Positions 1-64,000 of a DNA stretch of 64,000 nt are shown here, piece after piece. The stretch's first letter is position 1. Each line of letters starts with the position of its first letter. The notes under the pieces are model-generated. The model worked only from the letters and a program-made list of their open reading frames with translations. It was not told the origin of the DNA and ran no database searches. The stretch is from Desulfitibacter sp. BRH_c19 (GTDB taxonomy: Bacteria > Bacillota > DSM-16504 > Desulfitibacterales > Desulfitibacteraceae): the NCBI GenBank assembly GCA_001515945.1, contig LOER01000016.1, positions 345,614 to 409,613 on the forward strand, written 5' to 3'. The position numbers and the translations under genes were made by a program.

Positions 1-138
1 AGAAGTCAGAAGTCAGAATAACACCTTAAAAACCCTACTTCATACCCTTGTCTCCTGCTTCATGCCTCTTGAACAATGTACTTTCTTTCCTTTAAAATTA
101 TTGCCATGGGTATTAAGTTTTATACTGACACGGGCAAA
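1..138. other. Intergenic end of window with degenerate purine/pyrimidine-rich repeat
   Basis: No gene is seen before sigE. The stretch begins with a doubled AGAAGTC unit. On the minus strand, positions ~40-80 read as a purine-rich string (AAGAGGCATGAAGCAGGAGA) resembling the purine-rich intergenic string at 21700-21732. Such degenerate strings look like decayed simple repeats. No function is assigned. Confidence 0.4.
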
Positions 139-172
139 ATAAAAAAACAGCCACCTAAGTGACTGTTTGAAA
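139..172 (-). terminator. Intrinsic terminator after sigE
   Basis: On the minus strand, AAACAGTCAC and GTGGCTGTTT form a stem around a short loop, followed by a run of Ts. It lies about 30 bp beyond the sigE stop, so it should end the spoIIGA-sigE transcript. Confidence 0.75.
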
Positions 173-203
173 TATAGAGACAACATTATATAAAATAATA
201 CTC

Positions 204-929
204 TTATTCTAGTTTCCGAAACTCTTTTCGCAAACGTTTAATTATTCTTTTTTCGAGTCTAGATATATATGACTGAGATATACCCAGAATGTCTGCCACT
301 TCCTTTTGCGTCTTTTCTGTCCCATCCATCAATCCAAATCTAAATTCCATTATCTTTTTTTCCCTGGGGTTTAGTTTTTTCATAGCGGCATAGAGTAGTT
401 TTCTATCAACCTCTTCTTCAATTGATCTATAAATAATATCATTTTCAGTTCCCAGAACATCTGATAATAATAATTCATTACCATCCCAGTCTATATTAAG
501 AGGCTCATCAAAGGAAACCTCTGTTTTTGTCTTATTATTTCTTCTCAAATGCATCAATATCTCATTTTCAATGCATCTTGATGCATAGGTGGCAAGTTTT
601 ATCTTTTTCTTTGGATCAAAGGTATTGACTGCCTTAATTAAACCTATAGTCCCTATTGACACTAGGTCTTCAATTCCTACACCTGTATTTTCAAACTTTC
701 TAGCAATATACACTACTAGACGCAGGTTACGTTCTATTAGAATACTCTTTACAGCTCTATCGCCTTCTTCAAGCTTATCTATTAAATACTTTTCCTCATC
801 ATTTGATAGGGGCGGGGGTAATGCTTCACTACTTCCCACATAATGTACTTCCGGGTGCAGTTTAAGTCTTATTAACAAATTTAGTAACTTTATTTTTATG
901 TTCCAGCGAAGTTGTAAAAGTTTCTTCAT
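204..929 (-). CDS. sigE: RNA polymerase sporulation sigma factor SigE, made as a pro-protein
   Basis: Mother-cell sigma factor of early sporulation, 241 aa. The N-terminal ~30 residues are an amphipathic, basic pro-sequence ending near [13 protein letters not shown], which matches the pro-sigma-E region removed by SpoIIGA. Region 2 (core and -10 binding, around [14 protein letters not shown], residues ~65-130) and region 4 (helix-turn-helix around [20 protein letters not shown], near the C-terminus) are intact. ATG 929 is chosen because GGGGGG lies a suitable distance upstream; a TTG two codons earlier sits too close to it. The gene follows spoIIGA by ~46 bp, the normal pairing of protease and substrate. 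A terminator follows. Whether sigG comes next cannot be seen, because the window ends. Confidence 0.96.
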
Positions 930-975
930 TAACAAAATCCCCCCTATATGAATAAAGCTTATACTAATTTAAAAA

Positions 976-1911
976 CTAAATATCCAGAGAATTTTGTAAG
1001 AGTTCTGGATGTAAGAGTCCATTATATATGCCCTTAGAAGATAGTCTATAGTTATAAATACCTACAATAATATCCTTAATCTTTATTGTCTTATCATTAT
1101 GTACAATAATGATTGAATCTGGTCTAATGCCTACAAGCATTCCCTTTTGCTCTCCTATTGAATTAAAGGGTATGACCCGTAGTCTAGATATCAGGTTTGT
1201 CTCTGAAAGACAAGTTATTGTTGAATTAATATCAAAATCCTTATTTTCCTCCAATTCTTTGTATATGACTTCAGGAATTATACTTTTCAAAGCTTCTAAT
1301 TCAGCTATCATCACGGGCTTACTTGTAATCGGATCTGTTAACTGATTACCTGTATCAACTAAGGTTTTTAGAGCTATTCTTTGATCTCCAATACAAATAA
1401 TTACTGGAACATATAAAATGTTTTTGAGAAAGTTCTGTCTGATAAATCTTGTTCCGTACCTACCAACAACCAATGCAGCCACCATTGCCGCAAGTAACCA
1501 ATTATATCCCAATGGTTCTATAATTGAAAACTTACCTGTTAATACAGCCTGTATGGTATGGTCCGTATTTGCTAGATATACTGTAGCTAACATAGCACCA
1601 CCTGCAGCAAATACAATAAAATAAAAATAGGCTAGTGCCTGCATCATTTTCCGAAGGCTCAATGGATAAAAAGCTATGTAAATCATTACTATAGAAAAAA
1701 GTAATTTTATTAAAAGCGAAGAAAAAGAAGTATGCAATGCGGGAAAATAGACAGTTACTGAATACAAGGCACCAGTAAGGGCAGCTAAGATAATTCTTTT
1801 AAATGAGGTACTAAACCCTGTAAACCTAGCTGTTGCCCAAATCAAAACAAAATCCATGGTAAGATTTACAAGAAATAGAACATCTAAATATAGGATGTTT
1901 TCCTCAAACAC
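976..1911 (-). CDS. spoIIGA: Sporulation sigma-E factor-processing peptidase SpoIIGA
   Basis: Membrane-embedded aspartic protease that cleaves pro-sigma-E when activated from the forespore. The first ~155 residues carry about five hydrophobic helices. The C-terminal soluble half has the catalytic DTGNQLTDP motif near residue 186, followed by the MxGIRPD-like part of the protease fold. The GTG at 1911 is preferred to the GTG at 1920, because GAGGTGG lies directly before it at about 5 nt spacing and overlaps the upstream GTG. It is directly upstream of its substrate gene sigE and downstream of ftsZ, the usual clostridial order. Length (311 aa) is normal. Confidence 0.93.
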   Translation of the reverse strand: MFEENILYLDVLFLVNLTMDFVLIWATARFTGFSTSFKRIILAALTGALYSVTVYFPALHTSFSSLLIKLLFSIVMIYIAFYPLSLRKMMQALAYFYFIVFAAGGAMLATVYLANTDHTIQAVLTGKFSIIEPLGYNWLLAAMVAALVVGRYGTRFIRQNFLKNILYVPVIICIGDQRIALKTLVDTGNQLTDPITSKPVMIAELEALKSIIPEVIYKELEENKDFDINSTITCLSETNLISRLRVIPFNSIGEQKGMLVGIRPDSIIIVHNDKTIKIKDIIVGIYNYRLSSKGIYNGLLHPELLQNSLDI

Positions 1912-2045
1912 TAGAGCCACCTCAAAGGGAATACTCCATATAAATATATTAAATGCAGTACGAGTCTATGACTTCTAAAACAATTATACAGAAGACTTCA
2001 GAAGAACTTTGTCACTTATTGCGAATTCTTTAAAGTAGTTTTAAT

Positions 2046-2083
2046 AACAAAAGAACGGTCACCTAAAACCGTTCTCCTCATTA
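2046..2083 (-). terminator. Intrinsic terminator after ftsZ
   Basis: On the minus strand AGAACGGT, loop TTTAGGTG, ACCGTTCT, then TTTTGTT. It lies ~55 bp past the ftsZ stop. It separates the vegetative ftsA-ftsZ transcript from spoIIGA-sigE, so the sporulation pair probably has its own promoter in 1912-2045. Confidence 0.8.
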
Positions 2084-2134
2084 ATATCTTGCTATTGAAT
2101 TTATTACATCATTAAATTTTTTGCCTGAACGAGT

Positions 2135-3184
2135 CTACTTTCTTCTTAAAAATGCAGGAATATCAAGATCGTCCCCTGTAAAAGGTTTCATCTCTATTTC
2201 TTTAGTAAAACTCTCTTTAGGACTTCGTCTCTCATCAAAACCAGTAGCTATTACTGTTACCCTTAACTCATCTTCTAATCTCTCATCCACAACTGCTCCA
2301 AAAATTATATTTGCTTCTGGATCTGCTGCAGACGAAATTATTTCAGCCACCTCATTAACTTCAAATAAGCCAAGGTTATTGCCTCCTGTGATATTTAACA
2401 ATACACCCTTTGCACCCTCTATTGAAGTTTCCAATAGTGGACTTGAAATTGCCATATTAGCGGCTTCAGCAGCACGTTTATCACCACTAGCACGTCCAAT
2501 ACCCATTAGAGCAGACCCTGTGTCCATCATAATTGTTTTAACATCAGCGAAATCTAAATTAATTAATCCAGGTACTGCAATTAAATCTGATATACCCTGA
2601 ACACCTTGCCTTAATATATCGTCTGCTATTTTGAAAGCATCTGAAATTGAAGTATTCTTATCAGCAACTTGTAGTAACCTGTCATTTGGAATTATTATGA
2701 GTGTATCTACCTTCTCTTTTAATTCTTCAATACCTATCTCTGCTTGTCCTGCTCTTTTCTTGCCCTCAAATGTAAATGGCCTGGTTACTACTCCTACAGT
2801 TAAAGCACCCTGTTCTTTAGCTACCTCTGCAACAATTGGAGCTGCCCCTGTTCCTGTTCCTCCACCCATACCTGCCGTAACAAATACCATATCCGCTCCT
2901 TGGAGGCTTTTTACTATTTCATCTCGTGTTTCCTCAGCTGCTTTTTTACCAATTTCTGGATTAGCACCGGCACCTAAGCCTTTTGTAAGCTTATTTCCAA
3001 TTTGAATCTTCATTTGTGCTTGACTAAGACTTAAGCACTGAGCATCTGTATTTACACAAATAAAGTCGACTCCTTGTAGATTGGCTGATATCATACGATT
3101 AACAGCATTATTACCTCCGCCACCTACTCCAATAACCTTAATCTTTGCAAATGGGTTAAATTCTTGTTGTTCTAGTTCTAACAT
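2135..3184 (-). CDS. ftsZ: Cell division protein FtsZ
   Basis: Tubulin-like GTPase that polymerises into the Z-ring at the division site. The 349 aa product has the nucleotide-binding loop [13 protein letters not shown] near residue 20, the tubulin signature GGGTGTG near residue 107, the T7 catalytic loop NLDFADVK near residue 208, and a C-terminal conserved peptide [12 protein letters not shown] that binds FtsA and other partners after a short linker. ATG 3184 follows GGGAGGATACTAC. It lies 14 bp after ftsA and is followed by a terminator. Nothing unusual is seen. Confidence 0.98.
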
Positions 3185-3198
3185 GTAGTATCCTCCCT

Positions 3199-4431
3199 CT
3201 AAAATAAGTCTTTAAACCAGCTTTTAATACTATTAAAATAACTTTTAAAGCTGTTATCGTTATCTACTGCAACTTCCTCTGAAACCATCCTACGTGAAGC
3301 ATATATTACCAGGCCGATAGCTGTTGCATATTTGGGGTTGTTTACCATATCTATCATACCGCCAATATTACATGGATAACCTATCCTAACAGGCATATCT
3401 AATTGTTCAGCGGCGAGTTCAGCAATTCCATCCAATAAGCAACCTCCACCAGTAAAAATTAGCCCTGCTGGAATAACACCCTTAAAACCGGATGATTTTA
3501 TCTCTTGCTTTATCATATGAAATATTTCCTGCATCCTAGGTTCAATAATACTAGCTAAGGCCTTTTTTGAAACTTTCCTGTTTTCATGCCCACCTAAATT
3601 GGATATAGCAACATATTCTTCATCTGGCATCAGATTACTAAGAACACAGCCATGTTCCATTTTAATCTTTTCAGCTTGGTTCAAAGGGATCCTTAAGCCT
3701 ACAGCCAAGTCACTAGTTACATGGTAAGCACCGACTGGCAGTACAGACGCAAACCATAAACCATCTTCATCAAAGAGAGAAATCTCTGTGGTTCCACCAC
3801 CAATATCCACAACCACAGATGCTAAATCTCTTTCTACAGGTTGCAATACCGCTTCAGATGCTGCTAACGGATTTAATACAAAACCGTCTACATGCAGATC
3901 TGCCCTTGAAACCGCTTTGCCAAGATTTTGGATAGATGCATTTGCCCCTATAATAATACTAACCTCTGCTTCAAGTCTTGACCCTACCATTCCTACAGGA
4001 TCTAACACCCCATCATACCCATCAACCACATATTGTCTAGGAATCACATGTATGATTTCCTTATCAATGGGTAGGTTTATTACTTTAGATGCTGATATTA
4101 CCCTTTCTACATCTGCTACAGAGATTTCACCATCCCTATTGCCAACAGCCACTACACCTTTGTTATTAACAGAATATATGTGAGAACCAGTCACTCCTAC
4201 ATATACTGATAGAATTTTTTGGCCGCTCATTCTCTCGGCAGATGTAACTGCCTGAACAATAGAACGTGCCACTCCATCAATATCTACTATGATGCCTTTA
4301 CGCAAGCCATTTGATGGACATTCACCAAACCCTGTGACTTTAATCTCACCTAATTCAGTTATTTCTCCTACAACTGCTGTAACTTTTGTACTTCCAACGT
4401 CTAATCCTACTACTATTCTATTTTGGGGCAA
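3199..4431 (-). CDS. ftsA: Cell division protein FtsA
   Basis: Actin-fold membrane tether for FtsZ and recruiter of later division proteins. The product has the phosphate-binding motif GLDVGSTKV at the N-terminus, a second motif [14 protein letters not shown] near residue 200, an adenosine motif TGGGCLLDG, and a short amphipathic C-terminal helix ([10 protein letters not shown]) typical of the membrane-targeting sequence. TTG 4431 is preferred to GTG 4440, because the GTG is part of the ribosome binding site GGGAGGTG itself while TTG lies ~6 nt beyond it. It sits 14 bp upstream of ftsZ in the same operon. Confidence 0.96.
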
Positions 4432-4519
4432 GTTTTGCACCTCCCTGGAAGAACATCTATATCTTTAAAAAAATTTCCACAACATATTGCAAATACCTTT
4501 TTTTACAAAAAACAATTTT

Positions 4520-4849
4520 TTATTTTTTCAAAATAAGTCTTCTAACTATGGCAAGGTTTTCAAACAAACGAACCCCAAAAGCAAATACTGCAGCTAAATA
4601 AAGATCGACTCCTATCTGCTCGCCAATATAAGCTAAGGCACCAGCAAAAAACGTATTGGCTACAAATCCCGTAACAAAAATTGCATTATCATATTTACCC
4701 TCTAAATTTGCCCTTAGTCCTCCAATCACAGAATCAAAAGCAGCCAGTAAGGCCACAGACATATACTTAGCAAACCCAATGGGTACAGCAAATGGAAGCT
4801 GTAAACCTAGCATTATTCCTATCAACAGGCCAACTAAAGGGAACCACAT
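4520..4849 (-). CDS. sbp: Small basic protein Sbp (DUF1290 family)
   Basis: Small integral membrane protein (109 aa) of the DUF1290/SBP family found between ftsQ and ftsA in many Firmicutes. Its role is not established, although its position suggests division or the cell envelope. Three hydrophobic segments are visible (WFPLVGLLIGIMLGL, an Ala/Leu-rich middle with the conserved SVIGGLRANLEGKYD loop, and AGALAYIGEQIGVDLYLAAV). The start ATG 4849 has AAGGATG seven bases upstream. The DUF881 gene that often accompanies sbp is absent here: ftsQ abuts sbp directly. Confidence 0.88.
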   Translation of the reverse strand: MWFPLVGLLIGIMLGLQLPFAVPIGFAKYMSVALLAAFDSVIGGLRANLEGKYDNAIFVTGFVANTFFAGALAYIGEQIGVDLYLAAVFAFGVRLFENLAIVRRLILKK

Positions 4850-4862
4850 TTGCAAACATCCT

Positions 4863-5618
4863 TTACTTATATTTGATTACTGGCAAACCTGCAAAGCTTA
4901 TATCAATATATTCCAATTGGTAGTGGTTTCCTTCCTCCAACTGTTTTGTATAAAGCTTTTCAAAAACGGCTATCTTTTCATCAAGGTTTTTTGAATTACC
5001 TACTTTAACCATAATACCTTCGTTTGTGAACAACCAAATATCATTTTCTCCTGAGGAAACGTTTATCTCATTGAAATAAATACCATGCTCTTCCCATATT
5101 TGGTCTGCAATTTCAAGAGCAGCATCCAGAACCCGATTCTCTATCTCTTGTCCATAACGTAAATTTTCCTCAAGACTTAGACCAGTTATAAGGGGAAGAT
5201 CAATAAACTCTCTTATAGATTCCACATCCTGCATGTAAAATCCTTTGCCATCCACTAAAATAAATTTTTCTTGTGCAACAACAATTGAGGACGGTTCTCT
5301 CTCTTTTACATGAATATATAAAGTACCCGGAAGACGTTTTTCAACTTTCACTTCCTGGATCATTGGTAATATTTCTAATCGCCTTATGATGCGTTTCTCA
5401 TCAATATAAAACAGATTATTCCCTAAGGGCACGTCTGCATTTTGTAAAATGTGCTCATTATCTAGGATCCTATTCCCGTCTACAAATATATCCTTGCAAT
5501 CAAAATAACTTGATTGTATAAATAAGTACATAAATAGCGCAAATAAAAGACAAAGTAAGGTAGTCTGCATAACCCTTGACTTCTTGGTATGTAAAACTCG
5601 GTATGCTTTTGAGGGCAT
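4863..5618 (-). CDS. ftsQ: Cell division protein FtsQ/DivIB
   Basis: Single-pass divisome protein with a short basic cytoplasmic N-terminus, one membrane helix (about residues 18-38) and an extracellular part. The extracellular part starts with a POTRA domain (FDCKDIFVDGNRILDNEHIL), followed by the FtsQ beta-domain. In the complex it works with FtsL and FtsB/DivIC to control septal peptidoglycan synthesis. ATG 5618 is preferred because AAGGAG lies 8 nt upstream, whereas the ATG at 5642 lacks a ribosome binding site. It follows the murA terminator and precedes sbp by 13 bp. At 251 aa it is of ordinary length. Confidence 0.93.
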   Translation of the reverse strand: MPSKAYRVLHTKKSRVMQTTLLCLLFALFMYLFIQSSYFDCKDIFVDGNRILDNEHILQNADVPLGNNLFYIDEKRIIRRLEILPMIQEVKVEKRLPGTLYIHVKEREPSSIVVAQEKFILVDGKGFYMQDVESIREFIDLPLITGLSLEENLRYGQEIENRVLDAALEIADQIWEEHGIYFNEINVSSGENDIWLFTNEGIMVKVGNSKNLDEKIAVFEKLYTKQLEEGNHYQLEYIDISFAGLPVIKYK

Positions 5619-5701
5619 TTTGGTTATCTCCTTAAATAACAATTATAGTAAGATTTTTTATCACTATTATATCAGACAACTACTGCCAGTCCAATATAAC
5701 A

Positions 5702-5730
5702 TTAAAAAAAGCAGCCACTTAGCTGCTAAG
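5702..5730 (-). terminator. Terminator overlapping the murA stop codon
   Basis: On the minus strand AGCAGC, TAAGTG loop, GCTGCT, then seven Ts. The murA stop codon TAA lies in the loop, so the last codons of murA build the stem. ftsQ downstream is therefore reached by read-through or by its own promoter in 5619-5702. Confidence 0.82.
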
Positions 5731-6990
5731 AGAGTTGTTGACTCTTATTATTTTGGCGCCTAGATCGTTGTACTTTCTTTCAAAGTTCTCATAGCCTCTG
5801 TCCAAATAATGAATATTTTCTATAACTGTAGCTTCTTCTGAGACGAGACCTGCCAAGACTAATGCTCCTGCAGCTCTTAAGTCTGTGGCCTCTACAAAAG
5901 CACCAGTTAATTTTTTAACTCCCTTAACAATTGCAATTCTACCTTCAACTTTTATTTCTGCACCAAGCCTTCTAAATTCATCAACATGTTTAAACCTATT
6001 TTCAAAAATGTTTTCTACTATTACTGAAGTGCCCTGACCAAGCATTAGGAGCACCATCATTTGAGGTTGTAAGTCTGTAGGAAAACCTGGATAAGGTAAT
6101 GTTCTAATATCTAATGGTTTTAACTCTTTATTTCCCCTTACCCTTATTTGGTAGTCTCCTTCATCTATTTGACACCCCGCATCTCTAAGTTTACTAGTAA
6201 GAGGAACTAAATGTTCAGCTATCACATTTTCAATCACAACATCTCCACCTGTTGCAGCTGCAGCTATCATATGTGTACCTGCTTCAATTCTGTCAGGAAT
6301 AAGGTAATGTTCTACTGAGCCAAGCTTCTTAACTCCAGTTATTTTTATAGTGTCTGTTCCTGCTCCACGTATTTTTGCCCCCATAAAGTTTAAAAAATTT
6401 TGTAAGTCCACAACCTCAGGTTCTCTAGCACAATTTTTTATTATTGTTTCTCCTGGTATTAAACATGCTGCCATCATTAGGTTCTGAGTGGCACCTACAC
6501 TTGGAAAGTCTAGGTAAATACTTTCTCCTTTTAAATTTGAGCCGTTGGCTTCGATAAAACCATGTTTTTCCTTAATAATTGCGTTTAATTTTTCAAACCC
6601 TTTCAGATGCAAATCTATTGGTCTTGAGCCAATATTACATCCACCTGGATAAGCTACTCTTATAGAACCGAACTTGCCTAACATAGGTCCCATAAATAAG
6701 CTAGAAGCACGTATTTTTCTCACAAGCGTTTCAGATAATTCTTGGGGCTGTACGTTGGAGGTATCTATAATATGTACCTTGCCTTCTCTCTTTAGGTTTG
6801 CACCCAAAATCTCTAACATTTTAAGCATTTCCTGCACATCTGAAATATCTGGGACATCATGTAGTATTACTTCCTTGCTGGATAAAAGACTCGCAGCCAT
6901 TATTGGTAAAACTGCGTTTTTTGACCCACTAACCTTTATTGTTCCGGAAAGTTCTTTACCCCCCATTACAACAAACTTATCTTTTTTCAC
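5719..6990 (-). CDS. murA: UDP-N-acetylglucosamine 1-carboxyvinyltransferase MurA
   Basis: First committed enzyme of peptidoglycan synthesis; it transfers enolpyruvate from PEP to UDP-GlcNAc in the cytoplasm. The 423 aa product begins MKKDKFVVMGGKELSG, has the KxxN motif GSKNAVLP near the N-terminus and the catalytic cysteine in PGGCNIGSRPID near residue 120 (the fosfomycin-binding residue), and ends in the usual two-domain EPSP-synthase-like fold. GTG 6990 is chosen because GGGGGTGG lies 4 nt upstream; the TTG at 7008 lies before that site. It is located between murB and ftsQ, and the stop codon is inside a terminator. Confidence 0.96.
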   Translation of the reverse strand: MKKDKFVVMGGKELSGTIKVSGSKNAVLPIMAASLLSSKEVILHDVPDISDVQEMLKMLEILGANLKREGKVHIIDTSNVQPQELSETLVRKIRASSLFMGPMLGKFGSIRVAYPGGCNIGSRPIDLHLKGFEKLNAIIKEKHGFIEANGSNLKGESIYLDFPSVGATQNLMMAACLIPGETIIKNCAREPEVVDLQNFLNFMGAKIRGAGTDTIKITGVKKLGSVEHYLIPDRIEAGTHMIAAAATGGDVVIENVIAEHLVPLTSKLRDAGCQIDEGDYQIRVRGNKELKPLDIRTLPYPGFPTDLQPQMMVLLMLGQGTSVIVENIFENRFKHVDEFRRLGAEIKVEGRIAIVKGVKKLTGAFVEATDLRAAGALVLAGLVSEEATVIENIHYLDRGYENFERKYNDLGAKIIRVNNSLSS

Positions 6991-7010
6991 AGATCCACCC
7001 CCTGTCAACT

Positions 7011-7928
7011 CTATCCTAAAATACTAATCTCCGGTTCTAGGTGAATTCCATAGAAATTTTCTACACAATGAACAGCTTTATCCATCAGGTTGAGAATATC
7101 CTCAGCAGTTGCACTTCCAGTATTGACTATAAAATTTGCATGTTTATCTGAAATCTTTGCTCCACCCATATTAAATCCTTTTAAACCAACAGATTCAATA
7201 AGGTAACCAGCTGCATAACCCTCTGGATTCTTAAAAACACTTCCTGCATTGGGTAGCCTTAATGGCTGTTTCTCAATTCGGTTCTGCTGATGAAATGTCA
7301 TTAAATTTTTTATTTTAACAGCATCACCTTGAGCTAGTTTAAGGTTGCCACCGACTATCACCTGAGCACCTTTTTTAAAACTACTTTCGCGATAATTAAA
7401 ATTCATTTGCTCCCTTGATAGAACCTTGACCTCACCTTCCATATTAACTATTTTGACTTCTTTTATAACATCTCCTAATGATTTACCCCATGCTCCAGCA
7501 TTCATCAAGATAGCACCACCAAAAGACGCTGGAATTCCTACAGAAAACTCAAGTCCAGTAAGGCTATTTTGCATTGCATATTTTGCAAGTTGTGGCATTG
7601 TATTTCCAGCCTCTGCACTTATAATTGTTCCTTGAACGGATATCCTTTCAAGCTTAGCTGTATTGATAACTATCCCTTTGATACCACTATCTTTTACCAG
7701 CACATTAGATCCATTTCCCAAGACGATAACTGGTACATTATTCTTCTTTGCAATTTTTATCACACCCACTACCTTCTCCACGCTACTTGGAAATACTAGG
7801 TATTGAGCGGGGCCACCAACTCTCCATGTAGTCCATTTACTTAAAGGTTCGTTAGCAAGTACTTCTTTACCTGAATTTAGAATTTCTTTTAATTGCGCAA
7901 ATACAGTATCATTGATCTCCACTTTCAT
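7011..7928 (-). CDS. murB: UDP-N-acetylenolpyruvoylglucosamine reductase MurB
   Basis: FAD enzyme that uses NADPH to reduce the MurA product to UDP-MurNAc. The FAD-binding PCMH-like domain is seen in VLGNGSNVLVKDSGIKG and the GIPASFGGAILMNAGAWG loop. The catalytic region includes YRESSFKK and the serine of NAGSVFKNPEG, and the C-terminus carries the conserved glutamate of LEPEISILG. ATG 7928 overlaps the murC stop (ATGA); a GTG two codons later is also possible because the GGGGGA site is very close to the ATG. The spacing to murA is short, so the genes are co-transcribed. Confidence 0.95.
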   Translation of the reverse strand: MKVEINDTVFAQLKEILNSGKEVLANEPLSKWTTWRVGGPAQYLVFPSSVEKVVGVIKIAKKNNVPVIVLGNGSNVLVKDSGIKGIVINTAKLERISVQGTIISAEAGNTMPQLAKYAMQNSLTGLEFSVGIPASFGGAILMNAGAWGKSLGDVIKEVKIVNMEGEVKVLSREQMNFNYRESSFKKGAQVIVGGNLKLAQGDAVKIKNLMTFHQQNRIEKQPLRLPNAGSVFKNPEGYAAGYLIESVGLKGFNMGGAKISDKHANFIVNTGSATAEDILNLMDKAVHCVENFYGIHLEPEISILG

Positions 7929-9295
7929 TCCCCCAAGTTGTTTACAAGTTCTTTACCCTTTTTCCATATATCCCCAGCCCCTAATGTCAATATTAAATCC
8001 CCAGACTTAGTTTTTTTTCGCAAATAATCACTTAACTTATTATATTCCTTGTATACTACTTGCTTATTAGGAAAGCTCTTCTTTGCTTCCAGATAAATTA
8101 ATTCACCACTAATACCTGGAATAGCTTTTTCTCCTGCTGCATAAATATCAGTAATAATTACTAAATCTGCATCAGAAAATGAATTACCAAATTCTTGATA
8201 AAGTTGTTTTGTCCTTGAATAACGATGGGGTTGAAATACTACCACAACCCTTCCTTCATGACTCTGTCGAGCAGCTTCTAAAGTAGCCTTAATTTCAGTA
8301 GGATGATGTGCATAATCATCTACAACCTTAACGTTGTTTTGATCTCCCAATAATTGAAAACGTCTCTCAACTCCCCTGAATTGTTTTAATACTAGACTAG
8401 CTTCTTCAAAACTAATACCAACCTCCATGGCCACTCCTAATGCTCCCATTGCATTGATTATATTATGCTTACCTGCAACAGTAAGTTCCAAACTACCAAG
8501 AAATTTATTTTCGTAGTATATGTCAGAGATGCTTCCTGTTGCCTTAAAAACTATATTTTTTGCAACATAAGAATCATTTTCTTGTAGACCATAATATTTT
8601 ATATTTCTGCCTTTTGGCACTTTGATTCTTTTAACAATTTCATTATCTATTCCAAGAAATATTGTGCCTCCCTCAGGAACTTGATTAATAAATTGTTGAA
8701 AAGAACTAATTATATTTTCCATACTACCATAGTGATCCAAATGATCATCCTCTATATTAGTCACTAGGGCAATTTCAGGAAAGAGCTCTAAAAATGACCC
8801 GTCACTTTCATCTGCTTCGGCTACAAGGTATTCTCCATAACCTAACTTAGCATTTGAGCATAAGTTGAATACCTCACCACCAACTACAATAGTAGGATCA
8901 TACCCAGCATCTTCAAGTACCAGAGCGATCATTGAACTTGTAGTTGTTTTCCCGTGAGCTCCCGCTACAGCAATGCCCCTTTGAAGTTTCATTAATTCTC
9001 CAAGAAGTTTTCCTCTTTTGATGATTCTTATATTTCTATCTTTAGATCTGCGAATTTCAGGGTTGGTCTCAGGTATAGCAGTAGAAACCACAACCAAATC
9101 ACAAATATCAGGTACATTATCTTCCTGGTGGCCTATTTTTATTTGGGCGCCCATTTGGGTAAGCCGCTCTACATATTTTGAGTTAGATAAATCTGAGCCA
9201 CTAACTTTTGTTCCAGTTTGAATTAGTATTTTTGCCAGGCCACTCATGCCTGCGCCACCAATACCAATAAAGTGTACATAATTTATTTCTTTCAA
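7925..9295 (-). CDS. murC: UDP-N-acetylmuramate--L-alanine ligase MurC
   Basis: Mur ligase that adds L-Ala to UDP-MurNAc with ATP. The Rossmann motif GIGGAGMSGLAK is near the N-terminus, the P-loop GAHGKTTTSS is near residue 110, and the central region shows EADESDGSFL and the HHPTEIKATLEAAR ligase motif. TTG 9295 (preceded by AAAAGGAG) gives 456 aa, the family length. A longer frame starting at 9379 would add 28 hydrophobic residues not found in the family and without a ribosome binding site. It overlaps murB by 4 bp. Confidence 0.96.
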   Translation of the reverse strand: MKEINYVHFIGIGGAGMSGLAKILIQTGTKVSGSDLSNSKYVERLTQMGAQIKIGHQEDNVPDICDLVVVSTAIPETNPEIRRSKDRNIRIIKRGKLLGELMKLQRGIAVAGAHGKTTTSSMIALVLEDAGYDPTIVVGGEVFNLCSNAKLGYGEYLVAEADESDGSFLELFPEIALVTNIEDDHLDHYGSMENIISSFQQFINQVPEGGTIFLGIDNEIVKRIKVPKGRNIKYYGLQENDSYVAKNIVFKATGSISDIYYENKFLGSLELTVAGKHNIINAMGALGVAMEVGISFEEASLVLKQFRGVERRFQLLGDQNNVKVVDDYAHHPTEIKATLEAARQSHEGRVVVVFQPHRYSRTKQLYQEFGNSFSDADLVIITDIYAAGEKAIPGISGELIYLEAKKSFPNKQVVYKEYNKLSDYLRKKTKSGDLILTLGAGDIWKKGKELVNNLGE

Positions 9296-9431
9296 AGCTA
9301 CCACTCCTTTTGTCCCGAGAAGCAAAGTAACATAACTTACAAACCATACTATGCAGACTAAGATACTTTTGTTACACAAAGTAAATTTTTAATTATAGCT
9401 TGTCTAACTAAAAAGCAATTTTCAAGCTAGC

Positions 9432-10556
9432 TCAGGATAGTAAATTATAAGGTACTACTTCAGTAAACACTTCAAGTATTTTCTTTAATGCGTGAGGTTC
9501 TCCAAGCTCCTGGGAAGCCTTTTTCATAGAAAGTAATCTCTTTTCATTCAATAATAGATTATCTAATTCCTTTAAAAGATTATTTGATGTTAAATCATGA
9601 TCTTTTATTAATATTGCTGCACCATTTTTAACGAGGGATCTTGCATTATGTTCTTGATGGTTTTCAGTTGCCCATGGATATGGCACCAATATGGCGGGTA
9701 TCCCTAAGGCTGTGATTTCCGCTAGAAATGTAGCTCCTGCTCTCCCTATTACTAGGTCAGCAATACCTATAGCATCTTCCATATTATGTATATAAGGCTT
9801 AATGGTAATATTACCCATATCTTCAAGATTTATTCCTTGTTTTTTAATAGTTTCAGTTGTTTCAAGATAACTTGCTTCACCTGTAATGAATATGAATTGA
9901 GTATTTTTGATTTTAATCAGTTCAGCCATTGATTTGGCAATTGCATTGTTAATACTCCATGCTCCTCGGCTTCCACCTGTAATTAAAACAGTTTTCATTC
10001 TTGGGTCAAGTCCCAACCTTTTATAGCTGCCTTTTTTCGAAACCTTTAGTATCTCCGAACGTATAGGTAGGCCGGTTAATCTAAGTTTGGACTTATCTTT
10101 AAAATACTGTTTACTATCTTTAAATGTCAAGCAAATACGCTTAGCTCTTCGAGCTAATAACTTATTTGTAATACCAGGATATGAGTTTTGTTCATGTAGC
10201 ATGAGTGGTACACCCATTTGAGAACCTACCCACGCTACTGGACCTGCAACATATCCTCCTGTTGATACTATGGCGTCAGGTTTAAACTCTGAAATAATTT
10301 TAAAGGATTGCCCCAGCCCTTTAAGGAATTTAAAACCACTTTTAAGCGATTGAAAATTAATCTTTCTGGGTAACCCTTCAACTGTGATGAACCGAAAATT
10401 TATACCTGTTTTTGGGAGAATCCCTGCTTCTAAGCCTTTACTTGTACCAACATATAATATGTCACAACCTACGTAGGTTTCCTGTAAACCTTTTGCAATT
10501 GCTAGGGCAGGATAGATATGTCCCCCTGTCCCACCACCTGTTATTATTACATTCAT
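9432..10556 (-). CDS. murG: UDP-GlcNAc:lipid I N-acetylglucosaminyltransferase MurG
   Basis: Peripheral membrane GT-B glycosyltransferase that converts lipid I to lipid II. Its glycine-rich loop GGGTGGH is at residues ~7-13, a second one is at TGGSRGAWSINNAIAK near 195, and the UDP-GlcNAc pocket signature GRAGATFLAEI is near residue 262, followed by PWATENHQEHNA. ATG 10556 is preferred to the codons just upstream because of GGCGGGTG at 7 nt. It lies 13 bp after ftsW. The 374 aa length is usual. Confidence 0.96.
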   Translation of the reverse strand: MNVIITGGGTGGHIYPALAIAKGLQETYVGCDILYVGTSKGLEAGILPKTGINFRFITVEGLPRKINFQSLKSGFKFLKGLGQSFKIISEFKPDAIVSTGGYVAGPVAWVGSQMGVPLMLHEQNSYPGITNKLLARRAKRICLTFKDSKQYFKDKSKLRLTGLPIRSEILKVSKKGSYKRLGLDPRMKTVLITGGSRGAWSINNAIAKSMAELIKIKNTQFIFITGEASYLETTETIKKQGINLEDMGNITIKPYIHNMEDAIGIADLVIGRAGATFLAEITALGIPAILVPYPWATENHQEHNARSLVKNGAAILIKDHDLTSNNLLKELDNLLLNEKRLLSMKKASQELGEPHALKKILEVFTEVVPYNLLS

Positions 10557-10569
10557 AAACAACACCCGC

Positions 10570-11670
10570 CTAAGTGCTTTTTGTATATCTAGATATCCCT
10601 AGTAAAATACCAACCCCTGCCATGGTAAATACTAGGCTAGAACCTCCATAACTAATAAATGGCAAGGTAATACCTGTAACTGGTAAAGAACCTGTTACAA
10701 CGCCAATATTCATTAATGCTTGAAATGATATCATTATTGTAATGCCTGCTGCTACAAGGCTTGTAAAGTTATCAGGTGCTGAAACAGCGATTTTAAAGCC
10801 CCTCCATACAAATATTACAAATAGAATTAAGATAAAAGCGGCACCTATAAAGCCTAGCTCTTCACCAAGTACTGCATATATAAAATCTGTATGCCTTTCT
10901 GGTATATAAAGCAACTTTTGTCTTCCATTACCCAACCCCATTCCCAACAGTCCTCCTGAACCAAGTGCCAAAAGAGATTGTATAGTTTGAAAACCTGCAC
11001 CAATGGGATCTTCATATGGATTAATGAATGCCATGATTCTTCGTAACCTATATGGTTCCGCAATAATTGCTACCGCAATAGCTACTAGGCCGCTAGAAGC
11101 TAACATAGTTAGATGTAATGGTTTTGCACCTGCTACCACTAATAATAAATAGATTGTACCAGCAACTGCAACTGCAGTACCCAAATCTGGTTGAGCTAGA
11201 ATTAATGCACAAACAATACCCAATATAACCAATTGGGGTAATAAGCCTCTCCCAAAATTTTTTAAATTCTTTTGGTTTAGGCTTAAACTCTTTGCCATAA
11301 ATAGTACCATAGCTAGTTTAACAATTTCTGACGGTTGAAAAATAAATCCACCGAGACCAATCCATCGACCTGCTCCACCACTTACCTTCCCAATTAAAAG
11401 CGTCAGGACCAGTAAAGACATTGTACCAAGCAGGATAGGAGCTGCAAATTTATAAAGGACTTTATAATGGATATTCATTGCAAAAATAAGAGCAACAACA
11501 CCTATCGAAGCGTTAAATAATTGCCTTCTTAAGTAAAAATACATATCCCCATGGCTTATATCAGATGAATAGGCACTAGAACTGAATACCATGATAATAC
11601 CTATACTTATTAAGATCATAGTAACAAAAAAAATTGTAAAGTCCGGGGAATGCCTGTTTTTATCTAACAT
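10570..11670 (-). CDS. ftsW: Lipid II polymerase of the SEDS family, FtsW/SpoVE
   Basis: Polytopic membrane glycosyltransferase that polymerises lipid II at the septum, working with a class B penicillin-binding protein such as the spoVD product encoded upstream. About ten hydrophobic segments are present. Characteristic SEDS motifs include GRWIGLGGFIFQPSEIVKLA, AQPDLGTA with the conserved Asp, ERHTDFIYAVLGEELGFIG, and the C-terminal PVTGITLPFISYGGSSL. Position between murD and murG is the classic ftsW/spoVE site. Vegetative (FtsW) and sporulation (SpoVE) roles cannot be separated from sequence alone. Confidence 0.93.
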   Translation of the reverse strand: MLDKNRHSPDFTIFFVTMILISIGIIMVFSSSAYSSDISHGDMYFYLRRQLFNASIGVVALIFAMNIHYKVLYKFAAPILLGTMSLLVLTLLIGKVSGGAGRWIGLGGFIFQPSEIVKLAMVLFMAKSLSLNQKNLKNFGRGLLPQLVILGIVCALILAQPDLGTAVAVAGTIYLLLVVAGAKPLHLTMLASSGLVAIAVAIIAEPYRLRRIMAFINPYEDPIGAGFQTIQSLLALGSGGLLGMGLGNGRQKLLYIPERHTDFIYAVLGEELGFIGAAFILILFVIFVWRGFKIAVSAPDNFTSLVAAGITIMISFQALMNIGVVTGSLPVTGITLPFISYGGSSLVFTMAGVGILLGISRYTKST

Positions 11671-11676
11671 ATCTTT

Positions 11677-13041
11677 TCACCCCATCACTTTTTTTACTAA
11701 CTTCCGGAAGTGGTCTCCTCTTTCTTCATAGTTACTGTACATATCCCAGCTAGCACACGCAGGAGATAACAGCACAATACCACCTTTTGAAGAAATGTTC
11801 TTACTAAGTTCCACAGCCTCAGCTAAATTGTTTACCTGATAGCACTCACTAATGCCTGCATCAGTAGCAGCTTCCTTAATCTTTACTGCTGTTTCTCCAA
11901 ACACAACTATTTTACAACTTAAACCAGCCGCTATTTTGGCAAGGTCATTAAAAGAGCTTCCCTTATCCATTCCACCAGCAATTAACACAATTTTTTTATC
12001 CATATAGGCTTCTACTGCCTTTATTGTGGCTTCAGGATTAGTTCCTTTAGAATCATTTATATATGTAATACCATCTACTTCTCCCACTGGTTCTAATCTA
12101 TGTGGAACCCCCGGAAACGTTTGTAAGCTCTCCTGTAATCCTTTTCGATTGACATTACATATCAGCGCAACGGCAATAGCAGCCATAGAGTTTTCTAAAT
12201 TATGCGAACCTTTAATCTTAACTTGCTCCCAGTCTATAATCTTTTCTGTTTTACCCTGCCAGTTAGCAATAATTGTTCCTTGATCTAAAAAAATACCTTT
12301 TTCTAATTTATGTTTTTTACTAAAAAATATTACCTGACATTTTATCTTGGAGGCAAAGCTCCTTGTCAGTTGATCATCATAGTTTAAAATAGCATAATCA
12401 TCTTTATCTTGATTAATAAAAATATTACCCTTAGCAGCTATATATTTTCCCATTGTTTTATGTCTATCCAAATGGTCAGGAGTTATATTTAAAAGTACTG
12501 CAATTTTAGGACAAAACTGATGTACAGTTTCCAATTGGAAGCTACTCACTTCAACAACTAAATATGTATTATCATCTGCATAAGTCACTTCTTGAACCAA
12601 GGGTATTCCGATATTTCCTGCCACCTTTACTTTTTGTCCAGTTTTAGATAAAATATCCCCGATTAGAGCAGTCGTAGTAGTCTTCCCATTTGTACCCGTA
12701 ACAGCGATAATAGGAGATTTTGTCATTATAGATGCCAGCTCTAGCTCACTCCATACAGGTAACCCTTTACCAAAAGCTGTAGTTATAGGAGCTGCAGTTA
12801 ATGGTACACCTGGGCTTGTAACAACTAAATCAAACTTATCAGTACTTATTTCAGGCTCAGATCCTCCCAAATAATAGTCAATATTTAATCCTGAAAGGGT
12901 TTTTAATTCCTTCACTAGTTTTTCTAGTGGTTTCTGATCATATATGGAAACAATTGCTCTCTGTTCTTTCAAAATCTTAGCAGCAGCAATACCACTTCGC
13001 GCCATACCAATTATTAAAACTTTCTTTTCCTTGAAATCCAT
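11677..13041 (-). CDS. murD: UDP-N-acetylmuramoylalanine--D-glutamate ligase MurD
   Basis: Cytoplasmic Mur ligase adding D-Glu to UDP-MurNAc-L-Ala. The N-terminal Rossmann part is VLIIGMARSGIAAAKIL, the P-loop is VTGTNGKTTTTALIG near residue 115, the carbamylated-lysine region and NITPDHLDRH follow, and the ligase signature PHRLEPVGEVDGITYINDSKGTNPE is near residue 300. ATG 13041 is favoured: the ATG at 13047 sits 2 nt from the GGGG ribosome binding site, while 13041 is 8 nt away. It lies between mraY and ftsW with short spacings. Confidence 0.96.
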   Translation of the reverse strand: MDFKEKKVLIIGMARSGIAAAKILKEQRAIVSIYDQKPLEKLVKELKTLSGLNIDYYLGGSEPEISTDKFDLVVTSPGVPLTAAPITTAFGKGLPVWSELELASIMTKSPIIAVTGTNGKTTTTALIGDILSKTGQKVKVAGNIGIPLVQEVTYADDNTYLVVEVSSFQLETVHQFCPKIAVLLNITPDHLDRHKTMGKYIAAKGNIFINQDKDDYAILNYDDQLTRSFASKIKCQVIFFSKKHKLEKGIFLDQGTIIANWQGKTEKIIDWEQVKIKGSHNLENSMAAIAVALICNVNRKGLQESLQTFPGVPHRLEPVGEVDGITYINDSKGTNPEATIKAVEAYMDKKIVLIAGGMDKGSSFNDLAKIAAGLSCKIVVFGETAVKIKEAATDAGISECYQVNNLAEAVELSKNISSKGGIVLLSPACASWDMYSNYEERGDHFRKLVKKVMG

Positions 13042-13053
13042 TAACATTACCCC

Positions 13054-14010
13054 TTACATCATATACTTAAATAACGCAATACCTGCAAAAGCAAATACTA
13101 TAGACACTAGATAAAATACTAATACAATTTTTCTTTCTCCCCAACCCTTTAATTCAAAGTGGTGGTGTAAAGGACTCATTAAGAATAACCTTTTTCCAAT
13201 AGTCTGGAATGCTATAACTTGAATTATTACTGATAATGTTTCTATAACAAATATTATTCCTATAAATACTAGTAGAACTTCTGTTTTAGATAAAACAGCT
13301 AGAGTAGCTATTGCAGCTCCAAGGGCTAGTGATCCCGTATCTCCCATGAAAACCTTTGCAGGATTGAAGTTAAAAACCAAAAAACCCATACAACCTCCTG
13401 CAAGAGTAGCTGCAAACATTGCTAATTCTTGATTGTCTAGCATAATACTAATCATCAAAAAGCCTAAAGCTGCTACTGCTGTAATCCCGGTAGCAAGGCC
13501 ATCAAGTCCATCAGTAAGATTCACAGCATTAGTTGTGCCTACTACAACTATAATAACAAATGGAAGATAAAGCCACCCAAAGAATACATAGCCTAAAAAT
13601 GGAATCCAAACTTCGGTCCCTCTATCTAAAAATACAACAGCTATAAATGCTAAAATAAGACTTAATAAAACCTGTCCTGCCAATTTCCATCTTGCCTTTA
13701 AACCAAGAGATCTCCTTAAGACTACTTTTATATAATCATCAGTAAACCCTATTAGACCAAAACCAAGTGTCATTAATAATAATAAGGCAGTATCAAGACT
13801 AGGAGATGATATAAAAAGTGTAACAATAATTACTGGCAATAAGAAAATCAGTCCACCCATGGTCGGTGTTCCGGCTTTCCCAAAATGTCTTTTTGGTCCA
13901 TCGGAACGTATTGTTTGACCCACTTTTAGACTACGCAAAACAGGTATAATTAACGGTGCCAAGATTACTGTACTAATGGCAGTAACAGCAAATGTTATCA
14001 AATAGACCAT
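13054..14010 (-). CDS. mraY: Phospho-MurNAc-pentapeptide transferase MraY
   Basis: Integral membrane enzyme that attaches the MurNAc-pentapeptide to undecaprenyl phosphate, giving lipid I. About ten membrane helices are seen. Family motifs are present: GTPTMGG, the aspartate pair in GFTDDYIKV, NAVNLTDGLDGLATG, FNFNPAKVFMGDTGSLALG and the cytoplasmic histidines in MSPLHHHFE. The 318 aa length matches. The gene lies 12 bp before murD and 15 bp after murF, within one operon. Confidence 0.97.
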   Translation of the reverse strand: MVYLITFAVTAISTVILAPLIIPVLRSLKVGQTIRSDGPKRHFGKAGTPTMGGLIFLLPVIIVTLFISSPSLDTALLLLMTLGFGLIGFTDDYIKVVLRRSLGLKARWKLAGQVLLSLILAFIAVVFLDRGTEVWIPFLGYVFFGWLYLPFVIIVVVGTTNAVNLTDGLDGLATGITAVAALGFLMISIMLDNQELAMFAATLAGGCMGFLVFNFNPAKVFMGDTGSLALGAAIATLAVLSKTEVLLVFIGIIFVIETLSVIIQVIAFQTIGKRLFLMSPLHHHFELKGWGERKIVLVFYLVSIVFAFAGIALFKYMM

Positions 14011-14025
14011 ACTTTATGTGTCCCC

Positions 14026-15393
14026 CTAAACAAGTTCTTTAACAATTTCTTCGATTTTAGTAGCTCTAGAGCCCTTAAATAGAATAGTATCTCCCTTTGT
14101 AATAATTTTTTTCAGGTGATCAGTTGCTTCCCTGTTGTTTGTAAAAATAAAGACTTTGTCTTCAAGCATCCCACTTTTTAGAGCTCCTTGAGCAATCATC
14201 TTTGCAAGTTCTCCTACTGTTACTAAGATGTCAATGCCCTTGGCATGAACCTGCTTACCGACTGTATGATGACCCTCTTCTTCATACTTACCTAATTCGT
14301 ACATATCACCTAAGACAGCTATTTTTCTGTGATTTTTTACTGTGGACAAAATATCTAAACTTGCAACCATAGATACTGGATTTGCATTATATGTATCGTT
14401 TATAAGTATAATATTCTTTTCTAGAATAATTTTCTCTAACCTTTTTTCTGATAAAATTGAATTTTTGAGTCCTTCACTAATACTCTTTAAATTAAGACCC
14501 AGTTCATAAGCAACTCCTGCAGCAGCTAGTGAGTTTAAAATATTATGTCGTCCAGGAATGGGCAATGTAATATCAATGCTCTCATTATAAATCTCCAGCT
14601 GGAACAGACTCTTGTCAAAATACATTTCTATATTTTTTGCTTTGTATTTATGCTTGCTTTCAAATCCATAAAAGTTAACATCTGCCTCTGTCCAACCTTC
14701 CATCTGCCTACACCAATAATCTTCTCCATTTAAAATTACTTTTCCGTCTTTATGAATATTTTTTACAAGTTCACTCTTTGCAATTGCTATATTCTCTATT
14801 TTTCCAAGGAGTTCAAGATGTACAGGAGCAACATTTGTAACAACCCCTATCGTAGGCTGAGCAATACGAGCTAGCTCATCAATTTGCCCTAATCCTCGCA
14901 TCCCCATTTCTACTACAACTGCTTGTGTATCTTTATCAATATTAAGAAGGGTCAGAGGAAGTCCTATTTCATTGTTAAAGTTACCCTTACTTTTCACAAC
15001 ATTTAGCTTTTGCTGAAGAATAGTAGCTATTAGATCCTTTGTACTAGTCTTTCCATTGCTTCCAGTTACTGCTATGACCGGAATATTAAACTTTTTCCTA
15101 TGGTGCTTAGATAAATCCTGAAGTGCTTTTAATGTATCCTCCACAATTATAACGGGCATCGTAAAAGTTGGTTTAGATTTTGCCCACCAATTTTCATTTA
15201 CGATAACAGCAACAGCGCCCTTTTCTTGTGCTACATTTATGAATTCATGTCCATTAAACTTTTCACCAATCAGGGGGATAAATAAGTCCCCCTTTTGTAT
15301 GGATCTTGTATCTGTTGAAACTTTTTGTATAGTAATCTCAGTTTGACTACTTAACTCCCCATGGACTGCATGTGCTATTTCTTGAAGCTTCAT
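14026..15393 (-). CDS. murF: UDP-MurNAc-tripeptide--D-Ala-D-Ala ligase MurF
   Basis: Mur ligase that adds D-Ala-D-Ala to make the UDP-MurNAc-pentapeptide. The N-terminal domain carries DTRSIQKGDLFIPLIGEKFNG, the P-loop is VTGSNGKTSTKDLIA near residue 110, and the remainder shows the MurF pattern NDTYNANPVSM and AVLGDMYELG. The ATG at 15393 overlaps the murE stop (TAATG), indicating translational coupling. It is 455 aa, ordinary for the family. Confidence 0.96.
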   Translation of the reverse strand: MKLQEIAHAVHGELSSQTEITIQKVSTDTRSIQKGDLFIPLIGEKFNGHEFINVAQEKGAVAVIVNENWWAKSKPTFTMPVIIVEDTLKALQDLSKHHRKKFNIPVIAVTGSNGKTSTKDLIATILQQKLNVVKSKGNFNNEIGLPLTLLNIDKDTQAVVVEMGMRGLGQIDELARIAQPTIGVVTNVAPVHLELLGKIENIAIAKSELVKNIHKDGKVILNGEDYWCRQMEGWTEADVNFYGFESKHKYKAKNIEMYFDKSLFQLEIYNESIDITLPIPGRHNILNSLAAAGVAYELGLNLKSISEGLKNSILSEKRLEKIILEKNIILINDTYNANPVSMVASLDILSTVKNHRKIAVLGDMYELGKYEEEGHHTVGKQVHAKGIDILVTVGELAKMIAQGALKSGMLEDKVFIFTNNREATDHLKKIITKGDTILFKGSRATKIEEIVKELV

Positions 15394-16865
15394 TATTCCA
15401 CCAACTTCACCAGAAATTCTTTTGCAATTTCTTTGTCATCAAATGGATATGTTTTCCCTTTAACTTCCTGATATGTTTCATGCCCTTTGCCGGCAATCAG
15501 TATTAAGTCATCCTTTTGAGCCATTTGAATTGCCTTACCTATTGCTTGCTTCCTATCAACTACTACTTCATATGGAACTGATAGCTTATCTAAGCCTGGT
15601 AGTATATCTGTAATTATCGCTACGGGCTCCTCATTTCTAGGATTATCTGATGTTACTATGCTATAAGTGCTATACTTAGCAACAGCTTCTCCCATCAACG
15701 GTCTCTTTGTCCTATCCCTGTCACCACCACAGCCAAATACTGTTATTATACGCCCTTTGACAAAATTTTGTGCAGAAGTTAAAACATTAATCAAGCTATC
15801 AGGTGTATGGGCATAGTCCACAATAACGGTAAAATTTTGATTTGCATCAACCCTTTCAAAACGTCCAGGAACTCCCATAACAGCCTCTAGCTTATCCTTT
15901 ATGACGTCTGGCTCAATTCCTTCAAGGTAGCCAACCACAAATGCAGCTAAGGAATTGTATACATTAAATAAGCCAGTCATTTTCAGTTTAAGACTAACAC
16001 TACCCTTAGGAAACACTAGATCATAAGACACCCCATGCCCCTGAACATTAATGTTTTTTGCTCTGAAGTCACAATCCTCATTAATACCATATGTATACAC
16101 AGGAACACGTGCCTTGTTTCTAAAATACTCATAATAATTGTCATCTCTATTTATTACTGCATATTGGGGTCTTCTTTTTTTATAGTTGCCTATCATTTCA
16201 AAAAGGGCACCCTTTGATTCTTTGTAAGCATCAAGGCTTTCATGAAAATCCAGATGGTCTTGTGAAAGGTTTGTATATACTCCCACATCAAAGGAGCTTC
16301 CATGTACCCTCTTTAAGTCCAATGCATGAGAGGATACCTCCATAACACCATATGAAGCATTTTCTTTAAGCATCTGCGAAAACATATATTGCAAATCTAC
16401 TGCTTCAGGAGTTGTTCTACTAGCCGGGAGAGTTTGGTCACCAATCATATTACCAATGGTACCGATTATTCCTACCCTGTGACTTGCTTCAAGAATTGAT
16501 TTAATAAGATAGGTTGTAGTAGTCTTGCCATTTGTTCCAGTAACCCCAATTAAGCCAAATTTATTTGATGGATAATCATAAAAGAGGGTTGCCATTAACG
16601 ACATGGCATCCCTAGCATTCTTGACCTTTATTTGAGGTACATTTAAACCTTCTAAATATCTTTCCACCACAAGTGCTGCTGCCCCACATTTAACAGCCTT
16701 ATCAGCATATAAATGTCCATCTGTCTTGAACCCGGGAACACAGAAAAATAGATCTCCTGTTATAACCTGCCGAGAATCATATTTTAGACCATGTATTTCT
16801 ATTTCATCTATAGGTTTAGATGTTTCGTAGAAGTTTAATGGTTTTAATATATCATGCAAATTCAC
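15393..16865 (-). CDS. murE: UDP-MurNAc-L-Ala-D-Glu--meso-diaminopimelate ligase MurE
   Basis: Mur ligase adding the third residue of the stem peptide. The P-loop VTGTNGKTTTTYL is near residue 108, HxLDLKRVHG and NLSQDHLDFH follow, and the specificity loop reads DNPRNEEPV. The DNPR motif is the known marker for meso-diaminopimelate rather than lysine, so the wall is predicted to be of the DAP type. GTG 16865 lies 9 nt past GGGGG; the ATG at 16874 directly abuts that site and is less likely. It overlaps murF. Confidence 0.95.
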   Translation of the reverse strand: MNLHDILKPLNFYETSKPIDEIEIHGLKYDSRQVITGDLFFCVPGFKTDGHLYADKAVKCGAAALVVERYLEGLNVPQIKVKNARDAMSLMATLFYDYPSNKFGLIGVTGTNGKTTTTYLIKSILEASHRVGIIGTIGNMIGDQTLPASRTTPEAVDLQYMFSQMLKENASYGVMEVSSHALDLKRVHGSSFDVGVYTNLSQDHLDFHESLDAYKESKGALFEMIGNYKKRRPQYAVINRDDNYYEYFRNKARVPVYTYGINEDCDFRAKNINVQGHGVSYDLVFPKGSVSLKLKMTGLFNVYNSLAAFVVGYLEGIEPDVIKDKLEAVMGVPGRFERVDANQNFTVIVDYAHTPDSLINVLTSAQNFVKGRIITVFGCGGDRDRTKRPLMGEAVAKYSTYSIVTSDNPRNEEPVAIITDILPGLDKLSVPYEVVVDRKQAIGKAIQMAQKDDLILIAGKGHETYQEVKGKTYPFDDKEIAKEFLVKLVE

Positions 16866-16935
16866 TAAAATCATCCCCCTATAACTTTCTATATTACTAA
16901 ATTAACCCAAAAGTAAATATTTTAACCTATTACAG

Positions 16936-19044
16936 TTACTCCTGAAAAATCACATTAACTTCACTTCCTGGTTCTAAATTTGAATTTGGTTTTGGATTCT
17001 GCTCAATTGCCGACCCACTACCTTCCGGGACCAATTTAAGTCCCATAGCTTCTAGAACATTAGCTGCCTGGTATACTCGATAGCCAGATATGTCGGGCAC
17101 TTTTAGCATTTCCGTCGCTTCGCCTTCTTCTAATTGGAGGATTATAGTAGTCCCTGGTGTTACCTTGGCCATGGCTGCAGGATTTTGATCCTTTATTATT
17201 GTTCCATTACCTCTAAAATCAGCTATTAATCCAAGACTTCTTAAAGCTTGCTCTGCCTTATCAATACTTAATCCTGTCAAGTCTGGCAAAGAAATCTGTT
17301 GATTCTCAGTTTGTTCCTTTTCATCGGGGTTGTATTGAGGGGCAACACCTAAATAGTGCAAACTGTCTTCCACTACCCTTTTAAAAATTGGAGCAGCTAC
17401 AGTACCCCCATAATATGGATAACCTTGAGGTTCATCAATTACAACTAAAGCAACTAGTTTGGGATCATCTACAGGAGCCACTCCAAGAAAGGATGCGACA
17501 TATCTCCCCTGTAAATAACCACCTGCTCCTGCTTTTTGAGCTGTACCAGTTTTTCCGCCCACTCGGTATCCTTCAATATATCCATTTCTCCCAGTACCTT
17601 CGCTAACAACCTCTTCAAGGATTCCTAAGGTTTCTTGGGCTGTTTCCTTTGATATTACCTGTTTAACAACTTCCGGCTCTATAGCTTTAACAAGGTTTCC
17701 GTCTTTATCTCTAATTTCTCGTACAAGATGAGGTTTTAATAAAGTACCATTATTAGCAATGGCCGACATAGCTGATGCTAACTGAACTGGAGTAACAGCT
17801 ATACCCTGGCCAATAGAAATAGTAGCTATATTTACCTGCTTAAGGTTCTCTTCTTGTATCATAATGCCACTAGCTTCACCAGGCAAATCAAGTCCAGTTA
17901 TACTGCCAAAACCAAAATCTCTTATATAATTATAAAAATTACCTTTCTGCTTATCCTCTAATCTTAGTCCTAAAGTAATAAATGTAGGGTTACAAGAATT
18001 CTGAACGCCTACTGAAAAAGTCTGGCTTCCGTGGGGATTATAATACCGCCAGCACTTAATGGTTTCACCACCAACCCTAATTGATCCTGTACAAACAAAT
18101 TTTTCATTTTCCCCAACCAGCCCTTCCTCTAAGACAGCTGAGGTTGTAACCACCTTGAAAGTAGATCCTGGTTCATAGCTGTTGGATACGGCAATATTTC
18201 TCCAGTTTTCCTGTGGATATTGACTATAATTGTTTGGATCATAGGTAGGTCTGCTTGCAAGAGCTAGAATCTCTCCTGATTGAGGGTCCATTACTATTAT
18301 AGTAGCACTTTTGGGATTGCTAGTGCTGGCCATTAAAGTATCTAATTCTCTCTCTGCAATGAATTGGATTGTCTCATCAATTGTGAGAACCAGACTATTT
18401 CCATCCTCTGGAGGAATATATTGATGCATAGCATGGGGTATCTCTCTTCCAGCTGCATCATATTCTACTACAATAGCACCTCTTTTTCCATTTAACTCCT
18501 CATCATAAATTACTTCAATTCCTTCTAGACCCTGATTATCAATACCAGCAAAGCCTAAAACATGAGCTGCCAAGTGATCATTTGGATAAAATCTCTGGCT
18601 TTCCTCAGCTACATTGATACCTGGCAAATTCAACTCCCTTATAGCAGTAGCTTTATCATAATCTACTTTACGAACAACGTATTCAAACCAGGAGCCATTT
18701 TTTGTTATACGATTATATACATTTTCAACAGGTATATCCAAGATTTTTGATAGTTCTTCTGCAATTTCTTGGGCTTTTCCACTTCTATTGACTTGGGGAG
18801 GAATAGCATAAATATAATCAGCGCTTACGCTGATGGCCAATTCTCTCATATTTCTATCAAAAATAGTTCCTCTTTTTGGCTCCACAGGCACCTCTCGCAA
18901 ACGATTATCGAGGGCCTGTAGTTGTAACTCATCTCCCCTGACAAATTGAATCCAGACAAGTCTAAAGCTTAAAAAAAAGAAAGCTGCAAAGAAAAGTAAA
19001 AACACCTTTGCAATTCTCTTTTTCATAACTACATTTCCTGTCAT
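16936..19044 (-). CDS. spoVD: Class B penicillin-binding protein, SpoVD/PBP2B type, with two PASTA domains
   Basis: Septal or spore-cortex transpeptidase, 702 aa. One N-terminal membrane helix (residues ~10-30) is followed by the dimerisation domain (PKRGTIFDRNMRELA) and then the transpeptidase with SxxK at STFK (Ser 294), SxN at SCN (Ser 350) and KTG at residues ~498-500. Two PASTA repeats end the protein (from about residues 580 and 645). In this position Firmicutes carry pbpB and/or spoVD. Only one gene is present here, so it may serve both division and sporulation. ATG 19044 follows GGAGGGGAG. The ~560 bp between it and ftsL is repeat DNA, unusual inside a dcw cluster. Confidence 0.94.
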   Translation of the reverse strand: MTGNVVMKKRIAKVFLLFFAAFFFLSFRLVWIQFVRGDELQLQALDNRLREVPVEPKRGTIFDRNMRELAISVSADYIYAIPPQVNRSGKAQEIAEELSKILDIPVENVYNRITKNGSWFEYVVRKVDYDKATAIRELNLPGINVAEESQRFYPNDHLAAHVLGFAGIDNQGLEGIEVIYDEELNGKRGAIVVEYDAAGREIPHAMHQYIPPEDGNSLVLTIDETIQFIAERELDTLMASTSNPKSATIIVMDPQSGEILALASRPTYDPNNYSQYPQENWRNIAVSNSYEPGSTFKVVTTSAVLEEGLVGENEKFVCTGSIRVGGETIKCWRYYNPHGSQTFSVGVQNSCNPTFITLGLRLEDKQKGNFYNYIRDFGFGSITGLDLPGEASGIMIQEENLKQVNIATISIGQGIAVTPVQLASAMSAIANNGTLLKPHLVREIRDKDGNLVKAIEPEVVKQVISKETAQETLGILEEVVSEGTGRNGYIEGYRVGGKTGTAQKAGAGGYLQGRYVASFLGVAPVDDPKLVALVVIDEPQGYPYYGGTVAAPIFKRVVEDSLHYLGVAPQYNPDEKEQTENQQISLPDLTGLSIDKAEQALRSLGLIADFRGNGTIIKDQNPAAMAKVTPGTTIILQLEEGEATEMLKVPDISGYRVYQAANVLEAMGLKLVPEGSGSAIEQNPKPNSNLEPGSEVNVIFQE

Positions 19045-19324
19045 TTATCTTCTCCCCTCCATTTTACTCATAATAAAGTGAAACTCCTATCAGTAGGGGT
19101 TGGCCTATAAACAGGATTCTTTATTCAGGTGGAGTTCCCACAGGATTAGTTCAGCTATAGTTCAGCTATAGTTCAGGGAAAGTCACCTGAACTAAGTTTT
19201 ACTGAATGACTCCATCTGAATATTATAGAGCGAAACTTGCCAAATTGTTTGGCTTAGCTGAGCTAATCCTTTAGGGAAAACCGTTATCCAGGGGCTTAGT
19301 ACCAGTTATCTCCCACCTACTACC

Positions 19325-19363
19325 GTAGTTCTAGCATTGTGTTTTAGCAATGCGTAGAAATAC
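19325..19363 (+). repeat. ~40 bp palindromic hairpin repeat, copy 1
   Basis: GTAGTTCTAGCATTG and CAATGCGTAGAAATAC flank a short loop and pair imperfectly. The same unit is at 19380-19419, 21820-21858, 22262-22301 and 28058-28097. The arms are highly conserved and the loop varies. Confidence 0.8.
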
Positions 19364-19379
19364 TAGTGCAGAGCCGCCA

Positions 19380-19419
19380 GTAGTTCTAGCATTGTGATTT
19401 TTGCAATGCGTAGAAATAC
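19380..19419 (+). repeat. ~40 bp palindromic hairpin repeat, copy 2
   Basis: Direct tandem of copy 1 with a period of ~56 bp, including the flank CCGCCAG before and CAGTGCAGAGC after. Tandem placement with the flank suggests local duplication. Confidence 0.8.
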
Positions 19420-19606
19420 CAGTGCAGAGCAAGAGGTGGGAGTCTTGGAGTGAAACTTGTCAACTTGTTGACATAGCTGAACCCATGCAAGGCTAGTGGT
19501 AGTTAGTCATCGGATAAATAATTGCCCGCAAAGTATATTACTGATAGTTAGTTGCTGTATCCGGAAGGTGAATTAGTCAGATAGTTAGCAGACTAATGTG
19601 TTGAAA

Positions 19607-20122
19607 CTAATGCTTGCCTGTAACAGCCCATTCACTAAAAACATTTGCTATTGCAGTCATAATGGAAAAAGAAGCATTATTGTCTGCTGCTTCGATATAT
19701 TCATTTCCCGATGGGTTATGTAATGCAAGAAGGGTGTCTGCTGTAGAAACTTCTTCAGCACTAACCATTTTCAAGTTTTCAAACTGCGGTTTCTCCATTC
19801 CCAATTCAGCCACAGCTATTAGTTCAATATTTTCTAGAGCAAGCAATTTATTCTTTTCTAATTGTAACCGTTCATTAGATATTTGCATAGAATGTAATTC
19901 ATCTTTAACTTTATTTAATTCCTGACCCTTTACACCAACTTGGCCAGCTAAACCTGTAAGTGCTAACCCCAAAATAAAAGATACTAAAGTTAATGAACAC
20001 ATAAAAAGTTTTACTTTTGTAGAAGTCTTGATAAGTTTAGCCTTTTTAGGTTCACTATTTTCTTTATTTACCTTTAAAACTTCGGTAGTATTATACTCTT
20101 TTATCTTAGGAGCTACTAACAA
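19607..20122 (-). CDS. ftsL: Cell division protein FtsL
   Basis: Small bitopic divisome protein that forms a coiled coil with FtsB/DivIC and FtsQ. The 171 aa product has a basic cytoplasmic N-terminus of ~45 residues, one membrane helix (LFMCSLTLVSFILGLALTGL) and a heptad-like segment (ELNKVKDELHSMQISNERLQ), then AVAELGMEKP, the typical FtsL-like ending of the coil. Identification rests on topology and its position between rsmH and the class B PBP gene; sequence conservation in FtsL is low. TTG 20122 is preferred because GGAGAGG lies ~9 nt upstream; an ATG at 20140 has no clear ribosome binding site. Confidence 0.85.
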   Translation of the reverse strand: MLVAPKIKEYNTTEVLKVNKENSEPKKAKLIKTSTKVKLFMCSLTLVSFILGLALTGLAGQVGVKGQELNKVKDELHSMQISNERLQLEKNKLLALENIELIAVAELGMEKPQFENLKMVSAEEVSTADTLLALHNPSGNEYIEAADNNASFSIMTAIANVFSEWAVTGKH

Positions 20123-20153
20123 ACTATTCACCCTCTCCATCTTTTATGCCTGA

Positions 20154-21089
20154 TTATAGTCTTTCCACTATTCTTAACCTGGCACTCTTGGCTCTAGAGT
20201 TATTTTCCAATTCCTCTGTAGAGGCAGTTATAGATTTTTTATTAATTATTTTAACTTTGGCTTTCTTATCACAAATGCATATTGGCAATTTTGGTGGACA
20301 AATACATGTTGATGCCAAATCTCTAAATGTATTTTTTACTATACGGTCTTCCAACGAATGAAAAGATATTATTGCTAATCTACCACCCGGATGTAAAATT
20401 TCTACAAAATCATCTATTGCCTTTTCGAGACCTTCAATTTCCTTATTTATAGCAATTCGTAAAGCTTGAAATGTTCTTTTGGCCGGGTGTGAATTTTGCT
20501 CTCTAACCTTTTTTGGTATAGCTTTGTCAATTATGGTTACTAAATCTCTTGTAGTTTCAATCTCTTTAAGTTGTCTATATTTAACAATGAAATCTGCAAT
20601 TCTTACAGCCCATCTGTCTTCACCATATTTCTTAATCATATTAGCTAGTTCTTCCTTGCTTAGTGTATTGACAAGCTCCTTAGCTGTAGTTGCGTCCTGT
20701 TCATTCATCCGCATATCAAGGGGGCCGTCTTGCATGTAAGAAAATCCTCTAAACTTATTATCAATTTGAAATGAGGAAACACCAAGGTCTATTAGAGCTC
20801 CATTAACCTTAGTCCAACCATTAATATAGAAAATTCTTTTTATGTTTTTATAGTTATCATGGACTAGTGTAACCCTTTGTCCGTATTCTTTTAGCTTATC
20901 TCTAGCTGCTTCTAGTGCTTGAGTATCTCTGTCAATTCCCATTAACACACCATTTGGTGAAGCTTTTCTTAGCATGTGATAGCTATGCCCACCACCACCT
21001 ACTGTACCATCAACTAGATCCCAATCAGCCTTAATGCCTAGTCCTTCAATGACTTCATCCAACAAAACTGGCTGATGATAAAATTTCAA
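20154..21089 (-). CDS. rsmH: 16S rRNA (cytosine1402-N4)-methyltransferase RsmH (MraW)
   Basis: S-adenosylmethionine-dependent enzyme that methylates N4 of C1402 in 16S rRNA. The start HQPVLLDEVIEGL is typical. The SAM-binding DGTVGGGGHS is near residue 27, DLGVSSFQID is near 105, followed by GPLDMRMN, and the C-terminus shows the conserved GRLAIISFHSLEDRIVKNTF. A CxCxP cluster (CICPPKLPICICDKK) late in the protein is common in Firmicute homologues. TTG 21089 follows AGGAGGG. It sits 15 bp after mraZ. Confidence 0.96.
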   Translation of the reverse strand: MKFYHQPVLLDEVIEGLGIKADWDLVDGTVGGGGHSYHMLRKASPNGVLMGIDRDTQALEAARDKLKEYGQRVTLVHDNYKNIKRIFYINGWTKVNGALIDLGVSSFQIDNKFRGFSYMQDGPLDMRMNEQDATTAKELVNTLSKEELANMIKKYGEDRWAVRIADFIVKYRQLKEIETTRDLVTIIDKAIPKKVREQNSHPAKRTFQALRIAINKEIEGLEKAIDDFVEILHPGGRLAIISFHSLEDRIVKNTFRDLASTCICPPKLPICICDKKAKVKIINKKSITASTEELENNSRAKSARLRIVERL

Positions 21090-21104
21090 TGTTTTCTTGC
21101 CCTC

Positions 21105-21542
21105 CTATATATTAATGTCTATATCCTGAAGTTTTTCTGCAATTCCTTCATAATCCATTTCTTCACTCTGACTGTAGCTTTCCCAAACTTCTCTGGACCA
21201 AATCTCTATTCTTGAAGAAACTCCTATTATCACAACATCCTTATCAAGTTTTGCATATTCTCTCAAATTAGATGGCAAAAGTATTCTTCCTTGCTTATCA
21301 AGCTCACACTCATTGGCTCCTGAGAAAAAGAATCTAACAAAAGCCCTAGCATCAGCTTTAGTAAAAGGTAAGTTCTTTAGCTTTTTTTCTATTACTAGCC
21401 ACTCATCCATGGGATAAACAAACAAGCAGTTATCCAAACCCTTTGTAATAACAAAGTTTTGTCCTAATCCATCACGGAACTTGGATGGGACTATTAATCT
21501 GCTCTTTGGATCAAGAGAATGTTGATACTCTCCCATAAACAT
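21105..21542 (-). CDS. mraZ: Transcriptional regulator MraZ
   Basis: First gene of the dcw cluster; the family is a ring-forming DNA-binding repressor of its own operon. The 145 aa product has the two SpoVT-AbrB-like halves, each with its motif: [20 protein letters not shown] at the N-terminus and [20 protein letters not shown] in the second half. ATG 21542 follows GGGGTGAG. A putative operator of 10-bp-spaced direct repeats lies just upstream. The gene is separated from the next upstream gene by a terminator and repeats. Confidence 0.96.
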
Positions 21543-21550
21543 ACTTGCTC

Positions 21551-21600
21551 ACCCCACTTTGTGGGTATTTCGCCCCACATACATCCACTTTAATCCACCT
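21551..21600 (-). promoter_or_regulatory. Putative MraZ operator
   Basis: On the minus strand, GTGG occurs at 21598-21595, 21588-21585 and 21578-21575, exactly 10 bp apart, and again at 21557-21554. MraZ proteins are known to bind TGG/GTGGG-type direct repeats with about 10 bp period ahead of mraZ. The last repeat overlaps the ribosome binding region, consistent with autorepression. The promoter should lie in 21600-21700, but I cannot fix its -35/-10. Confidence 0.7.
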
Positions 21601-21732
21601 ATTCTCCCTTCATCCCATAAATTCCTTCTTTTGTATATTCTTTATTTAATTTTTTTTTAAAATAGGACTAAAGTCACATGTAAAAGGCAGGATAAAGCAA
21701 AGACCTAAGAAGCAAGAGGCAAGAATCAGGAT

Positions 21733-21772
21733 AAAAAAAGACACCTTGGTAGACTTTAAAGGTGTCTAAAAA
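21733..21772. terminator. Bidirectional-looking terminator upstream of mraZ
   Basis: AGACACCTT and AAGGTGTCT form a 9 bp stem, with A-runs on the left and right that become T-runs on the minus strand (TTTTTT). It isolates the dcw cluster from the small gene and repeats upstream. Purine-rich degenerate repeat 21700-21732 lies next to it. Confidence 0.75.
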
Positions 21773-21819
21773 ATGTAAATTACATTTTAACTGACTAACT
21801 TGGCGTCCATAAAGGACTG

Positions 21820-21858
21820 GTATTTCTACGCATTGCAAAATGCGCAATGCTAGAACTA
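21820..21858 (-). repeat. ~40 bp palindromic hairpin repeat, copy 3
   Basis: Reads GTATTTCTACGCATTGC on the plus strand and ends GCAATGCTAGAACTAC, so it is inverted relative to copies 1 and 2. It is flanked by TTGGCGT (21799-) and ACGCCAA, so it sits inside the loop region of a larger hairpin, as copy 5 does. Confidence 0.8.
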
Positions 21859-21915
21859 CTGGCGTAATACAAGTGGGAGTACAACGCCAACTAAGCCATT
21901 CATTCGTAGCTCTAA

Positions 21916-21948
21916 AATTCAGCGGGAGTAGAATCTCCCCCTGAATTA
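21916..21948 (-). terminator. Hairpin after small ORF, possible terminator
   Basis: On the minus strand AATTCAGGGGGAG, short loop, CTCCCGCTGAATT, then TTAG. It begins ~12 bp past the stop of the small ORF at 21959. The T tract is short, so termination is uncertain. It also resembles the GGTGGAGT hairpins at 22344-22393 and 28594-28621. Confidence 0.5.
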
Positions 21949-21958
21949 AGATCTTACT

Positions 21959-22108
21959 TCAATCAGCTTCAGTTTCAAAGTAAAAATCCACAGCATTAAA
22001 CTTTTTCAAATCTGTTGCAACAATACCTTTTCTATCATTATTTCTACTACCTATACCTGCGACTGGGGTGAACTGGTTATACCTTTTTAGGGCCTTGTTT
22101 CTAATCAT
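21959..22108 (-). CDS. Small hypothetical protein (49 aa)
   Basis: I do not recognise the product. ATG 22108 is preceded by GGAGGTG at good spacing, and the frame is open for 49 codons to TGA. The protein starts MIRNKALKRYNQFTPVAGIG, has a basic first half and an acidic end (FETEAD), and no membrane segment or signal peptide. It lies among repeats between the small membrane protein gene and mraZ, and a hairpin follows the stop. The strong ribosome binding site argues that it is translated; a remnant of a larger mobile gene is the alternative. Confidence 0.5.
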   Translation of the reverse strand: MIRNKALKRYNQFTPVAGIGSRNNDRKGIVATDLKKFNAVDFYFETEAD

Positions 22109-22163
22109 AAATAAAACACCTCCAAATCTAGTATTTCATAAGGAGGGATGAATTATTTGAATT

Positions 22164-22348
22164 TTATCCGATGACTATCGCCACTAGCCTTGCATGGGTT
22201 CAGCTATGTCAACAAGTTGACAAGTTTCACTCCAAGACTCCTATCTTCTAGCCTTGCACTAGTATTTCTACGCATTGCAAAAATCTCAATGCTAGAACTA
22301 CGGTCGCAAGTGGGAGATAAGTGGCGCTACGTCCCTGGATAACGGTTT
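22164..22348 (-). repeat. Composite inverted repeat, copy II
   Basis: Reverse complement of 19278-19517, with one internal ~40 bp hairpin unit instead of two. The block 22164-22240 matches 19441-19517 with only a few differences near TGACTATCG/TAGTTAGTCA. Together with copy I it places mraZ-rsmH-ftsL between inverted repeats ~2.6 kb apart. Confidence 0.8.
22262..22301 (-). repeat. ~40 bp palindromic hairpin repeat, copy 4
   Basis: GTATTTCTACGCATTGC, loop AAAAATCT, CAATGCTAGAACTAC. It lies inside composite repeat copy II at the place where copy I has two units. Confidence 0.8.
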
Positions 22349-22393
22349 CTAGAACTCAGATGGAGTCAAAACTCCACCTGAGTTCTAGAAACC
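22344..22393 (-). terminator. Very long stem-loop after the small export-like gene
   Basis: A 23 bp stem (GGTTTCTAGAACTCAG... paired with ...CTGAGTTCTAGAAACC) closes a 4 nt loop, starting 4 bp past the stop at 22397. On the minus strand the single imperfect pair is G-U; on the plus strand it is A-C, so it fits best as minus-strand RNA. No T-run follows, so it may be an RNA 3' end stabiliser or a weak terminator. Confidence 0.55.
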
Positions 22394-22396
22394 TGT

Positions 22397-22954
22397 TTAT
22401 CCTCTTTTATATAGATAGAATACTATGAAAAGCATAGCAATAATCATCACAACCAATGGAATTCCCACGTAGCCTATTAATGTATAGATCCCCAACGTAG
22501 CCAATGTTACTAAAATTCCAGCTATAAACATTCCAATAGTAATTGCCGGAAATGCTAATCTAAATGGTATCCCAAAAAGAAAAGCTGCAATACTACCTGT
22601 CCAGACTCCAGTAAGTGGCAAAGGCACAGATACAAGTAGCATTAAACCTAACGCTTCATATTTTTGCAGTTTTTTACTTTTAGTTCTTGTTCTTGACAGA
22701 ACCCATTTAACAAATCTTCTAGAATAAGAATATCTCTCCATTACTTTAATGACATGGGGTAACCATAATAGTAGCGGTATAATGGGAATAAAATTGCCCA
22801 TAAGAGCATACATCAAAGCTGCAATAGGGTCCATATTCATACCTATTGCAATGGGAATGGTAGCCCTCAATTCAGTTACTGGCACGGCAGATAATATCAT
22901 TACCTGTGCTTCTAGAGGAAAGTCTTTTAACATTTCTATAATTAATTCTCCCAT
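22397..22954 (-). CDS. Small multi-drug export-like membrane protein (COG2426 family)
   Basis: A 185 aa polytopic membrane protein. It has about five hydrophobic segments and the conserved N-terminal half motif SAVPVTELRATIPIAIG, then LPLTGVWTGSIAAFLFGI, both typical of the Sm_multidrug_ex/COG2426 family. Despite the name, the substrate of this family is not known. ATG 22954 follows AAGGTGATATTACT. The gene lies 15 bp after the MetE/UroD-like gene, probably as the last gene of an operon that includes the ThiF-like gene. Confidence 0.82.
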   Translation of the reverse strand: MGELIIEMLKDFPLEAQVMILSAVPVTELRATIPIAIGMNMDPIAALMYALMGNFIPIIPLLLWLPHVIKVMERYSYSRRFVKWVLSRTRTKSKKLQKYEALGLMLLVSVPLPLTGVWTGSIAAFLFGIPFRLAFPAITIGMFIAGILVTLATLGIYTLIGYVGIPLVVMIIAMLFIVFYLYKRG

Positions 22955-22969
22955 AGTAATATCACCTTA

Positions 22970-24037
22970 CTAGTACTTATTATAAATCTCTGCCAATTCA
23001 GCAACCAACTGATAAATTTTTTCTGCCTGTTCATCTGTTAGTATACCAGTTCCACATGCAGGGCTTAAAAGGATTTGCTTTTTAAGTTTACTTTCATTTA
23101 ATCCTTTTCTTAATAACTGGTCAATTTGACCCTCAAACTCATTCTGCAAGTTTTTCACATTTTCTTGCTGGGATAAATTATACGTAGGAACAACACCCCA
23201 TGCAAGAATTCCACCTTTATCTACAAATGATATCAACTCATCTTTATAAACAGCCAGAGACTGAAAGTAACCAGTATCAAAGTTTATAATATCAAAACCT
23301 GCATCCATAAATATTGTCCAATCTATATTGCAACACGAATGCGCTCCTACTATTGCTCCCATTTTGTGAACACCGTCTACTATTGAAGCTAAATCATCCA
23401 CTATACCTTGTCTATTTAAGGTCAAATAGTTGGATGTTCCATAAGCACCAACTGCTGGATCATCAACAAAAATAATTGTCTGTTTGCCTCTTTTTCTAAG
23501 TTCATATGCCTGCCACATTGCATTTATCATAATTGCTTTTACGATTATATCACGGGTTTGATCAGTATAGTATACCAATTTCTTTTTATGATCCTTTAGA
23601 AATAAACCAACACTTAAAGGACCAGCAATCTGTCCTTTGTAAGCAATTGAATCAGTAAAATTCCCTTTATCTATCCAATCCAGAAAATCATAAAATCCTG
23701 GCGCAGCGTTTATAGGCATTTTTATATCCTCAAGAACATTCATATTTCCACTTTCTATTTGAAAATACAATTCATAGAAACTAACTTGATTTTTCACCCA
23801 ATTAGGGCTTTCATAGTCCATCATAACTTTATCATCATTAATATTTAATAATCCCAACTGAACTAAAAAGTCAAGATTTTGAAAAACAAAGTGTTCTTGA
23901 ACACCCCTATTTGGCAGTTGGGGCCAATGGGGAATTAAGGGTATGGTGTCCTTAATCAACTGTAAGGCTCTTGTAGTATTGTTAAAAGGTAGACTCCCTA
24001 TTGCCGTTGCCTCAAAGCCCTTAATTTCTAAGGTCAT
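22970..24037 (-). CDS. MetE/UroD-superfamily protein (possible zinc methyltransferase)
   Basis: A 355 aa protein with the TIM-barrel pattern of the uroporphyrinogen decarboxylase/methionine synthase (MetE C-terminal) superfamily. The N-terminus TAIGSLPF is the usual (x)GSxP start. VGAHSCCNIDW near residue 235 and LSPACGTGIL near 330 are placed like the zinc ligands HxC...C of MetE-type methyltransferases. WGVVPTYN is also typical. I infer methyl transfer to or from a thiol or corrinoid, but the substrate is unknown. ATG 24037 follows GAAGGAG. It lies between the ThiF-like gene and the membrane protein gene with short gaps. Confidence 0.75.
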   Translation of the reverse strand: MTLEIKGFEATAIGSLPFNNTTRALQLIKDTIPLIPHWPQLPNRGVQEHFVFQNLDFLVQLGLLNINDDKVMMDYESPNWVKNQVSFYELYFQIESGNMNVLEDIKMPINAAPGFYDFLDWIDKGNFTDSIAYKGQIAGPLSVGLFLKDHKKKLVYYTDQTRDIIVKAIMINAMWQAYELRKRGKQTIIFVDDPAVGAYGTSNYLTLNRQGIVDDLASIVDGVHKMGAIVGAHSCCNIDWTIFMDAGFDIINFDTGYFQSLAVYKDELISFVDKGGILAWGVVPTYNLSQQENVKNLQNEFEGQIDQLLRKGLNESKLKKQILLSPACGTGILTDEQAEKIYQLVAELAEIYNKY

Positions 24038-24052
24038 TATTAATCTCCTTCG

Positions 24053-24790
24053 TTATATATTTCCGCATACAGGACAATTCATATTTCGTTCCATCTTAAA
24101 TTCACTAAATGTAAGTTCTAGTCCATCAAAAACAAGGAGGCGATTAGTAAGCGTGTTGCCTAATTTGAGTACTAATTTGACCACTTCCATTGCCTGGATT
24201 GTGCCCAAAACACCTGGCAAACAACCTATTAAACCAATCTCTCCTTCATTTTCCTCAGGCATAGTGGGGAAAATACATCTATAGCAGGGAGATTTGCCTG
24301 GGATAATGGTAGTAGCTAACCCTTCCCACCCAGCAACTCCAGCTTCAACAAGAGGTTTCCGTAAACTAACACAGGTTTCGTTTACTAAGTATCTAGTGGT
24401 TAGATTATCCAAAGCAGTAACAATTATATCATAATCTGAAATCAACGGTACACAATTATTCTTAGTAATCCTAAAAGGATATTCAACTAAGTTGATGTGA
24501 GGATTTAGCCTTTCTAGCGATTCTTTTGCAGATTTTACTTTGTTTACACCTATTTTATTAGTATCATGAAGGATTTGTCTCTGTAGATTTGATAAATCTA
24601 CATTATCCGAATCTACTATGCCAATAGTGCCTATTCCCATGGCTGTTAGATAAAAAAGGACTGGAGAACCTAGTCCACCTGCTCCAATAACTAGAACCTT
24701 GGTTTTTCTAAGTTTCAACTGTCCTTCTTCTCCAACATCATGCATTATTAATTGCCTTTTGTACCTAAGTCTTTCATCACTAGACAACAT
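24053..24790 (-). CDS. ThiF/MoeB/HesA-family adenylyltransferase
   Basis: E1-like enzyme that adenylates the C-terminal glycine of a ubiquitin-like sulfur carrier (ThiS or MoaD). The nucleotide-binding motif VIGAGGLGSPVLFYL is near residue 33, DSDNVDLSNLQRQ with the conserved Asp and Arg-Gln follows, and two CxxC pairs (CYRC near residue 176 and CPVC near the end) make the structural zinc site. The 245 aa length matches ThiF/MoeB without a rhodanese domain. No thiS, thiG, moaD or moeA is adjacent, so thiamine and molybdopterin roles cannot be separated. ATG 24790 follows AAGGAGG. Confidence 0.88.
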   Translation of the reverse strand: MLSSDERLRYKRQLIMHDVGEEGQLKLRKTKVLVIGAGGLGSPVLFYLTAMGIGTIGIVDSDNVDLSNLQRQILHDTNKIGVNKVKSAKESLERLNPHINLVEYPFRITKNNCVPLISDYDIIVTALDNLTTRYLVNETCVSLRKPLVEAGVAGWEGLATTIIPGKSPCYRCIFPTMPEENEGEIGLIGCLPGVLGTIQAMEVVKLVLKLGNTLTNRLLVFDGLELTFSEFKMERNMNCPVCGNI

Positions 24791-24810
24791 AGTCGATATC
24801 CTCCTTTTTA

Positions 24811-24840
24811 AAGAACAAACGCACCGAATAGGTGCGTTTA
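24811..24840 (-). terminator. Terminator overlapping the end of the TPR gene
   Basis: On the minus strand AAACGCACC, loop TATTC, GGTGCGTTT, then GTTCTTT. The stem starts at the stop codon of the TPR gene and separates it from the ThiF-like gene. Confidence 0.78.
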
Positions 24841-25545
24841 GTTTGATTCTTCTTCAGCTTCAGTATCAGCTTCAGTATCAGCTTCAGTATCAGCTTCAGT
24901 ATCACTATCTTCTTCAAGTGCTTCAATCATTTGATTTGCAAAGGTTACAAAAGTCTCTAACTGCTCCTTGGCTTCATCATTAATGTCTTGTTCAAGTGCC
25001 TTTCCGAATTGGGTTAATGCACCATCGAAATCCCCTTCACTATTCATCAAGTAGACACCATAGTTTGCAAGAGCATTAACATTGTTTTCATCTAATTCTA
25101 AAGCCTTGTTAAAATGCTCGCGAGCTAATTCATCATTGCCTGCACTATGTGCTACTACAGCAGTCTGAGTAATTAAGTTGACGTTATCGGAGTTCAGTTC
25201 AACTAATCTCTGATAAAAACCAAGAGAATTATTCATTTCTTCTTTTTGCTTTTCTTGATCTTCATATAAACCTGCTAAGTTCCAGTGTATCTCTGCTAAC
25301 GCACCTATAGCCTCCTGATCATCAGGATCTTCGGTTAATTTGGCATTATACTCCTCTAATAATCCTTCAAAAAAGGCCATTTGTTCTTCCGGTGAAAGGT
25401 TTGGATCAGCAGAAGCATCAGGAAGTTGTTGTCCCCCTAAACCACCCATTAATGTAAATGATCCAACAAGACCTATAGATAACATAATTACTAGGACAAT
25501 CATTGGTCCTCTCATTTTCTTTACATTTCTTAGTTTCCTCATCAT
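24838..25545 (-). CDS. Membrane-anchored tetratricopeptide-repeat protein
   Basis: A 235 aa protein: a basic N-terminus, one hydrophobic helix (IVLVIMLSIGLVGSFTLMGGL), then about four TPR-like helix pairs (for instance DPDDQEAIGALAEIHWNLAGLYE and NALANYGVYLMNSEGDFDGA). It probably acts as an outer-surface scaffold; partners are unknown. The C-terminus is a run of TEAD units encoded by a 12 bp tandem repeat (24850-24900), which makes a very acidic tail likely to vary in length. Start ATG 25545 (followed by a second ATG) has AGGAGGC upstream; a longer frame from 25584 lacks a site. Confidence 0.8.
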   Translation of the reverse strand: MMRKLRNVKKMRGPMIVLVIMLSIGLVGSFTLMGGLGGQQLPDASADPNLSPEEQMAFFEGLLEEYNAKLTEDPDDQEAIGALAEIHWNLAGLYEDQEKQKEEMNNSLGFYQRLVELNSDNVNLITQTAVVAHSAGNDELAREHFNKALELDENNVNALANYGVYLMNSEGDFDGALTQFGKALEQDINDEAKEQLETFVTFANQMIEALEEDSDTEADTEADTEADTEAEEESN

Positions 25546-25638
25546 ATTCAATCGCCTCCTATAGTCTCCACGAAAACTACACAATTAAGCTTATTACACA
25601 GACTGTCTCCTGTCAATATCTAATTACTGGTGAAATAT

Positions 25639-26952
25639 CTAAATAATTTGTGTGTTAATTAACCTTTCCAAATGCTTTAAAGTATTGCATGGAAACATCT
25701 GAGTATAGTCCTGAAATAGTTTTACTGATGTATGATTTTCCCACTGATTGACAGGCATCGGATTGAGCCATAAGATCTTTCTTGCCCTATTAGATATTTT
25801 GATCAATTCAGCTGTTGTATCTGTTATCTTGATGGTTTTAGTATCACTTACAATAATAACTACAGTTTTTTGTGTAAGAAGATGATTGTAGTTACCTTGA
25901 ATTGATTTTAAAGCAAAATGTATATCTGTACCTTCACCCCAGATAGGACTTTTCTCAATTATTCCTTCTAATTCTGTCAAATCAGAGTTCTTTATTTGCT
26001 TTAATGAAAGCTTTTCAATTTTTTCTGAAAAAATGAATGTATCTATTTTCTTTACTGCCTCTGCTAAATAATGTAAAAATTGAATAATAAAAGCAGAATA
26101 CCTTATCATTGATCCAGAGACGTCCACAATCAGTAGAATGGATGGCTTTTGGATTCTCCTTTTACGATATTTTAAATGTAACGGTACACCACCAAACCCA
26201 ATATTGCTTCTGATCGTTTTCCTAATATCAATAAGTTTAGCCTTTCTAGATAGTGAATATCTCCTAGATATTTTAGTAGCAAATCTTTTCGCAAGTTTTT
26301 TTAATAGACGCTTAGCTTCTTCTAATTCCTGGGCATTTAAATCCTTTAAGTCCTTACCAGGAACATACCCTTGTTCCATAAGTTGCATATGAGTATTATA
26401 TAAATATTGGTCAATCTCAGGGTCCCCAGTAAACTCCACTTCCATAGTATTAGTTTGGATTTGTTTTCTCCAGTATTTTAGATGACTCTTTACTAAATCC
26501 TCAATAACAGGCCTAAACTTCTCTGGATTCATGTGTTTCCCATGGGTACTTTCTTCTAAGAATTTTTTTATTTTATCTTGTTGTTCTCTAGCAAGTTTGG
26601 CGTAAAAAACCTTATCCTCCTCAGAAATGTTAATGGGAGTTTCATTATATACCAGATCTTCCTCTGCCTTTTGTTTGGACTTCTCCTGAATGTTTTGGAA
26701 GTTCTGCCATCTATCTGACATTTCTTCCATTTCTTCTAGATTTGCAAAAAAGCTTTTAAATGCCATTTTGAAAATAAGAATATCCTGCTCCTTTTTAACT
26801 ACTGTAGCCTGCATAAGCCACATCAATTCATTTTTATCTCCTATATTGATGTATTCAATGGATCGAAAAAAATCTTCCATTTCTGAATAGCTGATTTTAA
26901 GTCCCATTTTTCGAAGCAATAGTAAAAATTTATATAAATTCTGTACAAGCAT
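25639..26952 (-). CDS. VWA domain protein, CoxE-like, partner of MoxR ATPase
   Basis: A 437 aa protein whose C-terminal half is a von Willebrand factor A domain with the metal-site motif DVSGSMIRYS (DxSxS), GEGTDIHFAL supplying the threonine, and IVSDTKT the later Asp. The N-terminal half is helical and charged, as in CoxE/YehP-type proteins. Such proteins act with MoxR AAA+ ATPases in maturation or metal-insertion of enzymes; the client here is not evident. The gene starts just past the MoxR stop, so they form a pair. ATG 26952 has AAGG 9 nt upstream; ATG 26961 abuts it. Confidence 0.85.
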   Translation of the reverse strand: MLVQNLYKFLLLLRKMGLKISYSEMEDFFRSIEYINIGDKNELMWLMQATVVKKEQDILIFKMAFKSFFANLEEMEEMSDRWQNFQNIQEKSKQKAEEDLVYNETPINISEEDKVFYAKLAREQQDKIKKFLEESTHGKHMNPEKFRPVIEDLVKSHLKYWRKQIQTNTMEVEFTGDPEIDQYLYNTHMQLMEQGYVPGKDLKDLNAQELEEAKRLLKKLAKRFATKISRRYSLSRKAKLIDIRKTIRSNIGFGGVPLHLKYRKRRIQKPSILLIVDVSGSMIRYSAFIIQFLHYLAEAVKKIDTFIFSEKIEKLSLKQIKNSDLTELEGIIEKSPIWGEGTDIHFALKSIQGNYNHLLTQKTVVIIVSDTKTIKITDTTAELIKISNRARKILWLNPMPVNQWENHTSVKLFQDYTQMFPCNTLKHLERLINTQII

Positions 26953-26966
26953 CTGAATCATCCTTA

Positions 26967-27845
26967 TTATTTAGACGTATGCAGGATTTTTTCTGTTCCA
27001 ATCTTCTCCTTGAAATTTACTATGTCTTCCTGGTCTTTAAACAATATATTAAGGGTTTTATCCATGGTATCCTCGGTAACCTCTTCACTATTCAATAATT
27101 TTAAAGTATTTGCCCAATCGAGGGTCTCCGATATAGAGGGTAGTTTTTTAGCCTCGAACTGTGTCCTAATTGCATAAACAGTACTTGAAACTTGGAGCGC
27201 TAATTTATCAGTTATTCCTGGTACTTTTGCTTTAATTATAGAAAACTCCTTATCAATAGATGGAAAATCAATGTGTAGAAACACACATCTTCTTTTTAAT
27301 CCATCTGACAGCTCTCTTTCAGCATTACTTGTAAGAACTACTATAGGTTTATGCTCAGCTTTGATAGTTCCAAGCTCAGGTATGGATACCTGGAAATCGG
27401 ATAATAATTCAAAAAGAAATGCTTCAAATTCTTCATCAGTTTTATCTATTTCATCAATGAGCAGAACAGTCTTTCTTGGTAAGCTTATGGCTTTTAGAAG
27501 AGGTCTTTCAAGCAAGAAATCTTTAGAAAATAAGTCCTGGTTTATAGTACATTCTCCTGAATCATTTCTTGATATTTGTATTTGTAAAAGCTGTTTTTGA
27601 TAGTTCCATTCATAGAGTGCTTTCTGCTCATCAAGACCTTCGTAACATTGAAGTCTAATTAAATCCGTATCAAAAACACTTGCCAACACTTTAGCAAGCT
27701 CAGTCTTTCCAACCCCCGGGGCTCCAGTAACAAGTAGAGGCTTTTCAAGCTTGAGAGCTATAAATACAGATAGAACCAGGTTGCCGTCAGTTATATAACC
27801 TTCTGCCTCCATGGCCCTCCTAAGATTAATCAAATTCAATTCCAT
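26967..27845 (-). CDS. MoxR-family AAA+ ATPase
   Basis: Chaperone-like AAA+ ATPase, 292 aa. Walker A is VTGAPGVGKTELAK near residue 45, Walker B is TVLLIDEIDKTD near 135, sensor 1 is VVLTSNAERELS, and the arginine finger region is LKRRCVFLHIDFP. The MoxR group normally works with a VWA protein, and one follows 14 bp downstream. ATG 27845 is preferred to the ATG at 27860, because the run of Gs that serves as ribosome binding site lies between them. Confidence 0.92.
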   Translation of the reverse strand: MELNLINLRRAMEAEGYITDGNLVLSVFIALKLEKPLLVTGAPGVGKTELAKVLASVFDTDLIRLQCYEGLDEQKALYEWNYQKQLLQIQISRNDSGECTINQDLFSKDFLLERPLLKAISLPRKTVLLIDEIDKTDEEFEAFLFELLSDFQVSIPELGTIKAEHKPIVVLTSNAERELSDGLKRRCVFLHIDFPSIDKEFSIIKAKVPGITDKLALQVSSTVYAIRTQFEAKKLPSISETLDWANTLKLLNSEEVTEDTMDKTLNILFKDQEDIVNFKEKIGTEKILHTSK

Positions 27846-28032
27846 GTAGTGCCCCCCCATGTTTTTATCAATATATCACCTATTATAACATAAAGTGAAA
27901 CTTCTATCAGTGGATTTATACTGATAGTTAGCTGAACCAATCAGGAATTTAACATCCGTTATGAATTTACGGATGGTAGATGCGCACAGGTAAAACTTCC
28001 AGTCTGTATTGCTCTCAATTCTGTCCTTAAAC

Positions 28033-28192
28033 TTAAAACAAAACTTGGCTTCCGCCAGTAGTTCTAGCATTGTGTCTTTTGCAATGCGTAGAAATACCAG
28101 TACTATAGTGCGCCAAGTCCTTAGACGCAGGTGGAAGCCTTAGTCTTTGTGAATACTATCTACCTTGTTTGAACTTATACTTCTGATAGTAA
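28033..28192 (+). repeat. Repeat shared with 40173-40274, interrupted copy
   Basis: Left part 28033-28051 (TTAAAACAAAACTTGGCTT) and right part 28110-28192 (from GCGCCAAGTCCTTAGACGCA) match 40173-40274 almost base for base. The 58 bp between them (28052-28109) are absent at 40 kb and consist of hairpin repeat copy 5 with short flanks. Confidence 0.85.
28058..28097 (+). repeat. ~40 bp palindromic hairpin repeat, copy 5
   Basis: GTAGTTCTAGCATTG, loop, GCAATGCGTAGAAATAC, with flanks CCGCCA and CAGTACTATAGT. It interrupts the repeat described at 28033-28192. Confidence 0.85.
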
Positions 28193-28243
28193 AAAAAAGG
28201 CGATAATCCGCCCTTTAAAGTATTACAGAAATCCTCTTGGCTT

Positions 28244-28396
28244 TTACCAGTACCCCCATTGAGACCTTTGAAATTTTGCATAACAATCTCTGCACAATGA
28301 CTTGGTAATCCATAATTCCTGTACAGTATTGAGTTTATTTTTTCTATATGTTCTCCCACATTTTTGACAACTCGATATTTCAGTTATTTTAGCCAT
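28244..28396 (-). CDS. Small zinc-ribbon-like protein (50 aa)
   Basis: Product not recognised by name. It starts at ATG 28396 after a GAGGG site. The 50 aa product has CQKC (Cys 10 and 13) and CRDC (Cys 35 and 38), the spacing of a four-cysteine zinc ribbon, and is basic overall. An alternative frame (28156-28359) overlaps, but it begins at GTG with no ribosome binding site and runs into the repeat. The gene stands alone between the repeat region and the fur-like gene. Confidence 0.55.
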   Translation of the reverse strand: MAKITEISSCQKCGRTYRKNKLNTVQELWITKSLCRDCYAKFQRSQWGYW

Positions 28397-28651
28397 CTTC
28401 AACCCTCGCTTAAAATGTGAAATTACTGTATGTTTTATATATAGCATTACCTAAGCAAGGTTTATTTAATACACTATTATTCTTTATCCAAGATATTCTA
28501 TATGGGTTAAGACCCCCACTTCTCTTAAGGAAAGGAGACACACCTGTGAGTAGAACCAGGAATGTCCCCAATATGGCTATAAGTGGGCTTTAAATCAGGT
28601 GGAGTAGAGTATCCATCTGATCCCCCGATGTTCAGCTTTGGCTGATCGAGT
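28397..28651. other. Intergenic region with hairpin downstream of the fur-like gene
   Basis: No gene is seen. A hairpin ATCAGGTGGA / TCCATCTGAT at 28594-28621 resembles the hairpins at 21916-21948 and 22344-22393. CAGCTTTGGCTG at 28633-28644 is a second small palindrome. Either could end the fur-like transcript, although neither is followed by a T-run on the minus strand. Confidence 0.45.
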
Positions 28652-29035
28652 TCACTTACAATAAGAGCAAATTCCATAGAACTCCAGTCTGTGGGATTCA
28701 ACATCGACATTCAGCGCATTCTCTACATCATTCTTGGAAATATTAAAGTTCAACTCTAGATCTATAACCTTTCCACACTTTTTGCAAACAAAATGATAAT
28801 GGTTATCTGCTACTCCATCATATCTACTGTACGTACTACCATAACTTAATTCCATTATTTCTCCCATATCCTTTAAAAGCTTCAAATTACGATATATTGT
28901 ACCTAGGCTTATATCAGGTAATTCCCTTTTTGCCTGCTCATATATCCAGTCAGCTGTAGGATGACTATTAGTACTACGTATTACCTCGAGTATTATTTTT
29001 TTTTGTTTTGTCTTTCTCTTTCCTGCAACTATAAT
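28652..29035 (-). CDS. Fur/PerR-family metal-dependent repressor, apparent ATT start
   Basis: Full-length Fur-family protein of 127 aa. The winged-helix half (LEVIRSTNSHPTADWIYEQA and ISLGTIYRNLKLLKDMG) precedes the dimerisation half with the metal motif HYHFVCKKCGKVID and a second CxxC (CSYC) at the C-terminus, giving the structural Cys4 zinc site. HYHFVC and the overall length favour PerR or Zur-like members over classical Fur; the regulated metal cannot be told. The frame has a TGA just upstream and no ATG, GTG or TTG until codon 51 (TTG 28885), which would delete the DNA-binding domain. ATT 29035 lies 4 nt after GGTGAGG and is the best start, with ATA next. Confidence 0.85.
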   Translation of the reverse strand: MIVAGKRKTKQKKIILEVIRSTNSHPTADWIYEQAKRELPDISLGTIYRNLKLLKDMGEIMELSYGSTYSRYDGVADNHYHFVCKKCGKVIDLELNFNISKNDVENALNVDVESHRLEFYGICSYCK

Positions 29036-29098
29036 GTAACCTCACCTACTCTTAATAATAAGTACTATTAGTATATAAAGCTGATTTCTAAATGTCAA

Positions 29099-29461
29099 TT
29101 AATTCACATTTTTATTTATCTGTTCTAGAGAAAACCATTCGCTTACCGCATCACCAATGATTTTTTGAATATCACTCATCATTCTGGATAATCTGTATTC
29201 TGCATTTAGATAGTCATTAATCCTGGAGTTCATACTAAGAAGTTCATATAGCCTTTCAGTTTGTTTAATATATTCTTCATCAATTTCTTCTCCAGAAATT
29301 TGTGCCATTTGAATCTCTAACTGCTTTCTCCTAAAGTCCTGAAGCATTTGCACATTCTCTTGGTCTTGTTCTAAAGTAAACTTAGCTTTTATAAACACTT
29401 TATATTCATCTGACTGTGAAAGTAATTTTGCTAATTCATGCGCTTTATCATATGCTAACAT
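29099..29461 (-). CDS. ylbF: YlbF/YmcA family protein
   Basis: A 120 aa helical protein of the Com_YlbF (DUF964) family. In Bacillus, YlbF, YmcA and YaaT form a complex that speeds Spo0A phosphorelay and RNA maturation. The family pattern is visible in YDKAHELAKLLSQSDEYKVF and QMLQDFRRKQLEIQMAQ, with a long coiled coil. ATG 29461 is ~11 nt from AAGGAGGT, rather far; an in-frame ATT at 29467 is at the ideal distance and may be the true start. The fur-like gene follows 63 bp downstream. Confidence 0.85.
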   Translation of the reverse strand: MLAYDKAHELAKLLSQSDEYKVFIKAKFTLEQDQENVQMLQDFRRKQLEIQMAQISGEEIDEEYIKQTERLYELLSMNSRINDYLNAEYRLSRMMSDIQKIIGDAVSEWFSLEQINKNVN

Positions 29462-29559
29462 TCCAATGTGCTACCTCCTTGTAAAATACATTTAAAAACT
29501 CATTCTACCATGTCTAAATTATGATATTCTTGATGTCATTTAGAAAATCCTCCAGGTAA

Positions 29560-29601
29560 ATAAAAAAAGTAACTCCAAAAGTTTTTTTATAGAGTTACTT
29601 A
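29560..29601 (-). terminator. Intrinsic terminator after the RidA gene
   Basis: On the minus strand AGTAACTC, A/T-rich loop, GAGTTACT, then TTTTTTATTT. It lies 31 bp past the ridA-like stop and upstream of ylbF. Confidence 0.8.
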
Positions 29602-29631
29602 GTCTTTTTTACTACAACATGTAAGCTATAA

Positions 29632-30090
29632 TTATTCTTTCAATTGTACGAGCATTTCCACTTCAACAGGAGCATCGATTGGAAGTTCACATACACCAAT
29701 GGCGACTCTTGCATGTTCTCCAGATTCATCAAATATTTCACCCAATAAATCCGAAGCTCCATTTATAACCTTTGACTGTTGGATAAAGCCAGAAGAGCTA
29801 TTGACATAGCCTGTAATCTTTACTATTCGTTCTATATCATCTAGGGTATCCACTTGTCCTTTTATAACACTCAAACAATTCAAACAGCATATCTTAGCAG
29901 CCTCATAGGCCTCTTCTTCAGTTAAGTTAGTACCAACCTTCCCCCTATATTTCAAAACCCCATCTACAATTGGTAGTTGTCCTGAAGTGTAAACCATATT
30001 CCCGATTTTTACTGCAGGAATATAAGCTGCCACAGGTTTAGGTGGTTTAGGAATTATAATTCCTAAACTTTTTAATCTTTCTTCATACAT
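29632..30090 (-). CDS. RidA/YjgF-family protein (putative enamine/imine deaminase)
   Basis: A 152 aa member of the RidA superfamily, YjgF-like subgroup with an extended N-terminus (KSLGIIIPKPPKPVAAYIPA). RidA enzymes hydrolyse reactive enamines made by PLP enzymes. VYTSGQLPI is the typical strand, and the arginine of EHARVAIGVCELPIDAPVEVE matches the carboxylate-binding Arg. The last motif has PIDAPVEVEM, as in the long RidA homologues. ATG 30090 follows GGAGGTACAACAACC. It is a single-gene unit with its own terminator. Confidence 0.88.
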   Translation of the reverse strand: MYEERLKSLGIIIPKPPKPVAAYIPAVKIGNMVYTSGQLPIVDGVLKYRGKVGTNLTEEEAYEAAKICCLNCLSVIKGQVDTLDDIERIVKITGYVNSSSGFIQQSKVINGASDLLGEIFDESGEHARVAIGVCELPIDAPVEVEMLVQLKE

Positions 30091-30167
30091 GGTTGTTGTA
30101 CCTCCATAATCAATCTTCCATAATATTATGCTTTCATATATGGAAACTTATACAAGATACTATGATT

Positions 30168-31178
30168 TTAAAAAAATACTCTGTTTACAACCAAGTAGAG
30201 AAAAATAAAGTAAAAAATCCCATTAAACATTAGCATGTAAACTGTAATGTAGCCTTTTTTCTTTAGATGATACAACAAGAGTAATGCGGATGTTAATGCC
30301 AGAACAACACTTATTACTGCTTTGATGCTTAAGTTCCATGGCGTCAGAGTAATACCTAAGGCGGGTATTAATGAACTTTGGAAAACCATGGCTCCTGTAA
30401 TATTACCCATTGCTAAAGTATCTTTACCCTGCGAAATCCAAATAATACTGTTAAACTTTTCAGGAAGTTCCGTAGCTATAGGTGCAATTATTAACGCTAA
30501 CACGAAGCCCGGCATACCGAAAAGAAGTGACAGCTTTTCAATTTCATTAACAAAAAATTTTGCGCCTATAATTATTAAACATAATGCTACAAACACCTGT
30601 AACAAGATATTGATTAAGGAAGGGTTATTAGGACATTTCCTATCAAAAAAGCAAGGATTAATGTTATGTGAGTTTCCTAGAGGCGCACCACTACTTATTG
30701 TAATAAATACATATATAAAATACATAACAACTAAAACACCTGCTATTGTCATCTTGACTGTATGATTAGGTATGAAGGCTGCAAGTAGAGCTACGGTATA
30801 AAGGATTACAAAAAAACTTAGATCTCGTTCTAGTATACTAGGATTAATATTCATGCGGGGAAAATGAACTCTCTTTCTCTTATAAACCAGTCCTGCCGCC
30901 CCAGCCATGAAAAGAGCCAAGGTAGACAACATGAAAGGTGCTCCTAGAATAGCTCCTATCCCTATTTCCTTGCCTATCTCTTCTGCACCATAAAAAATTG
31001 CAATTATTGGTATCATTGTTTCTGGCAATGCTGTACCTACAGCTGCTAAAACACTACCTACAGCACCTTCAGCAAGCTTCAGTCTCTTTCCCAGCCATTC
31101 TATTCCATTAGTAAAAACTTGTGCTCCCAACAAAATAATCCCCAGACTAAATATGAGTATTCCAAAATTCTGAAACAT
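30168..31178 (-). CDS. Sodium:calcium antiporter (CaCA family)
   Basis: Integral membrane cation exchanger, 336 aa with about ten hydrophobic helices in two inverted halves. The alpha-repeat signatures are AVGTALPETMIPI in the first half and IAPIATELPEKFNSI in the second, each with the conserved glutamate that binds the ion. A middle loop carries cysteines (NPCFFDRKCPNN). The role is presumed Ca2+ or similar cation export. ATG 31178 is chosen because GAGGTGGGG lies just upstream; the longer frame from 31217 has no such site. Confidence 0.9.
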   Translation of the reverse strand: MFQNFGILIFSLGIILLGAQVFTNGIEWLGKRLKLAEGAVGSVLAAVGTALPETMIPIIAIFYGAEEIGKEIGIGAILGAPFMLSTLALFMAGAAGLVYKRKRVHFPRMNINPSILERDLSFFVILYTVALLAAFIPNHTVKMTIAGVLVVMYFIYVFITISSGAPLGNSHNINPCFFDRKCPNNPSLINILLQVFVALCLIIIGAKFFVNEIEKLSLLFGMPGFVLALIIAPIATELPEKFNSIIWISQGKDTLAMGNITGAMVFQSSLIPALGITLTPWNLSIKAVISVVLALTSALLLLYHLKKKGYITVYMLMFNGIFYFIFLYLVVNRVFF

Positions 31179-31252
31179 AAATCCCCACCTCAGAACTAAT
31201 GTATTGAAATGATACATTCTATGCTATTGGTGGGGGAAATATTAAGAATTGA

Positions 31253-32017
31253 TTAGATAGGAAGTTCATGCATTATGCCTTTATTAAATCCGGCAATCCA
31301 TTTAACTCCTAAATCTTTTAGAATCCTCCTAATCATGTCATTATTTCTACCCACATCCTCAAATCTGTGTGCATCTGAGGATATGGTTAAAGGTATGTTT
31401 TTCTCTACAGCTAATTTAATAATATCTAGAGATGGATAGAACTCCTTTACAGGCTTATAGAGACCTGCTGTGTTTATTTCCATAACCATTTCTTGATTCT
31501 TTATTTCATCTAAAACGGGATTTGCAAGCTTTAAAGCCTTTTGGGCATCTATCCTATAATTAAATATTTTCACCAAATCTAAATGTCCAGCAATATTAAA
31601 TAAGCCAGTTTCAATACAACCAAGTAAGGTTTCATAATATTTAATATAAAAATTTTCTGTAGTCCAGTTTTCGTACTCCTTAATATAATCTAGATGATCA
31701 AAATTCCAGTTTCCCAAAAAATGTACTGACCCTATGGTATAATCAAAATTGTTACTGTGGATTACCTGCCTTATTTTTTCAACCTGATCGGGAAAATACT
31801 CAAATTCCAAGCCTACTCTGATTTTAATATTGGAATATTCTCTGCGCAGCTCTTTATAATTATCCATATCTATATCACTTAAATGCCAATCATGATCAGC
31901 AAAGCCTATCTCCATCAAACCTAATTCAACTGCTTTTTCAATAAATGGTTTTATTTCATTTTTGGTATGTTTTCTATCCCCGTGACCAACAGCATGGATG
32001 TGGTAATCTACAGTCAA
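31253..32017 (-). CDS. PHP-domain phosphoesterase, histidinol-phosphatase-like
   Basis: A 254 aa PHP-fold metal-dependent hydrolase. The N-terminal HIHAVGHGD and GFADHDWHL, the middle GSVHFLGNW and AGHLDLVK, and the late SSDAHRFEDVG supply the usual histidine and aspartate ligands for a multinuclear metal centre. It resembles HisJ/HisK-type histidinol-phosphatases, but no his genes are nearby, so the substrate is open. TTG 32017 follows GGGAGG at 7 nt. The gene lies between the antiporter gene and a palindromic element. Confidence 0.82.
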   Translation of the reverse strand: MTVDYHIHAVGHGDRKHTKNEIKPFIEKAVELGLMEIGFADHDWHLSDIDMDNYKELRREYSNIKIRVGLEFEYFPDQVEKIRQVIHSNNFDYTIGSVHFLGNWNFDHLDYIKEYENWTTENFYIKYYETLLGCIETGLFNIAGHLDLVKIFNYRIDAQKALKLANPVLDEIKNQEMVMEINTAGLYKPVKEFYPSLDIIKLAVEKNIPLTISSDAHRFEDVGRNNDMIRRILKDLGVKWIAGFNKGIMHELPI

Positions 32018-32060
32018 TGTGCTGCCTCCCTTCTACCCTATAAATACACATATAAGAAAA

Positions 32061-32236
32061 TGGTATAATGGAGCGAACCATTAATTGAATTTTTTGCAAT
32101 TGTTGGTTTATGGAGACAAAAAAGACGTTATGATTTGCTTGTTTGAGCGAAGCGAGTTTGCAAAGCATAGGCTTTTTGCCGGAATAAACCTTAGAATTGC
32201 TAAAATTCAATTTACCGGGTGAGCGAAATTATACCA
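32061..32236. repeat. ~176 bp long-hairpin element, copy A
   Basis: An imperfect palindrome: outer arms TGGTATAAT / ATTATACCA, middle arms TTGAATTTTTTGCAATT / AATTGCTAAAATTCAA, inner arms TTTGC / GCAAA, and a core with AGCGAAGCGAGTTTGCAA at 32147-32164. The core (36 bp) matches copy B at 40 kb with 3 differences, while the arms differ in sequence yet still pair. It lies between the flx operon terminator and the PHP gene. It contains no gene. Confidence 0.8.
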
Positions 32237-32249
32237 AATTTCTAAAGTA

Positions 32250-32282
32250 CAAATAAACGGCCCCTTAAAGAGACCGTTCAGA
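32250..32282 (-). terminator. Terminator after the flx operon
   Basis: On the minus strand AACGGTC, TCTTTAAGG loop, GGCCGTT, then TATTTG. It begins ~10 bp past the flxA stop at 32291. Confidence 0.72.
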
Positions 32283-32290
32283 TTGGACTT

Positions 32291-33130
32291 TTAATACTCG
32301 TTAGGCATTTTATTCATTTGTGCCAGGGTAAATACAGGCCCGTCAAGACATACATAGCAGCTACCTATATTACAACGACCACATTTTCCTACCCCACACT
32401 TCATTCTCATTTCTAATGTAGTTACAATGTCTTCATCATTATAACCCATTTTTGCAAGAGACTGAAGCACAAACTTGATCATGATTGGAGGGCCACAGGT
32501 AATATTAATCTTTCCTTCAGGTGATGGATTTAGTTTTTCCAAAAATGCAGGAACAAAACCAACATTTCCTTTCCATTCATCATCACCCTTATCAACTGTT
32601 ACGTCAACTTGAAAATCCCTTTGTTTAGGCCAATACTCAAACAGATCATCTTTAAAACACAAATCCGCAGGCGTACGTGCACCATATACTACATGAAGCT
32701 TTCCAAAATCATCCCTATTATCCACACAGTAATTAATGAGTGAACGTAAAGGTGCCAACCCTATCCCACCCCCGATAAATAGGAGATCTTTTCCTTTCAT
32801 CATGTCAATAGGAAAACCATTACCATAGGGTCCCCTAACTGCTAGTTTTTGACCAACTTCAATTTCGTGAAGGGCATCTGTTAGCATACCAACCCTTTTA
32901 ATGGCAAATTCAAGGTGGCCCTCACCCTGGGAAGTGACTGAAAACATTGCCTCCCCAACATTTAACATTGATAACATACCAAGTTGTCCTGGCATTGGTG
33001 CAAATGGTTTGCCATTTGCAGACGTTACATGAAATGTCTTTACATCAGGAGTTTCATCAATTATTTTAGTTACCTCACAAACTATTGGATATAATGGATT
33101 AACCGACTCTGTCCATGTCTTGTTGATCAT
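32291..33130 (-). CDS. flxA: FlxA-like NAD(H)/FAD oxidoreductase subunit
   Basis: Ferredoxin-reductase-type flavoprotein (279 aa) related to the anaerobic sulfite reductase B subunit. It is expected to be the NADH entry point of the Flx-Hdr complex. The flavin domain shows MPGQLGMLSM, the NAD domain GGGIGLAPLRSLI near residue 110, and the C-terminus CGVGKCGRCNIGSCYVCLDGP, a cysteine motif for a 2Fe-2S cluster. ATG 33130 overlaps the end of flxB by 32 bp and has AGGAGGTGG ahead of it within flxB. It is last in the operon, before a terminator. Confidence 0.9.
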   Translation of the reverse strand: MINKTWTESVNPLYPIVCEVTKIIDETPDVKTFHVTSANGKPFAPMPGQLGMLSMLNVGEAMFSVTSQGEGHLEFAIKRVGMLTDALHEIEVGQKLAVRGPYGNGFPIDMMKGKDLLFIGGGIGLAPLRSLINYCVDNRDDFGKLHVVYGARTPADLCFKDDLFEYWPKQRDFQVDVTVDKGDDEWKGNVGFVPAFLEKLNPSPEGKINITCGPPIMIKFVLQSLAKMGYNDEDIVTTLEMRMKCGVGKCGRCNIGSCYVCLDGPVFTLAQMNKMPNEY

Positions 33131-34127
33131 TTATATCCACCTCCTTCAATTGGGAGATTATATCTGTAATATCTACGTTTACCGGACATTTGCTAATACA
33201 GCGTCCACAGCCCACACAAGCAATTTTTCCATATCTTTCGGGAAATTGCTGCAGCTTGTGCAAAAATCTATTCCTAAATCTTTCTTTTCTAGTAGGCCTA
33301 GGATTATGACCACCAGCCATTAATGTATAGTCAGGAAACATACATGAATCCCAACAACGTGTCTTGAATCCCGTTCCACAAGATCTGCTGTGACTGTTAA
33401 TATCAAAGCAGTGGCAGGTTGGACACAGGTAGGTGCATGCTCCACAGCCAATACATTTTTCATAAGCACTATCCCAGATAGGGTGCTCAAACATTGCTGC
33501 AAGTTTATCTGCAAGTCCCTCAGTATCAGCCTTGAGAATAAATTCCTGTTTCTCTGGCAACTTAATATCATTTTCCTCAGTTAATGAAGCAATTGTCTCA
33601 AGAAGGGCTTCGCCTTTTTGTGTTTGGGCAACAAAGCCAAAGTTTTCCCCGTCTTGGTACATTGCAATATCTGCACCTTCAGCCTTTTGATAATCGATAC
33701 CCATTGATTCACAAAAACAAGTCCTACAAGGTTTGCCGCAAAGGTATGAAACTATCACCGCGTTATCCTTTTTCGCCTTGTAATATGGATCAATATAACC
33801 CCTAGTTAAAAACAAGTCATCAAGCATTTCCAAACTCTTCAAATCACAAGGTCTAATACCAAAAACTACTAGTTCTTCATTTATAGGTGTAGCCTCAATA
33901 ATCTCCATGTTGTCTTTTTCCACTTTGTATTCATAAAGCTCCTCAGTCTGGGGAAAGAAAACACTTTTTACAGGAATATCGGAATTTTTATCCAATTTTA
34001 CAACCTTTCCTTCTTCCCACTTTATAAAAGAAGTGATATTACCTTCTTCTATTGGAGCCATCACAGCGTGACTTTTGCTCCACTCATTTAAAACATCCGC
34101 CAGCTTCTGCTTGTTGATTGATTTCAT
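33099..34127 (-). CDS. flxB: FlxB-like iron-sulfur subunit
   Basis: A 342 aa protein resembling anaerobic sulfite reductase subunit A. The N-terminal two thirds carry the GIRPCDLKSLEMLDDLF motif and a cysteine group CGKPCRTCFC. The last third has two 4Fe-4S motifs (CIGCGACTYLCPTCHC and CVGCGRCISKCPVNVD). In Flx-Hdr it should relay electrons between FlxA and FlxC/FlxD. ATG 34127 follows GGGGGTGTCTGG. It is 15 bp after flxC and overlaps flxA. Confidence 0.88.
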   Translation of the reverse strand: MKSINKQKLADVLNEWSKSHAVMAPIEEGNITSFIKWEEGKVVKLDKNSDIPVKSVFFPQTEELYEYKVEKDNMEIIEATPINEELVVFGIRPCDLKSLEMLDDLFLTRGYIDPYYKAKKDNAVIVSYLCGKPCRTCFCESMGIDYQKAEGADIAMYQDGENFGFVAQTQKGEALLETIASLTEENDIKLPEKQEFILKADTEGLADKLAAMFEHPIWDSAYEKCIGCGACTYLCPTCHCFDINSHSRSCGTGFKTRCWDSCMFPDYTLMAGGHNPRPTRKERFRNRFLHKLQQFPERYGKIACVGCGRCISKCPVNVDITDIISQLKEVDINDQQDMDRVG

Positions 34128-34142
34128 GTCCAGACACCCCCT

Positions 34143-35012
34143 TTACATAAACTCTTCTGGATCTTCATATTTAAAGTCTCCCAGAGGCGACTTCTGATCT
34201 AACTCAACCCCTGCTTCATATGACCCAAATAGGTCCTCAATATCCTTTGCAATTCTCTTGTTTAATTTCATAATCGGAAGTCCAACAGGACAAACTCTCT
34301 CACATTCTCCACACTCAACACATCGCCCAGCAATATGATATGCTCTGATTAGTGAGTAGGTTGCATTTTCTGTTTCATCAACCCTTCTTTCAATCCATTG
34401 CTGGGACTGATCAACAAAGATACATTGACGACAATTACACGCAGGACAGATTCTTTGACAAGCATAGCATCTGATGCATTTATCATATTCCTTGGTCCAT
34501 GAGTCCCATCTGTCACCAATAGCTTTTTCTAGGTCCTCCTGTAATACCTTATATCTATCCTCAGGATTTTTTGGTTGAACCTCTTCACCTATCATAACAT
34601 CATAAACAATCGGGTTGGGATGTGTACAACCATCACACTTGGCAGAGTCAACCAACTCACCATTTTCATTTAATTCCTTCATTCCACTACAGGGAACCCC
34701 AATAAGATAAACCTTATCTCTAGTAAACTGTTTATCCTGGATAAGCCTAACTATTCCCCTAGAATCACAACCCTTTACAAATAAAGCAATTTTACCACTA
34801 TGGGTTTTATAATGGAGCATATAAGAACTCAAGCTATTAACACAAAACTCGTTAATAATAAGCTTTTCTACATCTTCTGGCTTTTTCATAAATAGTGGTG
34901 CAGTTTTATCTTCAAAGGTACCCTTTTCCCAACCTAGTACCAGATTAACTTCTTTTTTCTCCAATAATTCCTTGGCAACTTCTTTAGCTTTATCAGTTAG
35001 TTTGTTCATCAT
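34143..35012 (-). CDS. flxC: FlxC-like iron-sulfur subunit
   Basis: A 289 aa ferredoxin-like protein of the FlxC group, related to the beta subunit of F420 hydrogenases. The N-terminal domain has FVKGCDSRGIVRLIQD and GVPCSGM. Two 4Fe-4S motifs follow: CIRCYACQRICPACNCRQC near residue 180, and CVECGECERVCPVG near residue 235. The ATG at 35012 overlaps the flxD stop (ATGATG next to TGA), so translation is coupled. The likely role is electron transfer inside the NADH-oxidising module. Confidence 0.86.
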   Translation of the reverse strand: MMNKLTDKAKEVAKELLEKKEVNLVLGWEKGTFEDKTAPLFMKKPEDVEKLIINEFCVNSLSSYMLHYKTHSGKIALFVKGCDSRGIVRLIQDKQFTRDKVYLIGVPCSGMKELNENGELVDSAKCDGCTHPNPIVYDVMIGEEVQPKNPEDRYKVLQEDLEKAIGDRWDSWTKEYDKCIRCYACQRICPACNCRQCIFVDQSQQWIERRVDETENATYSLIRAYHIAGRCVECGECERVCPVGLPIMKLNKRIAKDIEDLFGSYEAGVELDQKSPLGDFKYEDPEEFM

Positions 35013-35449
35013 CGGATATCCCTCAACTTCCTGTTAGGTCCTAGAGCCTTGATTTCCTCAGAAAGCTTTATAGCATTTTCAGCAAATTTCTGCCCTTCAG
35101 ATCCAGAAATCCACCTCACCTGAAATCTTTCTGGTTCTATTCCCACATATTCAAGTAGTCTTTTAAAGACAAGCATCCTTCTTCTAGCATAATAGTTGCC
35201 TGTTGCATAATGACAGTCACCTGGGTGACAACCAGCCACTAGTACCCCGTCTGCTCCCTTTTGGAAAGCCCTAATTACCATGTGGGGGTTAACTCTACCA
35301 GAGCATGGAACCCTGATAATTCTCAAGTTGGCAGGATACTGGAACCTACTAGTGCCAGCCAAATCAGCACCTGCATAGCTACACCAATTACAACAAAAAC
35401 TTACTATTTTCGGAGTCCATTCTGCTTGTTGTTTTTGTTCTATTGACAT
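35009..35449 (-). CDS. flxD: FlxD/MvhD-like 2Fe-2S subunit linking Flx and Hdr
   Basis: A 146 aa protein of the MvhD family (methyl-viologen-reducing hydrogenase delta), which docks an electron-input module on HdrA. Its five cysteine positions are seen in FCCNWCSYAGADLAG near residue 20, RVPCSGRV near 48 and GCHPGDCHY near 75. Here it is a separate gene rather than fused to hdrA. ATG 35449 overlaps hdrA by 10 bp and flxC by 4 bp. Confidence 0.92.
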   Translation of the reverse strand: MSIEQKQQAEWTPKIVSFCCNWCSYAGADLAGTSRFQYPANLRIIRVPCSGRVNPHMVIRAFQKGADGVLVAGCHPGDCHYATGNYYARRRMLVFKRLLEYVGIEPERFQVRWISGSEGQKFAENAIKLSEEIKALGPNRKLRDIR

Positions 35450-37425
35450 GCGGCATCCACCTCCGCTAAAATCTGTTGATTTGTAAATCCTTTCAGGTTA
35501 ATTGCACCTGAACGACAAGCGACAGTACAGGGTCCACAACCCTGACATAATCCCTCATTAACATTTGCTACTTTTCTCTCAATTTCTCCACCATGAACGC
35601 GCTCCTTAATTGTGATTAACTCAATTGCCTTGTATGGGCAAACAGGAATACACAATCCACATCCTGAACAGATACTTTCATCAACAGAGCTAATCAATGG
35701 GTTTGTCGCCATTTTATCTTTAGAAAATAGTGCCCCTACCTTTGCAGCAGCTGCAGTTGCCTGGGATACCGTCTCTGGAATATCCTTTGGTCCTTGACAA
35801 GCTCCTGCTAGGAAAACACCAGCTGTATTTGTTTCTATGGGTCTTAGCTTTGGATGGGCCTCTGTAAAGAAACCATCTTTATCATATGAAAAACCAACAT
35901 TTTGAGCTATAGCTGCGGAATCCTTGACAGCAGCGGCGGCCGTAGCCAAAATAACCATGTCTGCTTTTACTTCCACAGGTCTTCCAAGTAAAGTGTCTTC
36001 TCCCTTTACTATAAGCTTTTTGCCTTCTTGATAAATCTTAGAAACCTGTCCACGAATATAGTTGGCACCGTAACTTTCTTTGGCCCTCATATAAAATTCA
36101 TCATACAGTTTACCAGGTGTCCTAACATCCATATAGAAAATATACACGTTAGCATCAGGATTTTTCTCCATTATTTGCGTGGCATGTTTTGCGCTATACA
36201 TACAGCATATCTTGGAGCAATAAGTTTTTCCTTTTTCCGTGCTTCTTGAACCAACACATTTTATCATGACTATATCCTGAGGAGTTTCTCCATCAGATGG
36301 TCTTTTAATCTTGCCCATAGTTGGGCCAGATGCGTTTACAAGCCTTTCAAACTGTAAGCCATCTATTACATCAGGGTATTTTCCATATCCATATTCTCCA
36401 AAATCCTTTTTCCAATTATATAATTCATAGCCAGTAGCCATTACAATGGCACCAAATCTTTCTGTAACCAGCTCATCTTTATCTTCAAAGTTAATTGCAT
36501 CTGTAGGACATACCTTAGCACAAACCCCACATTTATTTTCCGTAAGCATTCTACAGTTTTCTGCATCTATCACAGGTTTATTTGGCACAGCTTGTGGGAA
36601 AGGTTTATAAATGCAAGGTCTTTTACCCATCCCATAATCAAATTCAGATACAACCTTTTTAGGACATTTGTTTTCACAGATTCCACAACCTGTACATTTA
36701 ACCATATCCACATAACGAGCTTTTTTGCGAATGGTTACGTCAAAGTTTCCTACATATCCACCTACTGTTTCAAGTTCTGAAAGGGTATATAGTTTTATAT
36801 TTGGATGCTGTGAAGCATCAACCATTTTAGGTGTACAAATACAAGCTGAACAATCCATTGTAGGGAAGGTTTTATCAAGGATTGCCATTTTACCACCAAT
36901 AGTTGCTTCTCTTTCAAGAACTACTACTTCATATCCCATATCTGCCACATCAATAGCCGTCTGCATACCTGCAATGCCTCCACCTATTACTAAACATCTT
37001 TTTTCAACAGGTATTTCTCCAGGAAAGAGAGCCACAGTCTTATTAACCTTGGCTACTGCTTTCCTTACAAGATCGATAGACTTTACTGTAGCACCTTCCT
37101 TATCTTTTGAGTGAACCCATGAACAATGCTCTCTGAGGTTTGCCATTTCTAAATAATATGGATTTAAACCGGCATTTACTAAAGTTTTTCTAAAGGTTGG
37201 TTCATGAAGTCTCGGCGAACACGAAGCAATTACAACTCTATTAAGCTTGTGTTCTTTTACTGCCTTAACAACTACATCCTGTCCTGGTTCAGAACACATA
37301 TACTGATAATCTGTTGCATATACTACTCCTGGCATTTCTTTAGCGATCTCTGCTACTTTCTTCACGTCGACTACAGAAGCAATGTTAGAACCACAATGAC
37401 ATACGAAAACTCCTATACGCTTCAA
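35440..37425 (-). CDS. hdrA: Heterodisulfide reductase subunit A (HdrA), bifurcating flavoprotein
   Basis: A 661 aa FAD and iron-sulfur protein, the flavin-based electron bifurcation site of Hdr complexes. In order: GVFVCHCGSN at the N-terminus; FAD motif VIGGGIAGMQTAIDVADMG near residue 150; DCSACICTPK (cluster motif); 4Fe-4S motifs CTGCGICENKCP near 245 and CGVCAKVCP near 300; and C-terminal CSGCGLCIPVCP and CQGCGPCTVACR. TTG 37425 is preceded by AAGGAGGGAGAAGGC and overlaps the hdrB stop. Together with Flx it should oxidise NADH while reducing ferredoxin and a disulfide or other acceptor. Confidence 0.94.
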   Translation of the reverse strand: MKRIGVFVCHCGSNIASVVDVKKVAEIAKEMPGVVYATDYQYMCSEPGQDVVVKAVKEHKLNRVVIASCSPRLHEPTFRKTLVNAGLNPYYLEMANLREHCSWVHSKDKEGATVKSIDLVRKAVAKVNKTVALFPGEIPVEKRCLVIGGGIAGMQTAIDVADMGYEVVVLEREATIGGKMAILDKTFPTMDCSACICTPKMVDASQHPNIKLYTLSELETVGGYVGNFDVTIRKKARYVDMVKCTGCGICENKCPKKVVSEFDYGMGKRPCIYKPFPQAVPNKPVIDAENCRMLTENKCGVCAKVCPTDAINFEDKDELVTERFGAIVMATGYELYNWKKDFGEYGYGKYPDVIDGLQFERLVNASGPTMGKIKRPSDGETPQDIVMIKCVGSRSTEKGKTYCSKICCMYSAKHATQIMEKNPDANVYIFYMDVRTPGKLYDEFYMRAKESYGANYIRGQVSKIYQEGKKLIVKGEDTLLGRPVEVKADMVILATAAAAVKDSAAIAQNVGFSYDKDGFFTEAHPKLRPIETNTAGVFLAGACQGPKDIPETVSQATAAAAKVGALFSKDKMATNPLISSVDESICSGCGLCIPVCPYKAIELITIKERVHGGEIERKVANVNEGLCQGCGPCTVACRSGAINLKGFTNQQILAEVDAACQ

Positions 37426-38327
37426 GCCTTCTCCCTCCTTGTATCTGGATGCCTGAAAATATCTTTTTCTTCTAATAGTTTCATTGGATCCACAAAGTGT
37501 TTGTTTATAAATAATTCTTTGGCCGAATAGCCAATTGCAAGTCCCATAAGCTGGGTGAAATAAAAGACAGGCAACTCATAGGTTTCATTGTGTAATTGAC
37601 TTGCCTCTTTTTGTCTCATATCTAAATTCAAAAAGCAAAGGGGACATGCAGTCAAAATACAATTAGCACCATTTAATTTAGCATTTTTAAGAATATCTCT
37701 AATCATTGGAATACCGACACTAGGTTTAGCAGTTGAGTGGCCTGCTCCACAACATTCTACTTTATAACTCCAATCTACTGGTTCCCCGCCTAATGCCTCA
37801 ACTAAATTATCCATTGTCATTGGATCTTCTACATCATCAAAACACATAGTTTTTGGTGGTCTTACTAATAGACATCCATAGTAAGAAGCCACCTTTAATC
37901 CTGTTAAAGGTCTAGTTACAGCCTCTTTAATCTTGTCAAGACCCACATCATTAACAAGTACGTCCAAAAGTGGTTTTACTTCGTATTTCGCTTCATACTC
38001 CATACCAATAACTTCACTTATGGTTTGTTTCATTTCTTTAGATTCTCTAACTTCCACTTGCGCCGCCTTCATTCTGTTGAAACATGCAGCACATGGAACA
38101 GCCACATCAAGTCCTTGCTTTTCCGATAACGCAAGGCTTCTGGCAGGTAGCGCTATTGACAAAAGGTGACTTGTATTGTGGGCAGCTGAAGCACCACAGC
38201 AATTCCAATCATCTATTTCTTCTAATTGTACGCCTAAATGCTTTGCAACTGCTTTGGCAGATTGATTGTATTCAACACCGGTAGAATTTAGAGAACAACC
38301 GGGGTAATAAGCATATTTTAAAGTCAT
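37422..38327 (-). CDS. hdrB: Heterodisulfide reductase subunit B (HdrB)
   Basis: A 301 aa protein with two CCG domains, each binding a non-cubane 4Fe-4S cluster where the disulfide is reduced: first CSLNSTG...WNCCGASAA...CAACF in the N-terminal half, then YYGCLL...VECCGAGHS...CPLCF in the C-terminal half. The physiological acceptor in bacteria is usually not CoM-S-S-CoB; here it is unknown. ATG 38327 overlaps the hdrC stop (TAATGA). Confidence 0.94.
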   Translation of the reverse strand: MTLKYAYYPGCSLNSTGVEYNQSAKAVAKHLGVQLEEIDDWNCCGASAAHNTSHLLSIALPARSLALSEKQGLDVAVPCAACFNRMKAAQVEVRESKEMKQTISEVIGMEYEAKYEVKPLLDVLVNDVGLDKIKEAVTRPLTGLKVASYYGCLLVRPPKTMCFDDVEDPMTMDNLVEALGGEPVDWSYKVECCGAGHSTAKPSVGIPMIRDILKNAKLNGANCILTACPLCFLNLDMRQKEASQLHNETYELPVFYFTQLMGLAIGYSAKELFINKHFVDPMKLLEEKDIFRHPDTRREKA

Positions 38328-38905
38328 TAGATGTGACCCCCTTCTTCCTTCTCCCTAACTCTTTCAAATAGCCTCTGGATTTCTAAAGGATTTTTTACTT
38401 TATGCGGAAAAGGACTAATTTTCCCATCCAAGAACAATTTAGGTGCTAAGGTTGCATCCTTAAATGGCTGCATTGACATAAGATTGTACATGACAATCAA
38501 ACCCATTTCATGTACTCTTCCATTACTTTTCACAGATTTTAAAAACAGATCATTAAAATAGTTAATGTTTTTTTCTGGGACAATTCCCTTTTTCTTAGCT
38601 AAGATTCTTACTGCTTCCATTACTCGTGGAATATCAACACCTCTAGGGCACCTAGCATAACACGTTTCACAAGTAGCACAAATCCAAACACTTTTACTTT
38701 CTAAAGCCTCTTCAGCTAAGCCCACTTGTAACAATCTAAGAATCTTCCTTGGAGGATTGTCCATAGCAAAGGCTACTGGACAACCAGCCGTACATTTACC
38801 ACATTGATAACACTTTTTTACCTGTTCCCCACTAAGTTCCTCTATTTGTTTTTTAATAGGGGCGCTATCATTTAATTGGTAGCTAATGTCAAATTCCTCC
38901 AACAT
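38327..38905 (-). CDS. hdrC: Heterodisulfide reductase subunit C (HdrC)
   Basis: A 192 aa soluble iron-sulfur protein with two 4Fe-4S motifs, CYQCGKCTAGCPVAF near residue 37 and CATCETCYARCPRG near residue 78, which carry electrons from HdrA to HdrB. ATG 38905 has GGGAGAGGAGGAAGG before it. A longer frame to 39010 adds 35 hydrophobic residues without any ribosome binding site. It is the first gene of the hdrCBA-flxDCBA operon, so the promoter lies in 38906-39247. Confidence 0.93.
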   Translation of the reverse strand: MLEEFDISYQLNDSAPIKKQIEELSGEQVKKCYQCGKCTAGCPVAFAMDNPPRKILRLLQVGLAEEALESKSVWICATCETCYARCPRGVDIPRVMEAVRILAKKKGIVPEKNINYFNDLFLKSVKSNGRVHEMGLIVMYNLMSMQPFKDATLAPKLFLDGKISPFPHKVKNPLEIQRLFERVREKEEGGHI

Positions 38906-39247
38906 CCTTCCTCCTCTCCCATGCTTAAAGCTATTGTTTTTCTTGATAATAAACACAGTTTTATAAATAGTAGAAATAATACAAAAATATGCTTGTGAAA
39001 TAATAAACATTATATTTCAAAAGTTTTTTCCATAAAATTAACTATTATATTATAACATATCCTATAAACTTCGAGATAGGTAAATAAATTCCTCCTTTTA
39101 AACATTTAAAGATAATAATGTAAAAATTTGTTCAAATCAAGAAATTTATTATGGTATATTTAGTTAATATTTGAATAACTAATCTACATAAGTACCCCTA
39201 AAGGGGTTGGAATTTCTATGCTTATTTATATAGTGGGAGGACTTTAA
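38906..39247. promoter_or_regulatory. Divergent intergenic region between hdrC and the Na/Pi transporter gene
   Basis: An AT-rich 340 bp region must hold both promoters. On the plus strand TTGTTC at ~39129 and TATGGT 16 bp later make a weak candidate for the transporter promoter. ACCCCTAAAGGGGT at 39193-39206 is a perfect short palindrome in its leader. No clear operator for hdrC was identified. Confidence 0.35.
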
Positions 39248-40225
39248 TTGATTTTCATACTATGCTTTCTTGGAGGTTTATCCACTCTTTTATTAGGAAT
39301 CTATTTTATAAGCAAAACTCTTGAGAGCTATCATCAGTTTAGACTTAAATATCTACTCAAAAGATTTACAGACACTCCCACAAGAGGTTTCATTTTTGGA
39401 ACAGTAGCTACAATGATACTTCAAAGCAGTAGTGCCATTACTGTAATTACAATTGGACTTGTAAATGCTAGGCTTTTGACCTTTTATCAAGCTATTGGAA
39501 TTGTATTAGGAACCAATGTAGGTACAACTTTTACAACACAAATGGTAGCTTTTGATCTAAAGAAGCTTATTTTGCCCATGATAATTGTTGGGATCATTCT
39601 CTATATTATACCTATTATAACAGTCAGGCTTGGAGGGAAGATCCTATTAAGCTTTTCTCTGGTTTTAATTGGTCTGAACCTCATGACTTGGTCAACATCT
39701 CAATTGGAAAGCAGTAGACTCTTTTTACTCATGTTTTCGAAATTAGACAATAGTATTCTATATAGTATTTCAATAGGAGTGATAAGTACGGCTTTACTCC
39801 AATCCAGTAGTGGAGTTACAGCAATTCTTTTGGCTCTAGCACCTCATGGGTACCTCTCCTTAACTACCGCAATAGCCGTTATTTTGGGTTCAAATGTAGG
39901 AACATGCTTTACAGCTGTGCTGGCAGTAATACATTCATCAGTAGCAGCCCGTAAGGTTGCCTTGGCACACATAATTTTAAATGTTGGAGGTTTAGTTCTT
40001 TTCTTCCCCTTTATTTCAAGCTTTAGCACATTAATTGAAATGACGTCCCTTTCATTACCCAGGCAAATTGCTAATGCTCAAACCATCTACAACTTAATAA
40101 TTTCTCTTATGGTGCTACCCATTGCAAAACGATTTGCAGATTTAACATCTTGGACGTATAATTCTATCTCAATTAAAACAAAACTTGGCTTGCGCCAAGT
40201 CCTTAGACGCAGGCGGAAACCTTAG
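39248..40225 (+). CDS. Na+/phosphate cotransporter family protein (NptA-like)
   Basis: A 325 aa membrane protein of the Na/Pi-cotransporter II (PF02690-like) family. The two inverted halves each carry the QSSSA/G motif and a GTNVGT-type motif: LQSSSAITVITIGL with GTNVGTTFTT near residue 95, and LQSSSGVTAILLAL with GSNVGTCFTA near residue 220. The C-terminal PhoU-like extension common in such proteins is lacking. TTG 39248 follows GGGAGGACTTTAA. The final ~17 codons (KTKLGLRQVLRRRRKP) lie in an intergenic repeat also found near 28 kb, so the natural C-terminus was probably replaced. Confidence 0.85.
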   Translation: MIFILCFLGGLSTLLLGIYFISKTLESYHQFRLKYLLKRFTDTPTRGFIFGTVATMILQSSSAITVITIGLVNARLLTFYQAIGIVLGTNVGTTFTTQMVAFDLKKLILPMIIVGIILYIIPIITVRLGGKILLSFSLVLIGLNLMTWSTSQLESSRLFLLMFSKLDNSILYSISIGVISTALLQSSSGVTAILLALAPHGYLSLTTAIAVILGSNVGTCFTAVLAVIHSSVAARKVALAHIILNVGGLVLFFPFISSFSTLIEMTSLSLPRQIANAQTIYNLIISLMVLPIAKRFADLTSWTYNSISIKTKLGLRQVLRRRRKP

Positions 40226-40274
40226 TTTTTGTAAATACTATCTACCTTGTTTGAACTTATCTTTCTGATAGTAC
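40173..40274 (+). repeat. Repeat shared with 28033-28192, uninterrupted copy
   Basis: TTAAAACAAAACTTGGCTT continues straight into GCGCCAAGTCCTTAGACGCA and onward to CTTTCTGATAGTAC. The 28 kb copy has 58 extra bases at this junction. This copy supplies the end of the Na/Pi transporter reading frame including its stop. Confidence 0.85.
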
Positions 40275-40314
40275 AAAAAAGGAAAGAGACTTTAGGCCTC
40301 CTTTCCTTTTTTAA
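40275..40314 (+). terminator. Terminator after the Na/Pi transporter gene
   Basis: AAAAAAGGAAAG, loop, CTTTCCTTTTTT: a 12 bp A/T-flanked stem with a T-run on both strands. It ends the plus-strand gene and could act in both directions. Confidence 0.8.
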
Positions 40315-40359
40315 AGTTTATAAATGTATTTATTGTCTACTAAAACTGTATAATGCAAA

Positions 40360-40537
40360 AATGTTAATGTGAGAGAACAATAATTGAGTTTTAAAGCAAT
40401 TCTTAGTGACTGGAGGCGAAAAACTCGTAAATGACTTGCTTGTCTCAGCGAAGCGAGTTTGCAAGGCATAGAGTTTTTCGATGTAAGGAGCTTTAGAATT
40501 CTAAAACTTAATTCCTAGAATGAAAGAACATAACATT
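40360..40537. repeat. ~178 bp long-hairpin element, copy B
   Basis: Imperfect palindrome: outer AATGTTA / TAACATT, middle AATTGAGTTTTAAAGCAATT / AATTCTAAAACTTAATT, inner GGCGAAAAACTC / GAGTTTTTCG and CTTGC / GCAAG, core AGCGAAGCGAGTTTGCAA. Same architecture and length as copy A at 32061-32236. It sits between the convergent Na/Pi transporter and larA genes. Confidence 0.8.
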
Positions 40538-40581
40538 TTGCTAAGCCACATATTACAATCCGTTATGCTATTAAAGCTATA

Positions 40582-41847
40582 TTATTCCGTAACTACTGGT
40601 ATTGTTGAATTTGCCTTTGGCATAACAATCACCTTTGCGTTCTCTGGAAGTTTTTCCTTTATTTCGGCAAAGATAGTTTCTAGGCTATCTCTTTTCTCTA
40701 CCATCAAACCACATGCATTTTCCTGATTTATACCCTTGGATAATAAATAAACATTTGCTTTAGCAAGGGTTCTGCACCATAAAAATGCTTTATGTACACC
40801 CATTTCAAAATCTATACTTTTAAAATGTTCAATGATTTCCTGAGGCTCTTTAAAGTTATTCATAGTATTATAAAATTTGTCATCACCAATACCTTCAGAA
40901 CAATCCGCAACTAATATTATATAACCTCCATCCTTTACTACCTTTGATGCATGGGCTAGTCCTTTTTGAGCTTGATATATGTTTAAATCTTTTGGGAAAC
41001 CTCCTGGTGATACTATTACAACATCAGCTTTTTCTTTTACTGGCACTTCAAAAATTTCTCTTGCACTTTCAACGCCCTTTCTATGTGCTTCAATAAGATC
41101 GCCAGCTACTACTTTTACAATTTCCTTATCATTATTAAGTATTACATTTACTATAAAATCAATCCCAACTATTCTTCCAATCTCATCTATATCTTCTCTA
41201 GCAGGATTTCCTTCTAACATTCCAAGTTGGCATTTTTTGTCAGTCAGCATTGAGTGATTTGCCTGAATTAACTCTTTTGAACCTAGCCCTATCGCAAGTG
41301 CCTTTGCACCACCTGTGAAACCAACAAACTGATGTGGATCAATCATACCCGTCAAAACTTTCAAATCTGCTTCAACATAATACTTATTAACTACAACAGG
41401 TGTCCCCTTACCTGTGCTTCCACAGGATATATTCATGTTTTTATCATTGGCATCATGACTTATTACTGTAACTTTGTCTACTATTTCTTCACCTAGAAGT
41501 TTAATAAATTCCTCTTTGTTGGAAGGTCTATGTAATCCCGTTCCTACAATAATAAAAATGTTCTTAGGGTCTATCCCCATCTTTTCCAGTTTATTAACAA
41601 TTGGAGGAATTAATAGCTTATTAGGTACAGGCCTTGTTAAGTCACTTATAGCTATTGCAACCTTGGTCACATCTCTAAAATCTTCAAGTCTTTTGGTTCC
41701 TATTGGACTTTCAATGGCCCTTATAACTTCCTCGATCTGGTTAGATGCCCCCTGAACAGCTTTTAGGTTAACAATCTCTATTCTAAATTCTTTTGGAGGA
41801 GACCACTTAATGATTTCTTTGCCATAAGGTATTTTAATTTTTTCCAT
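40582..41847 (-). CDS. larA: LarA-family nickel-dependent racemase/epimerase
   Basis: A 421 aa member of the LarA family (DUF2088), enzymes that use the nickel-pincer nucleotide to racemise lactate or other 2-hydroxy acids. Residues placed like Lactiplantibacillus LarA H108, H174, K184 and H200 are found at His 106 (GTGLHRP), His 172 (DPHQF), Lys 182 (TGGAKALA) and His 198 (ANHSML), a constant offset of two. The cofactor genes larB, larC and larE are not adjacent. ATG 41847 follows GGTGGTG; the frame to 41955 adds residues without family match. The substrate may not be lactate. Confidence 0.85.
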   Translation of the reverse strand: MEKIKIPYGKEIIKWSPPKEFRIEIVNLKAVQGASNQIEEVIRAIESPIGTKRLEDFRDVTKVAIAISDLTRPVPNKLLIPPIVNKLEKMGIDPKNIFIIVGTGLHRPSNKEEFIKLLGEEIVDKVTVISHDANDKNMNISCGSTGKGTPVVVNKYYVEADLKVLTGMIDPHQFVGFTGGAKALAIGLGSKELIQANHSMLTDKKCQLGMLEGNPAREDIDEIGRIVGIDFIVNVILNNDKEIVKVVAGDLIEAHRKGVESAREIFEVPVKEKADVVIVSPGGFPKDLNIYQAQKGLAHASKVVKDGGYIILVADCSEGIGDDKFYNTMNNFKEPQEIIEHFKSIDFEMGVHKAFLWCRTLAKANVYLLSKGINQENACGLMVEKRDSLETIFAEIKEKLPENAKVIVMPKANSTIPVVTE

Positions 41848-42042
41848 AACTGACACCACCAATTTTGACATAATATTATTATAACGTTTTATTAAAATTA
41901 CCATAACCCCTTTTAGGCTAAAATAACCACATCTTTTAATTTTTTTGCATGGCAAATGAAAAAATTTTAACCATTGTTAAATAAGAATATTTTTTCATAA
42001 TAGAGTTAAACTAAACTTGAGAATAATTAAGGAGGAATTTTC

Positions 42043-42552
42043 TTGAGTAAATCTGTTGTAGGAGTTTTTCAATCAGAACGTGTAGCAAAGGAAGCTATAG
42101 AAGACCTAAGGAGAGCAGGTTTTGAAAAAGAAATATCTTTATTAGCAAAAGATCGAAATCAAGAAGGAGCTCATCGCACACCTGATGATGATGGTGGTCA
42201 AACAATGGCTGGCGGTGAAACATTAGCTGATGGTATTACGACTGGTGGTGTGCTTGGAGGTCTTGGTGGTTTAGCTATAGGTGCAGGTGCCCTTGTTATA
42301 CCTGGAATTGGTCCACTAATTGCCGCTGGCCCCATAGCAGGTCTATTATCTGGAGCTGCTGGTGGTGGAGTAGCTGGAGGTTTAGTAGACTGGGGAATTC
42401 CAGAAGAAGAAGGCCGTAGATATGAGGAAGAATTAAAACAAGATAAAATAATTGTCGCAATCAATTCTTCTGAAGAAAATATTGATGAAGCAGAAAATAT
42501 CCTAAAAAATCATGGAGCGCAACAAGTAAAGGCTCATGATAAGCAGGATTAA
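42043..42552 (+). CDS. YflT-like general stress protein (GsiB/heat-induced stress family)
   Basis: A 169 aa protein of the YflT/general stress protein 17M group. The N-terminal alpha/beta part SKSVVGVFQSERVAKEAIEDLRRAG is characteristic. The middle is glycine-rich and hydrophobic (GGVLGGLGGLAIGAGALVIP), resembling a membrane-active hairpin, and the C-terminal part repeats the alpha/beta motif (KIIVAINSSEENIDEAENIL). The function is not known beyond stress association. TTG 42043 follows AAGGAGG. It stands alone on the plus strand, convergent with fdhD. Confidence 0.8.
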   Translation: MSKSVVGVFQSERVAKEAIEDLRRAGFEKEISLLAKDRNQEGAHRTPDDDGGQTMAGGETLADGITTGGVLGGLGGLAIGAGALVIPGIGPLIAAGPIAGLLSGAAGGGVAGGLVDWGIPEEEGRRYEEELKQDKIIVAINSSEENIDEAENILKNHGAQQVKAHDKQD

Positions 42553-42577
42553 TCATCAGCTGAAAATTAGTAATTCT

Positions 42578-42605
42578 ATAAACCCCACTTAAGTGGGGTT
42601 TTGTG
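42578..42605. terminator. Bidirectional terminator between stress gene and fdhD
   Basis: AACCCCACTT AAGTGGGGTT is a perfect 20 bp palindrome followed by TTGTG on the plus strand and preceded by TATA on the left. The fdhD stop codon TAA sits in its centre. Confidence 0.85.
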
Positions 42606-43374
42606 TTATTAGTATTCTTTGAGCATTAGTGTAGATATTTGCTCTTTTGCCTCGAACAAAACCTAAAACTGTTAATCCTAATTCTTCAGCTATATCTATG
42701 GCAAGTGAAGTAGGTGCAGCTCTTGAAATAAGAATTGGTATTTGCATATGTGCGACCTTACCTACTATTTCTGAGGAGATTCTACCACTAGTTAAAAAGA
42801 TCTTATCCTCCATAGTAATATTCTTGTTAATACAAAAACCAAGTATTTTATCAGCTGCATTATGTCGGCCTACATCTTCTCTAAAAACAATTATTTCCCC
42901 TGATTTGTGCATTAATGCTGAACTGTGAACACCACCAGTAGTCTGATACAATTCTGATTTGGACTGCATTTCCTTTAATCCATTAGACAATACATCGATA
43001 GGAACTTCTAAATGCGATAAGATCATCTTTCTTTTACCGTGATAGTGATACATACTAGTACCTTTACCACAACCAGTTGTAATCATTCTTTTTGCAAAAT
43101 TAACTTTACTCAACTTACTAGTATTAGAGCTATCGACCCAAACAATGCCTTTTTCTATTTCTAAGTGAGTTTTAATATCTGCGTCTCTGGCTAGTAATCC
43201 TTCAGCGGTTAAAAACCCAATAGCAAGATCCTGTAAATACTCGGATGTACAAAGGAGAGTCACCACTTCTTCACCATTCAAATAAATTGTAATAGGTTGT
43301 TCTCCCGCAACAACATCATTAACTTTTTGAAATATTTTATTGTTATATTTTACAATCTTACGTTCAATTTTCAT
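42589..43374 (-). CDS. fdhD: Formate dehydrogenase accessory sulfurtransferase FdhD
   Basis: A 261 aa protein that transfers sulfur from a cysteine desulfurase to the molybdenum cofactor of formate dehydrogenase. The family motifs are TTGCGKGT near residue 98, GGVHSSALMHKSGEI, FREDVGRHNAADK and SGRISSEIVGK, and the C-terminal AIDIAEELGLTVLGFVRGKR. The usual CxxC of the sulfur-carrying loop is reduced to a single Cys (GCGKGT). No formate dehydrogenase gene is nearby. ATG 43374 follows a GGTTAGG site; the 3' end is inside the shared terminator. Confidence 0.93.
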   Translation of the reverse strand: MKIERKIVKYNNKIFQKVNDVVAGEQPITIYLNGEEVVTLLCTSEYLQDLAIGFLTAEGLLARDADIKTHLEIEKGIVWVDSSNTSKLSKVNFAKRMITTGCGKGTSMYHYHGKRKMILSHLEVPIDVLSNGLKEMQSKSELYQTTGGVHSSALMHKSGEIIVFREDVGRHNAADKILGFCINKNITMEDKIFLTSGRISSEIVGKVAHMQIPILISRAAPTSLAIDIAEELGLTVLGFVRGKRANIYTNAQRILITQNPT

Positions 43375-43548
43375 TTTACCTAACCCTTCAAGTTACATAT
43401 TTATATAATATTCTAGGACTAATGTGCTAATATTATAATTTCCTGAAATAATTATAGATAACCTGACCACAAAAAACCAGGTGTAATTAGCTCTATTTAG
43501 CTAAAAATAATAGTGATGGACAGGTTATTAAAAAGGAGGTCATAAAAA

Positions 43549-43725
43549 TTGTCAAAAATTATGTCTGAACAGCTAAAATATGAGCTCGCAAAAGAGCTCG
43601 GTGTTTATAACACAGTCATGAATGAAGGATGGGGTGGTGTACCCTCTCGGGAATGTGGTAATTTGGTAAAAATGGCAATCATGAAAGCTGAACAGACCAT
43701 GGGAAACCAACCTAACCGTTACTAA
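43549..43725 (+). CDS. Alpha/beta-type small acid-soluble spore protein (SASP)
   Basis: A 58 aa protein from TTG 43549 after a strong AAAAGGAGG. It matches the shorter clostridial alpha/beta SASP form: LKYELAKELGVYNTV near the N-terminus, with the E-x-A context cut by the germination protease, and NEGWGGVPSRECGNLVK in the DNA-binding half. Such proteins coat and protect spore DNA and are made under sigma-G. It lies alone, on the plus strand, between fdhD and fliY (both minus), with its own terminator. A cysteine (REC) is unusual in this family. Confidence 0.8.
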   Translation: MSKIMSEQLKYELAKELGVYNTVMNEGWGGVPSRECGNLVKMAIMKAEQTMGNQPNRY

Positions 43726-43737
43726 CCCTCCATCAAC

Positions 43738-43770
43738 AAGGGCAGCTTTTTAGCTGCCTAATTTTTTTTA
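43738..43770 (+). terminator. Terminator after the SASP gene
   Basis: GGGCAGCT, TTT loop, AGCTGCC, then TAATTTTTTTT. The T-run overlaps the last codons of fliY on the other strand, so both genes share this end. Confidence 0.85.
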
Positions 43771-44885
43771 AGATTTTGCAAACGTTGCTCTGGGCTTACA
43801 ATACTTGTAACCCTTACTCCATAGTTTTCATTTATTACGACTACTTCACCTTTTGCTATTAGAGTTCCATTCACAAGTACATCAACTGGTTCATTAGCCA
43901 ACCTTTCCAGTTCTACTATGGAACCAGGTATCAGGTTAAGAACTTCATTTATAGGTCTTTTTGTTTTGCCTAAGACAACAGATACTTTTAAGGGCACATC
44001 AAGAATTAAATCTAAGTTTTTAGGATAGTCTTGCAACTGACTTGTTGATGGTATATATTCTTCCGCAGACGGTCGGGCCTTGTCTTTATTGACAGCTACA
44101 TTAACAGATTCTTGAATGGGTTCTGAATCTGGCTGAGAAACAACAGGTTTAGCGGCTGGTTGTCCAGGATTCAGTAGTAAATTAGCTTCCATTCTAGCTA
44201 TATCAACAGGCACAACCTGCATAATCTCACTATCAATAAGATCACCTATCTTAAGGTCAAAGGAAATAACTGACATCGGTTCTTCCTTATCCCACGGGTA
44301 ATATACCTCATCTTGCTTTAAATCAACAATATTTACAATTGGTGGAGCTATTTTCACACCTATTCCAAATATGCTTGACATGGCCGTAGCAGCAGAACCT
44401 ATCATTTGATTCATTGCCTCTGCTACTGCACTTACATGAATTTCGCTTAATTCTTCTGGTGGATCCGTACCAGGACCTCCCATCATTAAGTCAGCTATTA
44501 TGGCTGCATCCCTAATTTTAATAACTAAAATATTAGAACCATTTAATCCATCTGTAAAGTTTACATCAATTAATAAATAGGGAATCCTAAAGGAGTCATA
44601 TAATGTCTTTGCACTTATTATATTTACCCTAGGAGTAGTTATTATAACCTTTTGATTTAATAATTCCGATAAAGCCGTTGATGCAGAGCCCATGGAAATG
44701 TTACCTATTTCGCCAAGAGCATCCTTTTCCATGTCACTAAGAACACTTGAAAAATCTTTATCTTCCTGTACTGCAGTAATCTCTATACTTTTTTCAACTA
44801 CTTCACTTTCTTCCCCGTTTGAATCATCAGACTGACCTTGTTTTAGAAGGGCATCTATTTCTTCTTGAGACAAGAAATTATCCAT
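43758..44885 (-). CDS. fliY: Flagellar motor switch phosphatase FliY
   Basis: A 375 aa C-ring protein. An N-terminal FliM-like peptide LSQEEIDALLKQG binds CheY-P. The middle is a CheC-like phosphatase domain with two D/S-xxx-E-xx-N motifs (DALGEIGNISMGSA near residue 55 and AVAEAMNQMIGSAA near 152). The C-terminus is a FliN domain (DVPLKVSVVLGKTKRPINEV). It thus both dephosphorylates CheY-P and builds the switch. ATG 44885 overlaps fliM. A separate FliN gene is present at 58.3 kb, an unusual co-occurrence in one operon. Confidence 0.93.
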   Translation of the reverse strand: MDNFLSQEEIDALLKQGQSDDSNGEESEVVEKSIEITAVQEDKDFSSVLSDMEKDALGEIGNISMGSASTALSELLNQKVIITTPRVNIISAKTLYDSFRIPYLLIDVNFTDGLNGSNILVIKIRDAAIIADLMMGGPGTDPPEELSEIHVSAVAEAMNQMIGSAATAMSSIFGIGVKIAPPIVNIVDLKQDEVYYPWDKEEPMSVISFDLKIGDLIDSEIMQVVPVDIARMEANLLLNPGQPAAKPVVSQPDSEPIQESVNVAVNKDKARPSAEEYIPSTSQLQDYPKNLDLILDVPLKVSVVLGKTKRPINEVLNLIPGSIVELERLANEPVDVLVNGTLIAKGEVVVINENYGVRVTSIVSPEQRLQNLKKN

Positions 44886-45873
44886 GGTTATTCCCTCCCG
44901 ACACTTTGGAAGTTACTCTAACTCCAACCTTACTCCTAACTAGCCCAGGTTGTACTTTGAACCTTACATGATCGTTAACATACAATTCAAAATCATCACC
45001 TGCATTAATATCTAAAGGAATAACATCACCCTCATCGAGTCCCAGAAACTCCCTAACAGTTAACTCTGTATGCCCAACAACGGCACTTAAATCCAAAGGT
45101 ACATTAAGCAATTTATTACGTATAATACTTTTTGCTCCATCTGCACCTGAAACATCTTGACTTGCAAACCAGTAATGAGCAGTCAGTTTAGAAATTACAG
45201 GTTCTAAGGTAATAAATGGTAAACATAGGTTTATAATCCCCTGTGACTGATTAACAGTTGTTGAAAGGGTAACTATTGCAACAGTTTCGTTTGGGGAAAT
45301 TATTTGGTTAAACTGTGGATTAGTTTCAATATTTTCAATGACTGGCTGAAAATTAAATATGTCTGACCATGCATAAACCATGCTTTCCATCAATTTGCTA
45401 ATTAGCTTTTTTAGAACACTTAATTCAATATCTGTCATTTCCCTTAAAGCAACCGGCATTTCTCCTGGGCCGCCAAATAGTAAATCAATAATAGGGAACG
45501 TAAAAGCAGGATTACATTCAAAAACAGCTGTCCCCTTAAGAGGTGACAAACTTAAAACAGCCATTAAAGTGGGGCTTGGTATTGAAACCAGAAAATCCTC
45601 ATAGGTTAGCTGGTCAACAGAAGCAATTTTTACAGTAACACTAGTTCGCAAGTACCCCGATAAAAAATTAGATGCTAAACGCCCAAAATTATCGTGGATC
45701 ATATGGAGGGTCCTCAATTGATCCTTTGAAAACTTATTTGGACGACGAAAGTCATAGTTTTTTATAACATCAGTTTTTGTACTTTCTGCCTTCACATCTT
45801 CCGCTGAAATTTCCCCGGTAGATAGGGCATTTAAAAGTAAATCTATTTCGGATTGAGATAAAACTTCTTTCAA
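44878..45873 (-). CDS. fliM: Flagellar motor switch protein FliM
   Basis: C-ring protein of 331 aa: the N-terminal CheY-binding peptide VLSQSEIDLLLNAL, the middle CheC-like domain without phosphatase residues (LFGGPGEMP), and a C-terminal FliN-like domain (NVPLDLSAVVGHTELTVREF). TTG 45873 has GGGTGG 9 nt upstream; the frame to 45897 would start before that site. It lies between cheY and fliY, overlapping fliY by 8 bp. Confidence 0.95.
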   Translation of the reverse strand: MKEVLSQSEIDLLLNALSTGEISAEDVKAESTKTDVIKNYDFRRPNKFSKDQLRTLHMIHDNFGRLASNFLSGYLRTSVTVKIASVDQLTYEDFLVSIPSPTLMAVLSLSPLKGTAVFECNPAFTFPIIDLLFGGPGEMPVALREMTDIELSVLKKLISKLMESMVYAWSDIFNFQPVIENIETNPQFNQIISPNETVAIVTLSTTVNQSQGIINLCLPFITLEPVISKLTAHYWFASQDVSGADGAKSIIRNKLLNVPLDLSAVVGHTELTVREFLGLDEGDVIPLDINAGDDFELYVNDHVRFKVQPGLVRSKVGVRVTSKVSGGNNHG

Positions 45874-45902
45874 GGTAAAAAACCACCCTTCATACAATCA
45901 AG

Positions 45903-46265
45903 CTACTTAGATGCCTTTTCCATTGCTTGTATTACTCTCTCTTGTTGAAAGGGCTTAACAATAAAGTCACGTGCCCCTGCTTGAATTGCCTCCATAACCA
46001 TCATTTGCTGTCCCATTGCACTACACATTATAATCCGGGCTGAGGAATCCATTTGTTTGATTTCTTTTACAGCAGCAATCCCATCCTTTTCAGGCATTGT
46101 TATGTCCATAGTAACTAAGTCTGGTTTAAGTTCTTTGTACATTTCTATTGCCTTCTGCCCATTTTCTGCTTCACCAGCTACCTCATATCCATTCTTGCTA
46201 AGTATGTCCTTTATCATCATCCTCATAAAAGCTGCATCATCTACAATTAAAACTCGTTTAGCCAT
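45903..46265 (-). CDS. cheY: Chemotaxis response regulator CheY
   Basis: Single-domain receiver, 120 aa. The acidic pocket VLIVDDAAFMR is near residues 5-11, the phospho-acceptor Asp is in LVTMDITMPEKDG near residue 54, the Ser/Thr switch is in IIMCSAMG near 83, and the Lys is in FIVKPFQ near 104. In Firmicutes CheY-P binds FliM and promotes counter-clockwise rotation. ATG 46265 follows GGGGAGGTCAATA. It is between cheC and fliM. Confidence 0.95.
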   Translation of the reverse strand: MAKRVLIVDDAAFMRMMIKDILSKNGYEVAGEAENGQKAIEMYKELKPDLVTMDITMPEKDGIAAVKEIKQMDSSARIIMCSAMGQQMMVMEAIQAGARDFIVKPFQQERVIQAMEKASK

Positions 46266-46283
46266 TATTGACCTCCCCTGTAT

Positions 46284-46901
46284 TTATAAATTTATGCCTA
46301 AAGATTGAAATATTATTTCTAATGATCCTTCTTCAGGGATAAGAAAAAAATATCCATTTAGAGAAACATTTTCATCATGAAATCTTGTTTCAATTAAGAG
46401 AATGTTTTCATCAAATACGCCTCTTTCTAAGAGAGCTGCACTTAAAACAGCTGCTAGCATATCATGAGCAAGTGCTGGCACAGATGGGTTAAAAGTAAGT
46501 CTAGTCATACTAGATAACGCTATTAACATGGAACCTGTTAATATATTTCCTACTTCCTGCAAAGCAGAATATGCAATTTCATCTAACTCTGTCCTACTTC
46601 CAGGTTCAATATTCATTAACAAATCTGCTAGCATGAAGGCACTTTTTTCATCTAAGAGAAATATAACAGTACTTGGTGCACAACCTGCTACTGACAGATT
46701 GATACATACTGCCAGTTCCTCCCCCGTACCAAAGGTTTTTATAAACTCTTGCAGATTAATTACACCTGCACTAGGTACATCCATATCTATTTTTCTATCC
46801 AGCAGTTGAGCAAGAGATGTTGCAGCATTACCTGAACCTATATTACCTATTTCTTTTAAGACGTCTAAATGTATTGCTTCTAGTTTTTTCCATTGTGACA
46901 G
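46284..46901 (-). CDS. cheC: CheY-P phosphatase CheC, apparent CTG or ATT start
   Basis: A 205 aa CheC protein. Two phosphatase motifs of the D/S-xxx-E-xx-N type are seen: DVLKEIGNIGSGNA near residue 14 and ALQEVGNILTGS near residue 115. It dephosphorylates CheY-P and is stimulated by CheD, whose gene is two upstream. No ATG/GTG/TTG lies in frame between the cheR stop and the protein core. AGGAGAGG sits 9 nt from CTG 46901 and 3 nt from ATT 46907. A TTG at 46967 exists inside cheR but has no site and would add 22 residues. CTG gives the family length. Confidence 0.85.
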   Translation of the reverse strand: MSQWKKLEAIHLDVLKEIGNIGSGNAATSLAQLLDRKIDMDVPSAGVINLQEFIKTFGTGEELAVCINLSVAGCAPSTVIFLLDEKSAFMLADLLMNIEPGSRTELDEIAYSALQEVGNILTGSMLIALSSMTRLTFNPSVPALAHDMLAAVLSAALLERGVFDENILLIETRFHDENVSLNGYFFLIPEEGSLEIIFQSLGINL

Positions 46902-46920
46902 TTTAATACACCTCTCCTTC

Positions 46921-47691
46921 TCATGATGGTTTTTGATAAAACCATGCTGATGTTTTTTCAAACCCAAGTTGACTATAATTTAATATACTTTCAGTGGCAC
47001 CTATAAATAAAATACCACCTGGCTTTAATGCATTAAAAAAATTTACATATAATTCATTTTGAGTTTCTCTTGTAAAGTATATTGTTACGTTTCGACATAC
47101 GATTAAATCATAATCATTCTCACATTTATCCCTTAATAAGTCATGTTTTCTAAATGTCACCTTATTCTTAATAGTATCAATTAATTGATATTTGCCATCT
47201 TCTTGAGTAAAATACTTGTTTAATCTCTCCATAGAGACGTTCTTTAGTAAATCACTACGATATTTTGCAGCTTTTGCTTCTTCTAAAATCCTTTCATCAA
47301 GGTCAAAAGCATGTATAGTATGCATGATCTTAGGTGTGAGGTGATCTAGTATCATTGCAATACTATAAGCTTCAGAACCTATGGAACATCCAGCACTCCA
47401 TATCTTTAATCTATTAGTTTTTTTTAATAAATAAGGAAAAATATCTGTTTCCAGCTTGTCAAATATATCTTTATTTCTAAAAAACTCAGAAACATTTATT
47501 GTTATTTTTTCTAGAAACTTTTTAGCTTGTTCCTGATCTCTATTTAGTGCTAGATAGTATTCACTAAATTCCTTAAATCCCTGGCTAATCATAAGGTGCT
47601 CAATTCTTCTTTTTAATTGCTTTTCTTTATATCCACTTAGATTAAGACCAAGTTTTCTTGATATCTGTTCTTTAAATTCAGTAAAATCCAA
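46921..47691 (-). CDS. cheR: Chemoreceptor methyltransferase CheR
   Basis: A 256 aa SAM-dependent glutamate methyltransferase of chemoreceptors. The N-terminal helical domain is followed by NVSEFFRNKDIFD, the SAM loop LKIWSAGCSIGSEAYSIAM near residue 98, the conserved DLIVCRNVTIYF near 200 and PGGILFIGATESI near the end. TTG 47691 is preferred over 47697, which abuts the GGGGGAG site. The matching methylesterase cheB, with cheA and cheW, is not in this operon. Confidence 0.92.
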   Translation of the reverse strand: MDFTEFKEQISRKLGLNLSGYKEKQLKRRIEHLMISQGFKEFSEYYLALNRDQEQAKKFLEKITINVSEFFRNKDIFDKLETDIFPYLLKKTNRLKIWSAGCSIGSEAYSIAMILDHLTPKIMHTIHAFDLDERILEEAKAAKYRSDLLKNVSMERLNKYFTQEDGKYQLIDTIKNKVTFRKHDLLRDKCENDYDLIVCRNVTIYFTRETQNELYVNFFNALKPGGILFIGATESILNYSQLGFEKTSAWFYQKPS

Positions 47692-47706
47692 CACCAACTC
47701 CCCCCT

Positions 47707-48216
47707 CTATATTTCTTTAGGTACAGATCCAACAGTTCTAACCAAAACTTTGCCTGAGTCAGTTTGAAGAATCATCGTTCTGCCTTTATTCCCCCCTGTG
47801 TCCTCTGCACTTAAAGCTATATCGAGGCTATCAAGCACTTCTTTAGTCTTTTTTATGTTTCTTTCCCCAATATTTAGTAAGTTAGATGTGTTTCTTTTAA
47901 ACATCTGAGCACCACCAGCTATTTTAGCTACTATGTTACTTTTTTTTGCACCAATCATTAATACTTCTCGTAGTAGCATATCTATTCCGGTGTCAGCAAA
48001 TTTGGCAGGGTTGTCTGCGTTTTTAAACTGAGTACTGTCTGGTAACATAATATGTACCATACCCCCAACCCGAGCAAACTTGTCAAATAATACGATTCCA
48101 ACGCATGACCCTAATCCTAGTGTAATGACATTGTGGGGACTATTTGTAACCTTCATGTCGGCTATTCCAACCCTAAATTCCTGAATGCTTTCTTCTTTAG
48201 ACCATGCATTTATCAT
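47707..48216 (-). CDS. cheD: Chemoreceptor glutamine deamidase CheD
   Basis: A 169 aa enzyme that deamidates receptor glutamines and binds CheC to raise its phosphatase activity. The catalytic Cys is in TLGLGSCVGIVLFD near residue 38, and the His is in GGMVHIMLPDS near residue 54, followed by KIAGGAQMF. ATG 48216 follows GGAGGACACGC. It sits between the flgF/G-like gene and cheR. Confidence 0.94.
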   Translation of the reverse strand: MINAWSKEESIQEFRVGIADMKVTNSPHNVITLGLGSCVGIVLFDKFARVGGMVHIMLPDSTQFKNADNPAKFADTGIDMLLREVLMIGAKKSNIVAKIAGGAQMFKRNTSNLLNIGERNIKKTKEVLDSLDIALSAEDTGGNKGRTMILQTDSGKVLVRTVGSVPKEI

Positions 48217-48257
48217 TGCGTGTCCTCCATATTTTCATTGCATAAGAAGTCAGTTGC

Positions 48258-48962
48258 TTATCTCAAACTACCGATTTCATTTGCGCTCTTTTTCATTATC
48301 TCATCTTGGGTTAAAAGCATTCTCTGATTTAATTGAAAAAGCCTAAGGGCCTCTATTACTTCAGCCATAGCTTGTCCTAAATCCACATTGGATCCTTCAA
48401 GGTAACCTCTTTTTAACTGTGGATTTTCTAGAATGTTTTCCAAAGAAGGGTCTGAAATTGCATAAAGATCCTCCCCGTACTTTGTTAAGCTATCTTCAGG
48501 AGGATTAGCAATTGCAAATGCTTGATCTAAATCTTCATTTTCTACATGTATGTAATCATCATAATACCCTATTGCCCTATAACCTTCATGGGTAACAAGA
48601 TAGCCTTCACTATCTACTCTAAAACTCCCTTTCCTTGTATATAAATCTCCTTGAGGAGTTTCTACTATAAAAAACCCTTCTTCAGCTAGAGCAAAATCAT
48701 AGAGTGCGCCAGTCTCAAACAAGACCCCCATACTAAAATCAGTATGTGTTTCAGATACTTGGGAACCATGGGGCATAACTCCAATTGGTTCAACCTCAGG
48801 ACCACTTACTGAATGTATAAGTGAATCATGAAGTGTTGAAAAAGTAATGTCTCTCTTTTTATAACTTGGTGTATTTATATTAGCAATGTTATCAGACATT
48901 ATATCCTGCTGAAGCTGCCGTGATAATAAACCATTTACGGAAATATACAGTCCTCTGTTAAT
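48258..48962 (-). CDS. Flagellar hook-basal body protein, FlgF/FlgG (FlhO/FlhP) type, apparent ATT start
   Basis: A 234 aa rod protein. The N-terminus after the initiator reads NRGLYISVNGLLSRQLQQD, then MSDNIANINTPSYKK, the flagellar basal-body rod signature. The C-terminus has GSNVDLGQAMAEVIEALRLFQ, typical of FlgF/FlgG. Family members begin Met-x-x-Gly-Leu-Tyr, and the codon in the Met position is ATT 48962, with GGGAGGAGAGG just upstream. An ATG at 49037 lies far upstream, has no site and would add 25 non-family residues. The start overlaps the stop codon of the small gene before it. FlgF and FlgG cannot be separated here. Confidence 0.88.
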   Translation of the reverse strand: MNRGLYISVNGLLSRQLQQDIMSDNIANINTPSYKKRDITFSTLHDSLIHSVSGPEVEPIGVMPHGSQVSETHTDFSMGVLFETGALYDFALAEEGFFIVETPQGDLYTRKGSFRVDSEGYLVTHEGYRAIGYYDDYIHVENEDLDQAFAIANPPEDSLTKYGEDLYAISDPSLENILENPQLKRGYLEGSNVDLGQAMAEVIEALRLFQLNQRMLLTQDEIMKKSANEIGSLR

Positions 48963-49179
48963 TTTCCTCTCCTCCCTTATTATCAGAATCAAATGGTAAT
49001 ACCTCTTGGGGATATACCATACCTTCTTGCCTTGCAAGGCTTTCTATCTCGTACTTAGTGGGTTTGGGTGAGCCAAATGTTATAAGTAATCCAGCAATGA
49101 GAAAACCTATACCTATACCAAATAAAATTTGATTATATTTCTTAATGGTGGTTCTTATTTTTTCAAATTTAAAATTAAT
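48958..49179 (-). CDS. Small single-span membrane protein with apparent ATT start (73 aa)
   Basis: No family was assigned firmly. A TGA in frame is followed by ATT 49179, which has AAGGGTG 7 nt ahead, and there is no ATG, GTG or TTG until a Met codon at residue 54. The product starts MNFKFEKIRTTIKKYNQILF, has one membrane helix (GIGIGFLIAGLLITFG), then KYEIESLARQEGMVYPQEVL, a pattern resembling the end of short MltG/YceG-like proteins near spore and flagellar genes. It overlaps the swrB-like gene by ~25 bp and ends in TAA overlapping the flgF/G-like start, so it is translationally coupled on both sides. Confidence 0.72.
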   Translation of the reverse strand: MNFKFEKIRTTIKKYNQILFGIGIGFLIAGLLITFGSPKPTKYEIESLARQEGMVYPQEVLPFDSDNKGGEEN

Positions 49180-49547
49180 TGTATTTCACCCTTTCCCCTA
49201 TTAAACCTTTTAGCTATATCAACTATTTCTTCTCCTTTGTGATAAGCGTCAATTATCTCATCGTATTCTTCTATGGTTTGTCTCTCTACGAGACTTTGAG
49301 AAAAAGATGGTGCTACTTTCGGACTACCCACATTTCCATATCTTTGGGATGGTACCTCACTTAACCTATCTAGGACTTCTTCTACATTATTTGACAATAT
49401 ATCAATTTTTTCCTCTAATTCCTCAATCTTTTTGTCTTCTGAAATTGGTTTTTTATTTGTTTTTAAAAATGAAATAGGAGTACCATTTAAGGTGGGATAA
49501 ACAACAGCTATGATAATTACGCCTAAAATCAATAAAAAAATTCCCAT
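49155..49547 (-). CDS. SwrB/YlxL-like protein (DUF6115)
   Basis: A 130 aa protein with one N-terminal membrane helix (FLLILGVIIIAVVYPTL), a coiled coil (ISEDKKIEELEEKIDILSNN) and a C-terminal helix-turn-helix-like motif EIVDIAKRFNRGKGEIQLIL. In Bacillus SwrB follows sigD and promotes flagellar assembly; topology and position match. ATG 49547 follows AAAGGAAAATAAACA. The end overlaps the start of the small ATT-initiated gene. Confidence 0.8.
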   Translation of the reverse strand: MGIFLLILGVIIIAVVYPTLNGTPISFLKTNKKPISEDKKIEELEEKIDILSNNVEEVLDRLSEVPSQRYGNVGSPKVAPSFSQSLVERQTIEEYDEIIDAYHKGEEIVDIAKRFNRGKGEIQLILNLKK

Positions 49548-49550
49548 TGT

Positions 49551-50306
49551 TTATTTTCCTTTCTCTAAAAATAACCGAATTTTTAATAAAATTTTGCTCT
49601 TTAGCTGAGATACTCTTGATTCAGTAATATTCATAATATACGCTATTTCCTTTAAAGTAAGTTGCTCATGGAAATACATTGCTAAAACCAACTTTTCCTT
49701 TTCTGTGAGTTCGTCAATTGCTTTTATAAGTTTATCCTGGGTTTCCTTCCATGCAACCTGCTCCTCAGGGTTGTACATAGATGGTGCGGCTAATGTATCA
49801 ATTAAAGCTAAGCCCTCCCCTTCAGTTCCATCTATCCTTAAACTTTCTTGTAAGGAAACACAGCTTAGATGTGCAAACGCCATAATAATCCCATCTACTT
49901 CTTTTACAGACATATTTAGTACTTTAGCTATATCTTCCGAAGTAGTTTCTGTACCCATTTCCTGTTCAAGGCGTTCTATTGTCCTTGAAACCTTTGAAAG
50001 ATTTTCACTTAAACCCCTAGGAATTATCGTGGAATCTCTTAAAGCATCTAGAATCGCTCCTCTAATTCTGAGCGTAGCAAAAGTTTCAAATTTAATGCCC
50101 TTAGCAGGAATAAACCTTTCAACTGCTTCTATTAGCCCAATAATTCCATAACTAATAACATCTTCCCTATCCCAATGTAGTGGCAGCTTTAATGTCATTC
50201 TACCTACTATCTTCTTTACCAAGGGTAGATAACTTTCGATAATGTTATCTCTAATCAGTAGATCTTTATTTAGTTGATATGACTTCCAAAGCTGTTCCCT
50301 TTCCAT
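49551..50306 (-). CDS. sigD: Flagellar/motility sigma factor SigD (FliA/WhiG family)
   Basis: A 251 aa sigma-28 type factor for late flagellar and chemotaxis promoters. Region 2 begins LPLVKKIVGRMTLKLPLHWDRED and continues GIIGLIEAVERFIPAKGIKFETFA. Region 3 shows the GLSENLSKVSRTIERLEQEM pattern. Region 4 has the helix-turn-helix LTLKEIAYIMNITESRVSQL. ATG 50306 has GGATGAG at 5 nt. It is downstream of the PilZ gene and upstream of the swrB-like gene, as in Bacillus. No flgM is seen in the window. Confidence 0.94.
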   Translation of the reverse strand: MEREQLWKSYQLNKDLLIRDNIIESYLPLVKKIVGRMTLKLPLHWDREDVISYGIIGLIEAVERFIPAKGIKFETFATLRIRGAILDALRDSTIIPRGLSENLSKVSRTIERLEQEMGTETTSEDIAKVLNMSVKEVDGIIMAFAHLSCVSLQESLRIDGTEGEGLALIDTLAAPSMYNPEEQVAWKETQDKLIKAIDELTEKEKLVLAMYFHEQLTLKEIAYIMNITESRVSQLKSKILLKIRLFLEKGK

Positions 50307-50317
50307 TATCACTCATC

Positions 50318-51001
50318 CTAAGTTTTTCTTATGGTTTCAATCATCTTATCAAAAACATAACCGATTATTTTATCCTGGGTTCTCTCATCTATATTGTAAA
50401 AGGATAAACCTGCCAAGTATCTTTTTACTCCGCCCTTATTCTCAGTAATATTCCTCATTACCTGACCAAATAGTTTTAGCCGCTGAGCCTTACCTTTTAG
50501 TAAAATTTCAAATTCTACAATTAAATAAGCCTTTTCTGGAGGAAATTTATCAACCTTAAGCATCATACCTCCACCACTTAAGTCAACTGCTAAAGCGGTT
50601 TGTACTGGTCTGTATTTTTCAGCATCTTTTGCTACAGATGGTGGGTGCTCCAAAACCTCATACTTTACATTTATAGCAACTTCTACCCTAACAAAATTTC
50701 TTCTTTCATGCTTTTTAACATTTTCAGGTAGACTTAAAATATATAATTTTAAGTTGTTGTCATTTTTTACACCTAAAACATTTGCTTCAAAAGTATATCT
50801 ATCATTTTCTGTAAAAATACCTAAGCTAACTCTTTCTCCATTTTTTAACGATAAGACAAATCTCTTGTAGACAGGCTCTTGGATCATGAAGCTATCAACC
50901 CTGATCCCTTGTATCAAGCTCTTATATATTGTATTATCATCATCTCGTGTTACTTCAATGTTAGAATTGATCTGCAAAAATTTAAAATTTGAAGAAGACA
51001 A
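50318..51001 (-). CDS. YcgR-like flagellar PilZ protein
   Basis: A 227 aa protein with an N-terminal YcgR-like domain (FVLSLKNGERVSLGIFTENDRYTFEANVLG) and a C-terminal PilZ domain whose c-di-GMP-binding motif reads RRNFVRVEVAINV and VDLSGGGMMLKVDKFP (RxxxR followed by D/NxSxxG). Such proteins brake or slow the motor when c-di-GMP is high. The gene lies between flhG and sigD. TTG 51001 has GGGGGAGG 6 nt upstream. Confidence 0.88.
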   Translation of the reverse strand: MSSSNFKFLQINSNIEVTRDDDNTIYKSLIQGIRVDSFMIQEPVYKRFVLSLKNGERVSLGIFTENDRYTFEANVLGVKNDNNLKLYILSLPENVKKHERRNFVRVEVAINVKYEVLEHPPSVAKDAEKYRPVQTALAVDLSGGGMMLKVDKFPPEKAYLIVEFEILLKGKAQRLKLFGQVMRNITENKGGVKRYLAGLSFYNIDERTQDKIIGYVFDKMIETIRKT

Positions 51002-51014
51002 AACATTCCTCCCC

Positions 51015-51884
51015 CTATTCAAATAATCTAAACAACTTACCCATAAAGTTATCAATGCCTTTTGGAGGTTTCATTTTGCCATCAATTAAGTTAACCGCTA
51101 ACTGTTTAACATCACCTGTCGCCTGGCACTTGGGATTAAACATGAAAAAGGGTACTTGGCTACAAACAGCCTTTTCTACATATGGATCCTTAGACACGTA
51201 ACCCAACCTCTTAATTTTAATCTTTAAAAACCTATTAGATACTGCTTCAATTTTACTCGCTGTAGTATTTGCTTCCTTCAAACTAGAAACCTTATTTACT
51301 GCTAAAAACACCTGTGAGTTTATCTCAAACCTAGACAGAACTTTGATAACGCTATATGCATCTGTTATAGAGGTAGGTTCAGGAGTTAACACAACTAAAA
51401 CATCATCAGCTGCCGATATAAAACCTAGAATAGTTCTAGATATTCCAGCACCACAATCAATAAAAAGATAATCGACTTCACTACAAACATTTCTTAACTG
51501 CTCCCACAATAATTCTTGGTGCTGCTTATCAATGCCTGCTATTTCCCCAAAACCTGATCCCCCTGGAATAATCTTGATACCGTAAGGACCCTCTACAACT
51601 ACTTCGTCCAAGGTTTTTTTACCCTTTAACACATTTAGTAGATTATATTGAGGACTTAAGCCCATTAATATATCTACATTGGCCATACCTAAGTCAGCGT
51701 CCAATATCATAACCTTTTTATCAAGTTGCGCAAGGGCAATTGCTAAATTTAGAGTTAAATTTGTTTTGCCTACCCCTCCTTTACCACTAACTACAGATAT
51801 TGTTCTAAAGGAGGGAATAGTTGCTTTTTTATGAGTATTATCTTTTGCGAATAGTTCTCTTAGCCTACTAGCCTGATCTAGCAT
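51015..51884 (-). CDS. flhG: Flagellar number regulator FlhG (YlxH/MinD-like ATPase)
   Basis: A 289 aa MinD/ParA-family ATPase with the deviant Walker A SGKGGVGKTNLTLNLAIAL near residue 33, switch I LDADLGMANVDILMGL and DYLFIDCGAGISRTI. It binds membranes through the C-terminal amphipathic helix (NFMGKLFRLFE) and stimulates FlhF GTPase to set flagellar number and place. ATG 51884 overlaps the flhF stop. Confidence 0.93.
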   Translation of the reverse strand: MLDQASRLRELFAKDNTHKKATIPSFRTISVVSGKGGVGKTNLTLNLAIALAQLDKKVMILDADLGMANVDILMGLSPQYNLLNVLKGKKTLDEVVVEGPYGIKIIPGGSGFGEIAGIDKQHQELLWEQLRNVCSEVDYLFIDCGAGISRTILGFISAADDVLVVLTPEPTSITDAYSVIKVLSRFEINSQVFLAVNKVSSLKEANTTASKIEAVSNRFLKIKIKRLGYVSKDPYVEKAVCSQVPFFMFNPKCQATGDVKQLAVNLIDGKMKPPKGIDNFMGKLFRLFE

Positions 51885-52996
51885 TATTCCACTTCCCCTA
51901 TTATTAACTTGGCCAAACCATCTGGTTCCCCAGGGATAATATCATCAGGAACATTTTGTCCATTGGTGACATAGGCAACAGGTAATTCTGTGGCCTCCAC
52001 TACATTTAAAATTGAACCTAAGCTATAGGTTTCATCTGCTTTAGTAAAAACAAGTTTAGAGTACTTCAAAATACTATATTTATCGACTATTGCTATTAAA
52101 TCCTTATTCTTGGTATTTACATCCAACACCAGATAAATTTCAAGAGGCCTAATTGCATCTAGAAATGTCTTTAATTCGTTAATCTGTTCAGCATTTTTTG
52201 ATGACCTGCCAGCAGTATCTACTAGTATTAAATCACAGTCTTCATGATTTTTTACGGCTAACTTTAACTCCTGGGGAGTCATTACAGCTTCAACTGTTAC
52301 TCCAATTATGTCTCCATAGATTTTAAGCTGAGCAACAGCTCCTATTCGGTAAGTATCAATAGTTATAAGAGCTATGTTTAATCCATGATACAACGCAAAA
52401 TTTGCAGCAAGCTTTGCAATGGTGGTGGTTTTTCCTACTCCAGTTGGACCTATAAAGGCTAGTACATTACTGTTATGGTTTGCTTTGGTAACAGGTATGA
52501 AAAAATCAACCAATTTCTCTGATAATTTATCTTTTATATGAATTCTATTTAGGCATTCATCCAACTCTTGTTTTTGAAAAATATCCTCAACTCTCTTTTC
52601 TACCTCGGGCAAAAGATCTAATTCTTGGAGGATCTTTTTAAACTCTTCATGGGGATCAAATTCCTCTAAGTCACTAACTTTCACAAATGGTTTGCCATTA
52701 GCAGCATTTCTTTCCTTGACTATGATTTGCTGCAATAATTCTTTCATTTCCTGCATTTCATTGCTAACTTTATCATTATTTACTTGTGATTCTTTTACCC
52801 CTTGCTGGGTTGGTTTTTCAACAGGAATTTCATCAACTGCCGCAGTCACTTCAACCATACGCGCTTTCATGAATCCCAAAATGCCCTTTTGCCTAACCTC
52901 CTTAGAATTAATAATAACTGCATCAGGACCTAAATCCTGCCTAATAAGTTGGCATGCTTCCTTCATATCATATGCTAAGTATTTTTTAATTCTCAT
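51884..52996 (-). CDS. flhF: Signal recognition particle-like GTPase FlhF
   Basis: A 370 aa SRP-type GTPase that directs flagellar placement. The basic N-terminus MRIKKYLAYDMKEACQLI is followed by a helical N domain. The G domain shows the P-loop FIGPTGVGKTTTIAKLAA near residue 188, DTYRIGAVAQL, the G3 motif LILVDTAGRS and the G4 motif FTKADET. ATG 52996 overlaps the end of flhA by 11 bp. It precedes flhG. Confidence 0.94.
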   Translation of the reverse strand: MRIKKYLAYDMKEACQLIRQDLGPDAVIINSKEVRQKGILGFMKARMVEVTAAVDEIPVEKPTQQGVKESQVNNDKVSNEMQEMKELLQQIIVKERNAANGKPFVKVSDLEEFDPHEEFKKILQELDLLPEVEKRVEDIFQKQELDECLNRIHIKDKLSEKLVDFFIPVTKANHNSNVLAFIGPTGVGKTTTIAKLAANFALYHGLNIALITIDTYRIGAVAQLKIYGDIIGVTVEAVMTPQELKLAVKNHEDCDLILVDTAGRSSKNAEQINELKTFLDAIRPLEIYLVLDVNTKNKDLIAIVDKYSILKYSKLVFTKADETYSLGSILNVVEATELPVAYVTNGQNVPDDIIPGEPDGLAKLIIGEVE

Positions 52997-55070
52997 AGTC
53001 TTTCACCATTCCAATGGCCTCCACATCTAATTCAGGAATAAGCTCATTTAAGGATAGAACAACTAAGCTTGGCATAAATCTTTCAGTTAACCTACGAAAA
53101 GCCATTCTTATTCTTGATGAACATAAAACTACTGGTTGTAGACCCAATAAACTAAAATCTTCAACATATTTTTCTAGTTGACCAAAAATATGCTCTGTCA
53201 CCTCTGGAGAAAGTGCTGGGTATACTCCATCAGATGTTTGTTGCATGGATTTCTTAACCCTTTCCTCCAAAGATAAGTCTATGGTTACTACGATCAGCTT
53301 TCCATCAGGAGCATGACTTTTACTGATTGTTCTTGCCAAGACAGCTCTAATGGATTCAGTAAGGTAATCTGAATCCTTACTTATAGGACTTCTATTAACA
53401 AGGGTTTCAAAAATGGTAATAAGGTCTCTTATGGGAATTCTTTCTGCTAAAAGATTCTGTAAAATCTTTTGCACTTCTCCTAAACTTAATAAATCAGGTA
53501 CTAATCCATCCACAACTGCTGGATTTGTCTCCTGGACCAAGTCTAAAAGTTCTTTTACTTCTTGTCTACCTAACAGCTCGTAAGCATGGGATTTAACAAA
53601 TTCTGTTAAATGGGTAATTAATACAGTAGCTGAATCAACAACTGTGAAACCCTGCATTTCAACCTTTTCTTTAACTTCTTCATTGACCCACCAAGCTGGT
53701 AAACCAAAGGTCGGCTCTGTTGTGGCTATCCCTTCTACTTCTATTGTTTCATCACCAGGACTCATTGCTAAGTAGTATCCTGGGAGTATCTCTCCACTAA
53801 CTATTTCATTGCCCCTGATTTTAAAGCGATACCTATTTGCATCTAGCTGCAAATTATCTCGTATTCTGATAGGCTTTACATAGATGCCAAGTTCCCTTGC
53901 ACATTGTCTTCTGACTGCGGAAAGTCTATCTAACAAATCTCCATGCTGCCCTTCATCTGTAAGAGGAATCAGGTTATAACCAATTTCTATTTCTAGTGAG
54001 TCTACCTGCATTAGTGATAATACATTTTCAGGCTCTTTTGTCTCTCCTGTACTTTGTTTAAGCTCTTCCTCATCCATATCAATCTGTTTTCTCTCATTCT
54101 CATTATGCAGCATGTATGCTGTAAAACCGGTTGCAGATGCTAAGATAAAAAACGGTATACTAGGAAGTCCTGGAAGTATTCCTAGAATTGCAAGAATAAT
54201 GGCAGTTAACCCAATTACCTTTGGAAATACAAACAACTGTTCACTTATATCTTTTCCCAAACTCTGTCCTGTAGCTGCTCTTGTGACCAAAATACCTGTG
54301 GCTGTGGAAACTAATAAGGCAGGAATCTGAGTCACTAAACCATCTCCAACTGTTAATAACGTATAAAGCTGTAAAGCTTGGGAGATATCTAACCCTCTCT
54401 GCCATACTCCAATAACTAATCCAGCCAAGATATTGACCAACACTATAACAATACCTGCTATGGCATCACCCTTAACGAACTTACTTGAACCATCCATGGC
54501 GCCAAAGAAATCTGCTTCCTTTTGAATAGTTTCCCGTCTTCCCTTAGCCTCCTGATCAGAAATAATTCCTGCATTTAAGTCAGCATCTATACTCATTTGT
54601 TTACCAGGCATGGCATCTAATGTAAAGCGAGCAGCTACTTCTGCAACCCTACTAGCGCCATTTGTAATAACAACAAATTGAATAACAGTAATAATAAGAA
54701 ATACAATAAATCCCACTACATAGTTGCCCCCTACTACAAAATTACCAAAAGCTGCAATAACCGATCCAGCACTTCCTTCTCCTAAGATTAGCCGTGTTGA
54801 AGATATATTAAGTGCCAATCTAAAAAGAGTAACTACAAGGAGTAAAGAAGGAAATACTGAAAACTGTAATGGTCTGGTAATGAACATAGTGGTTAAAATA
54901 ATAATCAAACCTATTGTTAAACTTAAGGCCAGTAAGATATCTAATATATTCGGATGTATAGGTATTACTATTATTAGAACAATAGATATAATAAGTGCCG
55001 CTATGATAATGTCGGCATATCCTAGTGCCTTTCTTAGTGTCTGGAAAAAAACTGATTGGTTTTGCGGCAT
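52986..55070 (-). CDS. flhA: Flagellar type III export gate protein FlhA
   Basis: A 694 aa export component with eight predicted helices in the first ~330 residues. The FHIPEP signature region is seen as LALSLTIGLIIILTTMFITR and ALNISSTRLILGEG, with KQMSIDADLNAGII. The cytoplasmic domain (from ~350) binds chaperone-substrate complexes. It is followed by flhF and preceded by flhB with 1 bp spacing, one operon. Confidence 0.96.
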   Translation of the reverse strand: MPQNQSVFFQTLRKALGYADIIIAALIISIVLIIVIPIHPNILDILLALSLTIGLIIILTTMFITRPLQFSVFPSLLLVVTLFRLALNISSTRLILGEGSAGSVIAAFGNFVVGGNYVVGFIVFLIITVIQFVVITNGASRVAEVAARFTLDAMPGKQMSIDADLNAGIISDQEAKGRRETIQKEADFFGAMDGSSKFVKGDAIAGIVIVLVNILAGLVIGVWQRGLDISQALQLYTLLTVGDGLVTQIPALLVSTATGILVTRAATGQSLGKDISEQLFVFPKVIGLTAIILAILGILPGLPSIPFFILASATGFTAYMLHNENERKQIDMDEEELKQSTGETKEPENVLSLMQVDSLEIEIGYNLIPLTDEGQHGDLLDRLSAVRRQCARELGIYVKPIRIRDNLQLDANRYRFKIRGNEIVSGEILPGYYLAMSPGDETIEVEGIATTEPTFGLPAWWVNEEVKEKVEMQGFTVVDSATVLITHLTEFVKSHAYELLGRQEVKELLDLVQETNPAVVDGLVPDLLSLGEVQKILQNLLAERIPIRDLITIFETLVNRSPISKDSDYLTESIRAVLARTISKSHAPDGKLIVVTIDLSLEERVKKSMQQTSDGVYPALSPEVTEHIFGQLEKYVEDFSLLGLQPVVLCSSRIRMAFRRLTERFMPSLVVLSLNELIPELDVEAIGMVKDYEN

Positions 55071-56177
55071 TTATAATACTCTCCCTTTGTTCTTTAACCT
55101 GTACAAAGCAGCTAAAATCTCTGCTACAATTTGATATAATTCAAATGGTATTTCCTGTCCTATTTCTACAGCTTCGTATAGACCCCAAGCTGCTGGTTTG
55201 TTTTCTATGACAGGGATCCCATTTTCCTTAGCTAATTCAATTATTTTTAATGCAACATACCCCGCACCCTTAGCAATCACTAATGGAGCATCTGTAACAC
55301 CATCTTCATATTTTAAAGCAATCGCAAGGTGGGTAGGATTTGTAACAACGACTGTTGCCTCTGGAACTTGAGTCATCATACGACTCATTGCCATCTTTCT
55401 CTGTTTCTCTTTAATCTTTGACTTAATAAGTGGGTCTCCTTCACTCTGCTTATACTCCTGCTTAACCTCATGTTTTGTCATTTTAATTCTTTCTTTGAAT
55501 TCCCATTTTTGGTATGTAATATCTAGAATAGCTACTATAAAAAAAACTAGCGCTGCTCCTATAGCTACCTGAAACAATACATTAGCTATTAAGTTACTAA
55601 TGCCCTCCAGACCCATGTCAACCATAAATAGCATTTTATCAAAGTTGCTTCTAACAATTAAGAATACTGTTATACTAACAATCATCACCTTAAGAATGGC
55701 TTTAGCCATTTCAACAAGTGCTTTTTTTGAAACAATGCGTTTAAAACCTTCAATTGGATTAAGGTGACTAAGCTTGGGCTGAATTGATTCTGGCGTAACT
55801 TTAAAACCAACCTGGAGCATATTGGCAGATATACCAATAATCACAGTAATTATTAGTACTGGTGCTACTGTCTCAAAAAAAGTAGTCATGAAAATCCTTA
55901 TAATATAAATCAGTTGTCCATGGGTCAGCTCCTTTGTTAATTCCTCCGTATAGATATGAACAATAAAGCCGGTTATTTTTTCACCATAATATCCTCTAAT
56001 CCAAAACAGAGTTATAACCAAGATAAAGATAGTTAATGCTGCATTTAAATCGGTACTTTTTGCTACCTGCCCTTTTTTTCTAGTTTCTTGTTTCTTCTTG
56101 GGTGTAGCTTCCTCTGTTTTTTCCTCTTCAGCAAATAACTGTAAATTGATACTTTTTAATCTTTCATCAAGGCTCAT
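55071..56177 (-). CDS. flhB: Flagellar export switch protein FlhB
   Basis: A 368 aa export component with four membrane helices and a C-terminal cytoplasmic domain that cuts itself at NPTH (VVVTNPTHLAIALKYE near residue 275), changing specificity from rod/hook to filament substrates. The motif EKTEEATPKKKQETRKKGQV near the N-terminus is typical. ATG 56177 overlaps the fliR stop by 4 bp. Confidence 0.96.
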   Translation of the reverse strand: MSLDERLKSINLQLFAEEEKTEEATPKKKQETRKKGQVAKSTDLNAALTIFILVITLFWIRGYYGEKITGFIVHIYTEELTKELTHGQLIYIIRIFMTTFFETVAPVLIITVIIGISANMLQVGFKVTPESIQPKLSHLNPIEGFKRIVSKKALVEMAKAILKVMIVSITVFLIVRSNFDKMLFMVDMGLEGISNLIANVLFQVAIGAALVFFIVAILDITYQKWEFKERIKMTKHEVKQEYKQSEGDPLIKSKIKEKQRKMAMSRMMTQVPEATVVVTNPTHLAIALKYEDGVTDAPLVIAKGAGYVALKIIELAKENGIPVIENKPAAWGLYEAVEIGQEIPFELYQIVAEILAALYRLKNKGRVL

Positions 56178-56941
56178 TGTACCAAAATCTCCATTACCGT
56201 TATTAGATCCTTTTCCATCTGGGAAAGCAGGTGGCCTACAACTGTTACAAACAATGGTAATACCAATGCAAGGGTGAGCATCCCCAAGCCAGCCTTAAGA
56301 GGAAAACCCAGAATAAAGACATTGATCTGGGGTACTGTCCTTGCCACAAGACCCAGAGAGATATCAGCTATGATTAATACTGCAACAATTGGGGCTGCAA
56401 TCTTAAAAGCAAGTGCAAAGATGCCTACAAAGGTTTTCAAAATATATAATGAGATGGCAGGATCAAATACCGCATTGGTCAAAGGAACTAGAGTATAGCT
56501 ATGAACTAAAGACCCGATTAAAACATGGTGTCCATCTATTGCAAGAAAAATTAAAATTGCTACAAGATATTTGAACTGACCCATTAGGGTTGTCCTAGTT
56601 TGAGTTTGGGGATCTAATACAGTTGCCATGGCAAATCCCATTTGAATATCTATAAGTTCACCGGCAATTCTTATAGCCGCAAATATCATATTTGTAATAA
56701 AACCAAGGGTTAACCCTACTGCAACCTCTTTGAGCACTAAGAGCCACCACGCTAGTAATGCAATATCATCAAGTGGAGTAAATGGCACAAGAGGTAGAAG
56801 TATAACTGCAAGGGTAAAACTAAAACCTATTTTAACTAATGCTGGTACTCCCTGAATGGAAAAGAAAGGTGCAATTGCGACAAAGGAAGATGCTCTAGCA
56901 AATATTAGAAGCCAACCTTGAATAATAAAGAAATCAAACAT
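56174..56941 (-). CDS. fliR: Flagellar export protein FliR
   Basis: A 255 aa membrane component of the type III export gate with about six hydrophobic helices. The family pattern is seen in FARASSFVAIAPFFS, LGFITNMIFAAIRIAGELID and VARTVPQINVFILGFPLK. ATG 56941 follows GGTAGGCAGAT. It lies between fliQ and flhB. Confidence 0.94.
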   Translation of the reverse strand: MFDFFIIQGWLLIFARASSFVAIAPFFSIQGVPALVKIGFSFTLAVILLPLVPFTPLDDIALLAWWLLVLKEVAVGLTLGFITNMIFAAIRIAGELIDIQMGFAMATVLDPQTQTRTTLMGQFKYLVAILIFLAIDGHHVLIGSLVHSYTLVPLTNAVFDPAISLYILKTFVGIFALAFKIAAPIVAVLIIADISLGLVARTVPQINVFILGFPLKAGLGMLTLALVLPLFVTVVGHLLSQMEKDLITVMEILVQ

Positions 56942-56947
56942 ATCTGC

Positions 56948-57217
56948 CTACCGTACCATATTTGCCAAATTGCCAAAGATACTTCCGGCAAAATTGGTCA
57001 GAGATGTAAGCATCCAGGAACTAAACATAAATATTGCAAAAAAAACAGCAATAAGTTTTGGAACAAAAGTTAGTGTCTGTTCCTGAATCTGTGTAGTCGC
57101 CATTAGCACGCTTATAGCTAAACCTACTATCAAACCTGTCCCTAAAGCAGGTAGGGCAAGTAATAGTGCTAGACTTAGGGCTTCTCTTGCTAAGTGAATT
57201 ACAAATTCTTGAGTCAT
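56948..57217 (-). CDS. fliQ: Flagellar export protein FliQ
   Basis: An 89 aa protein with two membrane helices (ALSLALLLALPALGTGLIVGL and a second hydrophobic stretch around LIAVFFAIFMFSSWML) joined by ATTQIQEQTLTFVPK, the conserved FliQ loop. It forms the export gate with FliP and FliR. ATG 57217 follows AGGTGATGC. It lies between fliP and fliR. Confidence 0.94.
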   Translation of the reverse strand: MTQEFVIHLAREALSLALLLALPALGTGLIVGLAISVLMATTQIQEQTLTFVPKLIAVFFAIFMFSSWMLTSLTNFAGSIFGNLANMVR

Positions 57218-57229
57218 TTAAGCATCACC

Positions 57230-57988
57230 TTACAATCCATAGCTTTGTAGTAAAGATTTAATGACTAAATACCATCCGTCAGTCATAACAAATAGCAGTA
57301 CTTTAAAGGGTAAAGAAATAATAATTGGGGGAAGCATAAACATACCCATAGACATTAATGTACTTGCAATTACCATATCTATAATAAGAAATGGAATAAA
57401 TATCAAAAACCCCATTTGAAATGCTGTTTTTAATTCACTAATTACAAAAGCTGGAATTAAAACCATAATCCCAATTTCCTCTTCACTTTCAGGTCTATCC
57501 ATATTAGAAGCATTAACAAATAAAGCTAAATCCTTTTCCCTTGTATGAATAAGCATGAAATCTTTTAAGTGTGTTTCTGCATTTTCAAGAGCAGCCTCCT
57601 GAGATATTTCATTTGCCAAATATGGTTCTAACGCATCCACTCTTACCTGATCAAAAACCGGTGCCATGACAAAAAAGGTTAAGAATAATGCCAAACCTAT
57701 TAACACCTGATTGGGTGGTGTTTGTTGCGTCGCCATTGCAGTTCTCACAAAGGATAGTACCACTACAATCCTGGTAAAGGATGTCATTAAAACCATAAAT
57801 GCTGGTACTAATGCCAAAACTGTTAGCAAAAACAATACCCTTAAAGTATCAACAACCTCCTCAGGTTCACTAGTAGGATTTATCCTAAAATCAATACCTG
57901 GCAATGGTTGTGCCACAAGCTGGCTTGGAAAAACTATCACTACTAAGATTAAAATTAAAGCGAGAATTATAAAATTGCGTGGTCTCAT
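57230..57988 (-). CDS. fliP: Flagellar export protein FliP
   Basis: A 252 aa membrane protein, likely with an N-terminal signal peptide (FIILALILILVVIVFPSQLVA). The gate core begins with TLRVLFLLTVLALVPAFMVLMTSFTRIVVVLSF. ATQQTPPNQVLIGLALFLTFFVM and the C-terminal pair of helices follow the family. ATG 57988 overlaps the fliO stop. It is 12 bp before fliQ. Confidence 0.95.
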   Translation of the reverse strand: MRPRNFIILALILILVVIVFPSQLVAQPLPGIDFRINPTSEPEEVVDTLRVLFLLTVLALVPAFMVLMTSFTRIVVVLSFVRTAMATQQTPPNQVLIGLALFLTFFVMAPVFDQVRVDALEPYLANEISQEAALENAETHLKDFMLIHTREKDLALFVNASNMDRPESEEEIGIMVLIPAFVISELKTAFQMGFLIFIPFLIIDMVIASTLMSMGMFMLPPIIISLPFKVLLFVMTDGWYLVIKSLLQSYGL

Positions 57989-58329
57989 TGTCTGCCTTCC
58001 TCCCGCTTTTTGAACTTTGTAAGAATATGTGCAAATGTCTGGGAACCAGGCCCACTATCCTGTGATGGTACATAATCTGATAGTTTACTAATCATTTCAA
58101 CCTGATTCTCTGTTACTCCGTATAGGAAATACTCCTCTCCAACCTTTACAATTACTAAAGATGCCTTGCTTCCTACACCTAACTGTTCTACTACTTGGAG
58201 ATATCCCCTATGAAAAGAAAATGTTCTACGGGTTAAAAAGAACTTAATAAACACCAAAGCTAACACTAATACCAGGGGAAGAAAGATTAATATTCTAAGT
58301 AAGGCTTTCCAAAAGTCAAATTCTAGCAC
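57985..58329 (-). CDS. fliO: Flagellar biosynthesis protein FliO (FliZ in Bacillus)
   Basis: A 114 aa membrane protein, with one helix (FWKALLRILIFLPLVLVLALVFI) and a cytoplasmic domain with VVEQLGVGSKASLVIVKVGEEYFLYGVTENQVEMI, the FliO pattern. It helps FliP assemble. GTG 58329 is preferred because GGAGG lies 6 nt upstream; the ATG at 58347 precedes that site. It is between fliN and fliP. Confidence 0.88.
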   Translation of the reverse strand: MLEFDFWKALLRILIFLPLVLVLALVFIKFFLTRRTFSFHRGYLQVVEQLGVGSKASLVIVKVGEEYFLYGVTENQVEMISKLSDYVPSQDSGPGSQTFAHILTKFKKREEGRQ

Positions 58330-58343
58330 AATAATCCTCCAGT

Positions 58344-58700
58344 TCACTCTTCATTGTTACTAATTAAGCTACCAACTCTAATTCCAAAAACTTCATTTAT
58401 GATAACAACTTCACCTTTAGCAAAAACTTCACCATCTACTCTCATATCCACGGGTTCTCCTGCCATTTTTTCAAGACTAATAATATTTCCTTCAATTAAA
58501 GCAAGTACTTCCCGCAAAGTCATGGATGCACTAGCAAGCTCTACAGTCATATTTGTTTTTAGATTATTAAGAACTTCAAAGTCTAGCTCTGGGGAAATCT
58601 TTCCATTCTCTTCAAAGGGCATAAATTTTACTTTTTTTACTTCAGGTTCTCCATTTAAAGTTTCTAGCATTTCCTTTATCTTATCTTCACTTAGGTGAAT
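58344..58700 (-). CDS. fliN: Flagellar motor switch protein FliN, apparent ATT start
   Basis: A 118 aa FliN: a short N-terminal helix (HLSEDKIKEMLETLNG) that resembles the CheY/FliM-binding peptide, a linker, and the FliN/SpoA domain (MTVELASASMTLREVLALIEGN, then FAKGEVVIINEVFGIRVGSLI). ATT 58700 has GGGGGGAA ~5 nt upstream. The ATG at 58670 has only an AAGG close to it and would remove the helix. The stop lies 15 bp beyond fliO's start codon. It lies between fliL and fliO. FliY (43.8 kb) carries a second FliN domain. Confidence 0.85.
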   Translation of the reverse strand: MHLSEDKIKEMLETLNGEPEVKKVKFMPFEENGKISPELDFEVLNNLKTNMTVELASASMTLREVLALIEGNIISLEKMAGEPVDMRVDGEVFAKGEVVIINEVFGIRVGSLISNNEE

Positions 58701-58714
58701 GGCGCTTCCCCCCT

Positions 58715-59182
58715 TTACTGGATAATAAATTCTTCGAAATACAAACCAATAATTTCGCCATCAACTAATATCTCGTTAATTGATGCAATTAATTCCTGCC
58801 TCAATGCTTCTGTTTTTTCATTGCTATCTAAATCAACTACCTTTTTCTCACGTAAAATATTGATTATTGTATCCTTAACCCTATGACCTTTAAGTTCTAG
58901 TTCAGAAACCAACTTTTTCTCAGCATGTTCTAAGGTAATCTGAGTTCTTAGATATCTGCGGTGTCCTGCATCAGCCAGATTTATTGTGAAGCTAGGTATT
59001 GTTACTGTTTGAACATCTTTCATTAAAATTGTTCCATCATCAGTAGCATTCGCTACCGTAGAAAAGTAAAATCCTAATAATCCTGAAACAATTATTAATG
59101 GAATTGTTAAAATAAGAACCCATTTTATCCATTTTCTTTTTGGTTTAGTCTCTTGAGTTTGACTCTGTGTCTGTTCCGCCAT
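58715..59182 (-). CDS. fliL: Flagellar basal body-associated protein FliL
   Basis: A 155 aa single-pass membrane protein: basic N-terminus, helix WVLILTIPLIIVSGLLGFYF, then a periplasmic-side domain (FTINLADAGHRRYLRTQITLEH and GHRVKDTIINILREKKVVDLDSNE) with the family's stomatin-like fold. It supports stator function. ATG 59182 follows AGGTGTTAGAAG and overlaps the end of motB by 38 bp. Confidence 0.92.
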   Translation of the reverse strand: MAEQTQSQTQETKPKRKWIKWVLILTIPLIIVSGLLGFYFSTVANATDDGTILMKDVQTVTIPSFTINLADAGHRRYLRTQITLEHAEKKLVSELELKGHRVKDTIINILREKKVVDLDSNEKTEALRQELIASINEILVDGEIIGLYFEEFIIQ

Positions 59183-59981
59183 CTTCTAACACCTCACTTT
59201 TAAAAGGATCCTCTGCATTAATAACAATTATAACTCGTCTATTAAGCAGCATATTTTCAGGGCTATCATTTGCCACAATAGGGTGAAATTCACCAAGTCC
59301 AACAACAGCAAATCTTTCAGGCTCCATTTCTAGACCATCAACAAAGTATCTAACAACGCTTAGTGCTCTGGCAACTGATAATTCCCAGTTACTTGGAAAT
59401 TTTTGAGTGTTTATAGGCCTATCATCTGTGTGGCCTTCTACTGACGTCATGTAAGGTAATTCTTTTAAAAGAGGTGCTAATGTGGTTAGTACTTCTTTAG
59501 CATTTGATTTTAAATCTGCTCTTCCTGAATCGAAAAGTATCCTATCTTTGATCTCCAATGCAATACCTCTTTTTTCAAATCTAACTTCTACAATTTCTTG
59601 GAGCTCATGTTCGTCTATATAATTGACAACTATATAATAAACCTCAACAAGGGGATTTTCCTCAATAACGTCCTGGAATTCACCTAAATCTAGATTTTCA
59701 TTCTCATTATCCTTCTCATTAATATCCTGAATGGTTTTATCCTGCAATATACTATCATCAGTTTCAGGCTCAGGTGGTGCTTCTAGTGGTTCTGATCCTA
59801 AATGTAATATTCCTGATCCTTGAAAAGAAGCCACAAACTGTTCAAATTTAATAACATCTATAATTGAAAAGGAGTAAAGAAGCACAAAGAATACTAAAAC
59901 CAATGTGACAAGGTCAGAATATGTAACCATCCAAGATGGTGCTCCTTCCTCTTGTCTCTTTCTTTTTGGCATACGACTCAT
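59145..59981 (-). CDS. motB: Flagellar stator protein MotB
   Basis: A 278 aa stator subunit. The single helix contains the proton-binding Asp in YSDLVTLVLVFFVLL near residue 22. The C-terminal OmpA-like peptidoglycan-binding domain shows SVEGHTDDRPI near residue 180 and NWELSVARALSVVRYF. A polar, acidic linker (DDSILQDKTIQDINEKDNEN) joins them. ATG 59981 overlaps the motA end. H+ versus Na+ specificity is not certain from sequence. Confidence 0.94.
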   Translation of the reverse strand: MSRMPKRKRQEEGAPSWMVTYSDLVTLVLVFFVLLYSFSIIDVIKFEQFVASFQGSGILHLGSEPLEAPPEPETDDSILQDKTIQDINEKDNENENLDLGEFQDVIEENPLVEVYYIVVNYIDEHELQEIVEVRFEKRGIALEIKDRILFDSGRADLKSNAKEVLTTLAPLLKELPYMTSVEGHTDDRPINTQKFPSNWELSVARALSVVRYFVDGLEMEPERFAVVGLGEFHPIVANDSPENMLLNRRVIIVINAEDPFKSEVLEDGGTDTESNSRD

Positions 59982-60778
59982 GAGAATGCCGCCTCTTTTT
60001 CTTTAGTTGACCCATCTAGCATTTCTAGCTTTGGACCAATAAAAGATTTTAGTTTCTCTTCTAAGATTCTGGGATTCATGCCTGATTGAATACCAATTAT
60101 TCCCTCCAGCATTAAATATCTAGCCAATGTTTCTTCTTCACTCTTAAGCTCTAGTTTTCCAGCCATGGGGATAAACACTAGATTTGCTAGAAGAGCACCG
60201 TAAAATGTGGTTAAGAGCGCTAAGGCCATAGCTGGTCCTAAAGCACTTGGATCATTTAATTTAGAAAGCATCTGAATAAGTCCAATAAGGGTACCTATCA
60301 TACCAAAGGAAGGCGCATATACACCCCATGCCCTAAAAACTTTTTGCCCAAGCTCATGTCGTTGACTTGTATAATCAATATCTGTTTCCAAAATATCTTT
60401 AATTAAATCAGGATCAAGAGCATCTACCATAAGTCGAATACCCTTCTGATAAAATGGGTCCTCTAGTCTTTCCACATCATCTTCTAATCCCAACAAACCT
60501 TCTCTTCTCGCCTTTCTAGCTAGGTCAGCAAAAATATCAATTATTTCTTGAAAGTCAACTCCCTTGTTTTTAAACACATTTCTGCTTGTCTTTAGTACAT
60601 TAAGAACTTGCTGGGAATTGAAGTTAACAAGTAATGCTGCAAATGATCCCCCAACTGTAATCATTAATCCTGGTATACTAATAAATAGTCCAATATTACT
60701 ACCTATCATAATAGATATTAAGATCATGATGAATCCAGCAACAATACCAATTAGACTTAGCATATCGAACCTGTTCAT
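59978..60778 (-). CDS. motA: Flagellar stator protein MotA
   Basis: A 266 aa stator subunit with four hydrophobic helices. The cytoplasmic loop carries the charged residues that touch FliG (RKARREGLLGLEDDVERLED). The C-terminal helices include the proline-glycine rich SFGMIGTLIGLIQML and GPAMALALLTTFYGALLANL. ATG 60778 follows CCAGGTGAGGTGGAC and overlaps the flbD stop. Confidence 0.95.
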   Translation of the reverse strand: MNRFDMLSLIGIVAGFIMILISIMIGSNIGLFISIPGLMITVGGSFAALLVNFNSQQVLNVLKTSRNVFKNKGVDFQEIIDIFADLARKARREGLLGLEDDVERLEDPFYQKGIRLMVDALDPDLIKDILETDIDYTSQRHELGQKVFRAWGVYAPSFGMIGTLIGLIQMLSKLNDPSALGPAMALALLTTFYGALLANLVFIPMAGKLELKSEEETLARYLMLEGIIGIQSGMNPRILEEKLKSFIGPKLEMLDGSTKEKEAAFS

Positions 60779-60990
60779 TAGTCCACCTCACCTGGAAACG
60801 TATTCGCCTGTTTTAAAATCATACTCTGATAAGCTAAAGCTTTATCAATTACCTCGTCCATACTATCCAATACAATTATCTTCTTTCCACTAGTCAAAGT
60901 AATTACTGTCTCAGGCATATTCTCTACCTTTTCTATGAGGCTAGCATTTATTACAATAGTCCTTTTATCCATTGTAGTTAGCTTAATCAC
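60778..60990 (-). CDS. flbD: Flagellar protein FlbD
   Basis: A 70 aa small protein of the FlbD family found next to flgE and motA in many Firmicutes. It reads MIKLTTMDKRTIVINASLIE at the start and ETVITLTSGKKIIVLDSMDE in the middle. Its molecular role is unclear. GTG 60990 is preferred because GGGGTG lies 6 nt before it and fits the Met-Ile/Lys start of the family. It lies 96 bp after flgE. Confidence 0.85.
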   Translation of the reverse strand: MIKLTTMDKRTIVINASLIEKVENMPETVITLTSGKKIIVLDSMDEVIDKALAYQSMILKQANTFPGEVD

Positions 60991-61025
60991 ACCCAACACC
61001 CCATCTATTTGTATTATGTATATAT

Positions 61026-61066
61026 GTGGCTGATAGAACAGCTACATTAACTGTTCAATCAGCCAC
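61026..61066 (-). other. Strong stem-loop between flgE and flbD
   Basis: GTGGCTGATAGAACAG and CTGTTCAATCAGCCAC form a 16 bp stem with one A/A mismatch around a 9 nt loop. No T-run follows on the minus strand, so it is unlikely to be a simple terminator; an RNA processing or stability element fits better. Confidence 0.6.
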
Positions 61067-61086
61067 TATTTTATTTAAGTTTAGCC

Positions 61087-62028
61087 TTACCTCTTAATTT
61101 GAGCTAACTCTTGAAGCATTTCATCAGAAGTTCTTATTGTCCTAGCATTGGCCTGGTGTCCCCTCTGGGTCACGATCATATCTGTAAATTCTTCAGCCAA
61201 ATCAACATTTGACATCTCAAGGTTGCCTGGAAGTAAGGAGCCTTGTCCATGCCTACCATTTGGACCATCCAAGTTGGGAATACCAGAGTTGTTGGTTTCA
61301 TTGTACATATTCATACCAATCTTAGATAAACCCATAGGATTATTGAACTTTGCAACTGCGATAGGAGCTGCAACTCCATAGTCGTGGGGAGTACCATCAT
61401 CATAATATATATTATCCGGTGCAAAACTACCAATATTTCCTTGATCATCATTAAATGTTATATAGCCCTGTGCATCTACAGATACATTACTTACATTGCT
61501 AATGGGTACTTGTACTAAACTTAAGGTTCCATCAACATCTGGATCGGCATCAGAAACATAGCTCAATACATATTTACCTGTGGAAGTACACACTAAAAAT
61601 CCTTCTTCATCAAAAGCAAAATTCCCAGCTCTAGTGTAAGCTACACTCCCAGGATCATAGGATGCATCGGGATCTGCCCAATTAACTTCCCCGTTGATAT
61701 CCCTTACTGCATCTGCAACTACAAAATATCCATCACCCTGAAGCATTACATCAAAGTTATTACCAGTTGACATGGCCGGTCCCTGGGTATGTAGTACATC
61801 AATACTGCCAAGGCTGACTCCTAGACCTACCTGAACCGGGTTCATACCACCCACATTAGCTGTAGGCTGGGAAGCACCCCTAAGTGTTTGGCTAATCATG
61901 TCCTGAAATACTGTCCGGGATTTTTTATAGCCTATTGTATTGATATTAGCTATGTTATTACCTACAACATCCATCTTAGTCTGGCTTACTCTTAAACCAG
62001 CAACACCTGAATATAGTGAACGCATCAT
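61087..62028 (-). CDS. flgE: Flagellar hook protein FlgE (or FlgG-like)
   Basis: A 313 aa hook/rod protein. The N-terminus MRSLYSGVAGLRVSQTKMDV followed by VGNNIANINTIGYKKSRTVF and the C-terminus GNLEMSNVDLAEEFTDMIVTQRGHQANARTI are typical of the flagellar hook family. It has a short central domain, so it is near the lower size limit for FlgE. Order flgD, TIGR02530-like gene, then this gene fits flgE. ATG 62028 follows GTGAGGTCG at a moderate distance; ATG 62025 is the next codon. Confidence 0.9.
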   Translation of the reverse strand: MMRSLYSGVAGLRVSQTKMDVVGNNIANINTIGYKKSRTVFQDMISQTLRGASQPTANVGGMNPVQVGLGVSLGSIDVLHTQGPAMSTGNNFDVMLQGDGYFVVADAVRDINGEVNWADPDASYDPGSVAYTRAGNFAFDEEGFLVCTSTGKYVLSYVSDADPDVDGTLSLVQVPISNVSNVSVDAQGYITFNDDQGNIGSFAPDNIYYDDGTPHDYGVAAPIAVAKFNNPMGLSKIGMNMYNETNNSGIPNLDGPNGRHGQGSLLPGNLEMSNVDLAEEFTDMIVTQRGHQANARTIRTSDEMLQELAQIKR

Positions 62029-62066
62029 AATAAATCGACCTCACTTTTCCTTTTATTTTGTTTCCG

Positions 62067-62120
62067 AACCTGCATCCATCAGTCAGCAGGTTTTTGGGCT
62101 TCCTCAAGGAGGTCCGGCCC
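62067..62120 (-). other. Two adjacent hairpins in the leader of flgE
   Basis: On the minus strand, GGGC CGGA CCTC CTT GAGG AA GCCC (62120-62096) then AACCTGC TGACTGATGGAT GCAGGTT (62092-62067) form two stem-loops ahead of flgE. Neither is followed by a T-run. I see no match to a riboswitch core. Confidence 0.5.
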
Positions 62121-62127
62121 TTTTCAG

Positions 62128-62517
62128 TTATATAATCACAGCACTATCAATATTAGTAAAAACATTTTCCTTCATTCTTTCACTCTCAACTACTGTTATA
62201 ACCGTATTGTTTTTAACGCTTACAACTAGTGCAGCATTATCTGTTAACACCAAGGATTCTTTGCTACCCTTTTGAGATGCTGTTTGTACTGCCTTTGAGA
62301 TTTTCTCCAGTTGGGCTGGTTCAAACTGTAAACCACTTTGTAGCATTCTCTGGGTTGCATGGGCACTAAATTTAAGTTGACCCTGAGTGTTCCCTATTTG
62401 GGATTGCAATATTTCCTGAAATGCACCTTTTGCAGTCTGTGTCTGTTTAGTAGCTTTGTTTTGACCTTGGTTAACTGGTAATATGGGTTGCTTATGAATA
62501 TTTATTCTTTGAGTCAT
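62128..62517 (-). CDS. Flagellar operon protein of the TIGR02530 family
   Basis: A 129 aa protein. The conserved core is FSAHATQRMLQSGLQFEPAQ, followed by AVQTASQKGSKESLVLTDNA and a beta-rich end with VSVKNNTVITVVE, the pattern of the conserved protein between flgD and flgE in Firmicutes. Function is unknown. ATG 62517 overlaps the flgD stop (TAATG). Confidence 0.85.
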   Translation of the reverse strand: MTQRINIHKQPILPVNQGQNKATKQTQTAKGAFQEILQSQIGNTQGQLKFSAHATQRMLQSGLQFEPAQLEKISKAVQTASQKGSKESLVLTDNAALVVSVKNNTVITVVESERMKENVFTNIDSAVII

Positions 62518-63056
62518 TATTGATCATCACCTTCTTCTGTACCACCAGAACCCTCTTCTCCAGAATTTTCGTCTCCAGGATCTTCAATTATAGGTAATTC
62601 TCCATCACTATCTGTTACTGCAAGAACATAAGCTGCCGGGATTTCACGTTCTACCATAATTAGATAAGGTAGCCCTTCTTTTACTTTTACACTCGTAACA
62701 ATCCCTTCAATAGGTTCCTCTATCTCAGGGTCAATAGCTCTAACTTTTTTCCCAATGTAGGAAACAGCTTCAGATAAAACAATAGAAGCAGCCATCTCCC
62801 TTTGGTTATAAAGCACTTCCAGCGTAGCCTCAGTTGTTAATGAAATTGATTCATTCATGTTTTGAAGCTGTTCCAAAGAAGAGAATTGGGCCATTTGTGC
62901 TATGAATTCTTTATCATCCATCGGTTCCAACGGGTTTTGATTTTTAAGCTGCGTAACTAATAAATGAAGAAATTCATCTTTACCAAGTTCCTTTTTTACC
63001 GTTCTGCTTAAATCATCTTGCTGAGTATTGTATGTGCTAGTTTTACTTATGTCCAC
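62517..63056 (-). CDS. flgD: Flagellar hook capping/assembly protein FlgD
   Basis: A 179 aa protein needed to assemble the hook. The N-terminus has ELGKDEFLHLLVTQLKNQNPLEPMDDKEFI, the family core. AASIVLSEAVSYIGKKVRAID and the later beta-rich domain follow. The C-terminus is unusually acidic, Gly- and Glu-rich (GDENSGEEGSGGTEEGDD). GTG 63056 follows AGGAGGTGATTAC. It lies between fliK and the TIGR02530-like gene. Confidence 0.93.
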   Translation of the reverse strand: MDISKTSTYNTQQDDLSRTVKKELGKDEFLHLLVTQLKNQNPLEPMDDKEFIAQMAQFSSLEQLQNMNESISLTTEATLEVLYNQREMAASIVLSEAVSYIGKKVRAIDPEIEEPIEGIVTSVKVKEGLPYLIMVEREIPAAYVLAVTDSDGELPIIEDPGDENSGEEGSGGTEEGDDQ

Positions 63057-63067
63057 GTAATCACCTC

Positions 63068-64000
63068 CTAGGCTAAATAATTAACTCCATCCATTTGGTT
63101 ATTATTTGAAAACTCTTGTGGAAGAATCTCAATTGCTTCATCATTAGCTATATTTTGGTAATTCATTTTATTGTAGCTTTTGCTACCCCTTTCATTTTGG
63201 TTTCCTTGGTAAGTATCTGCTTCTTGTCCCCCAACATTTACTCCCAGATATTCAACCTTTATGCCTTGTTCCTGCATAGCGTTTTTAATTTGTTGCATTG
63301 CTGAGTTTAGAATACTACCAGTATGATTTTTATCTGCCGTCAAGCTAGCTGTAATCAAGCCTTCATTGTAAATTAAGTGGACTTTCACTTTTCCAAGAAA
63401 TTCAGGCTTCAGTTGAATTTCCATAAATGTTTTCCCCTCAGCTATATGGGTTTGAGTTTTTTGAACAATTTGTTGTGCCACATGCCAGGAGTTGCTATGA
63501 AGGGTATTTACTTCAGGCCGTGAAGCTAACCCATTATTTGAAACTTTATTACCCTCATTGGTTACATTAGGGTTCATGTCCTGGACAACCTTAGCAAAAC
63601 TCTTATCAGTTGATTTGAAATTAGCTTTGGCTAACTCCTTTTTGCTATTTGATATATTGCTATTTGCATTAGGGTTCTTAAAATCGGATTTGGTGTCGGG
63701 TGACTGCTTTCCATTGCTATCTATTAGTGGATCTTGGGCCTTAGTACTCATAGACTTTTGAGATATCCTGATATTATGAGACTCATCTTGTACTTTGTAC
63801 TCTTTTTTGTTTCCCTTTAAATATTGCATTTTATTTAAGAAGCTGAGTACTGCAACATCCTTGTTAGAGTCTTTATTAAGATTTGCACCAAATGCGTCTT
63901 GAGTAGTCCTTAGTTCATTGGTATTCTTTAATTCATTGGTATTCTTCGATTCATTGGTATTCTTTAATTCATTGGTATTCTTCGATTCATTGGTATTCTT
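63068..64000 (-). CDS. fliK: Flagellar hook-length control protein FliK, cut by the window edge
   Basis: At least 310 aa visible; the start lies beyond the right edge, because the frame is open without a stop from 64000. The C-terminal domain shows EIQLKPEFLGKVKVHLIYNE and AMQQIKNAMQEQGIKVEYLG, typical of FliK (EL-P-LG-V). It ends MDGVNYLA. The upstream part is low-complexity, with a run of six-residue units KNTNES and KNTNEL from an 18 bp tandem repeat at the right edge. FliK measures the hook and makes FlhB switch. flgD follows 11 bp downstream. Confidence 0.88.
   Translation of the reverse strand, partial: KNTNESKNTNELKNTNESKNTNELKNTNELRTTQDAFGANLNKDSNKDVAVLSFLNKMQYLKGNKKEYKVQDESHNIRISQKSMSTKAQDPLIDSNGKQSPDTKSDFKNPNANSNISNSKKELAKANFKSTDKSFAKVVQDMNPNVTNEGNKVSNNGLASRPEVNTLHSNSWHVAQQIVQKTQTHIAEGKTFMEIQLKPEFLGKVKVHLIYNEGLITASLTADKNHTGSILNSAMQQIKNAMQEQGIKVEYLGVNVGGQEADTYQGNQNERGSKSYNKMNYQNIANDEAIEILPQEFSNNNQMDGVNYLA
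63911..64000 (-). repeat. 18 bp tandem repeat in fliK
   Basis: Five units of ATTCATTGGTATTCTTTA or a one-base variant (TTCGATT in place of TTTAATT) run to the window edge. They encode KNTNEL and KNTNES alternately. The run continues past the window, so its full length is unknown. Confidence 0.85.

Follow-up and report, generated by a model that had tools for sequence, protein, structure and literature searches.

How translation could begin on a reading frame that offers no ATG, GTG, or TTG codon before residue 54 is the question raised by a short interval in a flagellar gene set of Desulfitibacter sp. BRH_c19. The window, which is the whole 64,000-nucleotide stretch of DNA that was analyzed, contains in order genes for FlhF-like, FlhG-like, PilZ/YcgR, FliA/WhiG sigma factor, and FipA-like proteins, the frame in question (hereafter the hidden gene), and genes for flgF-like, CheD, CheR, CheC, and CheY-like proteins. 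The features needed for the discussion are the following.

51884 to 52996, minus strand: FlhF-like SRP-type GTPase gene (PF00448)
51015 to 51884, minus strand: FlhG-like MinD/ParA-type ATPase gene (PF13614/PF01656)
49551 to 50312, minus strand: FliA/WhiG-family sigma factor gene (TIGR02479 above cut-off)
49155 to 49547, minus strand: FipA-like gene of 130 residues (DUF6115/DUF2802, Pfam), overlapping the hidden gene at 49155-49179
49186 to 49194, minus strand: Shine-Dalgarno-like site AAAGGGTGA, 6 nt before the ATT and inside FipA-like codons; its TGA closes the hidden frame upstream
49177 to 49179, minus strand: ATT, predicted start codon; in the FipA-like gene its A is the last base of Gln123 (CAA) and its TT begins Leu124 (TTA)
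48958 to 49179, minus strand: hidden gene, 73 residues, predicted start ATT 49179-49177 and stop TAA 48960-48958
48971 to 48975, minus strand: GGAGG, 8 nt before the flgF-like ATT and inside the last codons of the hidden gene
48258 to 48962, minus strand: flgF-like rod protein gene (family searches), 234 residues if its start is ATT 48962-48960

An earlier note on this DNA described an intact frame that follows a TGA and has no ATG, GTG, or TTG before residue 54. The window sequence bears this out: the frame is opened by the TGA at 49188-49186 on the minus strand, contains 73 codons counted from the ATT at 49179, and has its first canonical codon, an ATG, at residue 54. The AAGGGTG that had been noticed 7 nt upstream of the ATT was located at 49193-49187. 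The proposed coupling on both sides is also found, with a 25-nt overlap between the 5' end of the hidden gene and the 3' end of the FipA-like gene (49155-49179) and with base 48960 common to the stop TAA of the hidden gene and the first codon of the flgF-like gene.

The upstream gene is FipA-like

The gene upstream of the hidden gene had been called swrB-like, and this name was replaced since FipA-like is the better description, based on the DUF6115/DUF2802 matches and the spacing of conserved Gly, Glu, and Leu residues. SwrB of Bacillus subtilis, as presented in the available portion of PMC4526659, is a monotopic protein in a flagellar gene set, which is a likeness of description. The window protein scores 34.5 bits against DUF6115, above the cut-off of 27, and 21.5 bits against DUF2802, below the gathering cut-off of 33.5. 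Among its relatives, 13/13 match DUF6115 and 11/13 match DUF2802 (E 0.01 or better).

FipA, a DUF2802 protein, is a determinant of the polar flagellum with residues G110, E126, and L129; according to the available portion of PMC11620751, FlhF binding requires G110 and L129. The FipA-like protein resembles it in an N-terminal hydrophobic helix (the hydrophobic N-terminus was judged from the sequence by eye), in a C-terminal half assigned to DUF2802/DUF6115, and in the position of its gene just after flhF, flhG, and a FliA-family sigma gene. In addition, its residues G105, E121, and L124, which are invariant in 13 aligned relatives, have the same G-x15-E-x2-L spacing as in FipA. The TT of the predicted AUU start therefore belongs to the codon of the residue that in FipA binds FlhF, and by analogy Leu124 may have an FlhF-binding role in the FipA-like protein. 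The available portion of PMC11620751 mentions no overlapping second gene.

The hidden gene is under purifying selection and has relatives at the same genomic place

The hidden protein is 73% identical between congeners. For codons 10-73, two congener pairs have an unsaturated dS and give dN/dS values of 0.12 (G000-G002) and 0.06 (G001-G002); in the third pair dS is saturated. The hidden frame is under purifying selection. These low ratios, together with the conservation of the same overlapping frame in 15 families, rule out a chance open frame.

A search with the 73 residues as a single protein returned one match only (P0002), and searches of Pfam and NCBIfam gave nothing above cut-off for the 73-residue protein. 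Because these searches gave almost nothing, an alignment of relatives was needed, and profile searches recovered relatives at the same genomic place. In the alignment of 32 relatives, a GxGxG membrane helix and an AR..GM.Y/F..E motif are kept. The membrane helix and the conserved-looking C-terminal motif (RQEGMVYPQ) that had been noticed in the window protein alone thus reappear across the relatives. The earlier note also allowed for the frame having no homologue anywhere; instead, the same overlapping frame is present in 42 genomes of 15 families. Its expectation of homologues with normal starts between the same two genes was borne out: relatives do sit between these genes and some do have normal starts, with the correction that the normal starts belong to another clade.

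Most of the aligned relatives carry a further domain at the C terminus, with a match to PF02618 (YceG) in 25/32 and to TIGR00247 (MltG) in 20/32 (E 0.01 or better). The family profile matches residues 22-102 of PDB 4iiw (Lmo1499; chain 4iiw_A, 349 residues) with an E value of 3.6e-13. The likeness to the MltG/YceG endolytic transglycosylases consists of a single N-terminal helix and this C-terminal PF02618 match. However, the aligned relatives (37-205 residues) end after the PF02618 domain without the rest of MltG and have no full-length catalytic region, and the window protein, at 73 residues, gives no match to PF02618 or TIGR00247 and does without the MltG/YceG-like domain altogether. For a long relative (L012 first), an AlphaFold model of modest confidence (mean pLDDT 76.8, pTM 0.40) has a long N-terminal helix (3-35), a disordered linker, and a small alpha/beta C-domain. 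A scan of named genomes with one family member gave three loci, two titled "Clostridia bacterium" and one Coriobacteriales, the latter 38% identical over residues 99-164 only.

The window protein is predicted to cross the membrane once, with the Lys/Arg-rich N terminus inside and the conserved AR..GMVYPQE segment outside. Because this segment precedes the MltG-like LysM-type domain in most aligned relatives, the protein probably helps basal-body or rod assembly at the membrane-peptidoglycan interface, beside FipA/FlhF and the rod proteins. For the short form of 73 residues, in which the C-terminal domain is absent, this function is a guess.

Conservation of the ATT codon

The overlap arrangement, meaning the same frame with the same upstream gene, was recognized in at least 42 genomes (43 with G369) of 398, representing 15 families. 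This set was hand-picked from the lists of pattern and profile searches. The search pattern left open the third base of the key Glu/Gln codon as well as all six Leu codons, and where several L numbers denoted one place, only one of them was kept. The codon at the predicted start position is ATT in 41 of the 42 genomes and GTT in the remaining one, compared with 8.7 ATT expected from the codon use of neighboring frames. The product of chances over families is approximately 10^-9.6, a rough figure that treats families as independent although the tree favors common ancestry. Leu124, which supplies the TT, is encoded by TTA in 42/42, whereas the control positions Leu126 (40 Leu) and Leu128 (42 Leu) use six and five codons, respectively. 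In eight genomes of family f15, Ala replaces Glu, yet the GCA TTA spelling keeps the ATT at about 60% GC. Three loci that were examined later (L123, L124, and L129) also have the ATT in place. The persistence of ATT can in part be explained by the conserved Glu/Gln-Leu peptide, which permits only ATT, GTT, ACT, or GCT at this position.

A test of 33 loci whose open frame exceeds 30 codons found no in-frame ATG, GTG, or TTG upstream. Downstream, 30/45 overlap-type loci lack a canonical codon 5 or more codons ahead of the glycine motif of the helix, and the other 15/45 have one 7-16 codons before it, where translation could start. In a second, standard arrangement, in which the gene is clear of the overlap, a canonical start is present 5 or more codons ahead of the glycine motif in 28/28 loci; these are the loci in hand or fetched, a subset of the profile-search matches. 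Among the 20 standard-type loci with a readable FipA-like motif (that of L107 being doubtful), the position is ATT in five.

Taken together, no canonical start in the window is placed so as to yield the conserved N terminus, the codon is kept beyond expectation, and a Shine-Dalgarno-like site stands at a suitable spacing. On the strength of these comparisons, we consider it very probable that the hidden gene is a conserved gene whose translation starts at ATT 49179, a codon dual-coded with the Gln and invariant Leu codons of the FipA-like gene.

Individual loci depart from the common pattern. In the fourth locus examined later, L128 (G398), the usual FipA-like peptide is replaced by RKGEAELL, and the hidden frame has an ATT-AAC one codon further downstream, giving the impression of a shifted start. 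In L041 (G284), the sole GTT overlap-type genome, there is no canonical codon before residue 54 and a GUU start is possible.

Alternative explanations

The ATT could be a byproduct of the FipA-like protein, kept only through its need for Glu/Gln-Leu combined with a preference of the genomes for GAA and TTA. The FipA-like peptide is indeed conserved, and three AT-richer standard-type relatives (L014, L017, L019) also have ATT. This explanation was rejected, and we regard it as highly improbable, based on the excess of 41/42 over the expected 8.7 and on the Leu control, in which the other two conserved Leu positions vary in codon. The ATT also persists in the eight genomes where Ala replaces Glu, and it is present in just five of the 20 readable standard-type loci; both observations argue in the same direction. 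A different route into the hidden frame would be −1 ribosomal frameshifting late in the FipA-like gene, whose product would then be extended at its C terminus by a second membrane helix. In its favor, the hidden frame lies at −1 relative to the FipA-like gene, 18/45 loci have an X XXY YYZ heptamer at which a −1 shift would lead into the open frame (TTTAAAT and AAATTTG in the window), and loci with GGG for Gly120 (L010, L022, L037, and others) have A AAG GGG. However, the slippery site is not conserved, with no usable heptamer in 27/45 loci. Moreover, a hidden-frame stop lies within 5 codons upstream of the ATT position in 30/45 loci, and in the GGT loci a TGA follows the AAAGGGT heptamer immediately. 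Frameshifting would also leave the retention of ATT in 41/42 unexplained, and we think it improbable.

Ribosomes might alternatively terminate at the FipA-like stop and reinitiate at a nearby downstream start, in which case the region between the ATT and that start would be untranslated in the hidden frame. The 15/45 overlap-type loci with a suitably placed canonical codon (e.g., the ATG of L007 and of L011) are compatible with this proposal, as is the position of the start in standard-type relatives, about 7-15 codons ahead of the glycine motif. The remaining 30/45 have no canonical codon there, and no place for one is conserved, given that in any column from codons 1 to 13 a canonical codon is common to at most 3/42 loci. 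Furthermore, the overlap ranges from 25 to 55 nt and varies with the FipA stop, while the ATT and its Shine-Dalgarno-like site are fixed relative to the FipA motif. We therefore give reinitiation about the same small chance as frameshifting, and initiation at the dual-coded ATT is the preferred reading.

Shine-Dalgarno-like site and other apparent ATT starts in the same genome

If translation starts at the ATT, the purines upstream of it would serve as the ribosome binding site. Lys119 is encoded by AAG in 39/39 and Gly120 by GGT in 26 or GGG in 16 (42/42), which together spell AAAGGG(T/G)GA, six bases ahead of the ATT. Shine-Dalgarno pairing is stronger than the mean of synonymous recodings in 42/42. 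The excess is moderate (mean z of −1.06), and a median of 19% of synonymous recodings have equally strong pairing, in part since the GKGE peptide is bound to be encoded with purines. The pairing test used letters that we take to be those of the anti-Shine-Dalgarno tail; a search for the 16S gene gave no match in the assembly.

The genome of the window appears to use ATT at infC as well. The infC gene (L121, G000:C46) has GGAGGTGA, followed by 6 nt and then ATT AGT AAA; only two codons of the stop-to-stop frame precede the ATT. The 6-nt gap is the same as that in the GGTGA-AATACA-ATT of the hidden gene.

A similar arrangement appears at the downstream gene. The context of the GGAGG was compared in three congeners. 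In congener L003, the ATT-AAC-AGG-GGA directly follows an in-frame TAA. In congener L004, a TGA is located 5 codons before the ATT, and the codons between the two include no canonical start. The next canonical codon is reached 21 codons into the gene in L003 and 12 codons into it in L004. In the window, two in-frame TTG codons upstream of the ATT are still possible starts. The flgF-like gene of this genus thus appears to start at ATT, and we infer the same start (48962-48960) in the window. Elsewhere, in other loci found by motif search, the flgF-like start is an ATG, GTG, or TTG before [I/L/M/F]-R-G or I-K-G.

Proposed mechanism and comparison with known non-canonical starts

Based on the sequence context, we infer that initiation at the AUU would be coupled to translation of the FipA-like gene: either the ribosomes translating that gene would open the mRNA, or 30S subunits would bind the exposed internal Shine-Dalgarno site. 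Initiation at AUU with formyl-Met would be of low efficiency, and the FipA-like protein would be made in excess over its small-protein partner. The output of the hidden gene would respond to initiation factor IF3, as that of other AUU/GUC-start genes does.

To our knowledge, AUU is accepted as the start of very few bacterial genes other than infC. The infC gene of E. coli has an AUU start, as reportedly does E. coli pcnB, and AUU is excluded as a start by gene finders. According to the available portion of PMC13009471, cvfC1 of S. aureus (AUU, 61 aa) gives about a tenth of the expression obtained with AUG and is conserved among Staphylococci, and S. aureus ccpN and infC start with AUA. The Streptomyces sigR start, a GTC, is repressed by IF3, and 2/34 Streptomyces sigR genes have GTT, as described in the available portion of PMC5472188. 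Because of this GTT in place of GTC, the single GTT among the 42 overlap-type genomes is less troubling. The hidden gene has in common with cvfC1, ccpN, infC, and sigR the lack of a canonical start, a strong Shine-Dalgarno context, and a non-canonical codon conserved in relatives, and it resembles cvfC1 further as a small protein overlooked by annotation. In contrast to these cases, which are conserved within Staphylococci or Streptomyces, the ATT of the hidden gene is found across 15 families of a phylum; its start, predicted from sequence, lies inside the coding sequence of the preceding gene, unlike theirs. The hidden gene would therefore join the genes with non-canonical starts, and what is new is the dual coding and the depth of conservation. 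An open-access literature search, covering titles and the beginnings of abstracts, returned nothing describing the hidden gene or its start.

The earlier note expected gene callers limited to ATG, GTG, and TTG to miss the gene entirely. This holds in the form of truncation, as the matched public calls (P0002, P0003, P0004) begin inside the helix. P0002 is the protein of congener G001 from residue 19 onward, called from an internal TTG, and the calls for P0003 and P0004 (overlap-type genomes G049 and G077) start within the membrane helix and give proteins without their N terminus. An ATT start would correct such annotations and would add an unannotated component to Clostridia-type flagellar operons.

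Evolution of the two arrangements

The two clades amount to a natural experiment, in which one has the ATT locked in the codons of another gene and the other has an overlap-free gene with ordinary starts. If our reading is correct, a weak start can persist over phylum-scale time, and the hidden gene would be a clean target for studying IF3-dependent control. A broader interpretation is offered only tentatively, as we judge the odds to be against it: dual coding would have held the AUU start in place from a time before many families of the phylum diverged, making it the deepest such case outside infC. In the genus of the window, a relay would run from the FipA-like gene through two AUU-start genes in succession, one for the small membrane protein and one for the flgF-like rod protein, and the membrane-rod step would be set below the FlhF/FipA step and gated by IF3, itself apparently AUU-started in this genome.

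A tree was built of 66 proteins (39 + 27 rows), leaving out L005 as too short, L016 and L090 as near-copies, and L027. The two arrangements need 3 changes on this unrooted tree, whose bootstrap is not settled, versus a mean of 21 when shuffled. The standard-type families f7 and f9 are placed among overlap-type rows. The simplest reading of this topology is one old gain of the overlap arrangement with later losses. Three AT-richer standard-type loci, L014 and L017 (f7) and L019 (f9), still have the ATT codon, followed by a stop after 3-6 codons, and these ATT codons are perhaps relics of the overlap state.
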